Of a stretch of 64,000 nucleotides of DNA, positions 1-64,000 are shown one piece after another (positions within the stretch are counted from its first letter, which is position 1; each line of letters opens with the position of its first letter). The DNA comes from an uncultured Geobacteraceae bacterium. GTDB taxonomy: Bacteria > Desulfobacterota > Desulfuromonadia > Geobacterales > Pseudopelobacteraceae. Location of the stretch: positions 1 through 64,000 of the forward strand of contig CAIUSO010000038.1 of the NCBI GenBank assembly GCA_903901875.1. The letters are read 5' to 3'. Below the pieces are notes generated by a model. That model ran no database searches and had not been told where the DNA came from. It saw nothing but the letters and a program-made list of their open reading frames with translations. The position numbers were made by a program, and so were the translations under genes.

Positions 1-60
1 CGTTTTGGTAAAAGCAACTGCCCGCCATGATAAAGGCGATTGCGGTCAGTTACCAAAACG
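1..60. repeat. 11-bp inverted repeat at the left edge
   Basis: CGTTTTGGTAA at 1-11 is matched by its exact reverse complement at 50-60, with further imperfect pairing inside. It can form a long hairpin. The rest of 61-227 is GC-rich with no convincing gene. What this structure belongs to cannot be told because the window starts here. Confidence 0.5.
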
Positions 61-227
61 GATTCACGCATACCCTGTGCAAACCGTGCTCCCGATGAGT
101 TTTGATTCCCCCGCCCACCCGGCAGGCAGGCCCGGACTGCTGGCTTTACCCGTCGCGCACGCCGGATGCCGCCAGCCCCCGAGCCTACCCGCCTCCCGTC
201 CGCCCCCCTGGGGGCTCCCCAATAATC

Positions 228-267
228 AAAAAACCAGCTAAGCCTTAAATTATAAGGGCTGGCTGGC
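228..267 (-). terminator. Rho-independent terminator after the restriction operon
   Basis: On the minus strand an imperfect stem built from CCAGCCAGCC...AGCTGG (234-267) is followed by six T (228-233), 27 bp beyond the stop of the res gene. On the plus strand the hairpin is also followed by a T run (268-272), so it may work both ways. Confidence 0.7.
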
Positions 268-293
268 TTTTTGTTACATCTCAAACAAGATGG

Positions 294-2984
294 TTATTGA
301 TACTCTACAAACCCTTGCACCAAATCAGCAAACTTCTTTGGCTTGTATTTTTCATACCCTTCCTCATCTACATATACAAATCCGTATTTTACAGTATCCT
401 GCAACTTGTTGATGTCCTCGCACCAGGTACGAAGTCGCTGCATCTTCAGTGGCACGTCAAGGTCTTCTTGTCCCTTGGTTTCGATGATGTAGATTTCTGT
501 ATCCGATTTCTTGACTATGAAGTCAGGGTAGTAATTGGAAATGTCACCGTCGGCATTTACATAATCCAGTTTATAATGTACGGCAAAATAATTCTTAGCA
601 TATGAGATTATTTCATTCCGGTCTCCACAACCTTCCAAAAACGCCGCAAACAGCAGCTCAAGATTGCTGTCACCAATTACTTTATTGAATACGCTCCTTT
701 TCGGTACGAGATAGCCTTGTTCCTTGACAACAAAGGGACGAGTCTTGCGAAGTTTGATTGTGTCTTGAATCCGGGCGTCTCCTTTATCCTGTACGGTCAG
801 GGCGTTGATTTCTTTTTTGAATGTTTCAATCAGAGTGCGGGTGGCGGCAAGTTCTGAAAGGTTGCGCAGCGTGTTAAGGTCATCAAGATCAACCGTCCTG
901 TCAAACAGGCTGTCGCGGACAAACTCCTTCACTTTTGGATACAGCACGTCATAGCCGCTTACCAGTCGCAAGTCTTTCATAATAGTCTGGGCAAAATATC
1001 CAACAACGCTTCGATAATCCGTCACGCTGGCAGAGTCCAGGTAGGTCACATGATTTATCTCACCAGTGGTAATTTCCTTGAAAACAATCTCCCGTTGTTC
1101 TTCATCGCTGAACTGCTTGTAGACAACCTTTGCATGACTGAAGCCAGCAGGGTTAAGCGTAGCCAGGTTTTTGTATTCCCGGTATATACGGGCACTAAGA
1201 ATAGGCAGTTCAATGTCCAGCTTGTCCAAGTCTTTTGTTGTGCTCTCGTTGTCAACCTCAACGATCAGCGGCGCGATTGGCTTCGATCCTTTGCCCATCT
1301 CCTTCCGCTCCAGGGTTACACCTTCGCTCTGGATGGATTCAACAAAATCCATAAAGGCATCTGTGCCTACAATACTGACATACTCCTCAACTTCATTGCC
1401 GGGGTACATTTTGCGTAAGCCACGCCCAAGGGTCTGCTCAGGCAGAATATTGGCAGGTGCGTTGTAAGCCCGCAAGCCGACAATTGTAGTAACGTTTCGT
1501 ACATCCCATCCTTCTTTTAGCATCAGTACAGAGACAATCGCTCGATAGGGGCTCTCGAAACTGTCAATTTCATTTGCCTGTTTGCGCAGTTTCTCCAGTT
1601 CCTCTTTGCCCTTGCCGGTGGCCGATTCGGAAATTTCTCCGTTTCTTTTGGTATGGATCGTCAACACCGCGTTTTTCAAATCAGGATAGGTTGCGTCCAG
1701 GTATTCAGCCACATCGTCGCAATTCACTGTGTCGTTGGTCATCACAAACAGGATGGCTTTTTTCCCCATTTTTTCATGTTCAACATAAGCCTTGCGCCAC
1801 TCCTCAACTCCCAGATTCAAATAATCGGCATATTGCTCGGTATAGCGGGCACTCTGCCGCTCCTGTAGCTTTGCACGACTGGCTGCGTCCGGTAATACCG
1901 GATGCTTGACCACATTCTGGGAGATTGCTTCAACCAGCGGGTAATCAGCAATTGTCTGCACAAAAATAGCACCGTTGGTATGCTTGGGGGTGGCGGTCAC
2001 ATCAAGTTGAAGAGAGAGAAAATCACCCTTTTGTTTTAAGCGGTTGTGAATGTCCTGAATGCTTCTGAACCATGCAAGGGCAGGATTATGAATATGGTGT
2101 GCTTCGTCATTGATTACAATCAGCTCGTCAATGTCGCGGACAATCTCCCCCAGATCAATTTTTGAATCAGTGGTTGCACCTGAGGGACGCTTACCCAAGA
2201 AGTAATCCATTGTATCGTCATCGTCCGCTGTTGGCGCAATATCATCACCTGCATAAATGCGGTGAATGTTGGTCAAAAAGATATTGCCCACCGGGTTAGT
2301 AACTCGCACGTCATCCTGAATATGCAGCGTCATCTGAAAATCATCCTGCCAGTAGCGACCCTCATAGCCATTATCAGGCAGTACCGGGTCAGCAGAGAAG
2401 ATACGCAAGCCGTCAAAATCAGCACGTAGACGATCAAGAACAATAATGTTCGGAGCGATAATCAAGAAGTTACGAGCAAGCTCCGAATCCGGTTCATACA
2501 GCTTGTGAAAATAACACCAGGCCAGAGCAAGGCTCATCACTTTAGTCTTGCCGCTGCCAGTAGCCATCTTCACCACAAAGCGTCGCCAATCCTCATCAAA
2601 CATTCCCGCCGAAACCGCGCCGGATGAGTCATAGCGCAGCAGGTCATATTTATCTTTTACACCTACAAGATCATAAAGGTAGATGATAGTTTCAAGAGCT
2701 TCACGCTGGGCAAAGTAGTAACGGAACTCCGTCATTGTCCCGTCGCTTGCGGGGATCAGATGTTGTGTATTGAACCACCAGTTAAGCAGAGCACGGCTTG
2801 TGTCACTTGCACCTGCGTAACGATCAGCCCGCCATTGATGCACCAGACGGCGCAATTGATGCACCAGAGGTGGCATCAGTTTTTCATAGCTTGATTCCCG
2901 CAAAGCCTCATCAGCCGGGAACCAGCGCACTTCAGGATTTAGGATAACATGAGGGGAGGCGGGAAAGTCGGGATGCAGTGCCAT
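294..2984 (-). CDS. Type III restriction endonuclease Res subunit (DEAD/DEAH helicase)
   Basis: 896-residue protein, close to the usual length of Res subunits of type III restriction systems, which translocate on DNA and cut it in complex with Mod. Visible motifs: Walker A ATGSGKTK near residues 141-148, DEAH (NDEAHH) near 293, a superfamily 2 helicase second half with an arginine-rich motif around QTLGRGLRK, and near the C-terminus a PD-(D/E)xK-type nuclease signature (PDF followed by IIETKG). Its ATG overlaps the TGA of the upstream mod gene as TGATG, so translation is probably coupled. It is the last gene of a four-gene minus-strand operon and is followed by a terminator. All key motifs look intact. 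Confidence 0.92.
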   Translation of the reverse strand: MALHPDFPASPHVILNPEVRWFPADEALRESSYEKLMPPLVHQLRRLVHQWRADRYAGASDTSRALLNWWFNTQHLIPASDGTMTEFRYYFAQREALETIIYLYDLVGVKDKYDLLRYDSSGAVSAGMFDEDWRRFVVKMATGSGKTKVMSLALAWCYFHKLYEPDSELARNFLIIAPNIIVLDRLRADFDGLRIFSADPVLPDNGYEGRYWQDDFQMTLHIQDDVRVTNPVGNIFLTNIHRIYAGDDIAPTADDDDTMDYFLGKRPSGATTDSKIDLGEIVRDIDELIVINDEAHHIHNPALAWFRSIQDIHNRLKQKGDFLSLQLDVTATPKHTNGAIFVQTIADYPLVEAISQNVVKHPVLPDAASRAKLQERQSARYTEQYADYLNLGVEEWRKAYVEHEKMGKKAILFVMTNDTVNCDDVAEYLDATYPDLKNAVLTIHTKRNGEISESATGKGKEELEKLRKQANEIDSFESPYRAIVSVLMLKEGWDVRNVTTIVGLRAYNAPANILPEQTLGRGLRKMYPGNEVEEYVSIVGTDAFMDFVESIQSEGVTLERKEMGKGSKPIAPLIVEVDNESTTKDLDKLDIELPILSARIYREYKNLATLNPAGFSHAKVVYKQFSDEEQREIVFKEITTGEINHVTYLDSASVTDYRSVVGYFAQTIMKDLRLVSGYDVLYPKVKEFVRDSLFDRTVDLDDLNTLRNLSELAATRTLIETFKKEINALTVQDKGDARIQDTIKLRKTRPFVVKEQGYLVPKRSVFNKVIGDSNLELLFAAFLEGCGDRNEIISYAKNYFAVHYKLDYVNADGDISNYYPDFIVKKSDTEIYIIETKGQEDLDVPLKMQRLRTWCEDINKLQDTVKYGFVYVDEEGYEKYKPKKFADLVQGFVEYQ

Positions 2985-5164
2985 CAGTTCTTTCCTCCTA
3001 TCATCACGTCAATAACCTTCATAGTATCGTTTCCGAAGATGTCCACCACCTTGACCGCCACCTTGCGGCGACCTGGCGGACACTCATGGAATGCGCTGGT
3101 AAATTCCAGTGTCCTGTCTTTCTTGGTGCGGAATGACTGCCATTCGTTTTCAAAGACATAGTCACCAGTCCAGATTTCGTCAAATTCGCCGGTTGCTTCG
3201 TTCTTTGCGCGGATGATCTCCCGCTTGCTCTCAAAGTCAAAATCGACCGCCCAATAATCAATCCAATCCGTCCAGTCCTTAGTCAGTACCTCGCGGGTTA
3301 TGATGCCGTTTTTGTCCTTATTCACCTTAACGATCTGACCCCGTTCAATGACCATTTTGTTGCTGTTTTTATTCAAGCTCTCTTCGGCGGAAGCGATAGA
3401 ATCCTGTGAATGATAGACAGAGAAGTCAGTCAGTTCAACAGCGAGGCTATTTTTGTTGATATGCGGTTTTACTTCTATTGCCGCCACATCGTGGAATACC
3501 ACCTGATTCTTTTCGATTGCCCGCTTGTCAAAAACTTCAGCCGGAATATATTTGGGAGAAATGTCAATCCCCTTGCTGCGGGCATCTTCAAGGATATTTG
3601 GAAACAATCCCATCTCGAAATCAAAGGCCAGTAGGTCAACACGGGTGATATGCTTGCTGCGACATTCCAATATGATTTCTTCTACAAACAGTCTCGTTAC
3701 TGGCATATTGACCGGCCCAACAACTACCATCCGCCCGGCCTTCTTGCCGTGAAACGCAGCAAAGCCGGTGATCCCTTCTGCTTTGTATGCTCGCAGGATC
3801 AGGCTGATAAAGGCATGCTCTTTCTCCTCAAGTTGCTTCCGCTTCTCTTCCTCTCGCAGATCATCGTTCAGGCCGATATAGTGCTGACGTTCGTACTTGC
3901 CCAAGTTGAGGATTTCAAAGGCGCGATAGGTTTTATTATCGGTTTTCAGCCCCCGCTGCACACCAATAAGCCGCTTACGGGTGGTATGTACGGCGAACTT
4001 TCCCAGGTCAGACATTATCCACTTACGATCCAGTTTCTCCGCCACAGCAGCAGTCGTGCCGGAACCACAGAAAAAGTCGGCAACGATGTCTCCCTCATTG
4101 GTAGATGCTTTGATGATTCGCTCAAGGAGTGCTTCAGGTTTTTGGGTTGGATAATCAACTCTTTCATCAGACATGACGTTAATATAATCCATTACAAACC
4201 AATCTCTCGGCTTAACTCCTGCCTTCTCGTCAAGGTAATCTACTCTGCATAAATCTGGATTTGTTTGTAGCCACTTAACATCAATATCGGTGTTATTTTG
4301 AATTGGACTCCCAGCAATATTTCTTCCATGCAATCTAAATTTCCGCCCTTTTTCATCTTGATGCTTATATTTTTTCTCGGTTGAGTCCGTTAGTGGTTCA
4401 GCCACCTTCTCCCAGTTGAAAGTATATTTGTCTGCTTTTGAGAAAAAATAAATTGAATCATGCCTGCGGACATAATGGCTAGTAGAAACAGCCATTCCTC
4501 GATAGCACCAAATAACTTCGTTTTGCATCAAGCCTTTGCCAAAAATCTCATCAAGGACAAGTCGGATATACGAATTTACTCGATAGTCACAATGAACATA
4601 AATACATCCGTCACTGGCCAGCAAATCCCGCATCAGCACCAAACGCTCGTATATCATGGCAATGAAGCTGTCAGCCCCCTTGCCCCAAGTGTCCCGGTAG
4701 GCAATTTCCTCAAGGATACTTGGCTTCTTTGTGAAGGTGTCATCCCCGATCTCGATGTTCATGGAGAAATCAGCGCCAACATCAAAGGGTGGGTCAATAT
4801 AGATCAGCTTGATGCCGCCCTGTTTTTCGATCTCTTCCCGTAGCGGCCCGTTTTTCAGACTGGCAAGGATCAATTTGTTATCACCCCAGATGAGCTTGTT
4901 CGTCCACCCCTTGAGCTGCCGCCCGCTTACGGTGTCAAACAGCCCCGGCTGAAGCAGAACCTCCTTTTCGGCTCGCGGTTCATCAATATGCTCGATGGTC
5001 TGAAATGGTAGCACCACATTGCAAACCTCATTAGTCTTGCCGTTCCAGACAAGCTCAACCTCTCGTTTATCCTCAAACAGCAGGAAACGATACTTTTCAG
5101 GCAGCTCTTTGTCCGATTCGATATATTTGATAATGTCGCGCTTTTCGTTGTCGGTCAGCTTCAT
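2984..5164 (-). CDS. Type III-like site-specific DNA-methyltransferase (Mod)
   Basis: 726-residue N6-adenine/N4-cytosine methyltransferase. The catalytic motif IV appears as DPPF (residues 124-127) and comes before the AdoMet-binding motif I, FFCGSGTT (364-371), the order of beta-class enzymes typical of type III Mod subunits. The stretch between them probably holds the target-recognition domain. DPPF instead of DPPY is a known tolerated variant. About 350 residues follow motif I, a long tail whose role I cannot assign. The start is supported by GGAGG seven bases upstream. It lies downstream of a 59-residue gene with a small hairpin between them, and overlaps res by one base. Confidence 0.92.
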   Translation of the reverse strand: MKLTDNEKRDIIKYIESDKELPEKYRFLLFEDKREVELVWNGKTNEVCNVVLPFQTIEHIDEPRAEKEVLLQPGLFDTVSGRQLKGWTNKLIWGDNKLILASLKNGPLREEIEKQGGIKLIYIDPPFDVGADFSMNIEIGDDTFTKKPSILEEIAYRDTWGKGADSFIAMIYERLVLMRDLLASDGCIYVHCDYRVNSYIRLVLDEIFGKGLMQNEVIWCYRGMAVSTSHYVRRHDSIYFFSKADKYTFNWEKVAEPLTDSTEKKYKHQDEKGRKFRLHGRNIAGSPIQNNTDIDVKWLQTNPDLCRVDYLDEKAGVKPRDWFVMDYINVMSDERVDYPTQKPEALLERIIKASTNEGDIVADFFCGSGTTAAVAEKLDRKWIMSDLGKFAVHTTRKRLIGVQRGLKTDNKTYRAFEILNLGKYERQHYIGLNDDLREEEKRKQLEEKEHAFISLILRAYKAEGITGFAAFHGKKAGRMVVVGPVNMPVTRLFVEEIILECRSKHITRVDLLAFDFEMGLFPNILEDARSKGIDISPKYIPAEVFDKRAIEKNQVVFHDVAAIEVKPHINKNSLAVELTDFSVYHSQDSIASAEESLNKNSNKMVIERGQIVKVNKDKNGIITREVLTKDWTDWIDYWAVDFDFESKREIIRAKNEATGEFDEIWTGDYVFENEWQSFRTKKDRTLEFTSAFHECPPGRRKVAVKVVDIFGNDTMKVIDVMIGGKN

Positions 5165-5189
5165 TGAATCCTCCAGGGGAGTAACAAAT

Positions 5190-5219
5190 ACACAAAAGGC
5201 CGCTCACGTAGGAACGGCC
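5190..5219 (-). terminator. Intercistronic hairpin upstream of mod (possible attenuator)
   Basis: On the minus strand GGCCG (5215-5219) pairs with CGGCC (5198-5202), and the hairpin is followed by TTTTG. It sits 26 bp before the mod ribosome-binding region, between the 59-residue gene and mod. The T run is short, so it would be a weak terminator or a processing or protection hairpin. Confidence 0.4.
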
Positions 5220-5260
5220 CAGTCTTACAATACAATCAACACTTCGATTGAGATAGCCGT

Positions 5261-5440
5261 TTAGTCCAATAAAATCCTATGTGCACCTTCCCATGATGCC
5301 ATCTTTGCTTTTTCCAGCTCCTTGAACGTGGTTTTTGTTGTGTGCTCAAGGGTTGCCCGCGCTTCTCTAACCTTATCTTCGGTATCAAGAAACCCTTCAA
5401 GTTTTTCAAACTTCATCTCGTTGATGAATACCATGTTCAT
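5261..5440 (-). CDS. 59-residue protein coupled to the peptidase-like gene, unknown function
   Basis: Small gene, starting at ATG 5440-5438 and ending in TAA. The ATG overlaps the TGA of the upstream 487-residue gene as ATGA, and AAAGGAG sits five bases upstream inside that gene's last codons, so it is almost surely translated and coupled. The protein is charged and mostly helix-forming: start MNMVFINEMK, an acidic/basic middle (DTEDKVREAR), end SWEGAHRILLD. No cysteine, signal peptide or membrane segment is seen. Its size and position between a putative peptidase and a methyltransferase would suit a regulatory partner, inhibitor or substrate, but this is inference only. Confidence 0.72.
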   Translation of the reverse strand: MNMVFINEMKFEKLEGFLDTEDKVREARATLEHTTKTTFKELEKAKMASWEGAHRILLD

Positions 5441-6900
5441 ATCTCCTTTAGATTGTTCTCATACATAGCATACGGTAATACCTGCGTTGCAGGCAGCTTG
5501 AAATGGTCAAACCGATCAGGTCTGTTGCCCAGCTTATTCCTGTCTTGGAATATTATAAAATCAGGGTAATGAATTGCAAGGAACGAAAAACGATCTTCAT
5601 GGTTTGCAGTTGCATCAAATATAATTTCGCCAACAATCCGTTTCTGCGGATACAAACCAGCCAGTGTAAGCTCACACACCCAGATGAATTTGGGCATCTG
5701 CATTTCGATATAGTTTTTTTGTAGGTCAAACGGCATCGTATCTTTGCGCCGGGTTGCCTTATAGGATTTTGACGACGTCAGGAATATTCGTTTGATCAGA
5801 ATATCTTTTGTCACCAGTTTGGAGCAGTGATTGACTCCGAAAGGGTGATCCTCCAGAAGAGAATCAACCAGCCTCTCAATATGCTCGGCTGAAAGATACA
5901 TTTTTTCATATAACGGGACAATAAAGCCATCTATATCCTCAATATGAAAATTGGAGCAATAGCCCTGTTGTGTGACTGCTTGCTTCATAATGAGCTGATA
6001 GGGTAGATGATTGTCGTCATTGACAACATAGCCGGTCAGATAATCTTCACTGTTTTTGTGGTCTGCTGTACGACCATAATCAGAGACGTGACCGAGTAGC
6101 GTTACAGCGTGCCGCTTATCATGGAGGCAGGCAACAACGGGGATGCCTGATTCGATGTAGTAATACAAAAGCCGGTAGAATATATCTTTGTATTGTGCCC
6201 GTAGATAAATTTCGGGATAAAATCCGTAGTTTGAAAATATCTCCGTTATCTGCAAGGCTGTAAGACCTTTTGAGGGAATCAGGCGGCCCCTTGAAACGTC
6301 ACTTGAAAGCTGGCTGATTTCATAAGGGAATATCTCCCTGTATGCGGTGTACCGCTCGCTATAGTACCGGAATGTCATCCAGGTGGCCGCATGTGCACAG
6401 ATTGTTACGTCAGTATCCTGGCTGATATAGGGGAAACCGCTGATTGTCAATTCCGCCCCGAAAATATGGCTCTTATATGCCGCACGGCAGATAAGACCAC
6501 TTAGCTTGGTTATCTTTGACGGGTCAAGCAGCGTCCGGCCAATGGAATTAACTTGTGTGGGGCGAATGACGGCATATCCGATGTAATCACTGGCATGTTG
6601 ATCAAGCGCATAAATATCATCGACTGGAATAACCGTCTTGAAGAAGTGAATGCGATACGTGGTTGAAGGGTAACTAACCAGCTTTTTTGAATAGAAATTT
6701 GAAAAGGTGTCGCGGTAATCCTTGTCGATATACCGTTTTTCAATGATTGCCGTTTTTGTGTCGTCTTGTAGGTAATCTCGCAGTTTTATGTAATCATCAG
6801 TCGTAAGATATTCACCGCAGATATTGGCTAGTTGCAGCCAATCACCAGCATTTTCAAGAGTTACAAACGCATATAATTCAGTATTGAAAACAATGGGCAT
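5437..6900 (-). CDS. Putative papain-like (C39-like) cysteine peptidase in a restriction operon
   Basis: 487-residue protein. From about residue 155 it has the layout of C39/papain-fold bacterial peptidases: a glutamine (Q161) just before a CAHAA helix start (C168), a middle segment with SKGLTALQITEIFSNYGF, then SGIPVVACLHDKRHAVTLLGH with a candidate catalytic histidine (H264), then YVVNDDNH with the third residue (D295 or D296). The N-terminal 150 and C-terminal 190 residues match nothing I recognise. No signal peptide or membrane segment is seen, so it should be cytoplasmic. An in-frame TTG at 6963 would add 21 residues; ATG 6900 with AAGG upstream is preferred. It heads the operon with the 59-residue gene, mod and res. 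The fold call is motif-based and could be a non-catalytic relative. Confidence 0.68.
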   Translation of the reverse strand: MPIVFNTELYAFVTLENAGDWLQLANICGEYLTTDDYIKLRDYLQDDTKTAIIEKRYIDKDYRDTFSNFYSKKLVSYPSTTYRIHFFKTVIPVDDIYALDQHASDYIGYAVIRPTQVNSIGRTLLDPSKITKLSGLICRAAYKSHIFGAELTISGFPYISQDTDVTICAHAATWMTFRYYSERYTAYREIFPYEISQLSSDVSRGRLIPSKGLTALQITEIFSNYGFYPEIYLRAQYKDIFYRLLYYYIESGIPVVACLHDKRHAVTLLGHVSDYGRTADHKNSEDYLTGYVVNDDNHLPYQLIMKQAVTQQGYCSNFHIEDIDGFIVPLYEKMYLSAEHIERLVDSLLEDHPFGVNHCSKLVTKDILIKRIFLTSSKSYKATRRKDTMPFDLQKNYIEMQMPKFIWVCELTLAGLYPQKRIVGEIIFDATANHEDRFSFLAIHYPDFIIFQDRNKLGNRPDRFDHFKLPATQVLPYAMYENNLKEI

Positions 6901-7005
6901 TCGTTTTATACCTTCCCGATTCCATAACACAAAATGGTATTGTTTCTCACAATTTAACCACAATGTAAACTATAAACAGCCCAACTACTACCAAACAAAC
7001 CCATT

Positions 7006-7869
7006 TTACCCCACCGCCTGAACCGTTGGCACATCGTCAATCGGCACTGTCTCAATGGTATTCAATCGCCATTCCTGAAGCTGCCGCAGTTCCTTCATTG
7101 CTTTGTAAAGCTGATTGTCCAGGGATGCTTGATACCGTTCAAACGATTCGCGGTATTTATCAGATAGTATCCCCTGCTCGGCAAAGGCGTTGTTGAATAG
7201 CTCAATGTTCTTTGGACGCAGCCGGGCTTTTGCAAGCTCAGTATCGGCATACTTTTTCATCTCCACCAGCCAGGCGGAAAGATCGGTATTACAGCTTTTT
7301 AGATATGCCTCGGCGCTCTCTTCCTCTTCATCCTCGGTTTCTTGCTGCAACTGCTGCCAGCATTCTGGAGCGATTTTCTCTACCAAAGCAAAAGTCAACT
7401 CTTCCGCCTCATCCTCCATAAGGGCCTCATATTCTGCCAGGACATCTTGATACCATTTATCATGATCCTTGTCGAAAGGCTCTATATCCGCTTCCTTGAG
7501 AGCATCCGGGCTGTAGGAGGCTTTATTCAGGATGCCATTGAGCTTTGACAGCACCTTTTCTGTTTGCCGCCGCAGGGTGATTGCGCCGGTTTCCGCCGCG
7601 ACGATCCGGCGTTGCTTCCAGATTGCGACGGCGATCTTTTCCAGTAATACCATTTCCATAATGCCAGACGGGTTGAAGGTCGTTGTCAGTTCATCAAAGA
7701 GTTGCTGAAACTCTTGCGGCTTTTCATCCTGAAGGAACAGGCGGGCGCTCAATAGTCCGTGACGTGTGGCGTTGCGGGATGTAACCGCCTTGCCGTCGGC
7801 GCTCTTGGGGCCGCTGCTCTTCTGTGCGTTCTGCTGGTTTGCTGCTATCTGTTTTGTACTTGTCGCCAT
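7006..7869 (-). CDS. Conserved protein of unknown function with N-terminal ANQQNAQKSSGPKS motif
   Basis: 287-residue hydrophilic protein. The N-terminus (IAANQQNAQKSSGPKSADGK, then NATRHGLLSA) matches a motif common in uncharacterised bacterial proteins in mobile and accessory regions (ANxxNAxxSxGPKxxxGK...NxxKHGL). The middle is rich in Glu and Lys and probably helical (EDEAEEL, QQETEDEEEE). An in-frame TTG at 7887 overlaps the ribosome-binding site; GGAG eight bases before ATG 7869 supports the start given. It follows the small zinc-binding gene and may be part of the element's replication or maintenance block. Function unknown. Confidence 0.75.
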   Translation of the reverse strand: MATSTKQIAANQQNAQKSSGPKSADGKAVTSRNATRHGLLSARLFLQDEKPQEFQQLFDELTTTFNPSGIMEMVLLEKIAVAIWKQRRIVAAETGAITLRRQTEKVLSKLNGILNKASYSPDALKEADIEPFDKDHDKWYQDVLAEYEALMEDEAEELTFALVEKIAPECWQQLQQETEDEEEESAEAYLKSCNTDLSAWLVEMKKYADTELAKARLRPKNIELFNNAFAEQGILSDKYRESFERYQASLDNQLYKAMKELRQLQEWRLNTIETVPIDDVPTVQAVG

Positions 7870-7883
7870 GATAGATGCTCCTT

Positions 7884-8162
7884 TCAATGTAAGGTTTTGT
7901 CAGGTTTTCGCTCCGCGCCTGGTGCAGGAGGGTGACACTTGCGGCATACCCAGTGCGGGTATTGTTCCGTTCCGGCCAGCCAGTAATCTGTTCCCTTGCA
8001 GCAGTAGCAGGGGCGATGTGTTGTTGATGGTGACAATTTTTCAATCGGTTCCGCCTGCGAAAGTTGCGAAACCTGCGAAGGCGGTTTTTCAGTAACAGCT
8101 ACTTTCTCAACTTTCGCAACTTTCGCAACCGGTTGTATTTCAAACTTTGCAAAAAGCGCCAT
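7884..8162 (-). CDS. Small putative zinc-binding protein of the integrative element
   Basis: 92-residue protein with a Lys/Val/Pro-rich N-terminal half (VAKVAKVEKVAV) and a C-terminal half with two CxxC pairs, CYCC and CRKC, about 22 residues apart, suggesting a zinc ribbon. It starts two bases after the stop of the primase-like gene, so the two are probably co-translated. Such small Cys-rich proteins often accompany primases in integrated elements; it may bind DNA or the primase. No specific function can be named. Confidence 0.65.
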   Translation of the reverse strand: MALFAKFEIQPVAKVAKVEKVAVTEKPPSQVSQLSQAEPIEKLSPSTTHRPCYCCKGTDYWLAGTEQYPHWVCRKCHPPAPGAERKPDKTLH

Positions 8163-8164
8163 GC

Positions 8165-10558
8165 CTACCCCCGGAGTAGCCAGACATCCCGGCGGGGCTT
8201 GCCGTTGACCTGTGCGCCCCCTTCAATCCGCTGTGCCCGGTGATGCTGCTCAAGAATATCCATCATGCGGTTTGCAGTCTTTTTGTCTCGAACCGCGTTT
8301 GGGCCGCAGCGGTACAGTTCGGCCAGAGCGATCATCTGTCCTTCCTGCTGCATCCCCCAATCAAAGACCTTCTGGGCTGTGATAAGCTCCTGATCGTCAC
8401 TGGAGGAATGAAACAGACGCAAAGCCTCACCGATATAATATTGAGCAATGGCAATGCCGCCGTTCAGAGCATCCGCTGAAATCTCCGTTGCATCCGGTGT
8501 CTCGAATAACGCCAACACACCGGCGATCCGGGCGGCGTGTTCCGCCGCTTTGCTGGCAAACCCCTTGATGGGGAAGAGGTCGCCACCTTCCCGCTGCAAT
8601 ACTTCGATATGATCGGCAAAGGCAATCCAGGTGCCTTTTGCATTCTTGACAATGGTTATGGTTGGCGGCTTCAACCCCATATCCGGGCACTCATTCAGCG
8701 GCAGCGGTTTATCCAGAATGCCGTTGATTGCGGCATTGTATGCGACTATGGCAGGATCGGCGCTCAGGTCTTGCGCCTTGTACGGACGCCAGCCGATTGT
8801 TGAAGCGGGATAGGAACAGAGACAGCGGGAAAGAAACCCTTGCCCGGTCATCATGCTGTTACCGAATAGCTGACCGCAGAGAATCGGCTGAATCATCAAG
8901 TGCATGGCGAAGCGCCGCCCATAAAGGACACTCAGACCGTCGCCGCCGCGTACCCGGTCAATCGGATCACCATCCCAGAGTTTTGACAGGCCGGTGACGG
9001 TCTTTGTTTGGTTATCCTTGCTCATGGCATACCCGCCAAGGAAACGCCCGCCTTCATCGGAGAACAACCCCAGCGTGTAGCGCCCTTCCGCGTAAGCCCG
9101 CTCGATCCCCTCGAAGGATGGCTCTTCAAAAATGTAGAACGGCTGAACGTACTTCGGCTCATCTCCCAGATTTTTCAACAGTGCTTCAATCACATCCTTG
9201 TCATCTTCCTTGAATGCCGCTTTTCTTCTGTTCTGCCATGAGGCCAATGCAGCATCATAAGCCTGTTTGCCCTGGTGGAAACTTTCAGATTCCCGGCGTT
9301 GCCGCTCCTTGATCGGGCCGGTGGCAATCCGGTCGGTCGCTGATTTCCGTTCGCCGGATTCACCCACCGCAACAAAGTTGTTGGAGAGTGGAAAACATCT
9401 GCCGTCAATGAGAACATTTGCATACGGCTGAACTGCCAGCGTTGCCGCAGCCAGGAAGGATTGACAAATCATATCCAGCGGAGCCTGCACAACCTCATGC
9501 ACACGCAGGACAGCGCCACGCATGACAGGCGGGAGAGCATCAACCGGGAATGGTTCATTTGGCTGCATCGGTCTGGTAAGCGGGAGCGGTTCTGCATTGT
9601 CATTGACGAATGGCCTGACATTTTCAGGAACGGCCTTATCTGAACTTATCAGAGCAGCGGTGGCCGCTTCCACCTGCCGCCGGATTTCCTCCAGCCCTTC
9701 CATTTTGTGCAGATCGTTGAAGTCGGTCGGCTTGCTGCTGCTATCTCGGATGTTAGCAATTGTTAGCCATCCATCCACGGCGCGGGCAGCTTCGGTGCCC
9801 TTGATGACGCCGGTGTTTATCTCACCCCATTGATCGTTGTCAGCACAGATAATCAGGCGCAGGGCGGGATATTTTGCCCGCAGAGCTTCGGCTACCGGCT
9901 TGAGGTTTCCGGCATCAAAGGCAACTGCTACGGCATGGCCGGTGGCCTCATGAAGGCTTGCGCCGGTTGCGTATCCTTCGCAGATCAGCAGGGTGTTTTC
10001 CTTCGGCTTGCCGATGGGGAAATAACTCCCCTGCTTGGCTGTGCCGGTCTTAAAGGTCTTGCTTCCGTCCGGTTGGATGAACTGAATCCCCTGGATGATT
10101 CCGGATGTATCGTAGAGGGGAATCAGAAGAGAATCTTTCATCACCTTCAGACCGTAGGCATGGACAACCTTTATTTGCAGATACGGGTGACTGTCTGTGG
10201 CGTCTTTGCCTTGCTTCCATCGTTCAGCGCACCATGTACGGCAATCACCCTGCAAGCGTGATAATTCCCCGGCTCGCTGGCTTTTTGCTGCTTCCATATT
10301 TGTCTTGTAACGGGCTTTCTCTTCTGCGGTAAGGGTTTGATATGCCTTCGCGCACCATGTTTCAGAAATGCCACGCTTGAAACATCCGAACTGACCCGCT
10401 GCCGGATCATCGCCATGCAGAACATACCAGCCGTTTTTGCTGCCGGGACGATCACCCTCTACCTGGAAACGGTGCAGGGTTCCATCTGCCACGACAGACG
10501 CGCCGGGTTCTACACCGGCGGCCTGCATGGCCTGTTTGAAATCATCCTCGATAGCCAT
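8165..10558 (-). CDS. Toprim and DUF3987 primase/helicase-like protein
   Basis: 797-residue protein of the large primase-like family found in satellites and integrative elements. The N-terminal 120 residues resemble P4-type primase leader sequence (GWYVLHGDDPAAGQFGCFKRG). A Toprim domain follows at about 188-270, with the glutamate in LLICEGYATGAS and the acidic pair in IICADNDQW. The C-terminal two thirds is a DUF3987-like P-loop region with GESGERKSA near residue 390 as probable Walker A. It likely primes or unwinds the element's DNA. It lies one base after the AlpA-like gene and two bases before the zinc-binding gene, forming a replication operon. Confidence 0.83.
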   Translation of the reverse strand: MAIEDDFKQAMQAAGVEPGASVVADGTLHRFQVEGDRPGSKNGWYVLHGDDPAAGQFGCFKRGISETWCAKAYQTLTAEEKARYKTNMEAAKSQRAGELSRLQGDCRTWCAERWKQGKDATDSHPYLQIKVVHAYGLKVMKDSLLIPLYDTSGIIQGIQFIQPDGSKTFKTGTAKQGSYFPIGKPKENTLLICEGYATGASLHEATGHAVAVAFDAGNLKPVAEALRAKYPALRLIICADNDQWGEINTGVIKGTEAARAVDGWLTIANIRDSSSKPTDFNDLHKMEGLEEIRRQVEAATAALISSDKAVPENVRPFVNDNAEPLPLTRPMQPNEPFPVDALPPVMRGAVLRVHEVVQAPLDMICQSFLAAATLAVQPYANVLIDGRCFPLSNNFVAVGESGERKSATDRIATGPIKERQRRESESFHQGKQAYDAALASWQNRRKAAFKEDDKDVIEALLKNLGDEPKYVQPFYIFEEPSFEGIERAYAEGRYTLGLFSDEGGRFLGGYAMSKDNQTKTVTGLSKLWDGDPIDRVRGGDGLSVLYGRRFAMHLMIQPILCGQLFGNSMMTGQGFLSRCLCSYPASTIGWRPYKAQDLSADPAIVAYNAAINGILDKPLPLNECPDMGLKPPTITIVKNAKGTWIAFADHIEVLQREGGDLFPIKGFASKAAEHAARIAGVLALFETPDATEISADALNGGIAIAQYYIGEALRLFHSSSDDQELITAQKVFDWGMQQEGQMIALAELYRCGPNAVRDKKTANRMMDILEQHHRAQRIEGGAQVNGKPRRDVWLLRG

Positions 10559-10559
10559 G

Positions 10560-10796
10560 TCAGACCCCTTTGGCTACCTGTGCTGTGCTGCTGACTCTCC
10601 CGGACTGTATCCACGCATCCAGGTCTTCACGGAAATAGAATACTCTACCCCGTTTGATGTACTTCGGCCCCGAACCTTCGCAGCGCATCATTGCAAGCGT
10701 CTTTTCCGAGAAGCCGGTATTGGACGCCGCGTTTTTTACATCCAGCCTGCCATCGGGGAACATGGTCACTTCCTTTACTTTTACCTGGTCATCCAT
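10560..10796 (-). CDS. AlpA/Xis-like helix-turn-helix protein
   Basis: 78-residue protein with a MerR-like winged helix of the excisionase/AlpA type: DVKNAASNTGFSEKTLAMMRCEGSGPKYIKRGRVFYFREDLDAWI, in which the last part is the typical wing and second helix. AGGAGG sits eight bases before ATG 10796, so the ten-residue longer form is rejected. AlpA-type proteins in P4-like elements act as excision factors and regulators of the integrase. It heads the primase operon and is divergent from the integrase operon, with operator-like repeats between. Confidence 0.85.
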   Translation of the reverse strand: MDDQVKVKEVTMFPDGRLDVKNAASNTGFSEKTLAMMRCEGSGPKYIKRGRVFYFREDLDAWIQSGRVSSTAQVAKGV

Positions 10797-10812
10797 TGCT
10801 GTTACCTCCTGT

Positions 10813-10868
10813 GTGTTGTAAGACAATACAAGAATAATTCAGAAAAATATGTATTGCAAGTTAATACA
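10813..10868. promoter_or_regulatory. Operator-like inverted repeats in the divergent control region
   Basis: TGTATT-7 bp-AATACA at 10850-10868 is an inverted repeat covering the -35 box of the AlpA promoter. A related sequence, TTGTAAGACAATACAA, at 10816-10831 covers its -10 box. The pairing suggests two binding sites for a small repressor such as the AlpA-like or the ribbon-helix-helix protein; this is inferred from position. Confidence 0.4.
10831..10859 (-). promoter_or_regulatory. Candidate sigma-70 promoter for the AlpA-primase operon
   Basis: On the minus strand TTGCAA (10859-10854), a 17-bp spacer and TATTCT (10836-10831) lie just upstream of the AlpA-like gene in an AT-rich divergent intergenic region. 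Confidence 0.55.
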
Positions 10869-10926
10869 CGTGGTGATAGATTGAATTAGAAGTTTGGAGA
10901 ACTTTTGACACGGAGGATAGAAAACT

Positions 10927-11523
10927 ATGGGCAATGAACTAAAAAAACAGCTCACTGAACTGGAAGGAGCTATTGACGAGGCGCAGCAGGTTTCCGATTC
11001 ATTAAAACGCAAGCCCGGCGGTGGCAGTAAGTTGTCCCGCTCGGAAACGGTGACGGTTCGTCTTGATCCGAAATTGCGTTACTTGGCGGAGCTGGCATCT
11101 CGCAAACAGCGCCGTACTGTATCAAGCTTTATAGAGTGGGCGATTGAAGACAGCCTGAACAGAATAATTATTTATGACGGCACTGGTCACAATGGTGACG
11201 ACGATTTGAGTATTGCGGATCAGTCCTCGGCTCTATGGGATGTTGACGAACCGGACCGGTTTGTAAAACTTGCATCTCGTTATCAGGAATTGCTCACCCA
11301 TGATGAACAGATACTTTGGAAGTTGATTCGGGAAAACGGGTGGCTCTGGCGTGGTAATTATAACAAGAGCGATGAATGGGCATGGACTCCCCATGTTAAC
11401 AACATTATTTTTGAAAGACTCCGGGATAAATGGGCGTTGTTCAAAGCGGTGGCAGATGGCACCGCTGAAAAAGATGTACTTCCTTCGTGGGAAAAGAGCA
11501 ATCCAGATACCATTCCGTTTTAA
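10927..11523 (+). CDS. Ribbon-helix-helix domain protein, unknown role
   Basis: 198-residue protein. Residues about 35-75 have the ribbon-helix-helix pattern: a short basic strand (SETVTVRLDPKLRYLAELAS) followed by a second helix (RRTVSSFIEWAIEDSL). The remaining 120 residues are acidic and Trp-rich and match nothing known to me. GGAGG lies about eight bases upstream of ATG. It is transcribed with the integrase, which starts 11 bases after its stop, and divergently from the AlpA gene, so it may regulate integration or the divergent operons. Confidence 0.78.
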   Translation: MGNELKKQLTELEGAIDEAQQVSDSLKRKPGGGSKLSRSETVTVRLDPKLRYLAELASRKQRRTVSSFIEWAIEDSLNRIIIYDGTGHNGDDDLSIADQSSALWDVDEPDRFVKLASRYQELLTHDEQILWKLIRENGWLWRGNYNKSDEWAWTPHVNNIIFERLRDKWALFKAVADGTAEKDVLPSWEKSNPDTIPF

Positions 11524-11534
11524 GGGGGCTTGAC

Positions 11535-12725
11535 ATGGCAAAAGCATTTACGAAGTTGACCCGTCCGGCCATGCGCAAGCTGAAACCAGGCGACACGATG
11601 AATGAGCACGGTATCACCTTTGAGCGCCTGGCTAACAACGACGGCGTGTTTACCGTCAATGTCATGGTTGATGGCCAGCGTATTCACCGTGTCATCGGCA
11701 GGGAATCAGACGGCACCACCCGCACCCAAGCGGAAGAGTTCATCGAGAAGGTACGCCGCGATGCCCGCGATGATCGGCTTGCTCTTCCCAAAGGGCGCAA
11801 GATAGCCCTCAGCTTCAAAGAGGCTGGAGGAAAGTATCTGAAGAAGCAGGAAGAGGAAGGGGGCAAGGATCTTGACGCCAAGCGTCGCCGACTGAATCAG
11901 CACCTTATCCCGTTTTTCGGAGATATGCCGCTTTCCAAAGTCACCAGCTTCGACGTGGAGCGCTACAAGAAACAGCGGTCGCAGGAAAAGGCCATCTCCG
12001 GTGGCGAGAAGCAAAAACCGAAGGACGAGACAAAGCTGAAGCTCACCAGTAAAGGTACTGTCAACCGAGAGCTGGCCGTGCTGTCGCACCTTTTCAATAA
12101 GGCTGTTGAATGGGGCTGGATGCCCGCACGACCGGCAAAAATCCGGCGGCATCAGGAAGATCAGGGGCGAATAACTTACCTCACCATTGACCAGATCAAG
12201 ACCTTGATCGAATGCGCCAAAGCAGACCAGAACGCCCAGGTTTACCCTTTCATCGTCATCGGTCTGGAAACCTCCATGCGGAAGTCGGAGATTTTGAGCA
12301 TCCGCCGTGAGCATGTTGATGTTGAAAAACTACTTATTTTCATTCCCAAGGCTAAGGCCGGTATGCGTGAACAACCGATCACAAAGCACCTTGCCAAATT
12401 TCTTGAAGGTTATCTTGCCGCTCTGCCCAAAGGCACACCCTGGCTGTTCCCTTCTATCGGAGCCAAAGCAGGGCACACCGTAGATGTACGCAAGGCATAC
12501 CGCCGCACCGTGGAAGCAGCCGGACTCAATCCTGATGAGGTTGTCAGGCATACCCTGCGGCATACCGCAATAACCCATCTTGTGCAGTCAGGCGTTGACC
12601 TGCCGACCGTCAAGCGGATTTCGGGACACAAGACGCTTATAATGGTTGAGCGCTACGCCCACCAGAACGGCGCACATATTCAGATAGCAATGGATAAATT
12701 GGAAAATAGGATGAAGATTGCATGA
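11535..12725 (+). CDS. int: Tyrosine site-specific recombinase (integrase)
   Basis: 396-residue phage-type integrase. The catalytic set is complete: R249 (SMRKSE), H339 and R342 (HTLRH), H365 (SGHKT) and the nucleophile Y374 (VERYAH). An N-terminal arm-binding region and a core-binding SAM-like domain (about 80-190) come before it. ATG 11535 is preceded by AAGGGGG; a longer in-frame start overlapping the upstream gene is less likely. It reads toward the tRNA-Phe 3' end, the probable attachment site. Typical length and intact residues suggest it is active. Confidence 0.95.
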   Translation: MAKAFTKLTRPAMRKLKPGDTMNEHGITFERLANNDGVFTVNVMVDGQRIHRVIGRESDGTTRTQAEEFIEKVRRDARDDRLALPKGRKIALSFKEAGGKYLKKQEEEGGKDLDAKRRRLNQHLIPFFGDMPLSKVTSFDVERYKKQRSQEKAISGGEKQKPKDETKLKLTSKGTVNRELAVLSHLFNKAVEWGWMPARPAKIRRHQEDQGRITYLTIDQIKTLIECAKADQNAQVYPFIVIGLETSMRKSEILSIRREHVDVEKLLIFIPKAKAGMREQPITKHLAKFLEGYLAALPKGTPWLFPSIGAKAGHTVDVRKAYRRTVEAAGLNPDEVVRHTLRHTAITHLVQSGVDLPTVKRISGHKTLIMVERYAHQNGAHIQIAMDKLENRMKIA

Positions 12726-12780
12726 CGTGAGGCGGGAAATTTGGGCACGATTACACAGGAATTACACAATGGAAAAACAG

Positions 12781-12807
12781 AAGGCCCCCGGTCGGTATCG
12801 GGAGCCT
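12781..12807 (-). terminator. Probable terminator of tRNA-Phe
   Basis: Downstream of the tRNA on the minus strand, AGGCTCCCG pairs with CGGGGGCCT (one mismatch, 8-base loop), followed by TCTGTTTTT. It lies between the tRNA and the end of the integrase gene and can also limit read-through of the latter. Confidence 0.65.
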
Positions 12808-12838
12808 CCAATTATGCTTGTGATTCTAAATGTTTAAG

Positions 12839-12862
12839 TGGTGCCCAGGGACGGAATCGAAC
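12839..12862. other. Probable attachment site of the element (tRNA 3' end)
   Basis: Integrases of this type use the T-arm and acceptor 3' part of tRNA genes as attB, and the integrase gene lies directly beside it. The exact core is not defined because the other junction is not in the window. Confidence 0.45.
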
Positions 12863-12914
12863 CGCCGACACGAGGATTTTCAATCCTCTGCTCTACCGAC
12901 TGAGCTACCTGGGC
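12839..12914 (-). tRNA. tRNA-Phe (GAA)
   Basis: 76-nt cloverleaf on the minus strand: acceptor GCCCAGG/CCTGGGC, D-arm GCTC...GAGC, anticodon stem GAGGA/TCCTC with loop TTGAAAA (anticodon GAA), T-loop TTCGATT, discriminator A and an encoded CCA at 12841-12839. The intact gene suggests the element restored the 3' end on integration. Confidence 0.97.
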
Positions 12915-12996
12915 AAAAAGGATTTACTTTATAACCTGGTGATGTGTGGTTTGTCAAGACTAAAAACAGTCTATACCATTTTTTTGAGACAGCCTG

Positions 12997-14073
12997 TTAT
13001 TCCGCCTGCTCTTTCTGTAACTTGATCGGCACGTAATTGCAGAATGGCTCTTCTTCCATGTAGTCACCGTAAATGGCATCGGCCCGGGCACGGCAACCGC
13101 CGCAGACGTTCAGGTATTCGCACTGACCACATTTTCCCTTGTAGGCTTTAAAGTCACGCAGGTCATTAAAAATTTCCGAATCGTTCCAGATATCCCGGAA
13201 AGGGGTCTGCTTGACGTTGCCGCAGGTGCGGTGGAAGTATGAACAGGGCTTTACGTTGCCAAAACAGTCAATAAGACAGATGGACTGGGCAGCGATGCAC
13301 CCTTTGCCGCCGCCGGTTGAAAAGGTGAGGGAGCGACGCTGGAAGGTGGCACCTTCCGCTTTTGCCTTCTGGGGGACAATGCGGTAGTAATGGGGGGCGC
13401 AGGTTGGGCGCATCAGGATGTCATCCTCCATTTTCTCCTGCTGATAGTGCCAGTCAAGAATCTCCTCGTAATCCTCTTTGGAAATCAGTTCACTCATGAT
13501 CTCTTCGCCACGACCGGTGGGGACGATCATGAACATGTACCAGGCCGTTGCCCCAAGACCTTTGGCCGTCTTGAACGTTGCCGCGATGTCGGTCTGGTTC
13601 CGTTTCGTGAAGGATGAATTGATGAGGAATTTCTGGCCGTTTCGCTGGAAAGCTTCGGCAGCACGAACGACCCCTGCAAAGGAGCCGGGTGACTGGCGAA
13701 AATTGTCATGTACCTCGGCGGTGGAGCCGTCCAGCGACAAGGAAACCATTTTAATGTCTGCCGCTTTCATCTTCAGGCAGATTTCGTCGGTGACCAGTGA
13801 ACCGTTGGTTGCCATGCACATACGGAGGCCGAGGGACGTGCCGTATTCGGCCAGTTCGAAAATGTCGGGGCGAAGTAGCGGTTCGCCGCCGGAGAGGACA
13901 ACAACCGGCTTGGAGAACGCAGCAATGTCGTCGAGAAGTTTTTTGCCTTCGGCGGTGGTGAAGTCCCCTGCCGAAGATTCAAGATTGGAAGAACAGCGGC
14001 AATGCACGCAGTGGAGGTTGCATTTTTGCGTAGTCTCCCAGGCGATCCATTTCGGAATAAATTCGGTACTCAT
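12997..14073 (-). CDS. Radical SAM/SPASM protein, AhbD (heme b synthase)-like
   Basis: 358 residues. The radical SAM cluster motif is CNLHCVHC near residue 17, followed by the SAM-binding [10 protein letters not shown]. The C-terminus is a SPASM domain with a Cys set ([17 protein letters not shown]...FCNY) that binds further Fe-S clusters. The N-terminal [15 protein letters not shown] and C-terminal EEPFCNYVP resemble AhbC/AhbD/NirJ enzymes of the siroheme-dependent heme route; AhbD converts Fe-coproporphyrin III to heme b. Heme demand is high in cytochrome-rich Geobacterales. GAAGGAG precedes the ATG. Other ahb genes are not in the window, so the exact member (AhbC, AhbD or NirJ-like) is not certain. 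Confidence 0.72.
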
Positions 14074-14210
14074 AGAGCTCCTTCTTCAGTGGTTGTACGT
14101 GAAGGATAGTGATGCGACAAACCAAAATCGTACATGAATGGTATGGTAAACTCAAGTATATATTCACGATGCTCAGTGGTGATGAGAAGCCGGGTCAGAT
14201 AAACAAGCAC

Positions 14211-14239
14211 TTGCAATCAGCATTGACGTATAGTAATAT
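14211..14239 (+). promoter_or_regulatory. Candidate promoter upstream of the PpiD-like gene
   Basis: TTGCAA (14211-14216), a 17-bp spacer and TATA-like TAATAT (14234-14239) lie 64 bp before the next ATG. A start about 7 bases further on would place the following hairpin at the very 5' end of the transcript. Confidence 0.45.
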
Positions 14240-14247
14240 GTCGGTCC

Positions 14248-14269
14248 CGCCGCCTTTGGCGGCGTTTTT
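14248..14269 (+). terminator. Strong terminator-like hairpin in the leader of the PpiD-like gene
   Basis: CGCCGCC-TTT-GGCGGCG followed by TTTTT, a perfect 7-bp GC stem with a U tract. No gene is seen upstream of it on the plus strand (14074-14247), so it either ends a short unannotated transcript or acts in the leader of the gene that starts at 14303. Confidence 0.75.
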
Positions 14270-14302
14270 CGTGCATATATCCCATTACAGGAGCACCATT
14301 TC

Positions 14303-15889
14303 ATGCTGAGTATTATTCGCAAGCAGAAAGATTCCATCATTATCAAGCTGGTCTTCGTTCTTATCGTGTTTTCTTTTGTGGGCACCATCTTCTTGGTGTG
14401 GGGTAAGGGGAGTGACGGTATTGGCGGTGGTAAGGGGGGATATGCGGCCAAGGTGAATGGCACACGGATTTCCCTTGAAGAGTATCAGAATGCCTATCAG
14501 CGCATCAGAAATATGTACCAGCAGATTTACGGTCAGTCAATTCCGGCCGAGATGGAGAAAATGCTCGGGCTTAAAAAAGTTGCCCTGGACGGCCTGGTCG
14601 ATAATCTGCTGGCCGCGAAGGAAGCAAAATCACTTGGAATCAAGGTTTCCAAAGATGAGGTATCAAACTCCATCGAAGCAATGACCATGTTTCAGAAGGA
14701 GGGGAAATTCAATTTTGACCAGTATCAGCAGCTGTTAAAGTCAAACCGCATGACGGCCCGTGATTTTGAAGAGGGCCAGGAGAACGAGGTTCTTCTGAAA
14801 AAGGTTCGTCAGTCGATCAAGGATAAGGCGGTGGTAAGCGATGCCGACGCACTTGCCGAGTACAAAAAGACGAATGACAAGATAGATCTTGAATATGCGG
14901 CCTATGCCCCCGGCGATGTGGCTTCCGAAGTAAAACTGACGGATGCCGATCTGAATGATTTTCTCCAGAAGAATCAGAACGATTTTAAAACCGTTGAGAA
15001 GGTGGCTCTTTCCTATGTGCTGATAGATCCGGCCGTTGCTGCTGCAAAAACAGCCGTTTCCGAAGAGGAAATTCAAACGTTCTACCAGAAGAATGTGGAT
15101 CGGTGGCAGGGGAAAGACGGTATTTTACCGCTCGCCGAGGTTAAGGAAAAGGTCAAGGCTGAAGCGGCCAAACAGAAGAGTGCCAAGCAGCTGTATGAAC
15201 TGGCAGCGGATACCCTCTTCAAAAATATCAAGTCGGGTGATCTGAATCTGATCGCCTCGGCGTTAAAGCAGAAGGTTCAGGATGCCCCGCTGTTTGCCGC
15301 AAATGCTCCCGTTGCCTCGCTGGTTGGCGAAACCGCCGTCATCAAAAAGGCCCTTGAGCTGAAACAGGGGGAACTGGGCGGCCCCGTTGAGACGAACCGT
15401 GGTATTTATATCCTCAAGGCTACGGAGCGTAAGGCTGCGGTTGTTCCCCCCCTTGCAGACATTAAAGGGGCGGTGGAGGAGAAGGCACGGGCTGCCAAAG
15501 CGGTCGAACTGGCCAAGAAAAAGGCCGAAGATGCTGCCAAACAGCTGTCGGCCAAGGGTGCCGTCAAGACTCAGTCCACCGGTAGTTTCGGTTTTACCGC
15601 CAAGGGGGATATTCCTGACATTGGCGCTTCTTCCGAAATAGTTGACGCTGTATTCAAACTATCTGCATCACAGGCTCCCGCGACCCCGTTTAAGGTTGGT
15701 AACCGCTGGTACGCCGTACGGGTCAAGAGCCGTGTCGAAGCGGCGAAGGCTGCGTTTGAATCGGGCAAGGAAGAGCTGAAGAAAAAACTGCTTCCGAAAA
15801 AACAGGAAGACGCACTGGCTGAGTGGGCGAAAGCTTTGCGTGAGAAGGCTAAAATTGAGATAAATCAGGCGTTGCTCGCCGATAAATAG
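14303..15889 (+). CDS. SurA/PpiD-like membrane-anchored folding factor
   Basis: 528 residues. One N-terminal membrane segment (about 14-34, LVFVLIVFSFVGTIFLVW) anchors it in the inner membrane with the rest in the periplasm. A SurA-N-type chaperone domain follows (KVNGTRISLEEYQNAYQ...), then a parvulin-like part ending in GPVETNRGIYILK, and an Ala/Lys-rich C-terminus. The general layout is that of PpiD, a helper for outer-membrane and secreted protein folding. The parvulin part lacks the clear HILV strand and GGDLG motif, so isomerase activity is doubtful. A GGAG lies upstream of ATG. purC follows 12 bases after. Confidence 0.82.
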   Translation: MLSIIRKQKDSIIIKLVFVLIVFSFVGTIFLVWGKGSDGIGGGKGGYAAKVNGTRISLEEYQNAYQRIRNMYQQIYGQSIPAEMEKMLGLKKVALDGLVDNLLAAKEAKSLGIKVSKDEVSNSIEAMTMFQKEGKFNFDQYQQLLKSNRMTARDFEEGQENEVLLKKVRQSIKDKAVVSDADALAEYKKTNDKIDLEYAAYAPGDVASEVKLTDADLNDFLQKNQNDFKTVEKVALSYVLIDPAVAAAKTAVSEEEIQTFYQKNVDRWQGKDGILPLAEVKEKVKAEAAKQKSAKQLYELAADTLFKNIKSGDLNLIASALKQKVQDAPLFAANAPVASLVGETAVIKKALELKQGELGGPVETNRGIYILKATERKAAVVPPLADIKGAVEEKARAAKAVELAKKKAEDAAKQLSAKGAVKTQSTGSFGFTAKGDIPDIGASSEIVDAVFKLSASQAPATPFKVGNRWYAVRVKSRVEAAKAAFESGKEELKKKLLPKKQEDALAEWAKALREKAKIEINQALLADK

Positions 15890-15901
15890 GAGAGGTTTGG
15901 T

Positions 15902-16795
15902 ATGTCAAAACTTGTGTTGCAGACGGAATTTCCCGGTCTTAATCTCATTGCCCGTGGTAAGGTTCGCGATATTTATGATCTGGGGGATTCCCTGTTGCTG
16001 GTGACGTCAGACAGAATTTCCGCCTTTGACGTTATTATGGATGAACCGATTCCGGACAAGGGTTTTGTGTTAACCCAGATTTCGGCATTCTGGTTCCAGC
16101 AGATGGCAGATATCGTGCCGAACCACATCATTTCCATTGATGTGGCCGACTACCCGGTGTCGTGCCAGCCATACGCCGATGTTCTTGCCGGCCGCTCCAT
16201 GCTGGTAAAGAAAGCGGTGCCCCTGCCGGTTGAGTGTATCGTGCGGGGATATGTTTCCGGTTCGGGGTGGAAGGATTATCAGGCCACCGGCAAAATAAGC
16301 GGCATCACCCTGCCGGAGGGGCTGAAGGAGTCGGACTGCCTTCCGGAGCCCATTTTTACCCCTTCGACCAAGGCGGATCTCGGGGCCCATGACGAGACCA
16401 TCACCTTTGAAAAAATGGTTGAACTCTGCGGCGAGGAACTGGCGGAAAAAGCCCGTAGGTACACCCTTGAAATCTATACCCGGGCCCGTGATCTTGCCGA
16501 CAAAAAGGGTATCATCATTGCTGACACCAAGTTTGAATTTGGCGTTTTTAACGGTGAGCTGATCATCATTGATGAGTGCATGACCCCGGATTCCAGCCGA
16601 TTCTGGCTGAAAGAGTCCTACAACCCGGGTGGTCCCCAGGCAAGTTTTGACAAACAATTCCTCCGGGATTATCTGGAAACCCTTGATTGGGGCAAGTGTG
16701 CGCCACCTCCGACACTTCCCCAGGAAATTCTTGACAAAACCGCCGACAAGTACCGCGAAGCACTGGAGCGGCTTGCTGGTATGGCGGTAAATTGA
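15902..16795 (+). CDS. purC: Phosphoribosylaminoimidazole-succinocarboxamide synthase
   Basis: 297-residue SAICAR synthetase, joining aspartate to CAIR with ATP in purine synthesis. The N-terminal [36 protein letters not shown], the central [17 protein letters not shown] and the C-terminal [12 protein letters not shown] are the family's ATP- and substrate-binding signatures. The length fits the longer bacterial/yeast-like form. AGGAG lies ten bases upstream of the ATG. It sits between the PpiD-like gene and a small SAP protein gene. Confidence 0.96.
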
Positions 16796-16835
16796 TACAA
16801 TTCGGCATTAAGCCTATTTAACAGGAGAATGAACA

Positions 16836-17015
16836 ATGAAAATCGAACTGATTAAGGAAATTGCAAAGCAGCATGACATTAAAGTAGGAAAGTTGAAAAA
16901 GTCCGAACTGGTGCGGGCCATTCAGAGCGCGGAGCTGAATGATGCCTGTTTTGATACCGGTAAAGCGGGGGAGTGCGGACAGGAAAACTGCCTCTGGCGG
17001 TCCGATTGTAACTGA
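16836..17015 (+). CDS. 59-residue SAP-domain-like cysteine-rich protein
   Basis: Small gene with AGGAG nine bases before ATG and a TGA stop. The N-terminal half has the helix-extended-helix SAP pattern (IKEIAKQHDIKVGKLKKSELVRAIQ), normally a DNA-binding module. The C-terminal half has four cysteines (C38, C47, C52, C58) and ends CLWRSDCN, which may bind metal. I recall similar short SAP proteins ending in CxWRxDC in Geobacter genomes. The role is unknown; the SAP helix pair suggests nucleic acid binding. Confidence 0.8.
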   Translation: MKIELIKEIAKQHDIKVGKLKKSELVRAIQSAELNDACFDTGKAGECGQENCLWRSDCN

Positions 17016-17067
17016 TCCTCTTGGTTGGTTCCCTCGTTAGTTGAAACGTGAATTTCAGAATTTTACT

Positions 17068-17277
17068 GCAAATCCCCCCTGACCCCCCTTTAAAAAGGGG
17101 GGGATCTTACGTTCCCCCTCTTAGCACAATTGGTTGATTTAAAGCTTCCCTCTCTGCATAATCAATGATTTCAAAGCTTCTCTCTCTGCATAATAATTGC
17201 TTTCAAAGCTTCTCTCTCTGCATTATCATTGATTTTAAAGCCTCCCCCTTTGTAAAGGGGGATTGAGGGGGATTTGC
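17068..17277. repeat. Composite intergenic repeat bounded by inverted C-rich palindromes
   Basis: The left end reads GCAAATCCCCCCTGACCCCC followed by TTTAAAAAGGGGGGG. The right end is its inverted near-copy (CCCCCTTTGTAAAGGGGG then ATTGAGGGGGATTTGC). Each end is itself a palindrome, so the unit can fold strongly on either strand. It lies between the convergent SAP and bacteriohemerythrin genes and encloses a tandem repeat. Confidence 0.75.
17136..17262. repeat. Four tandem 31-32 bp repeats
   Basis: Units begin at 17136, 17167, 17199 and 17231, each like GATTT(C)AAAGCTTCTCTCTC followed by TGCATAATNATT. The first three carry a HindIII-like AAGCTT; the fourth degenerates into the C-rich palindrome. 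Units are adjacent with no unique spacers, so this is not a CRISPR array. Confidence 0.8.
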
Positions 17278-17308
17278 TTTAAACAGCGACTGGTAACAGA
17301 AACAATAC

Positions 17309-17716
17309 TCAGGCATTTTTTGATTTAATGAATGCTCCCAGTTGGGTGTCAACTTTTGAAATGTGGTTGAGCAGCCATTTCAGGAGCAGGTTGTTGGTTT
17401 CGATGACGTTGTGGGTGGCCACACCGGATGTCTGGGTTTCGAGCCGTAATTTGGCAATCTGCTCGATGAAATAGCGATGCTCGGCTTTGTGGGCTTCGTG
17501 GTCGGGATAGGCATACTGACGCTGGATCCCTTCCTCATCTGAAAAATGACTTCGAACATAATCCTCAAGGTATACCTGCAAATTTTTCAATTCTTCAATT
17601 CCCTGACCGGCCTGACTGGCCGTGAGCAGTCTGTCGAAGCGGTGGAGCAATTCCTTGTGTTGGTTATCAATTTCCGGTACGCCGATTGCCAATGAATCCC
17701 GCCACTGTATTCCCAT
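17309..17716 (-). CDS. Bacteriohemerythrin
   Basis: 135-residue four-helix oxygen-binding protein with the full di-iron ligand set: H20 (DNQHKELL), H57 and E61 (HFSDEE), H76 and H80 (HEAHKAEH), H118 and D123 (HISKVD). It has no extra domain or signal peptide, so it is a free cytoplasmic form that can bind or buffer oxygen, useful to an anaerobe. It starts 46 bp after the Lon-family gene on the same strand and ends near the composite repeat, which probably stops transcription. Confidence 0.95.
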   Translation of the reverse strand: MGIQWRDSLAIGVPEIDNQHKELLHRFDRLLTASQAGQGIEELKNLQVYLEDYVRSHFSDEEGIQRQYAYPDHEAHKAEHRYFIEQIAKLRLETQTSGVATHNVIETNNLLLKWLLNHISKVDTQLGAFIKSKNA

Positions 17717-17762
17717 CTGTGATATCTCCTTATGTAATAGTGCCGTACGCAGTAAAAAACTT

Positions 17763-20159
17763 CTATCCCTTGGAACGTTGCCTCTTCATCCTGTCGGACA
17801 TGGACTGCAGGCGGTTGTCAACCAGCTGAAACAGCGTCCCTTTGGGGAATTTGCCCCGTCGGTCCCGGTGTCCCGCCTTTACGCCGGTCAGAATTTCTAT
17901 CCCCTGTTCAATGGTTTCCACACTCCAGATGCGGAAGAGACCGTCGTTGACCGCTTGAACCACTTCCCGGTGGAGCATGAGATGACGTTCGTTCGATGCG
18001 GGAATCATTACGCCCTGATCGCCGGTTAGCCCCTGGGCCCGGCATACCGCAAAGTGCCCCTCGATTTTGTGATTTACCCCGCCGATCGGCTGGACCATGC
18101 CCCGCTGATTGACGCTACCGGTCACGGCAATCCCCTGTTTGATGGCAACTCCGGAAAGGGCGGAGAGGAGCGCGTACAGTTCGGTGGAGGAGGCACTGTC
18201 TCCTTCGATGCCGTCATAGGACTGCTCAAAACAGATAGAGGCGGACAGAGACAATGGGTGCTCCTGGGCAAAGGTCGCTCCCAGATAGCCGGTGAGTATC
18301 AGAACCCCCTTATCATGGATTGGTCCGGAGAGCTTGACTTCCCGCTCGATATTCACCATGCCGTCCTGCCCCGCATAGACCGATGCGGTGATGCGGGTGG
18401 GGCGGCCAAAGGTGTGGTCCCCCAGACTGAGCACAGACAGGCCGTTAATCTGGCCGACTACGGCACCGGTGGTATCGACCATGAGGGTGCCTTCGTCATA
18501 GAGTTCCTGCATCCGTTCCTCAATGCGATTGACACGGTACAGGCTCTCCTCGGCCGCAGAGCGGACATCATCCCCTTCCACCAGGGTGCGTCCTGCCCGG
18601 GCTGCCCAGTAGCTGACCTCGCGGATAAAATCACCAAGTTCCATGAATTGGGACGAAAGTTTCAACTGGTCATCGGCCATGCGTGCGGCGTGCTCCAGCA
18701 GCGCGGCGACGCCGCTCTTATGGAATGGCAGCAGTCCTTCGGCGCGGCAGTGGCTGGCGACAAAGAGTGCATAATCGTGCATTATTTCCGGTGTGCGGGC
18801 AACCCGGCTGTCAAACTCGGCCTTTACCTTGAAAAACTTCCGGTAATCCGGGTCCAGGTGAAATAACAGGTAGTAGATCCAGGGGGTGCCGATCAGAATT
18901 ATTTTGGCACGCATCTGTACCGGTGCCGGTTTCAGCGAGACCAAGGTCATGAAACGGTACTGTTCCAGCACATCTTCGATGCGGATTTCATTGTTCCTGA
19001 TGCACCGTTTGAGGGAATCCCAGACGAAGGGATTGATCAAAACTTCCCGGGCATCGATGACCAGATACCCTCCGTTGGCCCGGTGGAGAGCTCCGGCCCG
19101 GATCAAGGTGAAATCGGTGACGGCGACTCCGCCGTACTGCATGACATGTTCAATCCGCCCGAAAAGGTTGTTGTAGGTTGGGTTCGACTCAAAGATGACC
19201 GGTGCTCCTTCGGTCTCCTTGTTGTCCACCAGTACGTTTACCTGGTACCGCTCAAAGGTTGGTTCCTGCCGGGGCATTTTGATGCCGGGTATCTGGGGCT
19301 GGGTAGATTGGGGCTTGAAGTCATCAAGATTGTTGAGAATATCTTCCTGCACTGCATCCAGATACCCCAGCACTGCAGCCAGTTCGCCATATTTTTCCCG
19401 CAACGGGTCGAGGCGGTGCCCCAGACAGGACATGCCCAGATCCCGATCTGCCTGGGAAAGGGCCTCTTTGGTAGCTTTCTCCTGATCGCGCACCTGACGC
19501 AGAACTTCATTCAGCTGTTCGGTGAGTTCCTTCCCCTGTTTTTCCAGCTTCAAACGCTTTTTTTCAGTGAGGGCGTCATACTCTTCCTGGCTGTAATTGC
19601 TCCCCGCTTTCTGCGGTACAATCACCAGGCCCGAAACGGTCCTTTGCAGTGAAAATCCCAACTTTTCAGAATTCTTCTCCAATTCCTGGAACAGTTCGTT
19701 CGATGCAGCCTGATAACTTTCCAGTAGTTCGGTTCGCCGAGCTTCGTATTCACTGCTTTCCAGAGCCTTCGGAATGTCGGAACGAAAGGCTTCGATCAAC
19801 TCCTTCATGTCCGCCGCCAGTTCGCTCCCCTTTCCGGCGGGAAGATCGAGAGAGGTGGCCGAGTCGGAATCTTTGAAGTTATTGACGTAGACCCAATCGT
19901 GGGGGCGGGGTTCGTCCTTTGCCCGTTTGTTCAGTATACTGGCAATGGTTGCGGTGCGACCGGTGCCGGTCTCTCCTGAAATGTAGAGATTAAAGCCGGA
20001 ACCATCAACACCGAGACCGAACTCGATGGAGCGGAGGGCCCGCTTCTGGCCGATAGCATCATTAAAATCGGGAAGTTCTCCGGTGGTTTCAAAGCCGAAG
20101 CTGTCCGGATCACAATTCCAACGCAATTTTTCAGCAGATATGGGGTGACGGTCTGACAT
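17763..20159 (-). CDS. Lon-family ATP-dependent protease (LonB-like, COG1067 type)
   Basis: 798 residues. N-terminal to the middle is an AAA+ region with P-loop GETGTGRT, interrupted by a long coiled-coil insert rich in Glu, Lys and Gln, typical of this Lon subfamily. The C-terminal peptidase has the Ser-Lys dyad: serine in EGDSASS and lysine in GGVNHKIEG. P-loop GRT instead of GKT is notable but also occurs in relatives. AAGGAG seven bases before ATG 20159 decides the start; an ATG 36 bases upstream lacks such a site. It lies between the HD-domain and bacteriohemerythrin genes, possibly one operon. Confidence 0.9.
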   Translation of the reverse strand: MSDRHPISAEKLRWNCDPDSFGFETTGELPDFNDAIGQKRALRSIEFGLGVDGSGFNLYISGETGTGRTATIASILNKRAKDEPRPHDWVYVNNFKDSDSATSLDLPAGKGSELAADMKELIEAFRSDIPKALESSEYEARRTELLESYQAASNELFQELEKNSEKLGFSLQRTVSGLVIVPQKAGSNYSQEEYDALTEKKRLKLEKQGKELTEQLNEVLRQVRDQEKATKEALSQADRDLGMSCLGHRLDPLREKYGELAAVLGYLDAVQEDILNNLDDFKPQSTQPQIPGIKMPRQEPTFERYQVNVLVDNKETEGAPVIFESNPTYNNLFGRIEHVMQYGGVAVTDFTLIRAGALHRANGGYLVIDAREVLINPFVWDSLKRCIRNNEIRIEDVLEQYRFMTLVSLKPAPVQMRAKIILIGTPWIYYLLFHLDPDYRKFFKVKAEFDSRVARTPEIMHDYALFVASHCRAEGLLPFHKSGVAALLEHAARMADDQLKLSSQFMELGDFIREVSYWAARAGRTLVEGDDVRSAAEESLYRVNRIEERMQELYDEGTLMVDTTGAVVGQINGLSVLSLGDHTFGRPTRITASVYAGQDGMVNIEREVKLSGPIHDKGVLILTGYLGATFAQEHPLSLSASICFEQSYDGIEGDSASSTELYALLSALSGVAIKQGIAVTGSVNQRGMVQPIGGVNHKIEGHFAVCRAQGLTGDQGVMIPASNERHLMLHREVVQAVNDGLFRIWSVETIEQGIEILTGVKAGHRDRRGKFPKGTLFQLVDNRLQSMSDRMKRQRSKG

Positions 20160-20218
20160 TACAGACTCCTTAGGAACATTCATGAAAGTGGACATTGTGA
20201 AAAGTCCTTACCCATAAG

Positions 20219-20995
20219 TCAAGCTGAAAGCGCAGCAATTGCCTTTGCCACGGCTCTTTTTATCCCATCCCGCTGTGGCAGGGTAGCGGCCAGTACCGGA
20301 ATGTAGCCCCGCTCCCGGAGCAATCGCCGGGAGGTGGCACTGTGCAGATCGTAGATCCATGAAATCTGCATCAGCTTGAAGTCATTAAAACAGGTGGCCG
20401 TATCAAGCCGGACGATGTGGCCCGAATCGAGGGCTGCCACACATGCATCGGTGGCTGCATCGGGCAGGTCAGGGAGCCCCAGGGTGGCCGCCGAAGCGCG
20501 TTCTTCAGGCGGTTGTTTCAGAAGATCGACGAACACTCGCCAGATATCCAGTTTGTCGGCATCTCTGATTAACTCAATGTACCGTCTGGTGGGAGACGCC
20601 ATGGTTGCCGGCAGTTCCAACAGGTTATGGAACCTGATGGCTTCTTCGATGAGCAGCCGTTCTTCCGTGCTGCACCCTTCAAGGAGCCGCTCCTCCCGGA
20701 TCACCTCAATGGCCAGTCGGGCATGGTTGTCGGAGTCGCTGTCACGGAAGGTGCGCCAGCGCCGGTACTGGGGGAATCGTCCCACATCATGGAGCAGGGC
20801 GACCACGACGGCCAGGGTTGCTTCCGAGGGGGAAAGCCGCTCCCCTTCACAGAGCTGTTCCATGGCGGTACAGACCTTTTTGGTGTGGTCGATTTTGAGC
20901 TGAATGTTTATTCTGCCCTCGGGGTCGGTATCACGGAACGGTTCGACATATTGATCAAACCAGGCGAAAAGTTCATCACGTTGTGCAGGGTTCAT
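20219..20995 (-). CDS. HD-domain phosphohydrolase
   Basis: 258 residues with the HD metal-binding signature: H in the first helix region (DHTKKVCTAMEQL), the HD pair in VALLHDVGRFPQYRRW, and a later Asp in ELIRDADKLDIWRV. Such enzymes remove phosphate from nucleotides or second messengers; the substrate cannot be told. It starts the minus-strand group with the Lon-family protease, 59 bp downstream, and is divergent from the DNA ligase-like gene. Confidence 0.85.
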   Translation of the reverse strand: MNPAQRDELFAWFDQYVEPFRDTDPEGRINIQLKIDHTKKVCTAMEQLCEGERLSPSEATLAVVVALLHDVGRFPQYRRWRTFRDSDSDNHARLAIEVIREERLLEGCSTEERLLIEEAIRFHNLLELPATMASPTRRYIELIRDADKLDIWRVFVDLLKQPPEERASAATLGLPDLPDAATDACVAALDSGHIVRLDTATCFNDFKLMQISWIYDLHSATSRRLLRERGYIPVLAATLPQRDGIKRAVAKAIAALSA

Positions 20996-21010
20996 AGATG
21001 GGGTGGCACC

Positions 21011-21038
21011 TTGTCAGGATTGATATTGTCTGTATAAT
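21011..21038 (+). promoter_or_regulatory. Candidate sigma-70 promoter of the DNA ligase-like gene
   Basis: TTGTCA (21011-21016), a 16-bp spacer and a consensus TATAAT (21033-21038) lie 42 bp before the ATG. Confidence 0.6.
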
Positions 21039-21080
21039 ACTGTACCCTGCCGCGAAGTCAATCAATCCTGTGAGGAACTG

Positions 21081-23033
21081 ATGTTTACAGAAGACCAAAA
21101 TGCACTATTGGATAGCTCGGGAATACGTCTTGTTTCTCTCACAGAAGAACAAGTCATTGCCATTGCAGCGCGTCAAATGGATGAAGCCGAGCTTGCAGAC
21201 GACCAGTTGGTCGAATTTTTAGAGATAGCCAATGTGCTCTATCGTGGCGGCTTTCAGATTATCCCCGACGCAGAATATGACTTTACGTTTCTCACGGAAT
21301 TGAGGATGCGACATCCGCATCATCCTTTTCTTGACAAGGTAGAGTCTGAAGCCGCATTCATCGGGAAAACCGTCGAGTTACCGGTCCGCATGCTCTCGAC
21401 GGAAAAGGCCTACACTAAAAAGGCCATTGAACAGTGGGGGGCCCGAATCAGGAAAGCGGCTCTCAAGGTCAATCAAAGCTTCGACGCCCTTGAGTTGAGA
21501 GTGACCCCGAAATTGGACGGATTTGCCGCATACGACGATGGGACGCACTTGTACACCCGTGGCGATGGGCGAAGAGGTACGGATATCACCCGTGTGTTTG
21601 ACAGAGGATTGTCTGTTGCACACGATGGCAAACGTGGCCTCGGAGCCGGTGAGATTGTTGTCAACAGACGCTACTTCGACGAGTATCTTCAAGACGATTT
21701 CGAAAATCCCCGGAACTTTCAAACCAGCGTTATTAAAGAAAAAGAGCTCGACCAGAACGCCGTAAAAGCGATCCAGGACAAAGCTTCAGTTTTTTTCCCT
21801 TTTGCGTTGCTTCCAGCCTGGGTCGGTACCTGGCAGCTGCTCCTCGATGATTTTGATGCAATCATCTCCAACACCAGGTCCTCCGTGGAATATGATGTGG
21901 ATGGGGTCATAATTGAAATTACCGATAATGAGCTCAAAAACGAAATGGGTGCCACACGTCACCACCACTCGTGGCAAATTGCGTACAAAGAAAACATGGA
22001 GGCAGCCCACGTCAAGGTAATTGAGGTGCTGCCACAGACATCCCGGTCAGGACGGGTAAATCCGGTCGCACGGGTCGAGCCGACACGTCTCAGCGGTGCC
22101 CTCGTCCAACGGGCAACCGCCCATCATTACAAGATGGTGCTTGATAAGGGCATCGGCCCAGGTGCGGTTATTGAATTGACGCGCAGTGGAGAAGTTATCC
22201 CTAAAATAGGAGCTGTTATCACTCCTGTCGTTGCCGAATTGCCGAAAGAGTGCCCGAGCTGCGGCTCAGAAGTGGTATGGGACGGCGATTACCTCTACTG
22301 TCCAAACACGATTGGATGCCCCTCTCAAATCGCCAACACGCTGGAACATTTCTTTAAAATGCTCAGGCATGTGGACCTGTTTGGGGCAGCATCAATAGAA
22401 AAAATGTATGCCAACGGGATTCGCTCCGTAGACCAAATTTATAAACTTACTGGTAACGACTTTGAAAATATGGGCTTCGGGCCAAAACAGTCAGAGAATC
22501 TCGTAGAACAACTCAACAGAAGTCGTGCTGAAAAAATTGAGGATTGGCGTTTTTTGAGTGCCTTCGGTGTATTTCGACTGGGTCCTGGCAACTGTGAGAA
22601 ATTACTGAGCAACTTCCTGCTGCAGGATATCTTCAACTTGAATGAAGAGCAGATCGTTGCAGTGGAGGGCTTCGCAAAAAAAACCGCCACGATAGCCATT
22701 AACGGTCTGAAAAGCATAAAGCCGCTTTTCGACGAGCTGTACAGTTTGGGATTTAATCTTGAGTGTACGCCCCTTGTTGAGCAGAGCGACAAGCCCCACA
22801 GCCCGATTGCTGGTAAGCAGATCGTTTTTACCGGATCTATGACCCATGGAAGTCGTGATGACATGGAAAAAGAGGCAAAATCCTTGGGTGCCAAGGTGGG
22901 CAAAGCCGTTACCGGAAAAACCGATATACTGGTTACCGGAGAAAATGTTGGCGCATCCAAAATGAACGATGCCAAAGCAAAGGGTGTTCAGATCCTCACT
23001 GAGGAAGAGTATCTAAATCTCACGCGCTGCTGA
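21081..23033 (+). CDS. Divergent NAD-dependent DNA ligase-like protein
   Basis: 650 residues, near the 670 usual for LigA. Motifs: DAEYD in the NAD-binding Ia domain (about residue 64), the nucleotidyl lysine in TPKLDGFAAYDDG (about 143), RGDGRRGTDIT, FENPRNFQTSVI in place of the usual NPRNAAAGSLR, a four-cysteine zinc finger (CPSCGS...CPNTIGCPSQ), helix-hairpin-helix region and a C-terminal BRCT domain (GKQIVFTGSMTHGSRDDMEK). It should seal nicks using NAD+. Sequence between motifs departs widely from standard LigA and the codon use is more AT-rich than its neighbours, so this may be a second, acquired ligase rather than the housekeeping one. Confidence 0.85.
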   Translation: MFTEDQNALLDSSGIRLVSLTEEQVIAIAARQMDEAELADDQLVEFLEIANVLYRGGFQIIPDAEYDFTFLTELRMRHPHHPFLDKVESEAAFIGKTVELPVRMLSTEKAYTKKAIEQWGARIRKAALKVNQSFDALELRVTPKLDGFAAYDDGTHLYTRGDGRRGTDITRVFDRGLSVAHDGKRGLGAGEIVVNRRYFDEYLQDDFENPRNFQTSVIKEKELDQNAVKAIQDKASVFFPFALLPAWVGTWQLLLDDFDAIISNTRSSVEYDVDGVIIEITDNELKNEMGATRHHHSWQIAYKENMEAAHVKVIEVLPQTSRSGRVNPVARVEPTRLSGALVQRATAHHYKMVLDKGIGPGAVIELTRSGEVIPKIGAVITPVVAELPKECPSCGSEVVWDGDYLYCPNTIGCPSQIANTLEHFFKMLRHVDLFGAASIEKMYANGIRSVDQIYKLTGNDFENMGFGPKQSENLVEQLNRSRAEKIEDWRFLSAFGVFRLGPGNCEKLLSNFLLQDIFNLNEEQIVAVEGFAKKTATIAINGLKSIKPLFDELYSLGFNLECTPLVEQSDKPHSPIAGKQIVFTGSMTHGSRDDMEKEAKSLGAKVGKAVTGKTDILVTGENVGASKMNDAKAKGVQILTEEEYLNLTRC

Positions 23034-23207
23034 CAGGTCGGTATGCGTATGCTGATGAATTTGTTTTTGCTTTCTGTGGGTTGAAATCTACCATTTCAAC
23101 GGAAGAAGCCATATGGATTCGGCAGAACTGCGAGTCTTTTTCATTGGGGACATCGCCGTGGTTGTAAGCTGCCACGCTTTAACAATACTTTTGACAACGT
23201 GAAGCCC

Positions 23208-23324
23208 TTGCAATAGTCCAAAACGATGTCATTCCGGCAGGCGTTAGGCCGGAATCCAGATTCTAACTGTCTGAAAAACCTGGCTCCCCGATAAAGGCAT
23301 TCGGGGATGACAATTTATTTGCAA
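23208..23324. repeat. 117-bp two-hairpin dispersed repeat, copy 1
   Basis: Bounded by TTGCAA at both ends, with imperfect inverted ends. It holds two hairpins: TTCCGGC...GGCCGGAA and CCCCG-ATAAAGGCATT-CGGGG. It is nearly identical to 44529-44645 (six differences). It fills most of the gap between the ligase-like and DUF1847 genes (23034-23364); nothing else was recognised in that gap. Confidence 0.9.
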
Positions 23325-23364
23325 CTGGCTCAACGTGATAGAAAATACGTAAGGAGGCATCTCT

Positions 23365-24090
23365 ATGTCTGATGAACAATCGGTGACCTGTTCAAAATGC
23401 AGTTCCGTATGGCAAAATCTGGGCACCACCAACTGCTGGAGTGGCGATCCGGCCACGGCTCCCCCCAAACCGGGCAACTGTCCCTCTGAAATATGCGGGG
23501 ATATCGTGAACGAATCCTTTGATCAATACCGTGGTGACAGTGAAGATGCGAAAATCGCCTTTGTTGCGGCTCGCGTGGAAGGGCTCTGCTACCAGCCGGT
23601 GCCGGGGAGTGATGCGGTCAACGCCCGCTGGACCCGGGTGGAGGATACCATCGCCTTTGCCACGTTGATGGGGTATAAAAAAATCGGCATGGCAACCTGT
23701 ATCGGTCTGCTTGATGAGGCTGAGCGGTTGGCGAAGATTCTCACCGCCCAGGGTTTTGAACCGATCAGCGTCTGCTGTAAGGCTGGCAGTATCGACAAGC
23801 TGGAACTGGGATTGGCGGAAACCGACAAGGTCCGTCCCGGTACCTTTGAGCCGGCCTGTAACCCCATCGCCCAAGCCGAAATCTGCAACCGGATAGGTAC
23901 CGACATGAACATCATCGTCGGCCTCTGTGTCGGTCACGACATGCTCTTCAATAAACACAGTAAAGCCCCGGTAACGACCCTTATCGTCAAGGACCGGGTT
24001 ACGGGGCACAACCCGATTGCGGTGCTGTACGGGCAAAATTTTTATTACAAGCGGCTTCAGAAACAGCGGGTGTTGACCGGAACGGAATAG
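23365..24090 (+). CDS. DUF1847 putative metal-binding protein
   Basis: 241 residues with at least eleven cysteines. The N-terminus has CSKCSSVW and further Cys (NCW, GNCPSEIC), likely a metal site. The later part (IGMATCIGLLDEAERLAKIL, SVCCKAG, ACNPIAQAEICN, IIVGLCVGHDMLF) is characteristic of DUF1847. Members are annotated as metal-binding proteins of unknown role in anaerobes. AAGGAGG lies about nine bases before the ATG. It is convergent with the cobyrinate synthase gene, with a palindrome between them. Confidence 0.85.
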   Translation: MSDEQSVTCSKCSSVWQNLGTTNCWSGDPATAPPKPGNCPSEICGDIVNESFDQYRGDSEDAKIAFVAARVEGLCYQPVPGSDAVNARWTRVEDTIAFATLMGYKKIGMATCIGLLDEAERLAKILTAQGFEPISVCCKAGSIDKLELGLAETDKVRPGTFEPACNPIAQAEICNRIGTDMNIIVGLCVGHDMLFNKHSKAPVTTLIVKDRVTGHNPIAVLYGQNFYYKRLQKQRVLTGTE

Positions 24091-24098
24091 CCACAAAC

Positions 24099-24118
24099 GG
24101 GCGTATGGCCATACGCCC
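24099..24118. repeat. Perfect 20-bp palindrome, copy 1
   Basis: GGGCGTATGGCCATACGCCC, identical to three copies at 50.7-50.9 kb. Here it lies between convergent genes, followed by CCTACG as in the third of those copies, and could act as a bidirectional transcript end. Confidence 0.9.
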
Positions 24119-24151
24119 CTACGAATGTGCCATCTTGATTGCAACAGGAAA

Positions 24152-25528
24152 TCAGAACCAATTCCGGCAGGCGGCTATAAAACTCCGGGGAAACTGGCGG
24201 TTGCTGCCGAAATGGAGATGGATATAGGAGGCGAGGCAGTTCCGCAACCGGTATCCTTCGTCCCCCAGGCACACCCCCTGTCGGGTAACCCGATAGTTCC
24301 GTGCTATCTGGTCCGGCATGGGGGAAATCTCCGAATAGTGAAATTCGTGCCCCCGTGCCGTCTCCCCCCTGCTGCCGGTGATACCATCTTCCGTTAGTTC
24401 GACCTGCCGGTAGCCAAGGGCCTTGCGGCGGGGGAGCATGGTGCAGTGTACCGGAAAAATGCCGGTAAACTCCTGACCGCTTTCCTGCTCACTACCACCG
24501 ATGCCCTGGGTCAGATAAATAAACCCCCCACACTCGGCATAGACCGGCATGCCGGCATCCACCGCCTGCCGGATTGACTCCCCCATAGTTCTGTTCTTAC
24601 TCAGTCGAGTCCCGTGCAGCTCAGGATACCCCCCCGGCAGGTAGATGCCCCGGATATCAGGGGGGAGCTGGCTGTCGGATAGGGGGGAGAAAAATACTAC
24701 CTCGCCCCCTGCTTCTTCAAGTAAACGGAGATTGTCCTCGTAGATAAAGCAAAAGGCCTGGTCCCGGGCCACGGCTATTCTGACCGGTGGCTGGTCCGCT
24801 TTGTTCTCTTCCGTACGGGGCAGAGGGGAAGGCATCTCTATGGCCAATCGGCTCAGGCCATCCAGATCCAGATACTGCTCCGCCATGTCCGCCAATGCCG
24901 TGGTGAATGAATCCGGGAGCGGGTTGTCTTCGGCGGTTACCAACCCCAGATGGCGCGAGGGAATGGCCAGGGACTCGTCCCGGGGGATGCTGCCAAAACA
25001 GACAATGCCGGGGCAATAGGTGGCAAGTGCTTCCGCGAGAAGAGCTCCATGGTGTGCCGTGCCAACATTGTTGAAAATCACCCCGGCAATGCGCACTTCA
25101 GGATCGAAACCGACGAACCCGGCAACCAGCGGGGCCGCACTGGCAGCCATGCCCCGGGCATTGACCACCAGAACCACCGGTGTGCCGGTCAGGGCGGCAA
25201 TCTGGGCACTGCTGCCGTTGCGGCTTGAAGAGCCGATGCCGTCAAACAGCCCCATAACCCCCTCAATGATGGCGAGAGAAGCCTTTTCACGGTGAAGGGA
25301 AAAGGTTTCACGCACGAAATCATCTCCGCACATCCAGTTGTCGAGGTTGATGGACGGGGAACCGGTCACGGCCCGGTGGTATCCCGGATCGATGAAGTCG
25401 GGCCCGCATTTGAAGGGTGCCACGGTCAGGCCCCGGCGGGTCAGTGCCGCCATGATGGCAAGACTGACTGTTGTCTTGCCGCTGCCACTCTGGGGGGCGG
25501 CTATCAGGAAACCATGTGTCGTATTCAT
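24152..25528 (-). CDS. cbiA: Cobyrinate a,c-diamide synthase
   Basis: 458-residue CbiA/CobB amidotransferase of cobalamin synthesis, converting cobyrinate (or hydrogenobyrinate) to the a,c-diamide with glutamine and ATP. The N-terminal P-loop [11 protein letters not shown] and the long CobB-type nucleotide-binding domain are followed by a class I glutaminase: LPGGYPELH, the nucleophile cysteine in [10 protein letters not shown] and the histidine in YIHLHFGSN. The start overlaps the TonB gene stop by four bases (ATGA), so they are coupled. Other cobalamin genes are not in the window. Confidence 0.94.
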
Positions 25529-26346
25529 CGCAGTGACCTTCGCGATCCGCCATACTGGAAGAACGCTATGAGGTGAAATTCATCCTTGTCGTACCCCCGG
25601 GGGAAGCCCCCCACCGGGCCGATGGCCCGCAATGTCCTGATCACCTCTTCATCCAGTATGCGGAAACCGGAACTCTCAAGTTGCTGGATGTTGGTGATAT
25701 CCCCCCGGCGATTGAAGGTGATCCGGATCGGGGTAATCCCTTCGATCCCTTTCATGGCAGCTTCCTGAGGGTAGCGCCAAACGCCGTAGACCGCCCCTTC
25801 GAAGCGGCGCAGAAACGAACCGAAAGTGATGTCGTCGCTGTTAAGGAAACGGGTATCCCCTTCGGCTATGTTTTCTTCAAATTTTCGCCGATAGCTCTCT
25901 TCCAGTTTTGCCAACCGGTTAGCCTGGGGAAACAGCTGGGGGGGAGTAACGGTACTCGGTTTCCGCTGTTCCTTCGGTTTGAGGAGACTTGACAGCGAAG
26001 AACCGGCAGGGACCGCTGCCTGCTCCACTGTCCCCGGGGGAATGCGGGGGGGGGCGGGGGCGGTTCTTGATTGTTGCTGCACCTGGGTGTCCTCCGGTGC
26101 CTGACCGCGAGGAGCACTTTCGGCTGTCACCCGGGAACGTGTATCCGAGGAGCGTTTTGGTTCGTGCTGCTTTTCGGGCAGAGGTTTCAGGGTGGGAAGA
26201 TTCTGGATATCCACATAGATTGGTTCTCTTGGTACGGGCGGTTCCGTCTGGTGAATACAGGATAATCCGATGAACAAACCCACATGGAGGAGAAGGGAGG
26301 CGATCAGAAAAAGAGGCAGATGTTTTTCCACCGCGTGTTTACCCAT
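25525..26346 (-). CDS. TonB-family energy transducer
   Basis: 273 residues. One N-terminal membrane helix (about 11-30, [16 protein letters not shown]), then a Pro/Glu/Arg-rich periplasmic linker (about 35-150), and a TonB C-terminal domain ([17 protein letters not shown]...[15 protein letters not shown]-like core). It should couple the inner-membrane ExbBD motor to an outer-membrane transporter. Neither ExbB/D nor a receptor is nearby. Coupling to cbiA suggests a link with cobamide or corrinoid uptake, by inference. Confidence 0.85.
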
Positions 26347-26394
26347 TGAACCGGGCTCTATAGGGGGGGGAGTGGCGTGGAACGGTGCATGGAA

Positions 26395-27240
26395 TCATGG
26401 AAGTGAAGATACCTGAATGGTTTCCTGGGTATAGGTACGGGGAGCATCGGTCTGGGGAGATGTCTCCGCCCGGAGATAGTCAAGGATCTCCCTGAGGCTT
26501 TCCAGTATGTTATGCTCACCCTTGGGGAACTCCGATGGATCAAGCTCTAGGGTAACCGTACTCTGATATTCGGTGTTTCGGAGGTGATTGAGGAAACGGG
26601 TCAACGGCAGGTTGCCATGTCCCGGCATCAGATGCTCCCGATTATGGCCGTAATCGGAAAAATGAATATTACGGATTTTCCCCGAATCGTAGCAGAGAAA
26701 AAAATCATTGATGAAGTTGGTTTTTCCTGAGCCCATGTGGGTGCAGTCAAAGGTCATGAAGAGGTTATGCTTCTTGATAAAGTCAACCATCTCCTGGGTG
26801 TTGGAGAGAATATTCGGATTGATCTTCCATTTGCCGACCCACGGCATGTTCTCCAGGGTGATCTCAACCGCACCGTTCAGGCCGATGGTTTTCTGAAAAT
26901 CATCGATGCTGTAGAGCCATCGCCAGAAACCGATTTCACCCCCCATCCAGGAGGGGGGGTGGAAGTTGACCAAGGGGATATTGCACGTGGCAGCCACTTC
27001 CACGGAGCGCTTGAGGGAGTCAATGGGCCCCCCCCAGCCGTCCAGTTCCATGAACGGAGAGTGGATGGAGTGGATGGTGATAATTTCCTGAAGGGATGCA
27101 ATCAGACGGACAACATTCACCCGCTGAAAATCCTGGTTGATGATCAATTCCACACCATCAAAACCGGATTCAGCCGCAAGCTCGAATACACGCTGCAGTG
27201 GCAGGGTAAAGAGAGTCCCGGTTGAAAGTGATAAAATCAT
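26395..27240 (-). CDS. Sugar-phosphate isomerase/epimerase-like TIM-barrel protein
   Basis: 281 residues of the xylose-isomerase-like/AP endonuclease 2 superfamily. Metal-ligand motifs are present: Glu in GVELIINQD, HSIHSPF, NFHPP, Glu in ITLENMP, FDCTHMG, HFSDYGHNREHLMPGHG and LELDPSE. It probably acts on a sugar or polyol, but the substrate cannot be named. The start lies six bases after the stop of the DUF294-like gene, so it belongs to that operon. Confidence 0.8.
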   Translation of the reverse strand: MILSLSTGTLFTLPLQRVFELAAESGFDGVELIINQDFQRVNVVRLIASLQEIITIHSIHSPFMELDGWGGPIDSLKRSVEVAATCNIPLVNFHPPSWMGGEIGFWRWLYSIDDFQKTIGLNGAVEITLENMPWVGKWKINPNILSNTQEMVDFIKKHNLFMTFDCTHMGSGKTNFINDFFLCYDSGKIRNIHFSDYGHNREHLMPGHGNLPLTRFLNHLRNTEYQSTVTLELDPSEFPKGEHNILESLREILDYLRAETSPQTDAPRTYTQETIQVSSLP

Positions 27241-27246
27241 ACCGCA

Positions 27247-28464
27247 TTATTCCCCAATTCCGGAGAAACTGTGAACCGCAAGCTGTTGAATACTTCCCAC
27301 CGATTCCAGACATTTTTTTAACGTGTGCAGCGAATCTCCATCCAGTTCATCGGGGTCAAGCAGCAGTGAAGGGACGGACGCCGGTTCTGCAACGTGGGCA
27401 CATTCCTGCTGTAACTGAAATATGTGAAGTGAATGCCAGGCGGTCAGCAGTCGCTCGGCCATTTCCACATCCAGTTCATGGAGTTGGAGCAGGTCGTGGA
27501 TTCTGTCATGGCTGCCAATGGCTCCACTCCCCCTGAGCAGTGCCAGAGTCGAAAGGGTGGCCCCAAGGGGAGAAATTCCCTGTTCACGAAGGTTGAATTT
27601 ACCCCGTTCTTCTCCGTGCCGCTCAACTTTAAGCCTTCCCATGAAGTTAAGGCCGTGGGAGAGGGAGGTTATGCGTACCAGCAGGGCGGCAAGTGCCGGG
27701 CGACTGCTCCGGAGTGCCGCAGTGGTCATCTGTCTGAATTCCTGGGAGAGGCCTTTGGCCGGGGAAAGGGGAAGCTGATCCAGTAAGCAGGTGAACCATG
27801 CCCCTTCACTGTCCGATTGAGCACTCCCGGCACATCTCCGCTGCCATTCGGGCAGGGTCCCCCGCCAGAGCGGATTGCGGGGCGTTATTTCCGGATCAAC
27901 TGACACGCCGGATTGCTCGAAAAGGTCGTGCAGTACGCTGCAGAAGCGGTCAATGGAGGAGTGCTGCTCCAAACCGATTTCCCCATGGACCACGATAAGC
28001 TGGAGCGGGGTGACGGGGGAATACTCCCCACGCCCCGCCGTATCGAGCGCTATGACGGCCATCTCCGGCAATGGGGGGACATCGGTATCCACCAACAGTC
28101 TGGCTTTGGCTGTCACGAGAGAACTGATGCACTCCAGAAAGCGGGTACTCAGCTGGTAGAATGCCGCCGCCGATTTAAAGTAGCCAAAGTGCCGGTACAG
28201 TCTCGTCGTAACGGCCGTGGTAACCTCTGCAAGGGTCGTTGCTGCCGAAGCACCGTCAATCAGGCCATCCAGTTCGTTGACGAGCTGCCGATGGGCCGCC
28301 TGGGCGGTTTCGATTGAGGTGCAGGCCTCCGCAAAGAGGTTCTCGGCATTGATGTCCCGGTATGCAGCAAGCTCCAGTGCCGTGTGTCGGTACCTGTCGG
28401 CAAAGCGGGTTGCCGTTCTCCACGAGGTGATCTCACCTCTTTTTGCTGTTAACGGGGTATCCAT
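27247..28464 (-). CDS. DUF294-like nucleotidyltransferase relative, catalytic site degenerate
   Basis: 405 residues. The pattern matches the DUF294 (GlnD-like) nucleotidyltransferase plus its substrate-binding C-terminal domain, which often sits beside acetate-type symporters. Where active relatives have GS-x-GR-x-E...TDQDN, this protein has DTAGRGEYSPVTPLQLIV: Gly-Ser is Asp-Thr and both catalytic aspartates are replaced (Pro and Gln). The regulatory CBS domains often found in relatives are absent. It may work as a non-catalytic regulator of the symporter. Its ATG overlaps the symporter stop (TAATG). Confidence 0.7.
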   Translation of the reverse strand: MDTPLTAKRGEITSWRTATRFADRYRHTALELAAYRDINAENLFAEACTSIETAQAAHRQLVNELDGLIDGASAATTLAEVTTAVTTRLYRHFGYFKSAAAFYQLSTRFLECISSLVTAKARLLVDTDVPPLPEMAVIALDTAGRGEYSPVTPLQLIVVHGEIGLEQHSSIDRFCSVLHDLFEQSGVSVDPEITPRNPLWRGTLPEWQRRCAGSAQSDSEGAWFTCLLDQLPLSPAKGLSQEFRQMTTAALRSSRPALAALLVRITSLSHGLNFMGRLKVERHGEERGKFNLREQGISPLGATLSTLALLRGSGAIGSHDRIHDLLQLHELDVEMAERLLTAWHSLHIFQLQQECAHVAEPASVPSLLLDPDELDGDSLHTLKKCLESVGSIQQLAVHSFSGIGE

Positions 28465-30002
28465 TATTCCTCGGGGCAGTCATGGACCTGCCGGGTCAGA
28501 AAGAGCCGGACCGATTCAGACGGTGGTGCGCTGAGATATGAAGCCGCCACCATCACAATCATGACCAGGGGGGCTCCGATAAGGGCCGATGACGTCAGGG
28601 GAAACAGGGTGGAAATAGCCGGTACCACGCTGCCAAACAGGAGTGATGAGATGCTGATGACCAGGCCGGTGAGCATGCCGCAGATGACGCCGGTAGCATT
28701 GGTTCGAGGCCACCAGATGCCGAGCAGGAAAGCGGGGAATATGGTGTTGCCGGCCACTGCAAAGGCAAAGGCGGCAATCTCGGCGATCATGCCCCAGGGA
28801 CGGAAGGTCAGTACCATGACGATGGCTGCCAGCAGCAGAAAAAAACCTTTGGCGGCGTAGATTTTGTCGGATTCGGTTGCTCCCGGTCGGATCAAATGGG
28901 GGTAAATATCATAGGAAAACGATGCGGAACCGGTCATCAGCAAGCCGGCCGTTGCCGAAAATGCCGCACTCATCCCCCCCGCAGCCAGTAATCCGACAAT
29001 CCAGGGGGGCAAGCCGCCCAGACCGGCCACCGAGAGCACAATCATATCGGCGGCATCGTTTCCACCGGCATTGAAGGGGATGTTGTGGCGGGCTTCGATC
29101 AGTCGTGCCAGTACTCCGTAGGCCGGTGCTGACCAGTAGATCAGTGCGATAAAAAACAGCCCCCAGACAACTCCCCAGCGGGCATCCCGTATGCCGGGGG
29201 TCATATAGAAGCGGGAAAGAACGTGGGGCATTCCGGCCGTGCCGAACATCATGGTGAAACAGAGGGCGAACCATTGGAACAGAGTGGTGTCGGCAAACGG
29301 CTCGGACCAGTTTACTCCAAACTGCTGCTGAAGCTCGCCGATAGCCGCCCCATAACCGAATTGGGGAAGAATCCAGAAATAACCGAGTTTACGGGTCAGG
29401 AACATCAAGGGAAGGATAAAAGTGGTAATAAGGATAAAGTATTGCAGCTTCTGGTTGCGTGCCGTCCCCATCAAGCCGGAAACCACCACAAACGAGACGA
29501 AGAGGGATGTCCCCAGGGCTACGGCCGGGATATAGTCGATATTGAACAGCCAGGAGACCATCAGGGCAATGCCACGGAACTGGGCAACGCAGTAGATGAC
29601 CGTGATTACGATGGAAATCAGCGCGGCTATGGTACGGGCCCCGTCGGATTCATAGCGGAATCCGACAAAGTCGGGGGCGGTAAATTTGCCGAAACGGCGA
29701 ATCTGGGTGGCTATCAGCACCAGCAGCAGCACATAGCCGCCGGTCCATCCAACCACATAGGACATGGCAAAATAGCCTTTCAGGTAGAACATCCCCGCCA
29801 GGCCGAGGAAGCTGGCGGCACTCATCCAGTTACTGGCAATGCCGGCTCCAATGCCGATTCGTCCGGCGTAACTTCCCCGGAATCCGTACTCGGTCGCATG
29901 GCGTTTTCTGTTGCGAAGTCCGGAAAGAATCAACACCGCAAACATGCCGACCACAATTGCCAGTGGCAACAGTTGTATCGTTCCGCCCCCCATATCAGTC
30001 AT
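28464..30002 (-). CDS. Sodium:solute symporter, VC_2705/ActP-like (acetate or other monocarboxylate)
   Basis: 512 residues with about 13 hydrophobic segments. The SSS-family core is clear: ASNWMSAASFLGLAGMFYLKGY, the ARNQKLQYFIL region and AAGGMSAAFSATAGLLMTGSASFSYDIY. The partner small subunit (DUF4212) is encoded just upstream, overlapping by eight bases, which defines the VC_2705 subfamily rather than classic ActP. Acetate is the likely cargo in this lineage, but the substrate is inferred. Confidence 0.87.
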   Translation of the reverse strand: MTDMGGGTIQLLPLAIVVGMFAVLILSGLRNRKRHATEYGFRGSYAGRIGIGAGIASNWMSAASFLGLAGMFYLKGYFAMSYVVGWTGGYVLLLVLIATQIRRFGKFTAPDFVGFRYESDGARTIAALISIVITVIYCVAQFRGIALMVSWLFNIDYIPAVALGTSLFVSFVVVSGLMGTARNQKLQYFILITTFILPLMFLTRKLGYFWILPQFGYGAAIGELQQQFGVNWSEPFADTTLFQWFALCFTMMFGTAGMPHVLSRFYMTPGIRDARWGVVWGLFFIALIYWSAPAYGVLARLIEARHNIPFNAGGNDAADMIVLSVAGLGGLPPWIVGLLAAGGMSAAFSATAGLLMTGSASFSYDIYPHLIRPGATESDKIYAAKGFFLLLAAIVMVLTFRPWGMIAEIAAFAFAVAGNTIFPAFLLGIWWPRTNATGVICGMLTGLVISISSLLFGSVVPAISTLFPLTSSALIGAPLVMIVMVAASYLSAPPSESVRLFLTRQVHDCPEE

Positions 30003-30339
30003 CCTCCCCGGAGTCAGGATTCAGGCGAAAGCGCAGGGATCCCTCCTGGGATTGTATCGCATGCCGGTCCATCCAGAAATTGAAAAGTGCGCAGAGCAGT
30101 ATAAACCAGAGTGGCAGCAATTGGCCACTGAGCCAGAACTGAATCGGAAGATTGAAAAAAGTCAGATCTTCGAGAAGCAGTTCCGAATAGTTCACTTCAA
30201 GGAGATAGGAAAAAAGCTGAAAACCGACAATGGCCAGGAACCATCCGGAAAGAACCAGTTTGATAACCCGCACCTCACCCTTCATGGCCACTCCCCGTGG
30301 CCGGAAAAAACCTGGTGCATATGGTTCTGGTCTGGACAT
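29995..30339 (-). CDS. DUF4212 symporter small subunit
   Basis: 114-residue protein with two membrane segments (VIKLVLSGWFLAIVGFQLF and LPLWFILLCALFNFWMDRHA), the size and layout of the small subunit that partners VC_2705-type symporters. The N-terminus (PEPYAPGFFRPRGVAMKGE) is longer than usual. AAGGAG seven bases before ATG 30339 decides the start; a nine-residue longer form is possible but has no site. It lies 23 bp after trmB. Confidence 0.75.
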   Translation of the reverse strand: MSRPEPYAPGFFRPRGVAMKGEVRVIKLVLSGWFLAIVGFQLFSYLLEVNYSELLLEDLTFFNLPIQFWLSGQLLPLWFILLCALFNFWMDRHAIQSQEGSLRFRLNPDSGEDD

Positions 30340-30362
30340 GCAGACACTCCTTTCCGCGTGGT

Positions 30363-30977
30363 TCAAGCTCGACGGTAATGGACGTAATAGATGGGCTGAC
30401 CCAGGTCAAGAAACCGCCGCATATATTTTGACAGGGGATACCCTTCAAGGGTATGGCGAAATGGATCGGGAGCCAGTTGATTTATGAAGCCGGGTTGTGC
30501 CGTCATGAATTCGGCGACGTCAAGGCCGTAATCGACAAAATCGGTGGAGAAGTAAAAATCGGCGTCTGGTTGCATAAACGGATGCAGGTAACTGACAAAC
30601 CCACTGTTGACCAGACGTCTCTTTCGGTGGCGCAGTTTGGGCCAGGGGTCCGGACAGTTGATGACAACCGTGCGGAGTGAACCGAGCGGAACACAGGCTT
30701 CGATAAAGCTACGGGCTTCGGCACGGAGCACCCGGACGTTGGTCAGACCCGCCTTGTCAACCCGCTTGCAGGTTTTTATGCACCCCTTGTTGTAAAAATC
30801 CAGGGCAATAAAGTTGGTCGTGGGATGAAGTGCCGCCATCTGAGTAATAAAATCACCCACTCCACAGCCAATTTCCAGGGCAAGTGGATTGTCATTGGCA
30901 AATATTTCTCCCCACCGGGGGGAGGGTTCACTCTCTTCCCACGGCAGAAAAGTGGGAGAGGTATTCGGGATGAGCAT
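30363..30977 (-). CDS. trmB: tRNA (guanine-N7)-methyltransferase
   Basis: 204 residues. The AdoMet-binding motif is [10 protein letters not shown], and the TrmB signature is present as [17 protein letters not shown] followed by STDFVDYG. It methylates G46 in tRNA variable loops. The first F of the usual FPDPWPK is Asn-Cys here, a mild change. AAGGA lies about eight bases upstream. It is first of a seven-gene minus-strand run and may share a transcript with the symporter. Confidence 0.88.
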
Positions 30978-31118
30978 GAAACGGTCCTTGATAATGGATA
31001 TAATGCTGGGACTGTAGCATAACTTGCGAGCTGACGGGAGTGATTTTTCACTTTGCCTCCCGGCGTAAAGAACACACTAATTTTTCTTAACGTAAATATA
31101 TGTTAATTATACGTTTTC

Positions 31119-31147
31119 TTGCTGTTTTTGTCGAGTTGTTATATGAT
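31119..31147 (+). promoter_or_regulatory. Candidate promoter for the truncated-kinase operon
   Basis: TTGCTG (31119-31124), 17-bp spacer, TATGAT (31142-31147), in an AT-rich stretch about 98 bp before the first ATG. Confidence 0.5.
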
Positions 31148-31203
31148 GAGTTGTGAAATGATTTTCTCCGAGATCGTGATGTGGCTGTTTCTGGCGGTGT
31201 CCG

Positions 31204-31234
31204 GCTTTTTCCGGTAAGCTCTGCCGGAAAAAGC
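31204..31234 (+). promoter_or_regulatory. Leader hairpin next to the kinase start
   Basis: GCTTTTTCCGG (31204-31214) and CCGGAAAAAGC (31224-31234) form a perfect 11-bp stem with a 9-base loop, ending ten bases before ATG 31245, directly upstream of the G-rich ribosome-binding stretch. It could control translation or mark a processing site. Confidence 0.5.
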
Positions 31235-31244
31235 GGGTGGTGGC

Positions 31245-32078
31245 ATGTTGAATAAAAAGAACGTTGGATCGAAAGCGATGCCTGAAATTTCTGAACCCTT
31301 GTGCAATCTTCCCCCCGGGGGGGGCGTTGACCGGAAGACGTCTGTTTCTCCCTCCCACCAGGAGGATGGTGTTTTTAGAGCTATCTTTGAACAGCTTGGG
31401 GATGCGGTCGTACTCTTTGACCTGCCTGGCTGTGTCATCCGTGAGGTAAATCCCGCGGCAGAACGTTTTTTCGGCTATTGCCGTCATGAGCTTGTGGGGC
31501 AGAGTGTGGAGACGTTGATTGACGGAGCTGCGGGGGGAGGTTTTGCTGAGGTCGTTGCTACCATGGGGGAAAGTGGTGGGTTCCGCCTTTCTTTTGCAAC
31601 GTGTCAGCGAAAAAACGGCAAGCCGCTCTGTGCCAGTCTGCAGGGGCAGCTCATGGAACTGCAAGGAGCCGATGTGGTCTACTGTGTTATCAGGGATGTT
31701 ACCGAACAGACCACCATGCAACAGGAAATGGCAGAGTTCCAGTCAAAGCTCATTTCGGCCAACAAGCTTGCATCATTTGAAACGTTCGTAGCGGCAGTCA
31801 TCCATGAAATTAATAATCCCAATAATTTTATCATGATAAATTCCACGCTTCTCTCCACTCTCTGGGAACGCTCCTTCCCCATCATCGCCCGGTATGCTGA
31901 AGATGATGCCCATTTTGAGATATCAGGAATGAATATCGATCAATTGCGCGAAACCGTGCCGAATCTTTTTGAAGGGCTCAAACGGGGGTCGCGGCGGATT
32001 AAAAATATCGCTGATTACATGAAATTAATCGTAAAAAACGACAGCGGAATCAAACGGGGACAGAGTGATGCCACATAA
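31245..32078 (+). CDS. PAS-HisKA sensor protein lacking an ATPase domain
   Basis: 277 residues. A PAS domain (about 44-160, AIFEQLGDAVVLFDLPGCVIREVNPAAERFFGY style core) is followed by a phosphoacceptor helix with HEINNPNNF near residue 187. After the HisKA helices the protein ends; there is no N, G1 or G2 box of a HATPase domain, and the next gene begins 11 bases later, so no frameshifted remnant fits in between. It could be phosphorylated by another kinase, act as a phosphotransfer protein or phosphatase, or work as a pure sensor. It is paired with a sigma-54 regulator gene. ATG 31278 is an alternative start. Confidence 0.8.
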   Translation: MLNKKNVGSKAMPEISEPLCNLPPGGGVDRKTSVSPSHQEDGVFRAIFEQLGDAVVLFDLPGCVIREVNPAAERFFGYCRHELVGQSVETLIDGAAGGGFAEVVATMGESGGFRLSFATCQRKNGKPLCASLQGQLMELQGADVVYCVIRDVTEQTTMQQEMAEFQSKLISANKLASFETFVAAVIHEINNPNNFIMINSTLLSTLWERSFPIIARYAEDDAHFEISGMNIDQLRETVPNLFEGLKRGSRRIKNIADYMKLIVKNDSGIKRGQSDAT

Positions 32079-32089
32079 ATGGGGTTATA

Positions 32090-33511
32090 ATGAAAATTGC
32101 TAACAACGCACTTTTTACCATCATGCTGGTTGATGATGAAAAAGAAATCCTTTACAGCGTAAAAGTCATGTTTAACTGTGCCGGTTTTTCCAATATCATA
32201 ACCGTTAACGACAGCAGGAATGTTATGGCACTTCTGGATGAACACCAGATCTCTCTGGTCGTTCTCGATCTTTCCATGCCCCACGTGACCGGACTCGAAA
32301 TTCTCAAAAAAATGCAGCTGTTGCATCCCGGCATACCGGTGATTGTTATGACGGCAATAAACCAGATTGAAACAGCTGTGGAGTGCATGAAGCTTGGTGC
32401 CCTGGATTTTTTTGTCAAGCCGGTTGAGGAGAGCAGGTTGCTGGCAAGTGTAGCCCGGGCGATGGAGGTCCATGAGCTGAAGTATGAAGCGATCCGGCTC
32501 AAGAATAATCTGCTTTCGGACCAGGTTCATAACGAGGAGGACTTTTCCGGGATCACCACCGGTAACGGGAAAATGAAGAGAATTTTCCAGTATGTGGAGG
32601 CCATATCACGCACCAGACAGCCAGTTCTCATTACCGGTGAGACCGGAGTGGGGAAGGAACTGATTTCCCGTGCGATCCACCGTATCAGCGGGAGAGTTGG
32701 CAAGTTTGTTGCGGTCAATGTGGCCGGTCTGGATGACCAGATGTTCTCCGATACTCTGTTTGGCCACCTGCGTGGCGCGTACACCGGTGCCCACCAGAAG
32801 CGGGAGGGGCTTATGGCCCAGGCGGCGGGGGGGACCATCTTTCTTGACGAAATCGGTGACCTCGGCTTGCAGTCTCAGGTAAAGCTGCTGCGACTTCTTC
32901 AGGACCATGAATACTTCCCCCTGGGGTCCGATGTGCCTCGTCGAAGCGATGCCCGGGTGATTGTGGCCACCAACAAGAACCTGGAAAAACTGATACAGGA
33001 AGGGCTGTTTCGTCAGGATCTCTACTACCGGTTCAGTGCCCACCATGTGCAGATACCCCCGCTCCGTGAGCGTATTGGTGACATTCCGATGCTGGTGGAT
33101 CGTTTTCTTACGGAAGGGGCCGCTACCCTTGAAAAACCCAAGCCAACGATCCCCCCTGAACTGTATACCTATCTGGAAAAATATGATTTTCCTGGTAACA
33201 TCCGTCAACTCCAGTCGATGATTTTTGACGCCCTGGCGTGTCATACCAGGGGTATTCTCTCTATTCAAGGCATCCTCAAGGTGGTCAATCCGACCGGCAA
33301 CATACCCCCCGTAGCAGAGCCCACATCATCACCTCGCCGATTTTTCAACGGGGAAAATGGCGAACGTCCCATGACGCTGGAAGAGGCTGAAGCTTGCCTC
33401 ATTGATCAAGCCCTTGAATTTTCCGGCGGTAACCAGAATCTTGCTTCGACTTTTCTCGGTATCAGTCGCCAGGCATTAAATAAAAAAATATCCCGCCGGA
33501 AAAATAAATGA
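32090..33511 (+). CDS. Sigma-54-dependent response regulator (NtrC family)
   Basis: 473 residues: receiver domain (acidic VDDE, phosphoacceptor Asp in VLDLSMPHVTG, Thr/Ala switch, Lys in FFVKPVE), AAA+ domain (Walker A GETGVGKE, the sigma-54 contact loop as GAYTGA, Walker B GGTIFLDEIGD) and a C-terminal Fis-type helix-turn-helix (NLASTFLGISRQALNKKI). All parts look functional. GAYTGA is a variant of GAFTGA also seen in working activators. It is encoded 11 bp after the ATPase-less sensor. Targets are unknown. Confidence 0.93.
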   Translation: MKIANNALFTIMLVDDEKEILYSVKVMFNCAGFSNIITVNDSRNVMALLDEHQISLVVLDLSMPHVTGLEILKKMQLLHPGIPVIVMTAINQIETAVECMKLGALDFFVKPVEESRLLASVARAMEVHELKYEAIRLKNNLLSDQVHNEEDFSGITTGNGKMKRIFQYVEAISRTRQPVLITGETGVGKELISRAIHRISGRVGKFVAVNVAGLDDQMFSDTLFGHLRGAYTGAHQKREGLMAQAAGGTIFLDEIGDLGLQSQVKLLRLLQDHEYFPLGSDVPRRSDARVIVATNKNLEKLIQEGLFRQDLYYRFSAHHVQIPPLRERIGDIPMLVDRFLTEGAATLEKPKPTIPPELYTYLEKYDFPGNIRQLQSMIFDALACHTRGILSIQGILKVVNPTGNIPPVAEPTSSPRRFFNGENGERPMTLEEAEACLIDQALEFSGGNQNLASTFLGISRQALNKKISRRKNK

Positions 33512-33538
33512 TTCATTTTCCGTCAACTGCCATAAATT

Positions 33539-33568
33539 TTGACTTCCCGCCATCTCATATGCTAAAAT
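33539..33568 (+). promoter_or_regulatory. Candidate promoter of the dap cluster
   Basis: TTGACT (33539-33544), 18-bp spacer, TAAAAT (33563-33568) with an extended TGC just before it, 39 bp before the dapA ATG. Confidence 0.6.
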
Positions 33569-33606
33569 AATCCACTTTAAACTTTAGTTTTCGGAGGTAT
33601 TCAGTC

Positions 33607-34482
33607 ATGTTCAAGGGAAGCATTGTAGCCATAGTGACGCCGTTCAAACAGGATGGAACGGTTAATTTTGATAAACTCCGCGAGTTGGTCGAATTTCAGA
33701 TCGAGAACGGAACCGATGCCATTGTCCCCTGTGGTACCACCGGTGAGGCCTCCACACTTGATTATGACGAGCATCTGGCGGTTGTCAAAGCGGTGGTTGA
33801 GCAGGTTGGCAAACGCGTCCCGGTCATTGCCGGTACCGGATCCAACAGTACGGCAGAGGCAATCGAGATTACCCAGAAGGCCAAGGATGTGGGGGCCGAC
33901 GGTGCCCTGCTGGTGACCCCCTATTACAATAAACCGACCCAGGAAGGGCTCTTCCGCCACTATATGGCGGTTGCCGATGCCGTGGCTCTCCCCCAGATTC
34001 TCTACAACGTACCGGGGCGTACCGGTGTTAACCTGCTTCCCGAGACAGTTGCCCGTCTGGCACCCCATCGCAATATCGTTGCCATCAAGGAGGCCACCGG
34101 GTCCCTTCAGCAGGGATCCGAGGTGATTGCGCTCTGCGGTGACCAGATTGACGTCTTTTCCGGTGATGATTTCATTACCTTCCCCATGATGGCCTGTGGT
34201 GCCAAAGGGGTTATTTCGGTGTTGGCCAATATCATGCCACGGACCGTTGCCGATCTGGTTGATGCTTTTTTTGCCGGTGATTACGAGACGGCCCGTCAGC
34301 TCCACCTCAAGACTCTGAAAATCGGCAGTGCCATGTTTATTGAAAGCAACCCGGTACCGGTTAAAACCGCTCTGGAGTTGATGGGTAAGGCCTCCGCCGA
34401 TGTGCGCCTGCCCCTCTGCCCGCTGGGAGACGCCAACAAGGCAAAGCTTGCCGCCATCATGAAAGAATATAATCTGATATAA
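33607..34482 (+). CDS. dapA: 4-hydroxy-tetrahydrodipicolinate synthase
   Basis: 291 residues, the usual length. It condenses pyruvate and aspartate semialdehyde, the first committed step to diaminopimelate and lysine. Visible: PCGTTGEAST, the tyrosine and arginine in LYNVPGRTG, and the Schiff-base lysine in VAIKEATG. GGAGG lies ten bases before the ATG. It is first of dapA-dapB-dapL, with dapB 13 bases downstream. Confidence 0.97.
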   Translation: MFKGSIVAIVTPFKQDGTVNFDKLRELVEFQIENGTDAIVPCGTTGEASTLDYDEHLAVVKAVVEQVGKRVPVIAGTGSNSTAEAIEITQKAKDVGADGALLVTPYYNKPTQEGLFRHYMAVADAVALPQILYNVPGRTGVNLLPETVARLAPHRNIVAIKEATGSLQQGSEVIALCGDQIDVFSGDDFITFPMMACGAKGVISVLANIMPRTVADLVDAFFAGDYETARQLHLKTLKIGSAMFIESNPVPVKTALELMGKASADVRLPLCPLGDANKAKLAAIMKEYNLI

Positions 34483-34495
34483 CCAGAGGGTTCCC

Positions 34496-35299
34496 ATGAT
34501 TAAAATAGCCGTGTGTGGAGCTGCCGGACGGATGGGGCAGCGTATTATCAATTCAATTGTTGAGGCGGAAGGGGTTCAGTTCAGTGGTGCCCTGGAGCGT
34601 CCCGAACATCCCCGTATCGGTGAAGATGCCGGGGTCCTTGCCGGTTATGGTGCCACCGGTGTACTCATTACCGACAATCTTTCCGCCGTTCTTGCCGGCT
34701 GTGATGTGCTGATCGACTTCACCTCCCCCAAGGTGTCGCTGAAAAATCTGGAAATGTGCGCCCTGCACAAAAAGTCAATCGTTATCGGTTCCACCGGTTT
34801 CACCCCCGAGGAGCGACTCTTTGCCCAGGAACTTGCCCGGGAGATCCCGGCGGTTCTGGCCCCCAATATGTCGGTCGGTGTCAACGTCTGTTTCAAGGTG
34901 CTGAAGGATGTTGCCAAAACCCTGGGGGACGATTTCGATGTGGAGATCGTCGAATTGCACCATAACAAGAAAAAGGATTCACCCTCCGGTACGGCCGTTC
35001 GTATGGGAGAGGTGGTGGCCGACGCCCTGGGGCGGGATTACAACAAGGTTGCCACCTATCACCGCGAGGGGATCTGCGGTGAGCGGACCAAAGAGGAGAT
35101 CGGCATGCAGACCGTCAGGGGGGGAGACATCATTGGCGAACATACGGTGTACTTCATCGGCATGGGGGAACGCATCGAGATTTCCCACCGGGCCATGACA
35201 CGGGACATGTTTTCCCGTGGGTCCGTACGGGCAGCGAAATGGGTGGTTGGTAAAGCCCCCGGTCTCTATGATATGCAGGATGTTCTTGGGCTGAAATAA
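34496..35299 (+). CDS. dapB: 4-hydroxy-tetrahydrodipicolinate reductase
   Basis: 267 residues. N-terminal NAD(P)H-binding motif IAVCGAAGRMGQRI, catalytic HHNKKKDSPSGTA with the active histidines and lysine, and the C-terminal GERIEISHRAMTRDMFSRGS. It reduces the DapA product to tetrahydrodipicolinate, the substrate of the aminotransferase encoded next. Gap to dapL is 27 bp. Confidence 0.97.
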   Translation: MIKIAVCGAAGRMGQRIINSIVEAEGVQFSGALERPEHPRIGEDAGVLAGYGATGVLITDNLSAVLAGCDVLIDFTSPKVSLKNLEMCALHKKSIVIGSTGFTPEERLFAQELAREIPAVLAPNMSVGVNVCFKVLKDVAKTLGDDFDVEIVELHHNKKKDSPSGTAVRMGEVVADALGRDYNKVATYHREGICGERTKEEIGMQTVRGGDIIGEHTVYFIGMGERIEISHRAMTRDMFSRGSVRAAKWVVGKAPGLYDMQDVLGLK

Positions 35300-35326
35300 T
35301 ATAATTTTGTGGAGGATGTTCCAAAT

Positions 35327-36559
35327 ATGGCAAAAATTAACGATAATTATCTGAAACTGAAAGCTGGCTATCTTTTCCCCGAAATCGGTCGCCGGGTGCG
35401 GGCTTTTGCAGAAGCCAACCCGACCGCCAAGGTCATCCGCCTTGGCATCGGCGATGTAACCCGTCCCCTGGCCCCCGCGGTGCTGAAGGCGTTCCACGAC
35501 GCCGTTGACGATCTTGCCACCACCGAGCGTTTTGCCGGTTACGGCCCGGAGCAGGGGTACGACTGGCTGATTGACACCATCATTGAAAAATCATATACGC
35601 CCCGGGGAGTGGAGCTGAAAACCTCAGAAATGTTCATTTCCGACGGTTCCAAGTGTGACTGTGCCAATATTCTCGATATCTTTGCCATGGACAATGTGGT
35701 TGCCATTGGTGACCCGGTCTATCCGGTCTACAATGACACCAACGTCATGATCGGTCGTACCGGTGAGGCCGATGAAAAGGGGTACTATCAGGGTGTTGTC
35801 TACCTGCCATGTAACGAGGCCAACGGCTTCATCCCGGCACTGCCGACCGGTAAAGTGGATATCATCTATCTCTGCTTCCCCAATAACCCCACCGGTGTGG
35901 TGGCTGACAAGGCCGAGTTGAAGCGGTGGGTTGATTATGCCATTGCCAACGATGCGGTGATCTTCTTTGATGCCGCCTACGAAGCCTTTATCACCGACCC
36001 GGCCATCCCCCATTCTATTTATGAAATAGAAGGGGCCAAACAGTGCGCCATTGAATTCCGCTCTTTTTCCAAAACCGCCGGTTTCACCGGAGTGCGGTGC
36101 GGTCTGGTCGTGGTTCCGGAAGAGGTGATGGGAACGACCCCTTCCGGCGAGAAATACAGCTTCAACAAACTCTGGCTTCGTCGCACCACCACCAAGTTCA
36201 ACGGTGCCTCCTACCCGGTTCAGCGTGCTGCAGCGGCGGTCTATTCGGAACAAGGGTGGCAGCAGACCAAGGAAATAATCGATTATTACATGGAAAATGC
36301 CCGTATTATCCGTGAAGGGCTTACGGAAGCGGGAGTGACCATCTTTGGCGGTGTCAACGCCCCCTATATCTGGCTGAAAACTCCGGCGGGCATGACCAGC
36401 TGGGATTTCTTCGACAAGCTATTGACCGAGTGCCATGTGGTCGGCACACCGGGAAGTGGTTTCGGCCCGAGCGGTGAAGGGTATTTCCGCCTGTCAGCCT
36501 TCGGCAACCGGGACAACGTTGTCGAAGCGGTCGAGAGGATAAAGAAAAACTTGAAGTAG
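35327..36559 (+). CDS. dapL: LL-diaminopimelate aminotransferase
   Basis: 410 residues. It makes LL-diaminopimelate from tetrahydrodipicolinate in one step, bypassing the succinylase or acetylase route, a trait of Geobacterales and some other groups. Motifs: [13 protein letters not shown] at the N-terminus, GIGDVTRPL, the PLP lysine in [16 protein letters not shown] and [13 protein letters not shown] 35327 follows GGAGG by 12 bases; the GTG 18 bases upstream overlaps that site and is rejected. A weak terminator hairpin follows. Confidence 0.97.
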
Positions 36560-36568
36560 TACAGGGGA

Positions 36569-36595
36569 GGGTGTCCATGGTGACACCCTTACTTT
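36569..36595 (+). terminator. Weak terminator after dapL
   Basis: GGGTGTC (36569-36575) pairs with GACACCC (36582-36588), followed by TTACTTT. The T tract is broken, so some read-through into the lipoprotein gene is likely. Confidence 0.5.
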
Positions 36596-36607
36596 GTGGG
36601 GGAAGGC

Positions 36608-38347
36608 ATGATCAAGCTGTTCCGGGCAGGCCTGTTGTGTATGCTGCTGTTATGTGGTTGTTCGTGGGACGGGACACCGACACGGAGTAATGATATCACT
36701 CCGTTGACGTCAATCGTCATAACCGCTGACTACAGCTCCATTGCTGCCAAAACATCAATGCCGTTCAAGGCCATGGGCAATTATTCCGGTGAGTTTAGTC
36801 GCGATATTACCGACAGGGTGACCTGGACCAGCGATACGCCCGCGCGGGCCGCATTTAATAATCCGTCGTACCCAAGCCGGATATCGGGTCTTACCGCGGG
36901 TGCGGTGCAGGTTACTGCGTCCGTAGGTACCATTACCAGCAGTACAACCGTGACGGTCACTTCTGCTACCATCAGTTTGGTGACACTATCGCCCACGACC
37001 CCCTCGGTTGCCCAGGGACTTTCCGCCACCTTCACGGCACAGGGAACCTTTTCCGACTCCTCACATCAGGACATAACATTTGATGCCACCTGGACCTCAG
37101 GGACGCCTGCCGTTGCGACGATCGGTACCACGCCGGCTCCCATAGTGTCTGTCACCTCCAAAACGCTCGGGACAACCCAAATAACCGCAACCTTTGACGG
37201 CAAAAGTGACAGTACGACGTTGACCGTTACGGCACCTGTCCTGCAAAGCATTGCCGTCTCGTCAAAAAACGGTGCCACATCACTTCCCACCATGTCAAAA
37301 CTCGGATTTACGGCATCCGGTACCTATTCCAATGGCGTGGTCGCCGATGTCACTTCCCAGGTCACGTGGAGCTCCGACAGCAGCACGCTCGCAACCATTG
37401 ATACCACCGGTACGGTCACTGCTCTGTCCCCCGGTACGGCTACCATCACTGCGACATTGGGGACCATCGCGGGGAGTGCACCCCTGAAGGCCACCGGTGG
37501 TACCTTGAGTTCATTCACCCTGAGTCCCGCTACGGTGAGCCTGGTGAAAAATTTCGGCACCTTTGTAACTGCCACGGGAAGCTTCAGCAATGGCACATCA
37601 CGGGATATCAGCCGGGTACTCAGTTGGAGACCGGCAGACGCTTCATTTGTTAACGTGAGTTCGTCAAGTATCAATAGCACCTGGCTGAAGCCGCTTAAGG
37701 CAACCACCACCACGTCAGGAATCGTCATTACTGCCACGGCACCTGCCACTGCGGAGAGCGCAAAAACCGCTACTACCAACGTGACGGTAACTGACCTGAC
37801 CGCGAGCTTGAATACTGTTACTCTCTCTCCCGGTACCGTGGGGGTTGTTGCCGGTGCCGGCAGTCGTCTCTCGCTGGCCGCTAATTTTAACGGGAGCGGT
37901 CAGGATGTCACAGCCGTTGCTACCTGGAGTTCCAGCGATACCTCGAAAGTTACCGTCGAGAACGGTGTTGTGTTTGGAGGTCGCATTACCGGTGTTACTG
38001 CCGGCAATGCGACCGTTACCGCCAGTTACGGGGGGAAATCTGACACAAGCACCATTAGGGTCACGGCACCGGTTATCCAGTCCTTGACTATTTCAGGCCC
38101 TTCTTCAATAGTTGCCGGTAACCAGTTCGCCTACTCGGCAACGGTGCTTTATGGTGATGGTTCTCAAATCAATGTGACGGATCTGACTTCCTGTTCCTGG
38201 AGTGTGGATAAAGCAAATGTTGCCGTTCTCGCCACTGCCCTTTCCCAGCCGGGGCAGTTTGTGGCGGTTGACGTCGGAACGGCAACTATCACGGCAACCT
38301 TTGGCGGTCTGACCAAAACGGCGGCCATTACCGTTACCGGAAATTAG
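36608..38347 (+). CDS. Lipoprotein with six Big_2-like immunoglobulin repeats
   Basis: 579 residues. Lipoprotein signal: short basic start, hydrophobic stretch and LLCGC with the lipidated cysteine at 18. After it come about six repeats of about 90 residues, each beginning like LTSIVIT / LQSIAVS / LSSFTLS / IQSLTIS, with DVTxxVTWSSD in the middle and GTATITATxG near the end, the bacterial Ig-like group 2 pattern. It is very rich in Thr and Ser with no catalytic domain, so it is probably a surface adhesin or spacer. The start follows GGGGAAGGC. The next gene encodes a beta-barrel, 28 bp downstream. Confidence 0.85.
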   Translation: MIKLFRAGLLCMLLLCGCSWDGTPTRSNDITPLTSIVITADYSSIAAKTSMPFKAMGNYSGEFSRDITDRVTWTSDTPARAAFNNPSYPSRISGLTAGAVQVTASVGTITSSTTVTVTSATISLVTLSPTTPSVAQGLSATFTAQGTFSDSSHQDITFDATWTSGTPAVATIGTTPAPIVSVTSKTLGTTQITATFDGKSDSTTLTVTAPVLQSIAVSSKNGATSLPTMSKLGFTASGTYSNGVVADVTSQVTWSSDSSTLATIDTTGTVTALSPGTATITATLGTIAGSAPLKATGGTLSSFTLSPATVSLVKNFGTFVTATGSFSNGTSRDISRVLSWRPADASFVNVSSSSINSTWLKPLKATTTTSGIVITATAPATAESAKTATTNVTVTDLTASLNTVTLSPGTVGVVAGAGSRLSLAANFNGSGQDVTAVATWSSSDTSKVTVENGVVFGGRITGVTAGNATVTASYGGKSDTSTIRVTAPVIQSLTISGPSSIVAGNQFAYSATVLYGDGSQINVTDLTSCSWSVDKANVAVLATALSQPGQFVAVDVGTATITATFGGLTKTAAITVTGN

Positions 38348-38375
38348 ATTCTTTATGTACAGAGGATTGCACCCA

Positions 38376-39029
38376 ATGAGGCATACCTGCCGGTTATCCA
38401 TACTCACCTTCATGACCATACTTCTCTTCACCGGCACGGCGGTTGCTCAGTCCCCGGGCCCCTATGCGGGGCTTTTCGCGGGGGGAAATGTGCCGGGAAG
38501 TTCCACCGCCAGTGATGGGGGGGGCGACTTTGGTATCTCCTTTACCCCCTCAATTCAGGGGAGTGCCGTCCTTGGCTGGAACCTGGAGCCGGGGAGTTCC
38601 GTGGGTGAGGGGAGGGTCGAGCTTGAATACAGTCATCGGAGCAACCGACTCGACCGGGTGACCTTTGTTGAGGGGAGTGTTGCCGGTGGAGGGGAACTGA
38701 CTTCCGACAGCTTGCTCTTTAACTGCTTTGCCGTTTCCCGCGAAGAGGGGCAGTATCATCCCTATCTCGGCGTGGGGGCCGGGGTCGCCCGTGTCGTGGC
38801 GGCTAACCTGACCGTGTCCGGTCAGCCTTTCAGTAACGACTCCAGCATCGTTTTTGCCTATCAGGCCGGCATCGGCCTTGACATCAACCTGACGGATCGC
38901 CTGACCCTTGACCTCGGCTATCGTTTTTTCGCTACCAGTCCGGTACGGTTCACCGAGGCCAGCGGCCAGATATTAGAAATGGGATACGCCAGTCACGCCG
39001 CTGTTATCGGCATAAAAGCGGGATTTTGA
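38376..39029 (+). CDS. Outer-membrane beta-barrel protein
   Basis: 217 residues with a cleavable signal peptide (hydrophobic stretch ending TAVAQ). The mature part has alternating strands (YAGLFAGGNV, GVGAGVARVVA, FAYQAGIGLDINLTDRLTLDLGYRFF) and ends in a phenylalanine (GIKAGF), typical of OmpA-like or OmpW-like 8-strand barrels. GAGG before ATG 38376 supports this start over one seven residues upstream. It may be the membrane partner of the preceding Ig-repeat lipoprotein. Confidence 0.8.
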   Translation: MRHTCRLSILTFMTILLFTGTAVAQSPGPYAGLFAGGNVPGSSTASDGGGDFGISFTPSIQGSAVLGWNLEPGSSVGEGRVELEYSHRSNRLDRVTFVEGSVAGGGELTSDSLLFNCFAVSREEGQYHPYLGVGAGVARVVAANLTVSGQPFSNDSSIVFAYQAGIGLDINLTDRLTLDLGYRFFATSPVRFTEASGQILEMGYASHAAVIGIKAGF

Positions 39030-39076
39030 TCCATCCCGTATATTCTTATCCCCCCACATCCCAAGGAGTACCTACG

Positions 39077-41038
39077 GTGAGTCGTTCTTTCGCCCGCTAT
39101 TATAAATTTATGGTAACGCTGTTAATGGCGGTGGTTCTGTGCCAGCCCGTAACAGCCAAGCCCGCTTCCGCCCAGGAGATTATCCCCCCCTATCCACCGC
39201 TGGTCTATGGCTATACGTCGGTTAAGGTTTTTGATAATCAGGGGCGGTTTGTCGGCAGGATTTTGCCGGAAAAACGCTACTGGGTTTCCATTGACCGCAT
39301 TCCACAATTTCTGCAAAAGGCGGTGGTGGCCGTTGAGGATTCCCGCTTTTATGAACATAGCGGCATAGACTATCGGGGCATCGCCCGGGCCATCGTGAAA
39401 GATGTGGTGAAACGGAGGATGGCCGAAGGGGGCTCGACCATCACCCAGCAGCTGATCAAAAACCGCTATCTCTCCAGTGAAAAAACCCTCGGGCGTAAAA
39501 TCGATGAAGCCCGCATGGCCATGGATTTTGAACAAAAATACAGCAAGAAGCAGATTCTTGAGATGTATTTTAACGAAATCTATTATGGTAACGGTGCCTG
39601 GGGCATAGGTCAGGCGGCCCGTCTCTATTTTGACAAGGCACCCGAAGAGTTGAATGATGCCGAATGCGCCCAGTTGGCCGGGGTGCAGAAGAATCCGGGG
39701 CGCTACAATCCCCTGGGAAAAGGGGATGACGTAACCAAACGGCGGGATGTGGTGCTGAAGCGGATGGTGGATCTGAGCATGATCAGTACCGTGCAGCAGG
39801 AACAGCTCCGTGCCCGGCCCGCTTCAGTGACTCCACCGGGACAGGCCCCCCACTATCTGGCCCACGTAAAGAATAAATTGTTTGAACGGTATGGCTCCGA
39901 AGTCATTGAACTGGGGGGGCTTGAAGTAACGGCTGCCCTGGATCTCAATCTGCAAAAACAGGCGGAACAGGTGGTGAGTGAAGGGGTGAAGCGGATTTCA
40001 CCAAAACTACAGGGTGCACTACTCTGTCTTGACCCGATTACCGGCGATATTCTGGCAGCGGTTGGGGGTGTTGACATAAAACAGGCCGCCTTTAACCGGG
40101 CCTTTGTCGCCCAGCGTCAACCCGGATCGACCATCAAACCGCTGATTTATGCTGCGGCCCTCGACAATGGCTTTACGGCCGGTTCCCGGTTTGATGACAC
40201 GCCCGTGGCCTATGGCCGGGGGAATGGTGAACAGTGGAAACCCCAGAATTACGGCCGGGAACTCTACGGTGAGCAGAGTCTCAGAAAAGCCCTTGCCAGC
40301 TCCAACAACATCATTGCCGTCAAATTACTTGATGCGGTGGGGGTGCCGAACTTTGTCGATTTTGCTGCCAGATTTGGGCTCACGCTCCGGAGTGAAAATG
40401 GTCTTTCTCTGGCACTCGGGACCTCCGAAGTGACCCTGAATGATCTGGTCAGGGCCTATACACCGCTGGCCAACGGTGGTTCCCGTACGGAGGGGAGGGT
40501 GATCCTCCGGGTCTATGACCGGACCCGCCGGAGCTGGTTGGAGAGTCCGCCGGTGTCGTCACCGGTGCTGTCACCTGCCACCGCGTTTATTACTACCCAG
40601 ATATTGAAGGATGTTCTCACCGTTGGCACCGCCCGGAACCTGAGAAAGTTTGCCGCAGCGTATCCCTCGGCGGGAAAAACCGGTACCACCGACGACTATC
40701 GGGATGCCTGGTTTGTCGGCTACACCCCCCACCTGGTAACCGGTGTCTGGGTCGGCTATGACAAGCCGAAACCGGGGGGTAAGGGGTTTACCGGTGGTGC
40801 CATTGCCGCTCCGATCTGGGAGCGTTTCATGCGTAAGGCGGTATCGGTGCGCCCTGGCGGAGATTTCCCAAAACCGGATACGGTGGTGGCGGTTCCGGTT
40901 GATCCGGTGACCGGTTGCCGGGCGGCTCCCGGGAGCAGGGATACGCGGGATGAGTTTTTCCTTATCGGGACCGAACCTGATGTGGAGTGTGGTGGGGAGG
41001 ATACCACGGATGACGACGATGGGGGAGATGAAGAGTAA
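39077..41038 (+). CDS. Class A penicillin-binding protein (PBP1A-like)
   Basis: 653 residues. Transglycosylase domain: VVAVEDSRFYEHSGID with the catalytic Glu, then GGSTITQQLIKN and KKQILEMYFNEIYYG. Transpeptidase domain: nucleophile serine in GSTIKP, SSN in ALASSNN and KTGTT. It builds and cross-links peptidoglycan. GTG 39077, with AAGGAG eight bases upstream, is the best start. The N-terminal segment (LLMAVVLCQPVTAKPASAQ) looks like a cleavable signal peptide rather than a permanent anchor. The C-terminus ends in a Asp/Glu-rich tail (EDTTDDDDGGDEE). Confidence 0.92.
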   Translation: MSRSFARYYKFMVTLLMAVVLCQPVTAKPASAQEIIPPYPPLVYGYTSVKVFDNQGRFVGRILPEKRYWVSIDRIPQFLQKAVVAVEDSRFYEHSGIDYRGIARAIVKDVVKRRMAEGGSTITQQLIKNRYLSSEKTLGRKIDEARMAMDFEQKYSKKQILEMYFNEIYYGNGAWGIGQAARLYFDKAPEELNDAECAQLAGVQKNPGRYNPLGKGDDVTKRRDVVLKRMVDLSMISTVQQEQLRARPASVTPPGQAPHYLAHVKNKLFERYGSEVIELGGLEVTAALDLNLQKQAEQVVSEGVKRISPKLQGALLCLDPITGDILAAVGGVDIKQAAFNRAFVAQRQPGSTIKPLIYAAALDNGFTAGSRFDDTPVAYGRGNGEQWKPQNYGRELYGEQSLRKALASSNNIIAVKLLDAVGVPNFVDFAARFGLTLRSENGLSLALGTSEVTLNDLVRAYTPLANGGSRTEGRVILRVYDRTRRSWLESPPVSSPVLSPATAFITTQILKDVLTVGTARNLRKFAAAYPSAGKTGTTDDYRDAWFVGYTPHLVTGVWVGYDKPKPGGKGFTGGAIAAPIWERFMRKAVSVRPGGDFPKPDTVVAVPVDPVTGCRAAPGSRDTRDEFFLIGTEPDVECGGEDTTDDDDGGDEE

Positions 41039-41065
41039 TCTGCCCCAGAACTGGTGAGGCGGTAT

Positions 41066-41788
41066 ATGCAATTGGAAATTTGCCCGAAATGCTCCTGTCG
41101 GCACCCGGTTCCGGTCGACATTTGCCCCCATTGTGGAGTTATCTATGCCAAGGTGGCAGAGGTTGACGCCCGAAGATCCCATGAAGAGGTTAGTACTCCA
41201 CCGGGGAGGATGGGACAACTCCTCTTCGCCGCCAAAGGGGGAGAAAACGTTACCGTTATTGGCATCAAGGCGGTTTTTCTTGCGGTGTTGTCCCTGTATG
41301 GTGTCAAGCTGATTCGCACACCAATTCTGGCTTTTCCCGATTCGGGGTGGTGGCTGCACGGGGTAAATCTGGTGTTCCACGAAGCGGGCCATGTTCTGTT
41401 CATGCCCTTTGGTCGCTTCGTCCACCTGCTCGGTGGTACGTTGGGTCAATTGCTGGTTCCGGCGGTGGTGACGGGAGCGTTTCTCCGCAGGCGTGATATC
41501 TTTGGAGCAGTGGTTGGTACTTGGTGGCTGGGTGAGAATTTTCTTGATAGTGCGCCCTACATTAACGATGCCCGTGCCCTGCAGTTGATGCTGCTGGGCG
41601 GAGTTACCGGCAGTGAGGTGGAGGATTACCACGACTGGGAAGGGGTGCTTGGCCGTATGGGAATGCTTCAGTATGACCACACACTGGCCAGAATTGCATT
41701 TACCACGGGCTCGGTACTTATGCTGGCTGCCATGGTGTGGGGATGTTATATTCTCTGGAAAGAATATGCAGGACGGTATCGAAGCTGA
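41066..41788 (+). CDS. Zinc-ribbon plus HEAGH membrane protein, possible M50-like metallopeptidase
   Basis: 240 residues. A short N-terminal zinc ribbon (C6-x2-C9 and C20-x2-C23) is followed by several membrane segments. The second hydrophobic block holds HEAGH (LVFHEAGHVLFMPFG), the zinc site of M50-type intramembrane proteases and a few other families. A later Asp (YINDARAL) could be the third ligand, but the normal LDG motif is not obvious. GAGG precedes ATG 41066. It lies between the PBP and another membrane protein gene, so an envelope role is likely. Confidence 0.68.
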   Translation: MQLEICPKCSCRHPVPVDICPHCGVIYAKVAEVDARRSHEEVSTPPGRMGQLLFAAKGGENVTVIGIKAVFLAVLSLYGVKLIRTPILAFPDSGWWLHGVNLVFHEAGHVLFMPFGRFVHLLGGTLGQLLVPAVVTGAFLRRRDIFGAVVGTWWLGENFLDSAPYINDARALQLMLLGGVTGSEVEDYHDWEGVLGRMGMLQYDHTLARIAFTTGSVLMLAAMVWGCYILWKEYAGRYRS

Positions 41789-41812
41789 CCTCTGGTCGCG
41801 ACTGGATAAATA

Positions 41813-42400
41813 ATGAACCATAAAATAATCGCCCTGGCTGGATGGCTGGCCATGGTAAGTGCCTTTGCCTCTATCCCCCTGGCCTATCTGGCTTTCAAAC
41901 TGGAGGGGAGTACCGAACAGACCGCTACCTTGGGACTTTTGATGATCCAGGTGGTTGGGTTGCTGCTGTTCGTGGCCATTACCCTCCTCCTTAAAAAAAT
42001 CCTCAACCACGTATTCAGCTTCCATCAGACGGACCGGAGTATTGAATTGATGATCCTGGCCAATGTGGTGGCAACGGTGTGTGTCATTGGCGGGATGTTC
42101 TTTCCCCCGTTCAGGGATTCGGCCGGAATGGCTGCACTAGTACTGATGGTGTTTGAGGGGGTGGTACAGATCCGCTTCGGCTACCAGTTATTGAAACTCC
42201 CCAGTTCGCTGGGAGGACTGCACAAGCCGTTCTGCTACCTGAATATTGCCACGGGGATTTGTGAAGCGTCCGTCGTGCTGGTGCTGGCAGGTGTTGTGGT
42301 CAGTGCCATCTCTGACCTGATGCTTGCTACCATTTTCTTTAATGTACTCACCTGTCTGAAAACCGCAGACCAGGCCGGAAAAACGGCGTTGGATAAATAA
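41813..42400 (+). CDS. Membrane protein of unknown function
   Basis: 195 residues with about five membrane segments (ALAGWLAMVSAFASIPLAYLAF, LMIQVVGLLLFVAITLLL, LANVVATVCVIGGMFF, ALVLMVFEGVVQI, ASVVLVLAGVVVSAI). I recognise no family signature. It starts 24 bp after the HEAGH gene and is probably co-transcribed. The ribosome-binding site is weak. After it, 42401-42576 holds only small hairpins. Confidence 0.7.
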   Translation: MNHKIIALAGWLAMVSAFASIPLAYLAFKLEGSTEQTATLGLLMIQVVGLLLFVAITLLLKKILNHVFSFHQTDRSIELMILANVVATVCVIGGMFFPPFRDSAGMAALVLMVFEGVVQIRFGYQLLKLPSSLGGLHKPFCYLNIATGICEASVVLVLAGVVVSAISDLMLATIFFNVLTCLKTADQAGKTALDK

Positions 42401-42576
42401 CCGCCACTGTTGTCAGTTAGAAAATTGCATGGGGGAAAACTCTGCCTTATGCAAAAAAATGACCGGACAACGCTGAATAACCGCCCCGGGGAGCCTCTGG
42501 AATAGGGGCGGGGAGTTGATTTTTCGTATCATCGTGAGTATCATTGCTGCAGACGATCAAAAAAGGAGTCACTCAT

Positions 42577-43260
42577 ATGCCATTTCCCTCATCTCCACGC
42601 AGCACCTCCTATCCCCGCACCATGGAAACGACGCAAAGCAATTCGCTGGGAGCAGTCTACGGCTGGATGGCCGCCGGTCTCTGTCTGACCGCTTTCGTCT
42701 CATTGGCCGTCGCAAGTTCCCCCTCTCTGTTCAATGCGCTTTTTGCCAACAGGATGCTCTTCTTCGGTCTGATTATCGCCGAACTTGGTCTGGTGTTCGC
42801 CATCGGCGGTTTTGCCGTCCGCATGGGAACGGCGACGGCGGCCCCTCTGTTCCTGCTCTATTCGGCCCTCAATGGAGTGACGCTGTCGGGGATATTTCTT
42901 GTGTATACCGGCCAGTCCATATCTTCCGCCTTTTTTACCACCGCCGGTACCTTCGGTGCCATGAGTCTCTACGGAATGGTGACCAAACGGGATCTGACCT
43001 CCCTCGGCTCCTTCTGCTTCATGGGACTGATCGGCGTTGTCATCGCATCGGTGGTGAATATTTTTCTCCACTCAAATATGCTTCAGTTCATGGTCAGCGG
43101 CATCGGCCTGATCGTGTTTATCGGGTTGACCGCCTATGATACCCAAAAGCTCAAGGGGGTAACGGGTGGTGCCGCCGTCGCTGGTGCTTTGGCCCTCTAC
43201 CTCGATTTCATCAACATTTTCCTGATGATTCTTCAGCTGTTTGGTGACCGGAGAGAGTAA
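42577..43260 (+). CDS. Bax inhibitor-1/YccA family membrane protein
   Basis: 227 residues with seven membrane segments. Family features: AVYGWMAAGLCLTAFVS near the start, LNGVTLSGIFLVYTG, and the conserved C-terminal GLTAYDTQKLK...ALALYLDFINIFLMILQLFGDRRE. Members leak Ca2+ or protons and interact with membrane quality control (FtsH) in E. coli. AAGGAG eight bases before ATG 42577 sets the start; the upstream in-frame codons lack a site. Confidence 0.92.
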   Translation: MPFPSSPRSTSYPRTMETTQSNSLGAVYGWMAAGLCLTAFVSLAVASSPSLFNALFANRMLFFGLIIAELGLVFAIGGFAVRMGTATAAPLFLLYSALNGVTLSGIFLVYTGQSISSAFFTTAGTFGAMSLYGMVTKRDLTSLGSFCFMGLIGVVIASVVNIFLHSNMLQFMVSGIGLIVFIGLTAYDTQKLKGVTGGAAVAGALALYLDFINIFLMILQLFGDRRE

Positions 43261-43306
43261 AACGGTTACCTCTTGACCGGTCGCTCAATTTCTCGACAGG
43301 AGTCCC

Positions 43307-43939
43307 ATGTCAGCTTTTTCTCTTTCCGAACTCACGGGGGGCATAGTGCCCCCTTTCTCAATACTGTTATCCGTATTAAAACTGTTTATAATTCCGGTAG
43401 GGGGCGGCATCCCTGCCGGCGTTCTGCTTGCCCAGGCAAAGGGTGTTGTCTGGCCGGTCACCGCGCTGCTCTACCTGGTCTCTGACATGGCCCTGGCTCT
43501 GGCCTTTGAACCGATCCTGCGGGGTATGGCCGCAGTGGTCAGAAGGATTCCCCTTCTCACCCGTTTCAGTGCCCTGCTAAAAGCGGCAACGGCCCGCAGC
43601 ACTGCCCACCTGGGGGGAACCAGCTCCGGTCCCCTGGCACTCATCATAATCTCTTTTGGAGTAGATCCCATGACCGGGCGAGCCACCGCCCATGCAGCCG
43701 GCCACGGTTTTATCGCCGGTTGGGCCATAGCCATCGCCGGTGATATGCTCTATTTCGCCGTAATTGCCCTATCAACCGTCCGGTTGAACCGCTATTTCAA
43801 AGATCCGAACACCACCATGCTGATTGTTCTGGCGGCCATGTTCCTGGTGCCTGTTCTGATCCGCTCCGTTCGCAGTAAAATGGTTTCCCGCCAGGGTGAC
43901 GGTAATAGTTCCGCCGAGACAAAGACGGCGCATCATTAG
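43307..43939 (+). CDS. Integral membrane protein of unknown function
   Basis: 210 residues with five to six hydrophobic segments and repeated glycine-rich stretches (FIIPVGGGIPAGVLLAQ, HLGGTSSGPLALIIISFGVD, AHAAGHGFIAGWAIAIAGDMLYF). It looks like a small transporter, but I cannot name a family. GGAG lies six bases before the ATG. It follows the Bax-inhibitor gene by 46 bp. A TTGGGCA...TGCCCAA hairpin (43948-43971) separates it from the convergent lipoprotein gene. Confidence 0.75.
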   Translation: MSAFSLSELTGGIVPPFSILLSVLKLFIIPVGGGIPAGVLLAQAKGVVWPVTALLYLVSDMALALAFEPILRGMAAVVRRIPLLTRFSALLKAATARSTAHLGGTSSGPLALIIISFGVDPMTGRATAHAAGHGFIAGWAIAIAGDMLYFAVIALSTVRLNRYFKDPNTTMLIVLAAMFLVPVLIRSVRSKMVSRQGDGNSSAETKTAHH

Positions 43940-43985
43940 CCGGTAGCTTGGGCAAAGCGGAGCGTGCCCAACCCACCGAGTCAAC

Positions 43986-44504
43986 CTACCTGAAAACTGA
44001 CCTGGAGGCACCCGGTTCATCTTGACTAACCTTTTTCAACACAGTCCCGGTATTGTCGATTAATTCGTACGTAATTGCCGGAGTTGTTATGGTGTCCGCA
44101 TTGATTCTTTTGAAATCAATTTTGGCAATGGTGCCACTGCCGTAAAAATTTTTTGTTGTGACAGCTGCAATTATTATAATGCCCGGACTTGTAGTATTGG
44201 CAGCCACTAATGCATCGGCCACAAAAGCACCTTGAGTTACTACCGGGGTTGCATACGAATCTGTTGCATAATGGATGGTGATACTCATGCCTGCCAACCC
44301 CTCCATGTTGTGTGCCTCGATCACATAGGTATCAGCATTTTCAGCTGGAACGATAGTAATGAGAGCTTTTGCCTGGCTATCATTCTTTCCACCCGCTGTA
44401 TCAGCGGTTGTGCTGGTATTGTTGCCACTGCTTTCACCACATCCAAAGATGGTAAGCAATGCGGTGATGAGCAGTCCACACGTGACTATTTTAATTATGC
44501 TCAT
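43986..44504 (-). CDS. Cohesin-like domain lipoprotein
   Basis: 172 residues. A lipoprotein-type signal ends IFGC with the cysteine at 22 (phenylalanine at -2 is unusual). A Ser/Thr/Asn-rich linker follows, then a beta-rich domain with the cohesin pattern: MEGLAGMSITIHYATD, GAFVADALVAANTTSPGIIIIAAV, GSGTIAKIDFKRI. Cohesins bind dockerin modules; non-cellulosomal forms occur in many bacteria and archaea. GGGAG upstream supports ATG 44504. The 117-bp repeat lies directly upstream, in its leader or promoter region. Confidence 0.75.
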   Translation of the reverse strand: MSIIKIVTCGLLITALLTIFGCGESSGNNTSTTADTAGGKNDSQAKALITIVPAENADTYVIEAHNMEGLAGMSITIHYATDSYATPVVTQGAFVADALVAANTTSPGIIIIAAVTTKNFYGSGTIAKIDFKRINADTITTPAITYELIDNTGTVLKKVSQDEPGASRSVFR

Positions 44505-44528
44505 TACTCTTCTCCCGTCAAGAGGCTC

Positions 44529-44645
44529 TTGCAAAAGTCCAAAACGATGTCATTCCGGCAGGCTTTAGGCCGGAAGCCAGATTCTAACTGTCTGAAAAAC
44601 CTGGATACCCGATAAAGGCATTCGGGTATGACAATTTATTTGCAA
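44529..44645. repeat. 117-bp two-hairpin dispersed repeat, copy 2
   Basis: Same ends (TTGCAA) and length as copy 1, six base differences. Two of these are paired: the second stem reads ACCCG...CGGGT instead of CCCCG...CGGGG, so the pairing is kept. The gap 44646-44881 before mutS2 shows nothing else clear apart from a small CCCCC-TAC-GGGGG hairpin. Confidence 0.9.
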
Positions 44646-44881
44646 CTGACTCGGTAATAATAACATTCGTGCAACCGATACTGAAGTAGTATTTGATCCG
44701 AGATATGCGTCCCGAATAGTCATGATGGATACGGGTTCATCCGTTGAAACACGTTGAAGGATAAACTACGGCCTCCGCCCATCCCCCGGTTTCCCCCTAC
44801 GGGGGTTATGGTGGAAATATCCCCCACTCCCGTGCTACACTCCCCGCCAGCTTATCCATCACCACCCCACAGGTTACCGAC

Positions 44882-47257
44882 ATGATCTCGTCTGAAACAG
44901 TTGCACGGCTGGAGTTTGATAAAATCCGTGCCGAAATATCACGCCATGCCCACAGTCCCTGCTCCGTTGCCCGTATTGACACCATTGGTCCTTTGGACGA
45001 TCCGGGGCAGATTGGTACCATCTCCGGGCGTATCGCTGAAATCAGGACTCTGGAGCGTTCCGGCATCGGTCTTGCCTTGGGGAGCTTTGAGGATATCCGC
45101 CCTTCGCTTGAACAGCTTCGTCCCCAGGGGGCCATTCTGCCCCCCCTTGATCTGCTGCTGTTTATTCCGGTACTTCGGCTCTACGCCGCTTTGGGACGGC
45201 AGTGCGGCTACCGTGAAGATATTCCGCTTCTCAATTCCATTGTCCCCCGACTGCGGGGCTTTCCCGATATACTGGAGCCGCTGGCTGCCTCCATTGATGT
45301 TGATGGGAGTATCATGGACTCCGCTTCGGTGCTGCTGAAAGATATCCGGCGGGCCAAACGGGGGCTTGCGGGACGGATTCGAAAAAAGATCGAGGAGATC
45401 GTCCGGGGGAGCGGTATTGAAAAATTTCTGCAGGATGATTTCATTACCCAACGATCGGGGCGGTGGGTCATTCCGGTACGGATGGATTCCAAAGGAATGG
45501 TCAAGGGGGTGGTCCATGATGTTTCCTCTTCCGGTGAAACCGCATTCATGGAACCCCTTGAAATTATTCCCTTCGTCAATGAGCTGGAAAACCTGGCAGC
45601 CGAAGAGAAAGCCGAGGAGATTCGTATTCTTCGGCAGCTGTCCGGCTGGCTGCGGGAGGATGGTGAGCAGATTGCCGCCTGCTTTGAAACCTTGCTGGAG
45701 CTGGATCTGCTGAATAGTATGGCCCGGTTTGCCATCGATTTTGATCTGGAACCGGCCCGAATCAATGAACGTGGCGAGCTGGTCCTGGTGGATGCCCGCC
45801 ATCCGCTGCTGCTGATGCTGCAACGGCGGGGGGTACTCCGGAGTGTGGAGCCGCTCTGTCTCTCGCTGGGGGCACCCCATTCCGATGCCCCTTCGGTTAT
45901 GGTGATTACCGGCCCCAATGCGGGGGGGAAGACCATCGCCCTCAAGACCGCCGGGATGTTGACCCTGATGGCCCTTTCCGGTCTGCCGGTCCCGGCCGGA
46001 CCCCGTTCCACTTTTCCGCTGGTCGGCTCCCTGTTGGTGGATATCGGCGATGAGCAGTCCATTGAACAGAGTCATTCGACCTTTTCGGCCCATGCGGCAC
46101 GGATTGCCGCCATTATCGGTGAGAGTGGGCCCCGCACGCTGGTGCTTCTCGATGAACTGGGTGCCGGTACGGAGCCGCTGCAGGGGGCTGCCATCGCCTG
46201 TGGGGTGCTCCATGAACTGCAATTGAAGGGGAGTATGGTGCTGGCTACGACCCACCTGAGTGATATCATCGGTTTTGTCCATGGTACCCCCGGCATGATC
46301 AATGCGGGCATGGCCTTCGATGATGCCAACTTTACGCCGCTCTACCGGCTGATTGTGGGGGAACCGGGACAGTCACACGGCGTAGAAATAGCCCGTCGCT
46401 TCGGTATGCCGGAGCGGGTGATCACCTTTGCCCGGCAGATGCTTGGCAACGCCGGCAGTGAGTTTGCCTCGCTGCTGACCGAATTGCGCCAACGGCGTGG
46501 CGAGTATGAGCAGCTGCGGGGGGCACTGGAGGAGCGGGAACGACAGCTGGAACAGCGGAGTGCGGAGCTGGAAGGACGGGCCGACGAGGTCCACCGGATT
46601 CGCAAGGAGGCGGCCGAAAAAGGGTGGCACGAGGCGCGTGAGCTGATCTCGGCGGTTCGTCGTCGCACCAATGGATTGCTGGATGAGCTGAAACGGGAGA
46701 ATCGGGGGGAGATCATTGAGAAACTGCGGCGCAGCGAGGTTGAGCTGACGGAAAAACTCAAGCCCCACTCTGCCCGGTCGGCCGAGGTGCCGCTGAAAGA
46801 GGCCCGGGTGGGAGGTACGGTCCATATCCGCTCCCTGGGGTGCGACGGGGTGGTACTTTCTGTGGACGAGCGTAACGGTAAAATCCGGGTGCGGGCGGGA
46901 AGGATGGAGCTTGATGTGCCCCTTACTGAACTGTTCAAGCCGCTGGCCACGCTTGACAAGGAGAAACAGAAAGGTGGCGGAAACGGCTGGAAAATGGATA
47001 TTGTGGAGAGTGAACAGTCGGAACTGAAGCTGATCGGAATGCGGGTGGAGGCTGCGCTGATTGAGCTGGAACCCTTCGTCAACCACGCAGCGGCGGCCGG
47101 TCAGCGGCAGCTGCGCATTGTTCACGGTGTCGGCAGCGGACGCCTGCGGGATGCGGTGCGGGAGGAGTTGGGGCGCCACCCCCTGGTGGAGTCGCTGCGA
47201 CCGGGGGAAGCCCATGAGGGGAGGGATGGTGCTACCATTGTTATGTTGCGGGAGTAG
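44882..47257 (+). CDS. mutS2: MutS2 family ATPase/endonuclease
   Basis: 791 residues. MutS core and clamp regions lead to an ATPase with Walker A GPNAGGKTIAL, LLVDIGDEQSIEQSHSTFSAHAARI and Walker B LVLLDELGAGTEP. A long charged coiled coil follows (about 540-620), then a C-terminal Smr nuclease domain with LIGMRVEAAL and HGVGSGRLR. MutS2 lacks the mismatch-recognition domain; it suppresses recombination or rescues collided ribosomes, depending on the species. The Smr LDLRG motif is LKLIG here, which may weaken nuclease activity. It overlaps the convergent rluA-like gene by 17 bp. Confidence 0.95.
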   Translation: MISSETVARLEFDKIRAEISRHAHSPCSVARIDTIGPLDDPGQIGTISGRIAEIRTLERSGIGLALGSFEDIRPSLEQLRPQGAILPPLDLLLFIPVLRLYAALGRQCGYREDIPLLNSIVPRLRGFPDILEPLAASIDVDGSIMDSASVLLKDIRRAKRGLAGRIRKKIEEIVRGSGIEKFLQDDFITQRSGRWVIPVRMDSKGMVKGVVHDVSSSGETAFMEPLEIIPFVNELENLAAEEKAEEIRILRQLSGWLREDGEQIAACFETLLELDLLNSMARFAIDFDLEPARINERGELVLVDARHPLLLMLQRRGVLRSVEPLCLSLGAPHSDAPSVMVITGPNAGGKTIALKTAGMLTLMALSGLPVPAGPRSTFPLVGSLLVDIGDEQSIEQSHSTFSAHAARIAAIIGESGPRTLVLLDELGAGTEPLQGAAIACGVLHELQLKGSMVLATTHLSDIIGFVHGTPGMINAGMAFDDANFTPLYRLIVGEPGQSHGVEIARRFGMPERVITFARQMLGNAGSEFASLLTELRQRRGEYEQLRGALEERERQLEQRSAELEGRADEVHRIRKEAAEKGWHEARELISAVRRRTNGLLDELKRENRGEIIEKLRRSEVELTEKLKPHSARSAEVPLKEARVGGTVHIRSLGCDGVVLSVDERNGKIRVRAGRMELDVPLTELFKPLATLDKEKQKGGGNGWKMDIVESEQSELKLIGMRVEAALIELEPFVNHAAAAGQRQLRIVHGVGSGRLRDAVREELGRHPLVESLRPGEAHEGRDGATIVMLRE

Positions 47258-48164
47258 CTGGTGACGTTTTTTCCGACAAGAAATCCATACAGAGGCTTCG
47301 GCCGGAGACAAAGTCCCTCTGGTGACCGGTGAGGGGATCGGTAAAATGGACCGATTTGGCCAGAAGCTGGAGCGGTGCGGTGAAATCATCCTCCCGTTCC
47401 GGCTGCAACAGCGGGTAATAGCGATCATTCAAGATGCCAAAACCCAATTCCCCCATATGGAGCCGCAACTGATGGGTTTTGCCGGTGTGGGGAAAGAGGT
47501 GGAACACCCCTCTGTCATTCCGTATCTCCCTGAGCAGGATGGTTGAGCGGGCGTTGCTCACGCCCGCTTCCGTCTTCATCAAAAACCAGGGTTCTCCCCG
47601 TCCGATCCTGTTTTCAATCTCCCAGCGGTTTCTTTCCGGTACCTGGTGGCAGAGTGCCACCGCTTCGTAGCATTTCTCAATGTGCCCAGCCATGAAAAGG
47701 GTTCCGTAGGCTCCCCTGGTTTTTCGGTTCACCGAAAAAAGTACCAGTCCGGCGGTCTCACGGTCTATACGGTGCAGCGGCACCAGATCGGCAATGCCGG
47801 TGCGCTCCCGCAGTCGGTTGAGCAGGCATTCCCCCACATATTTCCCCCCGGGGGTGACCGGAAGGAAGTGCGGTTTGCAGGCCACCAGAATTTCGTCATC
47901 CCGGTAGATAATCTGCTCGGAGAAGGGGATGACCGGTTCCACCTCAACTTCTCGAAAGTAGAAGAGCCGTTGCTGGGGCAGATAGCCGCTTTCCAGGGTA
48001 ATCTGCCGATCCTGTTCATCACGAACAGTTCCCTCGACAATGCGCCGGAGCCATATTTCCGGTGCTATGGCCGGGAAACGGCCCACCAGAAACGCCAGGA
48101 TGGTCGGATACGGCGCGTCAACCCGTGGCATGGTGACGACTGATGGCTGGAGTGCCCGGGCCAT
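47241..48164 (-). CDS. RluA-family RNA pseudouridine synthase
   Basis: 307 residues. The catalytic motif HRIDRETAGLVLF carries the active aspartate; further family motifs are YEAVA, FHLFPHTGKTHQLRLHMGELGFGILNDRYY. The N-terminus (LRRIVEGTVRDEQDR) recalls S4-like sequence. It modifies uridines in rRNA or tRNA; the site is not predictable. ATG 48164 begins one base after the sensor kinase stop (TGATATG), so it is probably co-transcribed with that two-component pair; an in-frame start 22 residues upstream lies inside the kinase gene and is not preferred. Confidence 0.88.
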   Translation of the reverse strand: MARALQPSVVTMPRVDAPYPTILAFLVGRFPAIAPEIWLRRIVEGTVRDEQDRQITLESGYLPQQRLFYFREVEVEPVIPFSEQIIYRDDEILVACKPHFLPVTPGGKYVGECLLNRLRERTGIADLVPLHRIDRETAGLVLFSVNRKTRGAYGTLFMAGHIEKCYEAVALCHQVPERNRWEIENRIGRGEPWFLMKTEAGVSNARSTILLREIRNDRGVFHLFPHTGKTHQLRLHMGELGFGILNDRYYPLLQPEREDDFTAPLQLLAKSVHFTDPLTGHQRDFVSGRSLCMDFLSEKTSPATPAT

Positions 48165-48165
48165 A

Positions 48166-49346
48166 TCAGGACTCGCCGCCGGGGAGCTGCCGGAGCGGAA
48201 TCTCCACCACAAAGGTGGCCCCTTCGCCACCGCTCTCCGTTACGGTGATGGTTCCCCCATGGTCCGTGACGATTCCGTAGGATACGGCCAAGCCCAGGCC
48301 GGTCCCTTTTGCCTTGGTGGTAAAAAACGGAGTAAACAGCTGGTGCCGGTTCTCTTCCGCAATGCCGGTGCCGGTATCACTGATGGTCACCAGGCAGCTT
48401 TCCCCTTGCGGATTTCCCTCCACGCGGATCGTCAGGACCCCGCCCGAGCCCATGGCCTGCAGGGCGTTGACCATGAGGTTGGTAAATACCTGGCGGAACT
48501 GGTCTTCATCTCCCTCCAGCTGCAATCCGTCATCCGGGGGAAAACTCCGTTCAATACGGAACGGTGCAAGGGGGATCTGGTGGCCGATCTGGTCAAGGAT
48601 GTCATTAATCAGGGGAATTATCCTGAACGGGCGGATGATTTTTTTTCTGGTCCGGGCAAAGGTGAGCAGGTTGGAGACGATCCGCTCCACCCTGCCAACC
48701 TGGCGGATAATGGTAGCCACCTCGGACCGGTCTGAAGATTCTAAATGGGGGGACATTTCCAGCAGCTCGGCATTGCCCCGGATGATCGCCAGTGGATTGT
48801 TGATTTCGTGGGCAACCCCCGAGGCGAGGATGCCGATGCCGACCAAGCGTTCGGCCCGGGCCAGTTCCTGCTGGGCCAGTAACACCCACTGATTTTTCTC
48901 TTCCAGTTGGGCAGAGCGTTCCGCCACCTTCTCTTCCAGTGTCCGGTTCAGCAGGAGGATTTCGTCCTCACGCTCAATGAGGCGGTGCTTCATGATGTTG
49001 AACTCCTCCGCCATGACGGAAATCTCGTCATGGCCCCCCACCACGATGTCCGGTATATGTTCCCCCAGGGCCAACAGGCGGGCCGCCTCTTCCACCGCCT
49101 TGATGGGACGGGAGAGGCTGGTGCCGAGCCAGGCCGAGATAATGACCCCGATCAGGGTGACCAGCAGCAGAATTGCCAAAAATATCAGATGGATCCGGGA
49201 ACGTTGGTGGAGGTGGAAAAGGTCCGGCGTGCTGACGTAGAGGGTTGAGGCACCGATGATCCAGAACAGTACCACCGCCGTCACCAGGGGGGTCAGGGTG
49301 GCCGCAATCAGTTTCATGCGAATGGAATAGCGGAACGGTGAAACTC

Positions 49347-49350
<4 letters not shown>
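48166..49350 (-). CDS. Membrane sensor histidine kinase (HAMP-HisKA-HATPase)
   Basis: 394 residues. Two membrane segments (about 13-34 and 53-75) enclose only a short periplasmic loop, so it may sense the membrane or internal state. HAMP (about 75-130) and a coiled coil precede the HisKA helix with GVAHEINNPLAIIRGN. The ATPase domain has all boxes: NLMVNALQAM, DTGTGI, TPFFTTKAKGTGLGLAVSYGIV. The ATG overlaps the regulator gene's stop by four bases. With the preceding sigma-54 regulator it forms a pair next to the hydrogenase operon. Confidence 0.93.
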
Positions 49351-50717
<1,367 letters not shown>

Positions 50718-50747
50718 ATGTCGTGCCTCCGGTAATGCGTATTGTAG

Positions 50748-50767
50748 GGGCGTATGGCCATACGCCC
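50748..50767. repeat. Perfect 20-bp palindrome, copy 2
   Basis: GGGCGTATGGCCATACGCCC, identical to the copy at 24099-24118. Confidence 0.92.
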
Positions 50768-50858
50768 TGGTGCATATGGCACCCCTGTGTGATCATGCGA
50801 TCGTCTGTCATGGGTGTCCCTGTTGCACATGGCACCCACGTTTGCCCGAGCGACGTAG

Positions 50859-50878
50859 GGGCGTATGGCCATACGCCC
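50859..50878. repeat. Perfect 20-bp palindrome, copy 3
   Basis: Same 20 bp as copies 1, 2 and 4; part of the second 45-bp unit. Confidence 0.92.
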
Positions 50879-50919
50879 TGGTGCACATGGCACCCCTGTT
50901 TGCCCGTGCGGCAAAAGGC

Positions 50920-50939
50920 GGGCGTATGGCCATACGCCC
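50920..50939. repeat. Perfect 20-bp palindrome, copy 4
   Basis: Same 20 bp, followed by CCTACG as in copy 1, and preceded by AAAAGGC. Confidence 0.92.
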
Positions 50940-51090
50940 CTACGATTTTTTAATTGCATGGACAAAATGATACACGGTCGGCCAAAAAGAATCAATAATT
51001 GTTTCAACATGGCCGCACGCTCCTCCGCCGCGAATGGTGACTTTTACGGTAATTCAATACCTTACTACATAATTTTCGCCGTGAAAAAAT

Positions 51091-51105
51091 TGGCACGTCT
51101 GTTGC
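51091..51105 (+). promoter_or_regulatory. Sigma-54 (-24/-12) promoter of the hydrogenase operon
   Basis: TGGCACGTCTGTTGC matches the consensus TGGCAC-N5-TTGC, with GG and GC exactly ten bases apart. Transcription should start near 51117, about 40 bases before the hybO ATG, leaving a leader with GGAGG. Sigma-54 promoters need an NtrC-type activator; one is encoded divergently just upstream. Confidence 0.85.
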
Positions 51106-51157
51106 CGTATACGGAATGGAAATTAACAGGCAGGTAAATCGGTACTGCGGAGGAATT

Positions 51158-52270
51158 ATGGGTAAAGGTTCGTTTTTTCCCGATGTGAGTCGTCGGGATT
51201 TTATCAAAACATGTCTCACTGTTTCGGCCATGCTCGGGTTACCGGCAAGCATGGTCAGCACCGTCGCTGCGGCAGCGGAGAAAAAGGACAACAGGCCGAC
51301 GGTCATCTGGCTCCATTTTCAGGAGTGTACCGGCTGCTCCGAGTCCCTGCTCCGCTCATCCCACCCCGCCCTGGGCACCCTCATACTGGACATGATCTCC
51401 CTTGATTACCATGAAACCCTGATGGCCGGTTCGGGGCATCAGGCGGAGAAGTCCCTCCATGATTCGATTCATGCCAACAAAGGGAAGTATATCCTGGTGG
51501 TTGAGGGGGCCATACCGACCAAGGATAACGGCATTTACTGCAAGGTTGGGGGGAAAACCGCCCTGGAATCACTCCGTACGGTGGGAGAGGGGGCCGCTGC
51601 CATTATTGCCGTCGGCACCTGTGCCAGCTATGGCGGTATTCAGTCGGTGGGGCCCAATCCGACCGGTGCGGTGGGGGTGCGGGATATCATCAAGGATAAG
51701 CCGATCATCAACATCCCCGGCTGTCCTCCCAATCCGTACAACTTCCTCTCTACGGTGCTCCATTATGTGATGTTCAACAAACTGCCGGCTCTGGATCAGC
51801 TGGGGCGGCCGCTCTTTGCCTATGGCCGTAAAATCCATGAACATTGTGAACGGCGTGCCCATTTCGACGCGGGGCGCTTTGCCACCGCCTTTGGTGCCGC
51901 CAGCCATGCCGAAGGGTACTGTCTCTATAAGCTGGGCTGCAAGGGACCGGCCACCTATGCCAACTGTTCGGTGGTTCGTTTCAATGACGGCGTCGCCTGG
52001 CCGATCGGTATCGGCCACCCCTGTATCGGCTGTACGGAGCCCGAACTGCTCTTCAAAACAGCCATTGCCGACAAAGTCCAGATCCATGAGCCGACCCCCT
52101 TCGATAGCTATGCGCCGGTTGATCTCAAGGATAAGGGCAAGGGGCCGGCTCCGCTTACCACCGGTGTGATGGGGCTGGCGGCCGGTGCTGCCATTGGTGC
52201 CGGGGTCATGATGGCCCGGAAACTGCCCGATGGTCCGGGCAAGGGGGATGACCATGGCTCAGCCGAGTAG
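51158..52270 (+). CDS. hybO: Periplasmic NiFe hydrogenase small subunit (Hyb type)
   Basis: 370 residues. Tat signal SRRDFIKTC then a hydrophobic stretch ending in ASMVSTVAAAA directs folded export. The mature protein has the Fe-S cluster cysteines of the family: ECTGCSESLL for the proximal cluster, GTCASYGG, NIPGCPPNPYN, then the distal and medial cluster motifs (HCERRAHF, GCKGPATYANC, CIGCTEP). It passes electrons from the NiFe site. The C-terminal hydrophobic helix (TTGVMGLAAGAAIGAGVMMA) can anchor it. GGAGG sits four bases before ATG 51158; the upstream in-frame start is rejected. It overlaps hybA by 17 bp. Confidence 0.95.
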   Translation: MGKGSFFPDVSRRDFIKTCLTVSAMLGLPASMVSTVAAAAEKKDNRPTVIWLHFQECTGCSESLLRSSHPALGTLILDMISLDYHETLMAGSGHQAEKSLHDSIHANKGKYILVVEGAIPTKDNGIYCKVGGKTALESLRTVGEGAAAIIAVGTCASYGGIQSVGPNPTGAVGVRDIIKDKPIINIPGCPPNPYNFLSTVLHYVMFNKLPALDQLGRPLFAYGRKIHEHCERRAHFDAGRFATAFGAASHAEGYCLYKLGCKGPATYANCSVVRFNDGVAWPIGIGHPCIGCTEPELLFKTAIADKVQIHEPTPFDSYAPVDLKDKGKGPAPLTTGVMGLAAGAAIGAGVMMARKLPDGPGKGDDHGSAE

Positions 52271-53204
52271 ACGTCAGTTTTTCAAGCTGATGGGGGCCAC
52301 CGGTGCCGCGCTGCTGGCGGGGCGGGGAACCGCACGGGCATCAGAAAGCCATGGGGTGAATAACGATACGGTCGGTATGCTCTACGATGCCACCAAATGC
52401 GTCGGCTGCAAAAGCTGCATGTCGGCCTGCAAGCGTGTCAACAGCGATTACGGCAGCCTCTCCTACGAGCGGGCGGCCTTTGATACGGACGGACTCTGGG
52501 ATGCCCCTTCCGATCTCTCGGGGAGTACCCGTACCCTGATCAAGCTGTTTAAGGAATCCCCCAAAAAGTGGTCCTACGTCAAGTACTCCTGTATGCACTG
52601 CCAGAAACCGTCCTGCGTGTCGGTCTGTCCGGTCAGTGCCATGACCCGTGATCCCTTGACCGGCATCGTTGACTATAACAAAAACGCCTGCATCGGCTGT
52701 CGCTACTGCCAGATCGCCTGTGCCTTCAATATCCCGAAATTTCAGTGGGAAAAGGCCCTTCCCCAGATCGTCAAGTGCGATATGTGCAAGAATACCAATA
52801 TGGTGAACAAGGGGATTACCGCCTGTGCCGAAAGCTGTCCGGTGGGGGCCATTACCTTTGGCAAACGGAAGGAGCTGCTGAGTGAAGCCACGAAACGGCT
52901 CAAGGAAAATCCGGGGCTGTATCAGGATAAGATTTATGGTGAGCATGAAGTGGGGGGGACCAATCACCTCTACCTGTCGGCCATGAAATTCAACGATCTG
53001 GGGCTTCCCATCCTCAAAGATGAAGCTCCGGCCGAGTTCTCCGAAAAAATCCAGCATACCATTTACAAGGGGTTCATCGCACCGGTGGCACTTTACGGCA
53101 CTCTGTGCTTCATCGCCATCAAGAATATGAAGGGACAGCAGGAAGTGAACGGACGGAAGGATGCCGGCACCACAGGCAAGGGGGAGTCTCACAATGAGCC
53201 ATGA
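52254..53204 (+). CDS. hybA: Hydrogenase 4Fe-4S electron-transfer subunit (HybA)
   Basis: 316 residues. Tat signal SRRQFFKLMGATGAALLAG. Four ferredoxin-type cysteine groups follow: CVGCKSCMSACK, CMHCQKPSCVSVCP, CIGCRYCQIAC with CDMCKN, and CAESCP, as in HybA and related periplasmic ferredoxins. A C-terminal membrane helix (YKGFIAPVALYGTLCFIAI) anchors it. It moves electrons from HybOC to the HybB quinone subunit. ATG 52254 has AAGGGGG upstream and overlaps hybO; hybB overlaps its end by 11 bp. Confidence 0.94.
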   Translation: MAQPSRRQFFKLMGATGAALLAGRGTARASESHGVNNDTVGMLYDATKCVGCKSCMSACKRVNSDYGSLSYERAAFDTDGLWDAPSDLSGSTRTLIKLFKESPKKWSYVKYSCMHCQKPSCVSVCPVSAMTRDPLTGIVDYNKNACIGCRYCQIACAFNIPKFQWEKALPQIVKCDMCKNTNMVNKGITACAESCPVGAITFGKRKELLSEATKRLKENPGLYQDKIYGEHEVGGTNHLYLSAMKFNDLGLPILKDEAPAEFSEKIQHTIYKGFIAPVALYGTLCFIAIKNMKGQQEVNGRKDAGTTGKGESHNEP

Positions 53205-54483
53205 TGAGTATCAACGGCATGACGCCAAAATAATCACCCCCTCCTTTCTGGTCCTCCTGACCCTGACACTGATCGGTTTTGCCCTGATCGCCGTCCGCTT
53301 CATCAAGGGGATCGGTGCCGTTTCCAACATGAGTGACGGCTACCCCTGGGGAATCTGGATAACCTATGACGTGGCCACCGGTACGGCCATCGCCTGCGGC
53401 GGGTACGCCATGGCGATTCTGATCTATATCAGGAACCGGATGCACTACCATCCGATGATCCGCTCCGCCGTGCTTACCAGTATGTTCGGGTATGGACTGG
53501 CCGGTTTTTCGGTCATGGTTGACGTGGGGCGACCCTGGAATGCCTACAACTTCTTTATCCCCTCCAAGTGGCAGGCCAACTCGGCCATGTTCGAGGTTGC
53601 CCTCTGCGTTATGGCCTATACCACGGTCCTGCTGCTGGAATTTCTCCCGGCGGTGCTGACAACCCTGGAGAAGACCCAGTGGCATACCCTGCAGCTTTTT
53701 ATGGACCGCCTGCACCACTACACCGGTATCAAGCGGCCGGAACGGATGGATGAACGGCTCGACGCGGTGAAGGATCTGGGGGCCTGGCTGAAGCCTCGCC
53801 TAGACAAGGTACTGATTTTTGTCATCGTCCTCGGTATTACCCTGCCGACCATGCATCAGTCGTCACTGGGGTCACTGCTGCTCATCGCCTCGACCAAGCT
53901 GCACCCGCTCTGGCACACCGGCTTTCTGCCGCTACTGTTTTTGATCAACTGTATGTTTATCGGCTACTCCATCGCCATTTTAGAGTCGGTCATCTCCTGC
54001 TACGCCTTCAAGCGCCCCTTTGAAACCAAGGAACTGTCCGGCATGGCCCGGATCATCCCGTGGTTGACCGCCATCTGGCTTACGGTGGTCATCGGTGACC
54101 TTCTCTGGCGGGGACAGCTGGCCACGGCCCTCTCCTTTGATTTTTACTCCCGCTTCTTCCTCCTGGAATTCTGCCTGGTTGCCGGCGGTTCACTGCTGAT
54201 GTTCAGCGGCAAAAAGCGGGAATCAATCCGGTGGCTTTTTGTCTCGGCGGCCCTGATCGTTCTCGGGGGGGCCTTGTACCGGTTCAACGTCTATCTGATC
54301 GGCTTCAATCCGGGTAAGGGGTGGCATTATTTCCCGGCCCTGGCAGAATTGTTGATTACGGTCGGCATTGTGGCCTTTGAAATTCTTGGCTATCAGGTCA
54401 TCGTCAAGATCCTGCCGGTTCTCCCCAAGCTCCATACCCGCAAGCAGCAGGACGGGGCACGGCGAGCGGCGCAACAGCACTGA
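53194..54483 (+). CDS. hybB: Hydrogenase membrane subunit, NrfD/PsrC family (HybB)
   Basis: 429 residues with about ten membrane segments, the family's usual number. It carries the typical first helix (FLVLLTLTLIGFALIAVRFI), GYPWGIWITYDVATGTAIACGGYAM and GRPWNAYNF. It has no cofactor of its own and lets HybA electrons reduce menaquinone. GGGGGAG lies seven bases before ATG 53194, inside the end of hybA, so translation is coupled. It is followed by hybC 37 bp downstream. Confidence 0.93.
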   Translation: MSHDEYQRHDAKIITPSFLVLLTLTLIGFALIAVRFIKGIGAVSNMSDGYPWGIWITYDVATGTAIACGGYAMAILIYIRNRMHYHPMIRSAVLTSMFGYGLAGFSVMVDVGRPWNAYNFFIPSKWQANSAMFEVALCVMAYTTVLLLEFLPAVLTTLEKTQWHTLQLFMDRLHHYTGIKRPERMDERLDAVKDLGAWLKPRLDKVLIFVIVLGITLPTMHQSSLGSLLLIASTKLHPLWHTGFLPLLFLINCMFIGYSIAILESVISCYAFKRPFETKELSGMARIIPWLTAIWLTVVIGDLLWRGQLATALSFDFYSRFFLLEFCLVAGGSLLMFSGKKRESIRWLFVSAALIVLGGALYRFNVYLIGFNPGKGWHYFPALAELLITVGIVAFEILGYQVIVKILPVLPKLHTRKQQDGARRAAQQH

Positions 54484-54520
54484 TTTTAACCATATATAAC
54501 TATCTCCCGGAGGTATCATA

Positions 54521-56200
54521 ATGTCCCGTATAACCCTTGACCCGATCACCCGCATCGAAGGTCACCTGAGAATAGATGTCGAAGTAAAGGGGGGCGTGGT
54601 CAGCAACGCCTGGTCGTCCGCCCAGATGTGGCGCGGTATTGAAACCATCCTTCAGGGGCGTCCTCCCCAGGATGCCTGGATCTATGCCCAGCGTTTCTGC
54701 GGTGTCTGCACCACGGTACACGCCATTTCATCCATCCGTTCCGTGGAACATGCCCTCAGTGTGGAAGTGCCACTCAACGCCCAGTACATCCGCAACATGA
54801 TCATGGCCCAACATTCGGTGCAGGATCATATCGTTCACTTCTATCATCTGTCGGCCCTTGACTGGGTGGATGTGGTATCTGCCCTGCGGGCCGATCCGAA
54901 AAAAACCGCCCAACTGGCCCAGAGCATTTCCGACTGGACCGGCAACAGTGAAACCGAGTTCAGGGCGGTGCAGAGCAAGCTGAAATCCTTCGTTGAGACC
55001 GGCCGTCTCGGCATCTTTTCCTCGGGCTACTGGGGTCATCCGGCCATGAAACTGCCGCCGGAAGCCAATCTGATGGCGGTTGCCCATTACCTGAAGGCCC
55101 TTGATTACCAGCGGAAGGCGGCCCAGGTGGGTGCCATTCTGGGGGGTAAAAATCCCCACATCCAGAATCTGTGTGTGGGGGGGGTAGCTACAGCCATCAA
55201 CATGGATAATCTGGCGACCATCAACATGGAAAAACTGGCCGCCCTGCGGGCCCTCATGGAAGAAACACGGGATTTTGTTCAGAAGGTCTACTACCCGGAT
55301 ATGATCGCCATCGCCTCAGCGTACAAAGAGTGGTTCCATTACGGCCGGGGGGTGGTGAATTATCTGGCGGTGCCGGAAATGCCGGAAGATACCAAAAACA
55401 GCTCCTTTGCCCTGCCGGGAGCCATCATCAGTGACGGCAATATCAAGGGGGCGAAGATCATCACCAACCATCAGGATCAGGGATTGATCAACAGTATTAC
55501 CGAGAATGTGGCCCATGCCTGGTACGAGGGGAGCGGCAGTCGCCATCCCTGGGAGGGGGAAACCAAGCCCCACTACACCGATTTTGAGGACAACGGCAAG
55601 TACTCCTGGTGCAAGGCACCTCGCCTTGATGGCAAAGCGGTACAGGTTGGTCCACCTGCTCAATTATTTGCTGCCTATGCCGGGGGCAATAAGAAGGTTA
55701 TCAATCTGGTTGACAGCAGCTGCGCCAAAATCGGTATCGGCGTCAATGATCTGCATTCAACCATGGGACGTCTGGGTGCCCGAGCCATCCGTGCCCATAT
55801 CATGGCCGACTATTCCCTGGAATATCTGGACAAACTGACTGAAAACATCGGGAAAGGGGATAAAACCTACGCCAATCATACCGAAATGCCGGCCGGTGAA
55901 TACCGTGGTGTCGGTTTCCATGAGGCTCCCCGTGGTACCCTGTCCCACTGGATTGTCATCAAGGATAAAAAGATCAAGAACTATCAGGCGGTAGTCCCCT
56001 CAACCTGGAACGCTTCTCCCCGCGACGAAAAAGGGGTTCTGGGCCCCTATGAAGCATCTCTGGTCGGTAATCCGGTGGCACAGGAAGATAAGCCGCTGGA
56101 AGTACTGCGTACCATTCACTCCTTCGACCCCTGCATCGCCTGTGCGGTCCACACCATTGATCCGGACGGCAAAGAGATCACGAAAGTCAAGGTGATGTAA
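54521..56200 (+). CDS. hybC: NiFe hydrogenase large subunit (Hyb type)
   Basis: 559 residues holding the NiFe active site. The two cysteine pairs are present: RFCGVCTTVHA near the N-terminus and DPCIACAVH near the C-terminus. The 15 residues after the last His (TIDPDGKEITKVKVM) are the tail removed by the maturation protease once Ni is inserted. It has no signal peptide and crosses with HybO through the Tat system. GGAGG lies seven bases before the ATG. The protease gene hybD follows at once. Fe-cyanide and Ni insertion genes (hyp) are not in the window. Confidence 0.97.
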   Translation: MSRITLDPITRIEGHLRIDVEVKGGVVSNAWSSAQMWRGIETILQGRPPQDAWIYAQRFCGVCTTVHAISSIRSVEHALSVEVPLNAQYIRNMIMAQHSVQDHIVHFYHLSALDWVDVVSALRADPKKTAQLAQSISDWTGNSETEFRAVQSKLKSFVETGRLGIFSSGYWGHPAMKLPPEANLMAVAHYLKALDYQRKAAQVGAILGGKNPHIQNLCVGGVATAINMDNLATINMEKLAALRALMEETRDFVQKVYYPDMIAIASAYKEWFHYGRGVVNYLAVPEMPEDTKNSSFALPGAIISDGNIKGAKIITNHQDQGLINSITENVAHAWYEGSGSRHPWEGETKPHYTDFEDNGKYSWCKAPRLDGKAVQVGPPAQLFAAYAGGNKKVINLVDSSCAKIGIGVNDLHSTMGRLGARAIRAHIMADYSLEYLDKLTENIGKGDKTYANHTEMPAGEYRGVGFHEAPRGTLSHWIVIKDKKIKNYQAVVPSTWNASPRDEKGVLGPYEASLVGNPVAQEDKPLEVLRTIHSFDPCIACAVHTIDPDGKEITKVKVM

Positions 56201-56713
56201 GTGAAAACATTGATTTTCGGGGCTGGAAACCTGCTCCTCACCGACGAGGGTTTCGGTGTTCATTTTGTCAATTACCTGCAGCAGAATTACCGGTTCGGTG
56301 ATGACGTTGAACTGTATGACGGCGGCACCCTGGGTATCATGGTAACCCACAAGCTTGAGGAGGCGGACCGGGTCTATATTGTGGATATCATCGATGCCGC
56401 CGGTGAAGCGGGGGAAATATTCCGCTATGAAAAAGAGGCGTTCATGCTGGGGCGGTTGCCGGTCAAGATGTCTCCCCACCAGATCGGCATCCAGGAGGTC
56501 TTGACCCTGACCGATTTTCGTGATCGCTGTCCGGAGCAGGTAACCCTGTTTGGGATTATCCCCAGCTCATACGATGCCGGGGTGGAGTTGTCACCACTGT
56601 TGGCCGGCAAATTGCCCGGTCTGGCGGAGCTGGTGGTGGCGGAGCTGGAAGGGGCGGGGCATTTGGTTGAACGGGGTCCTGTTTCTCTGGAGGGTACCAT
56701 AGCTGAAGCATGA
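56201..56713 (+). CDS. hybD: Hydrogenase maturation protease (HybD)
   Basis: 170 residues, slightly above the usual 160. It cuts the C-terminal tail of HybC after the Ni-binding His. N-terminal IFGAGNLLLTDEGFGVHF holds the first metal-binding Glu, followed by DGGTLG and DIIDAAG with the Asp, and SPHQIG with the His. It starts with GTG directly after the hybC stop (TAAGTG), with GGTGATG as a possible ribosome site. It is last in the operon, followed by a clear terminator. Confidence 0.94.
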   Translation: MKTLIFGAGNLLLTDEGFGVHFVNYLQQNYRFGDDVELYDGGTLGIMVTHKLEEADRVYIVDIIDAAGEAGEIFRYEKEAFMLGRLPVKMSPHQIGIQEVLTLTDFRDRCPEQVTLFGIIPSSYDAGVELSPLLAGKLPGLAELVVAELEGAGHLVERGPVSLEGTIAEA

Positions 56714-56736
56714 CGGAATCGCTTCCCCCTCCCTAA

Positions 56737-56764
56737 CCCTCCCCTCCTGGGGAGGGGATTTTTT
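56737..56764 (+). terminator. Terminator of the hyb operon
   Basis: CCCTCCCC-TCCT-GGGGAGGG (56737-56756) followed by GATTTTTT, 24 bp after the hybD stop. Confidence 0.9.
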
Positions 56765-56790
56765 AGATGCTCTTGGAGCCAATTACACAT

Positions 56791-56842
56791 AAATTGTCAT
56801 CCCCGAATGCCTTTATCGGGGATCCAGGTTTTTCAGACAGTT
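56791..56842 (-). repeat. Partial copy (52 bp) of the 117-bp repeat
   Basis: Inverted relative to copies 1 and 2, it keeps only the second hairpin and the right end. Its reverse complement differs from 23267-23317 at a single base. It lies just beyond the end of the convergent RhlE-like gene. Confidence 0.88.
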
Positions 56843-56876
56843 GGCCAGGTAATAAACACCTTTTTCATTCGGGCAC

Positions 56877-58217
56877 CTATTTACCTCGTCGTGAACTGTT
56901 GAAGGTGGCCTTTGGTGCGCCGCCGGCGTTGCCCGGTCTGCCCTGTTGGGGGCGCCCGGCTGGTTTGGCACCGGGGTGATCCGCTTTGAACGGATTGATG
57001 GAAAGCGCATTTCCCTTCTTTGGGTCGGTCGGTTTGCGCTGTGGCCGTGGTTCACGGGGGGGGCGGGCGAACTCTTCATCTTTTCGCGGTGCCGCGACCG
57101 AGTAGTCAAATCCGGGTACCGTGCGCCGCTCCAGTGGAGAGCCCAGCTTCTTCTCGATGGTGCGTACCATGATGGTATCGTCCTGACAGACCATGGTGAA
57201 GGCATCGCCGCTTTTTGCCGCCCGACCGGTACGGCCGATGCGGTGAACATAGGCTTCCGGGGTGTCGGGGATATCGTAATTGACGACGTGTGAAATCAGG
57301 GATACGTCGATGCCCCGTGCGGCAATGTCGGTGGCCACCAGAATCTGGAAGGTACCGTCACGAAAGCCATCTAAAGCTGCCTGCCGGCGGTTCTGTGAGA
57401 GATTCCCCTGAAGTGATGCCGCCTTGTATCCCGCTTTTTCCAACTGTTCCCCGAGCCGTTTGGCCCGATGTTTGGTACGGGTGAAGATCAGCACCGACTC
57501 GGTATCCGTATGCTTGAGCAGTTCCAGCAGCAGTGGTGTTTTCAGATGCTGTTCCACCGGGTAGAGGGCGTGGGAAACGGTCACCGGTGGTGCCGTATTA
57601 CCGACCTTTACCGTGGCCGGATCTTTAAGGATCTCCTGGGCCAGTTTGTTGATATCGGGGGGCATGGTGGCCGAAAAGAGCAGGGTTTGCCGCTTGGCCG
57701 GAATTTTTGCCAGAATCTTCCGTATATCGGGGAGGAACCCCATGTCAAACATCTGGTCCGCCTCGTCCAGTACCAGCACCTCAAGGTGGGAGAGGTCAAC
57801 GGTCCCCTGTCCCATATGGTCCAGTAAACGTCCCGGACAGGCAACCACGATATCCACGCCGTTTTTCAAAGCCTGAATCTGGGGATTGACGTTGACGCCA
57901 CCGTAGACGGTAACACTTTTCAAACGGCTCCCCTTGCCCAGGGTTACGAAGGATTCGTGAATCTGTTCGGCCAGTTCCCGGGTGGGGGCTATCACCAGGG
58001 CGCGCAGTTGGCCCCGCTGGCCATTCATGAGCCGGTGCAGGATAGGCAGGGCAAAAGCGGCGGTCTTACCGGTGCCGGTCTGGGCCAGACCCATGACGTC
58101 CCGTCCCTCCATGACGATGGGAATTGCCTGCTGCTGGATCGGGGTGGGGGTGACATAGCCGGCCTGTGAGATGCTTTCGGCGATGACGGGGTGTAAATTA
58201 AACGAACTGAATTCCAT
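56877..58217 (-). CDS. DEAD-box RNA helicase, RhlE type
   Basis: 446 residues with all helicase motifs: Q motif (FNLHPVIAESISQAGYVTPTPIQ), AQTGTGKT, PTRELAEQI, DEADQMFDMGF, SAT, then the second domain with VATDIAARGIDV and HRIGRTGRAAKSG. The C-terminal tail is basic and Pro/Gly-rich (RPPREPRPQRK...RRGK), typical of RhlE, binding RNA. It unwinds RNA in ribosome assembly or decay, often more at low temperature. GAGG before ATG 58217 sets the start; a form 32 residues longer would start inside the terminator hairpin region. Confidence 0.93.
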   Translation of the reverse strand: MEFSSFNLHPVIAESISQAGYVTPTPIQQQAIPIVMEGRDVMGLAQTGTGKTAAFALPILHRLMNGQRGQLRALVIAPTRELAEQIHESFVTLGKGSRLKSVTVYGGVNVNPQIQALKNGVDIVVACPGRLLDHMGQGTVDLSHLEVLVLDEADQMFDMGFLPDIRKILAKIPAKRQTLLFSATMPPDINKLAQEILKDPATVKVGNTAPPVTVSHALYPVEQHLKTPLLLELLKHTDTESVLIFTRTKHRAKRLGEQLEKAGYKAASLQGNLSQNRRQAALDGFRDGTFQILVATDIAARGIDVSLISHVVNYDIPDTPEAYVHRIGRTGRAAKSGDAFTMVCQDDTIMVRTIEKKLGSPLERRTVPGFDYSVAAPRKDEEFARPPREPRPQRKPTDPKKGNALSINPFKADHPGAKPAGRPQQGRPGNAGGAPKATFNSSRRGK

Positions 58218-58242
58218 TATATCCTCTTTTCTGTTGGTAACG

Positions 58243-58268
58243 AAAAAAGCCCCGGAAATTTCCGGGGC
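58243..58268 (-). terminator. Terminator between moaC and the helicase gene
   Basis: The perfect palindrome GCCCCGGAAATTTCCGGGGC (58249-58268) is followed on the minus strand by TTTTTT (58248-58243). It lies 66 bp after moaC but only 25 bp before the helicase ATG, so it also sits inside any helicase leader. Confidence 0.85.
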
Positions 58269-58334
58269 CTTCGCAAATGTGCTATCCGGTACTTCAATTG
58301 TGTACCTCACCATATCAGCTTTGGGTGCGTCATG

Positions 58335-58841
58335 TCAAGTCAATCGAACCGACGGCGGCGTGGGCACCTCTCCGTGGCGGTAGATGCCGCTTTTCCCCCC
58401 CTCCTTGAAGAGCAGTCTGATCTCCCCGATCATGATCGATTTATCACTCCCCTTGCACATGTCGTAGATGGTCAGGGCGGCAACGGTGGCTCCGGTCATG
58501 GCCTCCATCTCCACGCCGGTCCGCTCGAAGGCCCGGACCGTGCAGCGCACCGTAATGGTGCCGCTCCCTTCGTCCAGGTCGAAATCAACGGTGACGTGAT
58601 GGATGGCCAGTGGGTGGGAGAGCGGGATCAGCTCGCACGTCCGCTTGGCCCCCATGATGCCGGCCAGACGGGCTACCCCCAGCACGTCCCCCTTGGCCAT
58701 GGCGCCCTGCCGCACGGCGGCCAGCAGGGGAGGGGACATCTCTACGGTGGCGGCGGCAATGGCCGTCCGCATGGTGGGCTGTTTGCCGCTGACATCGACC
58801 ATGATGGCGTGTCCGTCCCGGTCAAAATGATTAAATTCCAT
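58335..58841 (-). CDS. moaC: Cyclic pyranopterin monophosphate synthase
   Basis: 168 residues, usual length. It makes cPMP from the MoaA product in molybdopterin synthesis. Family motifs: KGDVLGVARLAGIMGAK, IPLSHPLAIHHVTVDF, GVEMEAMTGATVAALTIYDMCK and the catalytic lysine near the end of that block (CKGSDKSIMI). It starts 11 bp after pilT and is probably co-transcribed. No other moa gene is in the window. Confidence 0.97.
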   Translation of the reverse strand: MEFNHFDRDGHAIMVDVSGKQPTMRTAIAAATVEMSPPLLAAVRQGAMAKGDVLGVARLAGIMGAKRTCELIPLSHPLAIHHVTVDFDLDEGSGTITVRCTVRAFERTGVEMEAMTGATVAALTIYDMCKGSDKSIMIGEIRLLFKEGGKSGIYRHGEVPTPPSVRLT

Positions 58842-58852
58842 GGTTCTTTCCC

Positions 58853-59914
58853 CTACGCCGGAGTCAGGTACTGCTCGAACTGTTTCTTGTCGGAGGCACA
58901 GCGGTACGCTTCCTCGGGGTTGACCTTTTTCATTTTGAGCAGGTCAAGCAGATGCTGGTCCATGAGCTGCATGCCATCTTTTTTGGCGGTCTGCATGATC
59001 GAAGGGATCTGGAAGGTCTTCCCCTCCCGGATGAGGTTGGCGATGGCCGGTGTGCCGAGCATGATTTCCAGGGCCGCCACCCGCCCCTTGCCGTCGGCGG
59101 TCTTGAGAAGCTGCTGGCAGACGACCCCTTTGAGGGATTCTGAGAGCATGGCCCGTACCTGTTCCTGCTGGTCGGTGGGAAACACATCAATGATACGATC
59201 CACGGTTTTGGCTGCGGTGCTGGTGTGGAGGGTACCAAAAACCAGATGGCCGGTTTCAGCGGCACTCATGGCCAGCTGAATGGTAATCAGATCTCGCATT
59301 TCACCCACCAGTATGACGTCCGGGTCTTCCCGCAGGGCTGCCTTGAGGGCGGAGGCAAAGCTGTCGGTGTGCTCGCCGATCTGCCGTTGGTTCAGGAGCG
59401 AAAGCTTGTTTTCATGGATGAATTCCAGAGGATCCTCAAAGGTAAGGATATGCTCCTGACGGGTGGTGTTAATGAGGTCGATCATGCCGGCCAGGGTGGT
59501 GGACTTGCCGGAACCGGTGGGGCCGGTCACCAGCACCAGTCCCTTTTTAAAGGCGGTCATCCGCCGCACCCCTTCCGGCAGCCCCAGGTCGTCGGCCGAG
59601 AGGATTTTGGAGGGGATGATACGGAATACGGCGGCGATGCCCCGGTACTGCATGAGCATATTACCCCGGAAACGGGCCACACCGGCCAGTTCGTAGGCAA
59701 AATCCAGATCTTTATGCTCGATGAACTGCTCTTTCTGCTTTTCTGTCAAGATCTCGAAGAGGATGGCTTTTAACTCATCGTGGCCCAGTGCCTTGAAGTT
59801 GAGTCGTACCATTTCTCCCCGCAGACGGAAAATCGGCGGATTGCCGGTGGAAAGATGCAGGTCCGATGCCCCCTGTTCCTTCATCATGTTAAAGAGTGCG
59901 TCGATACGCGCCAT
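58853..59914 (-). CDS. pilT: Type IV pilus retraction ATPase PilT
   Basis: 353 residues. N-terminal PAS-like domain, then the AAA core: GPTGSGKSTTLAGM (Walker A), Asp box TFEDPLEFIHENK, Walker B-like LVGEMRDLITIQLAM, His box FGTLHTSTAAKTVDRIID. The C-terminal block with AIANLIREGKTFQIPSIMQT is the PilT AIRNLIRE motif (here AIANLIRE), needed for retraction. It lies 27 bp after the degenerate GspE-like gene and 11 bp before moaC. Confidence 0.94.
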   Translation of the reverse strand: MARIDALFNMMKEQGASDLHLSTGNPPIFRLRGEMVRLNFKALGHDELKAILFEILTEKQKEQFIEHKDLDFAYELAGVARFRGNMLMQYRGIAAVFRIIPSKILSADDLGLPEGVRRMTAFKKGLVLVTGPTGSGKSTTLAGMIDLINTTRQEHILTFEDPLEFIHENKLSLLNQRQIGEHTDSFASALKAALREDPDVILVGEMRDLITIQLAMSAAETGHLVFGTLHTSTAAKTVDRIIDVFPTDQQEQVRAMLSESLKGVVCQQLLKTADGKGRVAALEIMLGTPAIANLIREGKTFQIPSIMQTAKKDGMQLMDQHLLDLLKMKKVNPEEAYRCASDKKQFEQYLTPA

Positions 59915-59941
59915 GGAACGGTTCCTCCCCTTCAGTCAGGT

Positions 59942-61594
59942 CTACAGAATCACTGAGGCCATATATTCATCGGGAGACACATCCCCCCCCTGCAATAACT
60001 CTGCTCCCCTGTTCTCACTTCCCCGGTACCCTTCGGCACTCAGATGCTCCGTGAGGGGAGCCAGGGAGGATGCGTGGCGGAACAGCTGAAGAAACGGTCC
60101 GGTGAAGGGGATAATATCCATCAGGAACCGTCTGTCGCTGGAGCCGCTCTGGTTGCATTGTGTACACCCCCCGGACCGGTAAAACGCTGGAGGAGAAGCT
60201 TCAGCTCCCCATGGGGGCAGCTCTTCTGCCGGTGGTGTGTACGCGGAGCGACAGTGGGGACAGAGCAGCTGTACCCCCTTCCAGGCGATCAGGCCGTTCA
60301 CCACGGGGGGGAGAAAGTAGTTCTGTTCCCGGTAGATGAGGAGCCGGTTCAGTGCCTCTGCCATCCCCCGAATGGCCAGACCGGCCAGTACCAGTTTTCC
60401 CCCTGCGGCAGCCTGGCAGGCGGCTGTGAACGATGCCGGTTCGGTTGAATCTTCGATGACCAGAATATCCGGATCGTGGAGCAGTACGGTTCGGATGGTG
60501 GCGGCCCGTTCCAACTCGTCGGAGGGGAGGGGAATGCGGGGGAAACGGCCAGCGGATTTTCCCGGTCCCTCCCCCAGAATAAGCACATTCCTGCCGGTGG
60601 TGGCAATCTTCTCCAGCATCAGCTCCATGAAGCGATTCCGTTCGTCCCCCTGGCGGGAGGCGAAGAAGGTGATCCCCCGGGTTGCCTGAGACAGGGTGAC
60701 GATGTCCCGTTCCTGTTCGGGAAGCAGGGTAAGCTCGGCCATGGTTTGTGGCAGGATGGTGGTGGCGGAGGGGCGGATGGTCACGTATTCACCCCCGTAA
60801 CCGGGAATCAGGGCGATCTTGAAGCTGGTGGGGTGTGAACGGTACTTGAAAGTGAGTACCCCACCGGAGTGGTGATCGTCGGCCATACCGGCACCGATAC
60901 TCTTACGGATTTTTCTGACGATATCGGGATAATAGGTGGTGTTCAGGGTGCCGACCGGGTGCATGGTGCCGCTTCGTCTGCCGGTTACCAGCACCGATTC
61001 ACCCATGGGTTGGAGGGAGAGGGCCGAGAGCCGGTTCTGCATCGTGAAAATCAACAGATAATCCAACAGTTTTGCCCCGGTCAGGTCACTGTTGATGGTA
61101 TCCAGAACGGTGGGGGAAAAGGCTCCGGACGTAAAACCGAGCAGCTCCTGTTCATCACTGCCGTAGCAGGCTTCGATCATTTCCCGGATTTCACGGATCA
61201 GTGCCACCGACAGATTGACCTGACAGCCGCTCTGTTGTTCCACCGCCGCCAGGGCCGCCTTGTTCAGCGGATCGGAAATGGCGATGTTCAGTTCCCCTCC
61301 CGCCTGGATCAACGGAATCAGATTGAACTTCCGTGCCGTGGCCGCCGGGATCAGTTTGATGGCCTCGGGATCGATCATGTCATGTTTGAGACGGATATAG
61401 GGGAGGTCCAGCTGGTTGGAGAGTGCCCAGTCGATATCCTCCTGGGTGACGAAGCCGAGGGAGATCAGCGCTTCCCCCATTCGCATGCCGGAACGCTCCT
61501 GCAGTTCAAGGGCCGCCGCAATATCTGCTTCCGTAATGATCTTGCAGGCGGAGAGTATTTCCCCCAACGATCCTTTTTTTACCGGATGGGACAT
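59942..61594 (-). CDS. Degenerate GspE/PilB-like ATPase (pseudo-ATPase)
   Basis: 550 residues. The N-terminal domain (GSLGEILSACKIITEADIAAALELQERSGMRMGEALI...) is the MshEN/GspE-N fold that can bind c-di-GMP. The C-terminal half has the order of a type II/IV secretion ATPase, but key motifs are lost: the Walker A position reads FFASRQGDERNR, and the Walker B/Glu region reads DPDILVIEDSTEPASF instead of GEIRDxET. The four-cysteine zinc site (CPHC...CTQC) remains. It may regulate the pilus motor through the N-terminal domain rather than hydrolyse ATP. It is upstream of pilT on the same strand. Confidence 0.85.
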   Translation of the reverse strand: MSHPVKKGSLGEILSACKIITEADIAAALELQERSGMRMGEALISLGFVTQEDIDWALSNQLDLPYIRLKHDMIDPEAIKLIPAATARKFNLIPLIQAGGELNIAISDPLNKAALAAVEQQSGCQVNLSVALIREIREMIEACYGSDEQELLGFTSGAFSPTVLDTINSDLTGAKLLDYLLIFTMQNRLSALSLQPMGESVLVTGRRSGTMHPVGTLNTTYYPDIVRKIRKSIGAGMADDHHSGGVLTFKYRSHPTSFKIALIPGYGGEYVTIRPSATTILPQTMAELTLLPEQERDIVTLSQATRGITFFASRQGDERNRFMELMLEKIATTGRNVLILGEGPGKSAGRFPRIPLPSDELERAATIRTVLLHDPDILVIEDSTEPASFTAACQAAAGGKLVLAGLAIRGMAEALNRLLIYREQNYFLPPVVNGLIAWKGVQLLCPHCRSAYTPPAEELPPWGAEASPPAFYRSGGCTQCNQSGSSDRRFLMDIIPFTGPFLQLFRHASSLAPLTEHLSAEGYRGSENRGAELLQGGDVSPDEYMASVIL

Positions 61595-61633
61595 AACTGA
61601 CCTCCAATGGTTGATTCAAGGCTGGAACGATCT

Positions 61634-62995
61634 CTACTCGCTCCGTTCACTGAGATTTTCAAAACGGGTATGTTCGCCGAAGAACGCCAGATTGACGATA
61701 CCGGTGGCACCGTTACGTTGTTTGCCAATGACCAGTTCGGCATTTCGTTCATGCCCCTGGGTACAGGAGTTGTCCCGCTTGCGGCACTGTTCGCAGTACA
61801 CCGCTTCGCGGTAGACGAACATGATCACGTCGGCGTCCTGCTCGATGGCACCCGATTCACGCAGGTCGCTCATCATGGGGCGTTTGTCGGCGCGTTTTTC
61901 CAGTTCCCGGTTCAGCTGGGAGAGGGCAATGACCGGAACGCCCAACTCCTTGGCCAGGGCCTTCAAAGACTGGGAAATTTCCGAAATCTCCTGCTGCCGT
62001 GACTCAATGCGGGTTCCGGCCTTCATCAGCTGCAGGTAATCGACGATGACCAGTCCGATATCATGCTCACTTTTGAGGCGGCGGGCCTTGGAACGGAGTT
62101 CCAGAACGCTGATGGCCGGCGTGTCATCAATGAAGATTTTAGCATCGTGGAGGACACCGGCGGCCCTGGTCAGACGGGGCCAGTCGCTGTCCAGGAAGTG
62201 ACCGGTGCGCATGCGCCCGAAGTCAACCCGGGCAATGGAGGCGAGGAAGCGCATCACCAGGTCTTCTTTTCCCATCTCCAGGGAGAAGATGACCGAGGGG
62301 GTCTTTTTTTTGCTTTCGGCGCTGGCGTGCTGGGCGATATTGAGGGCCAGGGTGGTTTTCCCCATGGAAGGGCGGGCCGCAATGATGATCAGGTTACCTG
62401 GCTGGAAACCGGCGGTCATCTGGTCCAGATCGGCGTAGCCGGTCGGAACGCCGGTGATATGCTCCTTCCGTTCATTCAACGACTTGAGGATCTTGAAGGC
62501 TTCCTTGATGAGGGGTTGAATCGGCACATACTGGGGTCTCAGCTTGTTCTCGCCGATTTCGAAGAGATCTTTCTGGGCCTTGTCCAGCAGTTCGTTGACG
62601 TCGGTCTGGTCTTCATAGCTGCGGGTGACGATGCCGGTGGCGATGGAGATGAGCTTCCGGTTGACCGACTTCTCTTTGACGATCTTGCAGTAATAGGTGA
62701 TATTGGCGGCCGTCGGGACGTAATCCACCAGCATCAGCAGATAGGCCGCTCCGCCGATTTCATCCAGTTCCCCCTTTTTCCGGAGAATCTCGGTCAGCGT
62801 GACCAGGTCGCACGGTTCGCGCCGGTCCGACAGTTCCATCATGGCCAGAAAAACCTTCCGGTGTACTTCCCGGTAAAAATCCTCCGGTACGATGCTTTCC
62901 AGCACCCGGTCAATGGCACTGTTATCGATCAGTATGCCCCCCAGAATGGACATTTCGGCGTCAAGGTTCTGGGGTGGAAGTTTGGGGTCGCTCAT
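61634..62995 (-). CDS. dnaB: Replicative DNA helicase DnaB
   Basis: 453 residues, standard length. N-terminal domain (PPQNLDAEMSILGGILIDNSAIDRV), linker, and RecA-like domain with Walker A ARPSMGKTTLALN, IDDTPAISVLELRSKARRL, VIVDYLQLM and ALSQLNRELEKRADKRPMMSDLRESGAIEQDADVIMF. It unwinds DNA ahead of the replisome. No intein is present, which is a common insertion in this gene. It lies 17 bp after the U32 gene and 39 bp before the GspE-like gene. Confidence 0.97.
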   Translation of the reverse strand: MSDPKLPPQNLDAEMSILGGILIDNSAIDRVLESIVPEDFYREVHRKVFLAMMELSDRREPCDLVTLTEILRKKGELDEIGGAAYLLMLVDYVPTAANITYYCKIVKEKSVNRKLISIATGIVTRSYEDQTDVNELLDKAQKDLFEIGENKLRPQYVPIQPLIKEAFKILKSLNERKEHITGVPTGYADLDQMTAGFQPGNLIIIAARPSMGKTTLALNIAQHASAESKKKTPSVIFSLEMGKEDLVMRFLASIARVDFGRMRTGHFLDSDWPRLTRAAGVLHDAKIFIDDTPAISVLELRSKARRLKSEHDIGLVIVDYLQLMKAGTRIESRQQEISEISQSLKALAKELGVPVIALSQLNRELEKRADKRPMMSDLRESGAIEQDADVIMFVYREAVYCEQCRKRDNSCTQGHERNAELVIGKQRNGATGIVNLAFFGEHTRFENLSERSE

Positions 62996-63012
62996 GTGAA
63001 TAGTATCCTTGT

Positions 63013-64000
63013 TCAGGCTGGGGTCGTTTTTTCACGGCGGAGCAGGTCTCCTGCCGTAACCGGAAAGGGGACCGTCAACAGAATCCGTTGATTCGGGTTG
63101 GCTGCCGCCGCCGGAACGGCCGCCCCATGGTCCGGCAGAAGCAGGAACTGCCCCAGAGTCAGGGCGTTGCTCGCCATTTTGGGGCCGATGACTTCAAGCA
63201 GTTCGCCCGATGCGATCCGGTTCCGCACGTTGATCAGAACGGTCCCGTCACTTCGCACTTCGTGGACGACGCCGACAAAATCGTGGCTTCGGATGTAGGC
63301 GGACTGGTACTCCTGGCCGACGTTGCGGGGTTGGCCGAAGAGAAAGCCGGTGGTATACCCCCGGTGACTCAGTTTGGCCAGTTCGTCAAGCCACTGGGGA
63401 CGGCAGTGCCACCCCTCCGGGTTATCCAGATATTCGTCCAGGGCCTGGCGGTAGACCCGCAGCACCGATGCCACGTAATTGATCCCCTTCATGCGCCCTT
63501 CGATCTTGAGGGAATGGACACCGCTTTCCACCAGGGCCGGTATCTGCTCAACCAGACAGAGATCACGGGAGTTGAAGATGAAGGTCCCCCCCTGATCCTC
63601 CAGAACCGGGAAATATTCACCGGGACGGGACTCTTCCACCAGGTGGTAACTCCAGCGGCAGGGGTGGGTACACTCCCCCTGATTGGCATCCCGGCCGGTC
63701 AGCATGCTGGAAATCAGGCAGCGTCCCGAATAGGAGATGCAGAGGGCCCCATGGACGAACGCCTCGAACTCCATCCCCGGAACCTGGGCAACCGTTTCCC
63801 TGATGTTGTCCAGAGTCATTTCCCGGGCCAGGTTGATCCGCCGTACCCCCTGTTCCTGCCAGAAACGGGCCGAGCGCCAGTTGATGGTGTTGGCCTGGGT
63901 GGAAAGATGCAGTTCCCGGTGGGGGGAGATCTGTCGCGCCAGATGGACCACCCCCGGATCGGCAACGATATAGGCGTCGAAGGGGAGTGGTGCCAGGGAT
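63013..64000 (-). CDS. Peptidase U32 family protein, N-terminus outside window
   Basis: At least 328 residues, open to the window edge (first full codon 63999-63997; frame reads SLAPLPFDAYIVADPGVVHLARQ). The U32 signature is visible: FVHGALCISYSGRCLISSMLTGRDANQGECTHPCRW, with the cysteines that bind an Fe-S cluster. Members act as rRNA or tRNA hydroxylases (RlhA, TrhP) or as collagenase-like peptidases. The C-terminal part (LLEVIGPKM...) resembles the RNA-binding-like tail of RlhA/YhbU-type members. A GTG at 63951 is internal and not the start. Confidence 0.9.
   Translation of the reverse strand, partial: SLAPLPFDAYIVADPGVVHLARQISPHRELHLSTQANTINWRSARFWQEQGVRRINLAREMTLDNIRETVAQVPGMEFEAFVHGALCISYSGRCLISSMLTGRDANQGECTHPCRWSYHLVEESRPGEYFPVLEDQGGTFIFNSRDLCLVEQIPALVESGVHSLKIEGRMKGINYVASVLRVYRQALDEYLDNPEGWHCRPQWLDELAKLSHRGYTTGFLFGQPRNVGQEYQSAYIRSHDFVGVVHEVRSDGTVLINVRNRIASGELLEVIGPKMASNALTLGQFLLLPDHGAAVPAAAANPNQRILLTVPFPVTAGDLLRREKTTPA

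Follow-up and report, generated by a model that had tools for sequence, protein, structure and literature searches.

The DNA analyzed here (the window, a stretch of 64,000 nt) carries a hydrogenase operon beside divergently oriented genes for a regulator and a sensor kinase, and the question raised by this locus is how the operon is switched on. The genome (G000) is a 4.3-Mb assembly, 99.76% complete, whose closest named relatives are Geobacteraceae-type bacteria, e.g., Oryzomonas. The five genes that the original prediction had named hybOABCD were all found, in that order, downstream of the proposed promoter on the forward strand: hybO (51158..52270), encoding the [NiFe] hydrogenase small subunit; hybA (52254..53204), the ferredoxin subunit; hybB (53194..54483), the NrfD-type membrane subunit; hybC (54521..56200), the large subunit; and hybD (56201..56713), the maturation protease. 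This order of subunits places the operon in the Hyb type (hydrogenase 2); hybA and hybB passed their NCBIfam cutoffs, and the hydrogenase-2 models matched hybO and hybC below theirs. In Geobacter sulfurreducens, Hyb is the sole hydrogenase needed for growth on hydrogen, according to the account of Coppi et al. 2004 given in PMC7894505, and no named regulator of that enzyme was found in the literature searched. The window system is an uncharacterized sigma-54 system. We consider it very likely that a dedicated membrane kinase and an NtrC-type regulator would switch on hybOABCD through sigma-54 and a tandem upstream site, which gives Hyb a named candidate regulator, site, and promoter, testable in a genetically tractable relative.

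The predicted sigma-54 promoter, TGGCACGTCTGTTGC (51091..51105, forward strand), has the exact -24/-12 spacing that had been claimed for it and matches all 11 fixed positions of the consensus TGGCACG-N4-TTGC. The hybO start codon (ATG at 51158, preceded by GGAGG) begins 53 positions past the last base of the site, with 52 nt between them, in agreement with the 53 bp originally given, and the transcript is predicted to start at about position 51117. The window contains no other exact consensus match (with up to one mismatch allowed, 3 matches were found versus 1.3 expected), and the genome contains 8 exact matches in all, compared with 2 for a reversed control pattern. Another of the exact matches (L004, G000:C45:79024-79038) is followed, after ∼240 nt, by a cytochrome b-like gene. 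Taken alone, the consensus at a single site is weak evidence, and it is conservation that is decisive for the putative promoter.

In a first set of relatives, all 30 hybO orthologues showed a match of at least 9/11, with the GG and GC intact, 60 to 114 nt upstream of the gene, and additional hybO loci were consistent with this. A second, collection-wide scan, which overlaps the first set in part, gave matches of at least 9/11 at 35 of the 36 Geobacter-lineage hybO loci with sufficient upstream DNA, versus 2 of 43 loci outside the lineage (among them Verrucomicrobia, Deferribacteres, Acidobacteria, and Desulfocapsa); the border between the two groups is our own, since loci were grouped by record titles and similarity, and such counts overstate certainty because related sequences are not independent. 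A single copy of rpoN is present in the window genome and, together with the consensus spacing and the conserved position, it points to a promoter of the -24/-12 class. That the match is a chance consensus and that a sigma-70 promoter transcribes hyb is scarcely credible: a lone consensus match is not rare, but this one was kept at the lineage loci, a score of 9/11 was reached in only 0.9% of shuffled hybO upstream sequences, and no sigma-70-like site was found on the forward strand in 50700-51200.

A homologous regulator-kinase pair adjoins hybO at most of the lineage loci and at none of the outsider loci, and its divergent linkage to hyb was seen in several families; Oryzomonas japonica (L135), a cultivable bacterium, is one relative that shares the arrangement. 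The local two-component control of hyb proposed at the outset is supported by the co-conservation of the putative promoter, the divergent pair, and a tandem site within the Geobacter lineage, by the lack of promoter and regulator at distant hyb operons, and by a motif that tracks the recognition helix of the regulator (see below).

The tandem site lies between the regulator gene and hybO (50960-50994) and consists of a direct repeat, GGACAAAATGATACA-N5-GGCCAAAAAGAATCA. The first proposed regulator site (50960..50974, forward strand) begins 131 bp upstream of the -24 element and is the sole exact copy of this 15-mer in the genome; the second (50980..50994, forward strand) starts exactly 20 bp after the first. 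A conserved form of the repeat, RGACAAAATGATACA-N5-RGMCAAAAAGAAKCA, with starts again exactly 20 bp apart, was present in almost every one of 42 intergenic regions, where its core was near-invariant and its flanks were poorly conserved, except for a short AAC-N4-TGTTT-like stretch just 3' of the second copy. In 16 loci the first copy lies 131 bp before the -24 element, and nearly all other distances are near 110, 122, 131 to 133, or 141 bp, i.e., in steps of about one helical turn, a clustering that is no formal test because the loci are related. Genome-wide, the tandem pattern with up to one mismatch gave 31 hits in 29 of 58 genomes, about once per genome, and the reversed control gave none. 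When hit positions were compared with those of hybO, 30 of the 31 directly preceded a hyb-type small-subunit gene; the odd one (G001) lies beside an extra copy of the regulator. The motif was not found in the literature searched, and the pair of putative regulator sites is previously unreported.

The range 50740-51080, in which a regulator footprint had been predicted, contains this conserved element but also spans a dispersed repeat. Three copies of a perfect, REP-like palindrome, GGGCGTATGGCCATACGCCC, lie in 50744..50946, outside the switch. These palindromes and the adjacent 35-nt repeats were considered as regulator sites and rejected, because the palindrome belongs to a dispersed family that occurs 43 times in this genome.

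We infer that the tandem repeat is the enhancer to which the neighboring regulator binds. This protein (49347..50717, reverse strand) is a sigma-54-dependent response regulator with receiver, AAA+, and Fis-type helix-turn-helix domains (Pfam Response_reg, Sigma54_activat, and HTH_8) and an intact GAFTGA motif, and these domain matches bear out the divergent GAFTGA regulator of the original prediction. It shares domain order and GAFTGA with the NtrC, AtoC, and ZraR types, but it scores below the NCBIfam equivalog cutoffs for all three and would have its own tandem direct-repeat site. Its recognition helix reads ISRKTLDRK. When the loci of regulator paralogues were searched for the motif (up to two mismatches), it was found at 10 of 11 with this helix versus 3 of 19 with other helices (Fisher p about 1e-4, for sequences that are related). 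It is this covariation that argues most strongly for direct reading of the motif by the regulator.

The repeat might instead serve another factor, a repressor or a global regulator, with the neighboring regulator acting on hyb indirectly or not at all. Binding of the regulator to the repeat is a prediction from sequence, and a few genomes retain the motif at hyb with the regulator located elsewhere, both of which leave room for another factor; but a global site would be expected more often than the roughly one copy per genome found here, the regulator is present in the genomes that have the site, and paralogues have the motif at their own loci mostly if they share a similar recognition helix. 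We therefore regard this alternative as improbable. The regulator lies away from hyb in G017, in four genomes of one genus, and in the Citrifermentans/Geomonas group, with a homologue elsewhere in the genome, and in these genomes the motif was mostly retained before hyb. At one locus (L139), it was not seen in the available stretch. In G040, G043, and G045, the motif at hyb is on the opposite strand.

Besides its hyb-linked orthologues, the enhancer-binding regulator proposed here has paralogues (56 to 69% identical), most of which are encoded back to back with a Sec-split fdnG; a -24/-12 site is usually present there. One of them (L225, in G030) adjoins apparent selA and selB genes (selenocysteine insertion) and not fdnG directly. 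The fdnG system of G. sulfurreducens belongs to the same lineage, in which relatives carry paralogous regulator-kinase pairs divergent from fdnG, whereas in the window genome no close fdnG is present and hyb is all that the regulator faces. The fdnG operon of G. sulfurreducens (GSU0777-0781) directly precedes hybSABLP (GSU0782-0786) (PMC2725144; PMC7894505), and the fdnG promoter is RpoN dependent, as validated by primer extension in an RpoN study that reported fdnG, not hyb (PMC2725144). Hyb reached its highest abundance with formate (for HybL, 25.6 times the acetate level) and FdnG did so with hydrogen (PMC7894505), abundances that are compatible with shared control but are no proof of it. 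The three gene numbers before GSU0777 were not mentioned in the literature searched. Since some formate dehydrogenase promoters have a related motif, cross-control between the paralogues is possible.

The adjacent kinase (48166..49350, reverse strand), which would be the partner of the regulator, is a short form with two apparent transmembrane (TM) helices, a loop of ∼20 aa, and HAMP, HisKA, and HATPase domains. The analysis confirmed its very short periplasmic loop, already noted in the original prediction, and traced it to the deletion of a double-Cache sensor. The kinases of most relatives are 614 to 679 aa long and include a double-Cache region on the extracytoplasmic side (matches to sCache_3_3 and dCache), for which a small extracytoplasmic molecule would be the candidate signal; the kinases of the window clade have about 392 to 398 aa and lack the ∼290-aa sensor of their orthologues. 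The missing stretch begins immediately behind TM1 (IIGA) and extends to the last strand of the Cache region (VVGALYVG), and the junction looks as if it had been made at two similar VIGA/VVGA stretches. Losses were counted on the kinase tree, since the regulator tree gave poor resolution within the genus. All 12 short kinases group in a single clade of the kinase tree, with a node support of only 0.71, making one deletion likely; the in-frame loss thus probably happened once, within a clade comprising at least 12 species.

The short kinases (dN/dS of about 0.07 to 0.14) show purifying selection much like that on the long forms, their catalytic motifs are intact, and the tandem site and promoter persist at their loci. 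Purifying selection and the persisting site and promoter argue that the short kinase is kept for a function, which can hardly be the binding of a soluble extracytoplasmic ligand; as a sensor, it could be inactive. It is a natural case of a kinase retained after loss of its sensor domain, in which the cues that act on such kinases could be studied. Loss of the sensor did not cleanly track loss of formate dehydrogenase, as fdnG homologues were retained in some genomes with the short kinase, and fdnG was missing from one with the long kinase. At one locus (L104, in G014), interruptions are apparent in hybO and in the kinase gene, possibly through decay or an assembly error, with regulator, site, and promoter intact.

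A sigma-54 promoter and an NtrC-type regulator encoded next to an uptake hydrogenase are also found in the HoxA case, and HoxA and HupR are reported to be active in the unphosphorylated state. The window arrangement resembles the HoxA/HoxJ-HoxBC and HupR/HupT-HupUV systems in this placement of the regulator. Unlike the HoxBC and HupUV systems, however, the window genome contains no regulatory (H2-sensing) hydrogenase gene that could be found in a PF00374 search, where the matches were Hyb, a second Hyb (L108, without this promoter or regulator), an Mvh-like enzyme identified from its open reading frames, and one sub-threshold match. The kinase also differs: HoxJ is a soluble PAS-domain kinase, whereas that of the window is membrane bound and has no PAS domain, and in comparison with HoxJ and HupT its ancestral sensor is a double-Cache domain. 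With no regulatory hydrogenase found and a kinase without PAS, the logic is HoxA-like but falls outside the HoxBC/HoxJ system, so that the caveat attached to the earlier comparison with HoxA/HupR holds. It is possible, if unlikely, that the regulator itself behaves like HoxA/HupR, being active when unphosphorylated, and that the kinase only damps it, so that loss of the sensor leaves hyb on. Such a reading would fit the loss of the kinase sensor while regulator, site, and promoter stayed intact; the intact catalytic motifs and the purifying selection on the kinase argue instead for a continuing kinase/phosphatase role.

According to the preferred model, activation by the kinase, presumably through phosphorylation, would lead the regulator to bind the two direct repeats on a fixed helix face, ∼131 bp upstream, and to contact the sigma-54 RNA polymerase at TGGCACGTCTGTTGC by DNA looping, driving hybOABCD. 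In the window clade, where the extracytoplasmic Cache sensor was probably lost in one in-frame deletion, the short kinase would have to respond to a different cue, from the membrane, HAMP, or the cytosol, or be constitutively active. A broader reading, which we hold to be evenly balanced between right and wrong, is that of a lineage-wide sigma-54 hydrogen-uptake module without a regulatory hydrogenase, which would have arisen with, or swapped parts with, a paralogous formate dehydrogenase module and been rewired in the window clade when one deletion removed the entire extracytoplasmic sensor, with kinase, regulator, enhancer, and promoter staying under selection.

Exchanges of the controlled genes were also observed. 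In G003 (L110) and G022 (L237), hyb has given way to a hyb paralogue 55 to 58% identical to it, with the same sigma-54 promoter, tandem site, and regulator in front, and in G039 the tandem site is also present before a second hyb operon. In G040 and G043 (L208 and L211), a homologue of the regulator is divergent from a gene for a protein of 868 to 874 aa, which by eye has a cyclic-nucleotide-binding and an AAA domain fused to a membrane polyferredoxin, and a -24/-12-like site and the motif precede this gene.
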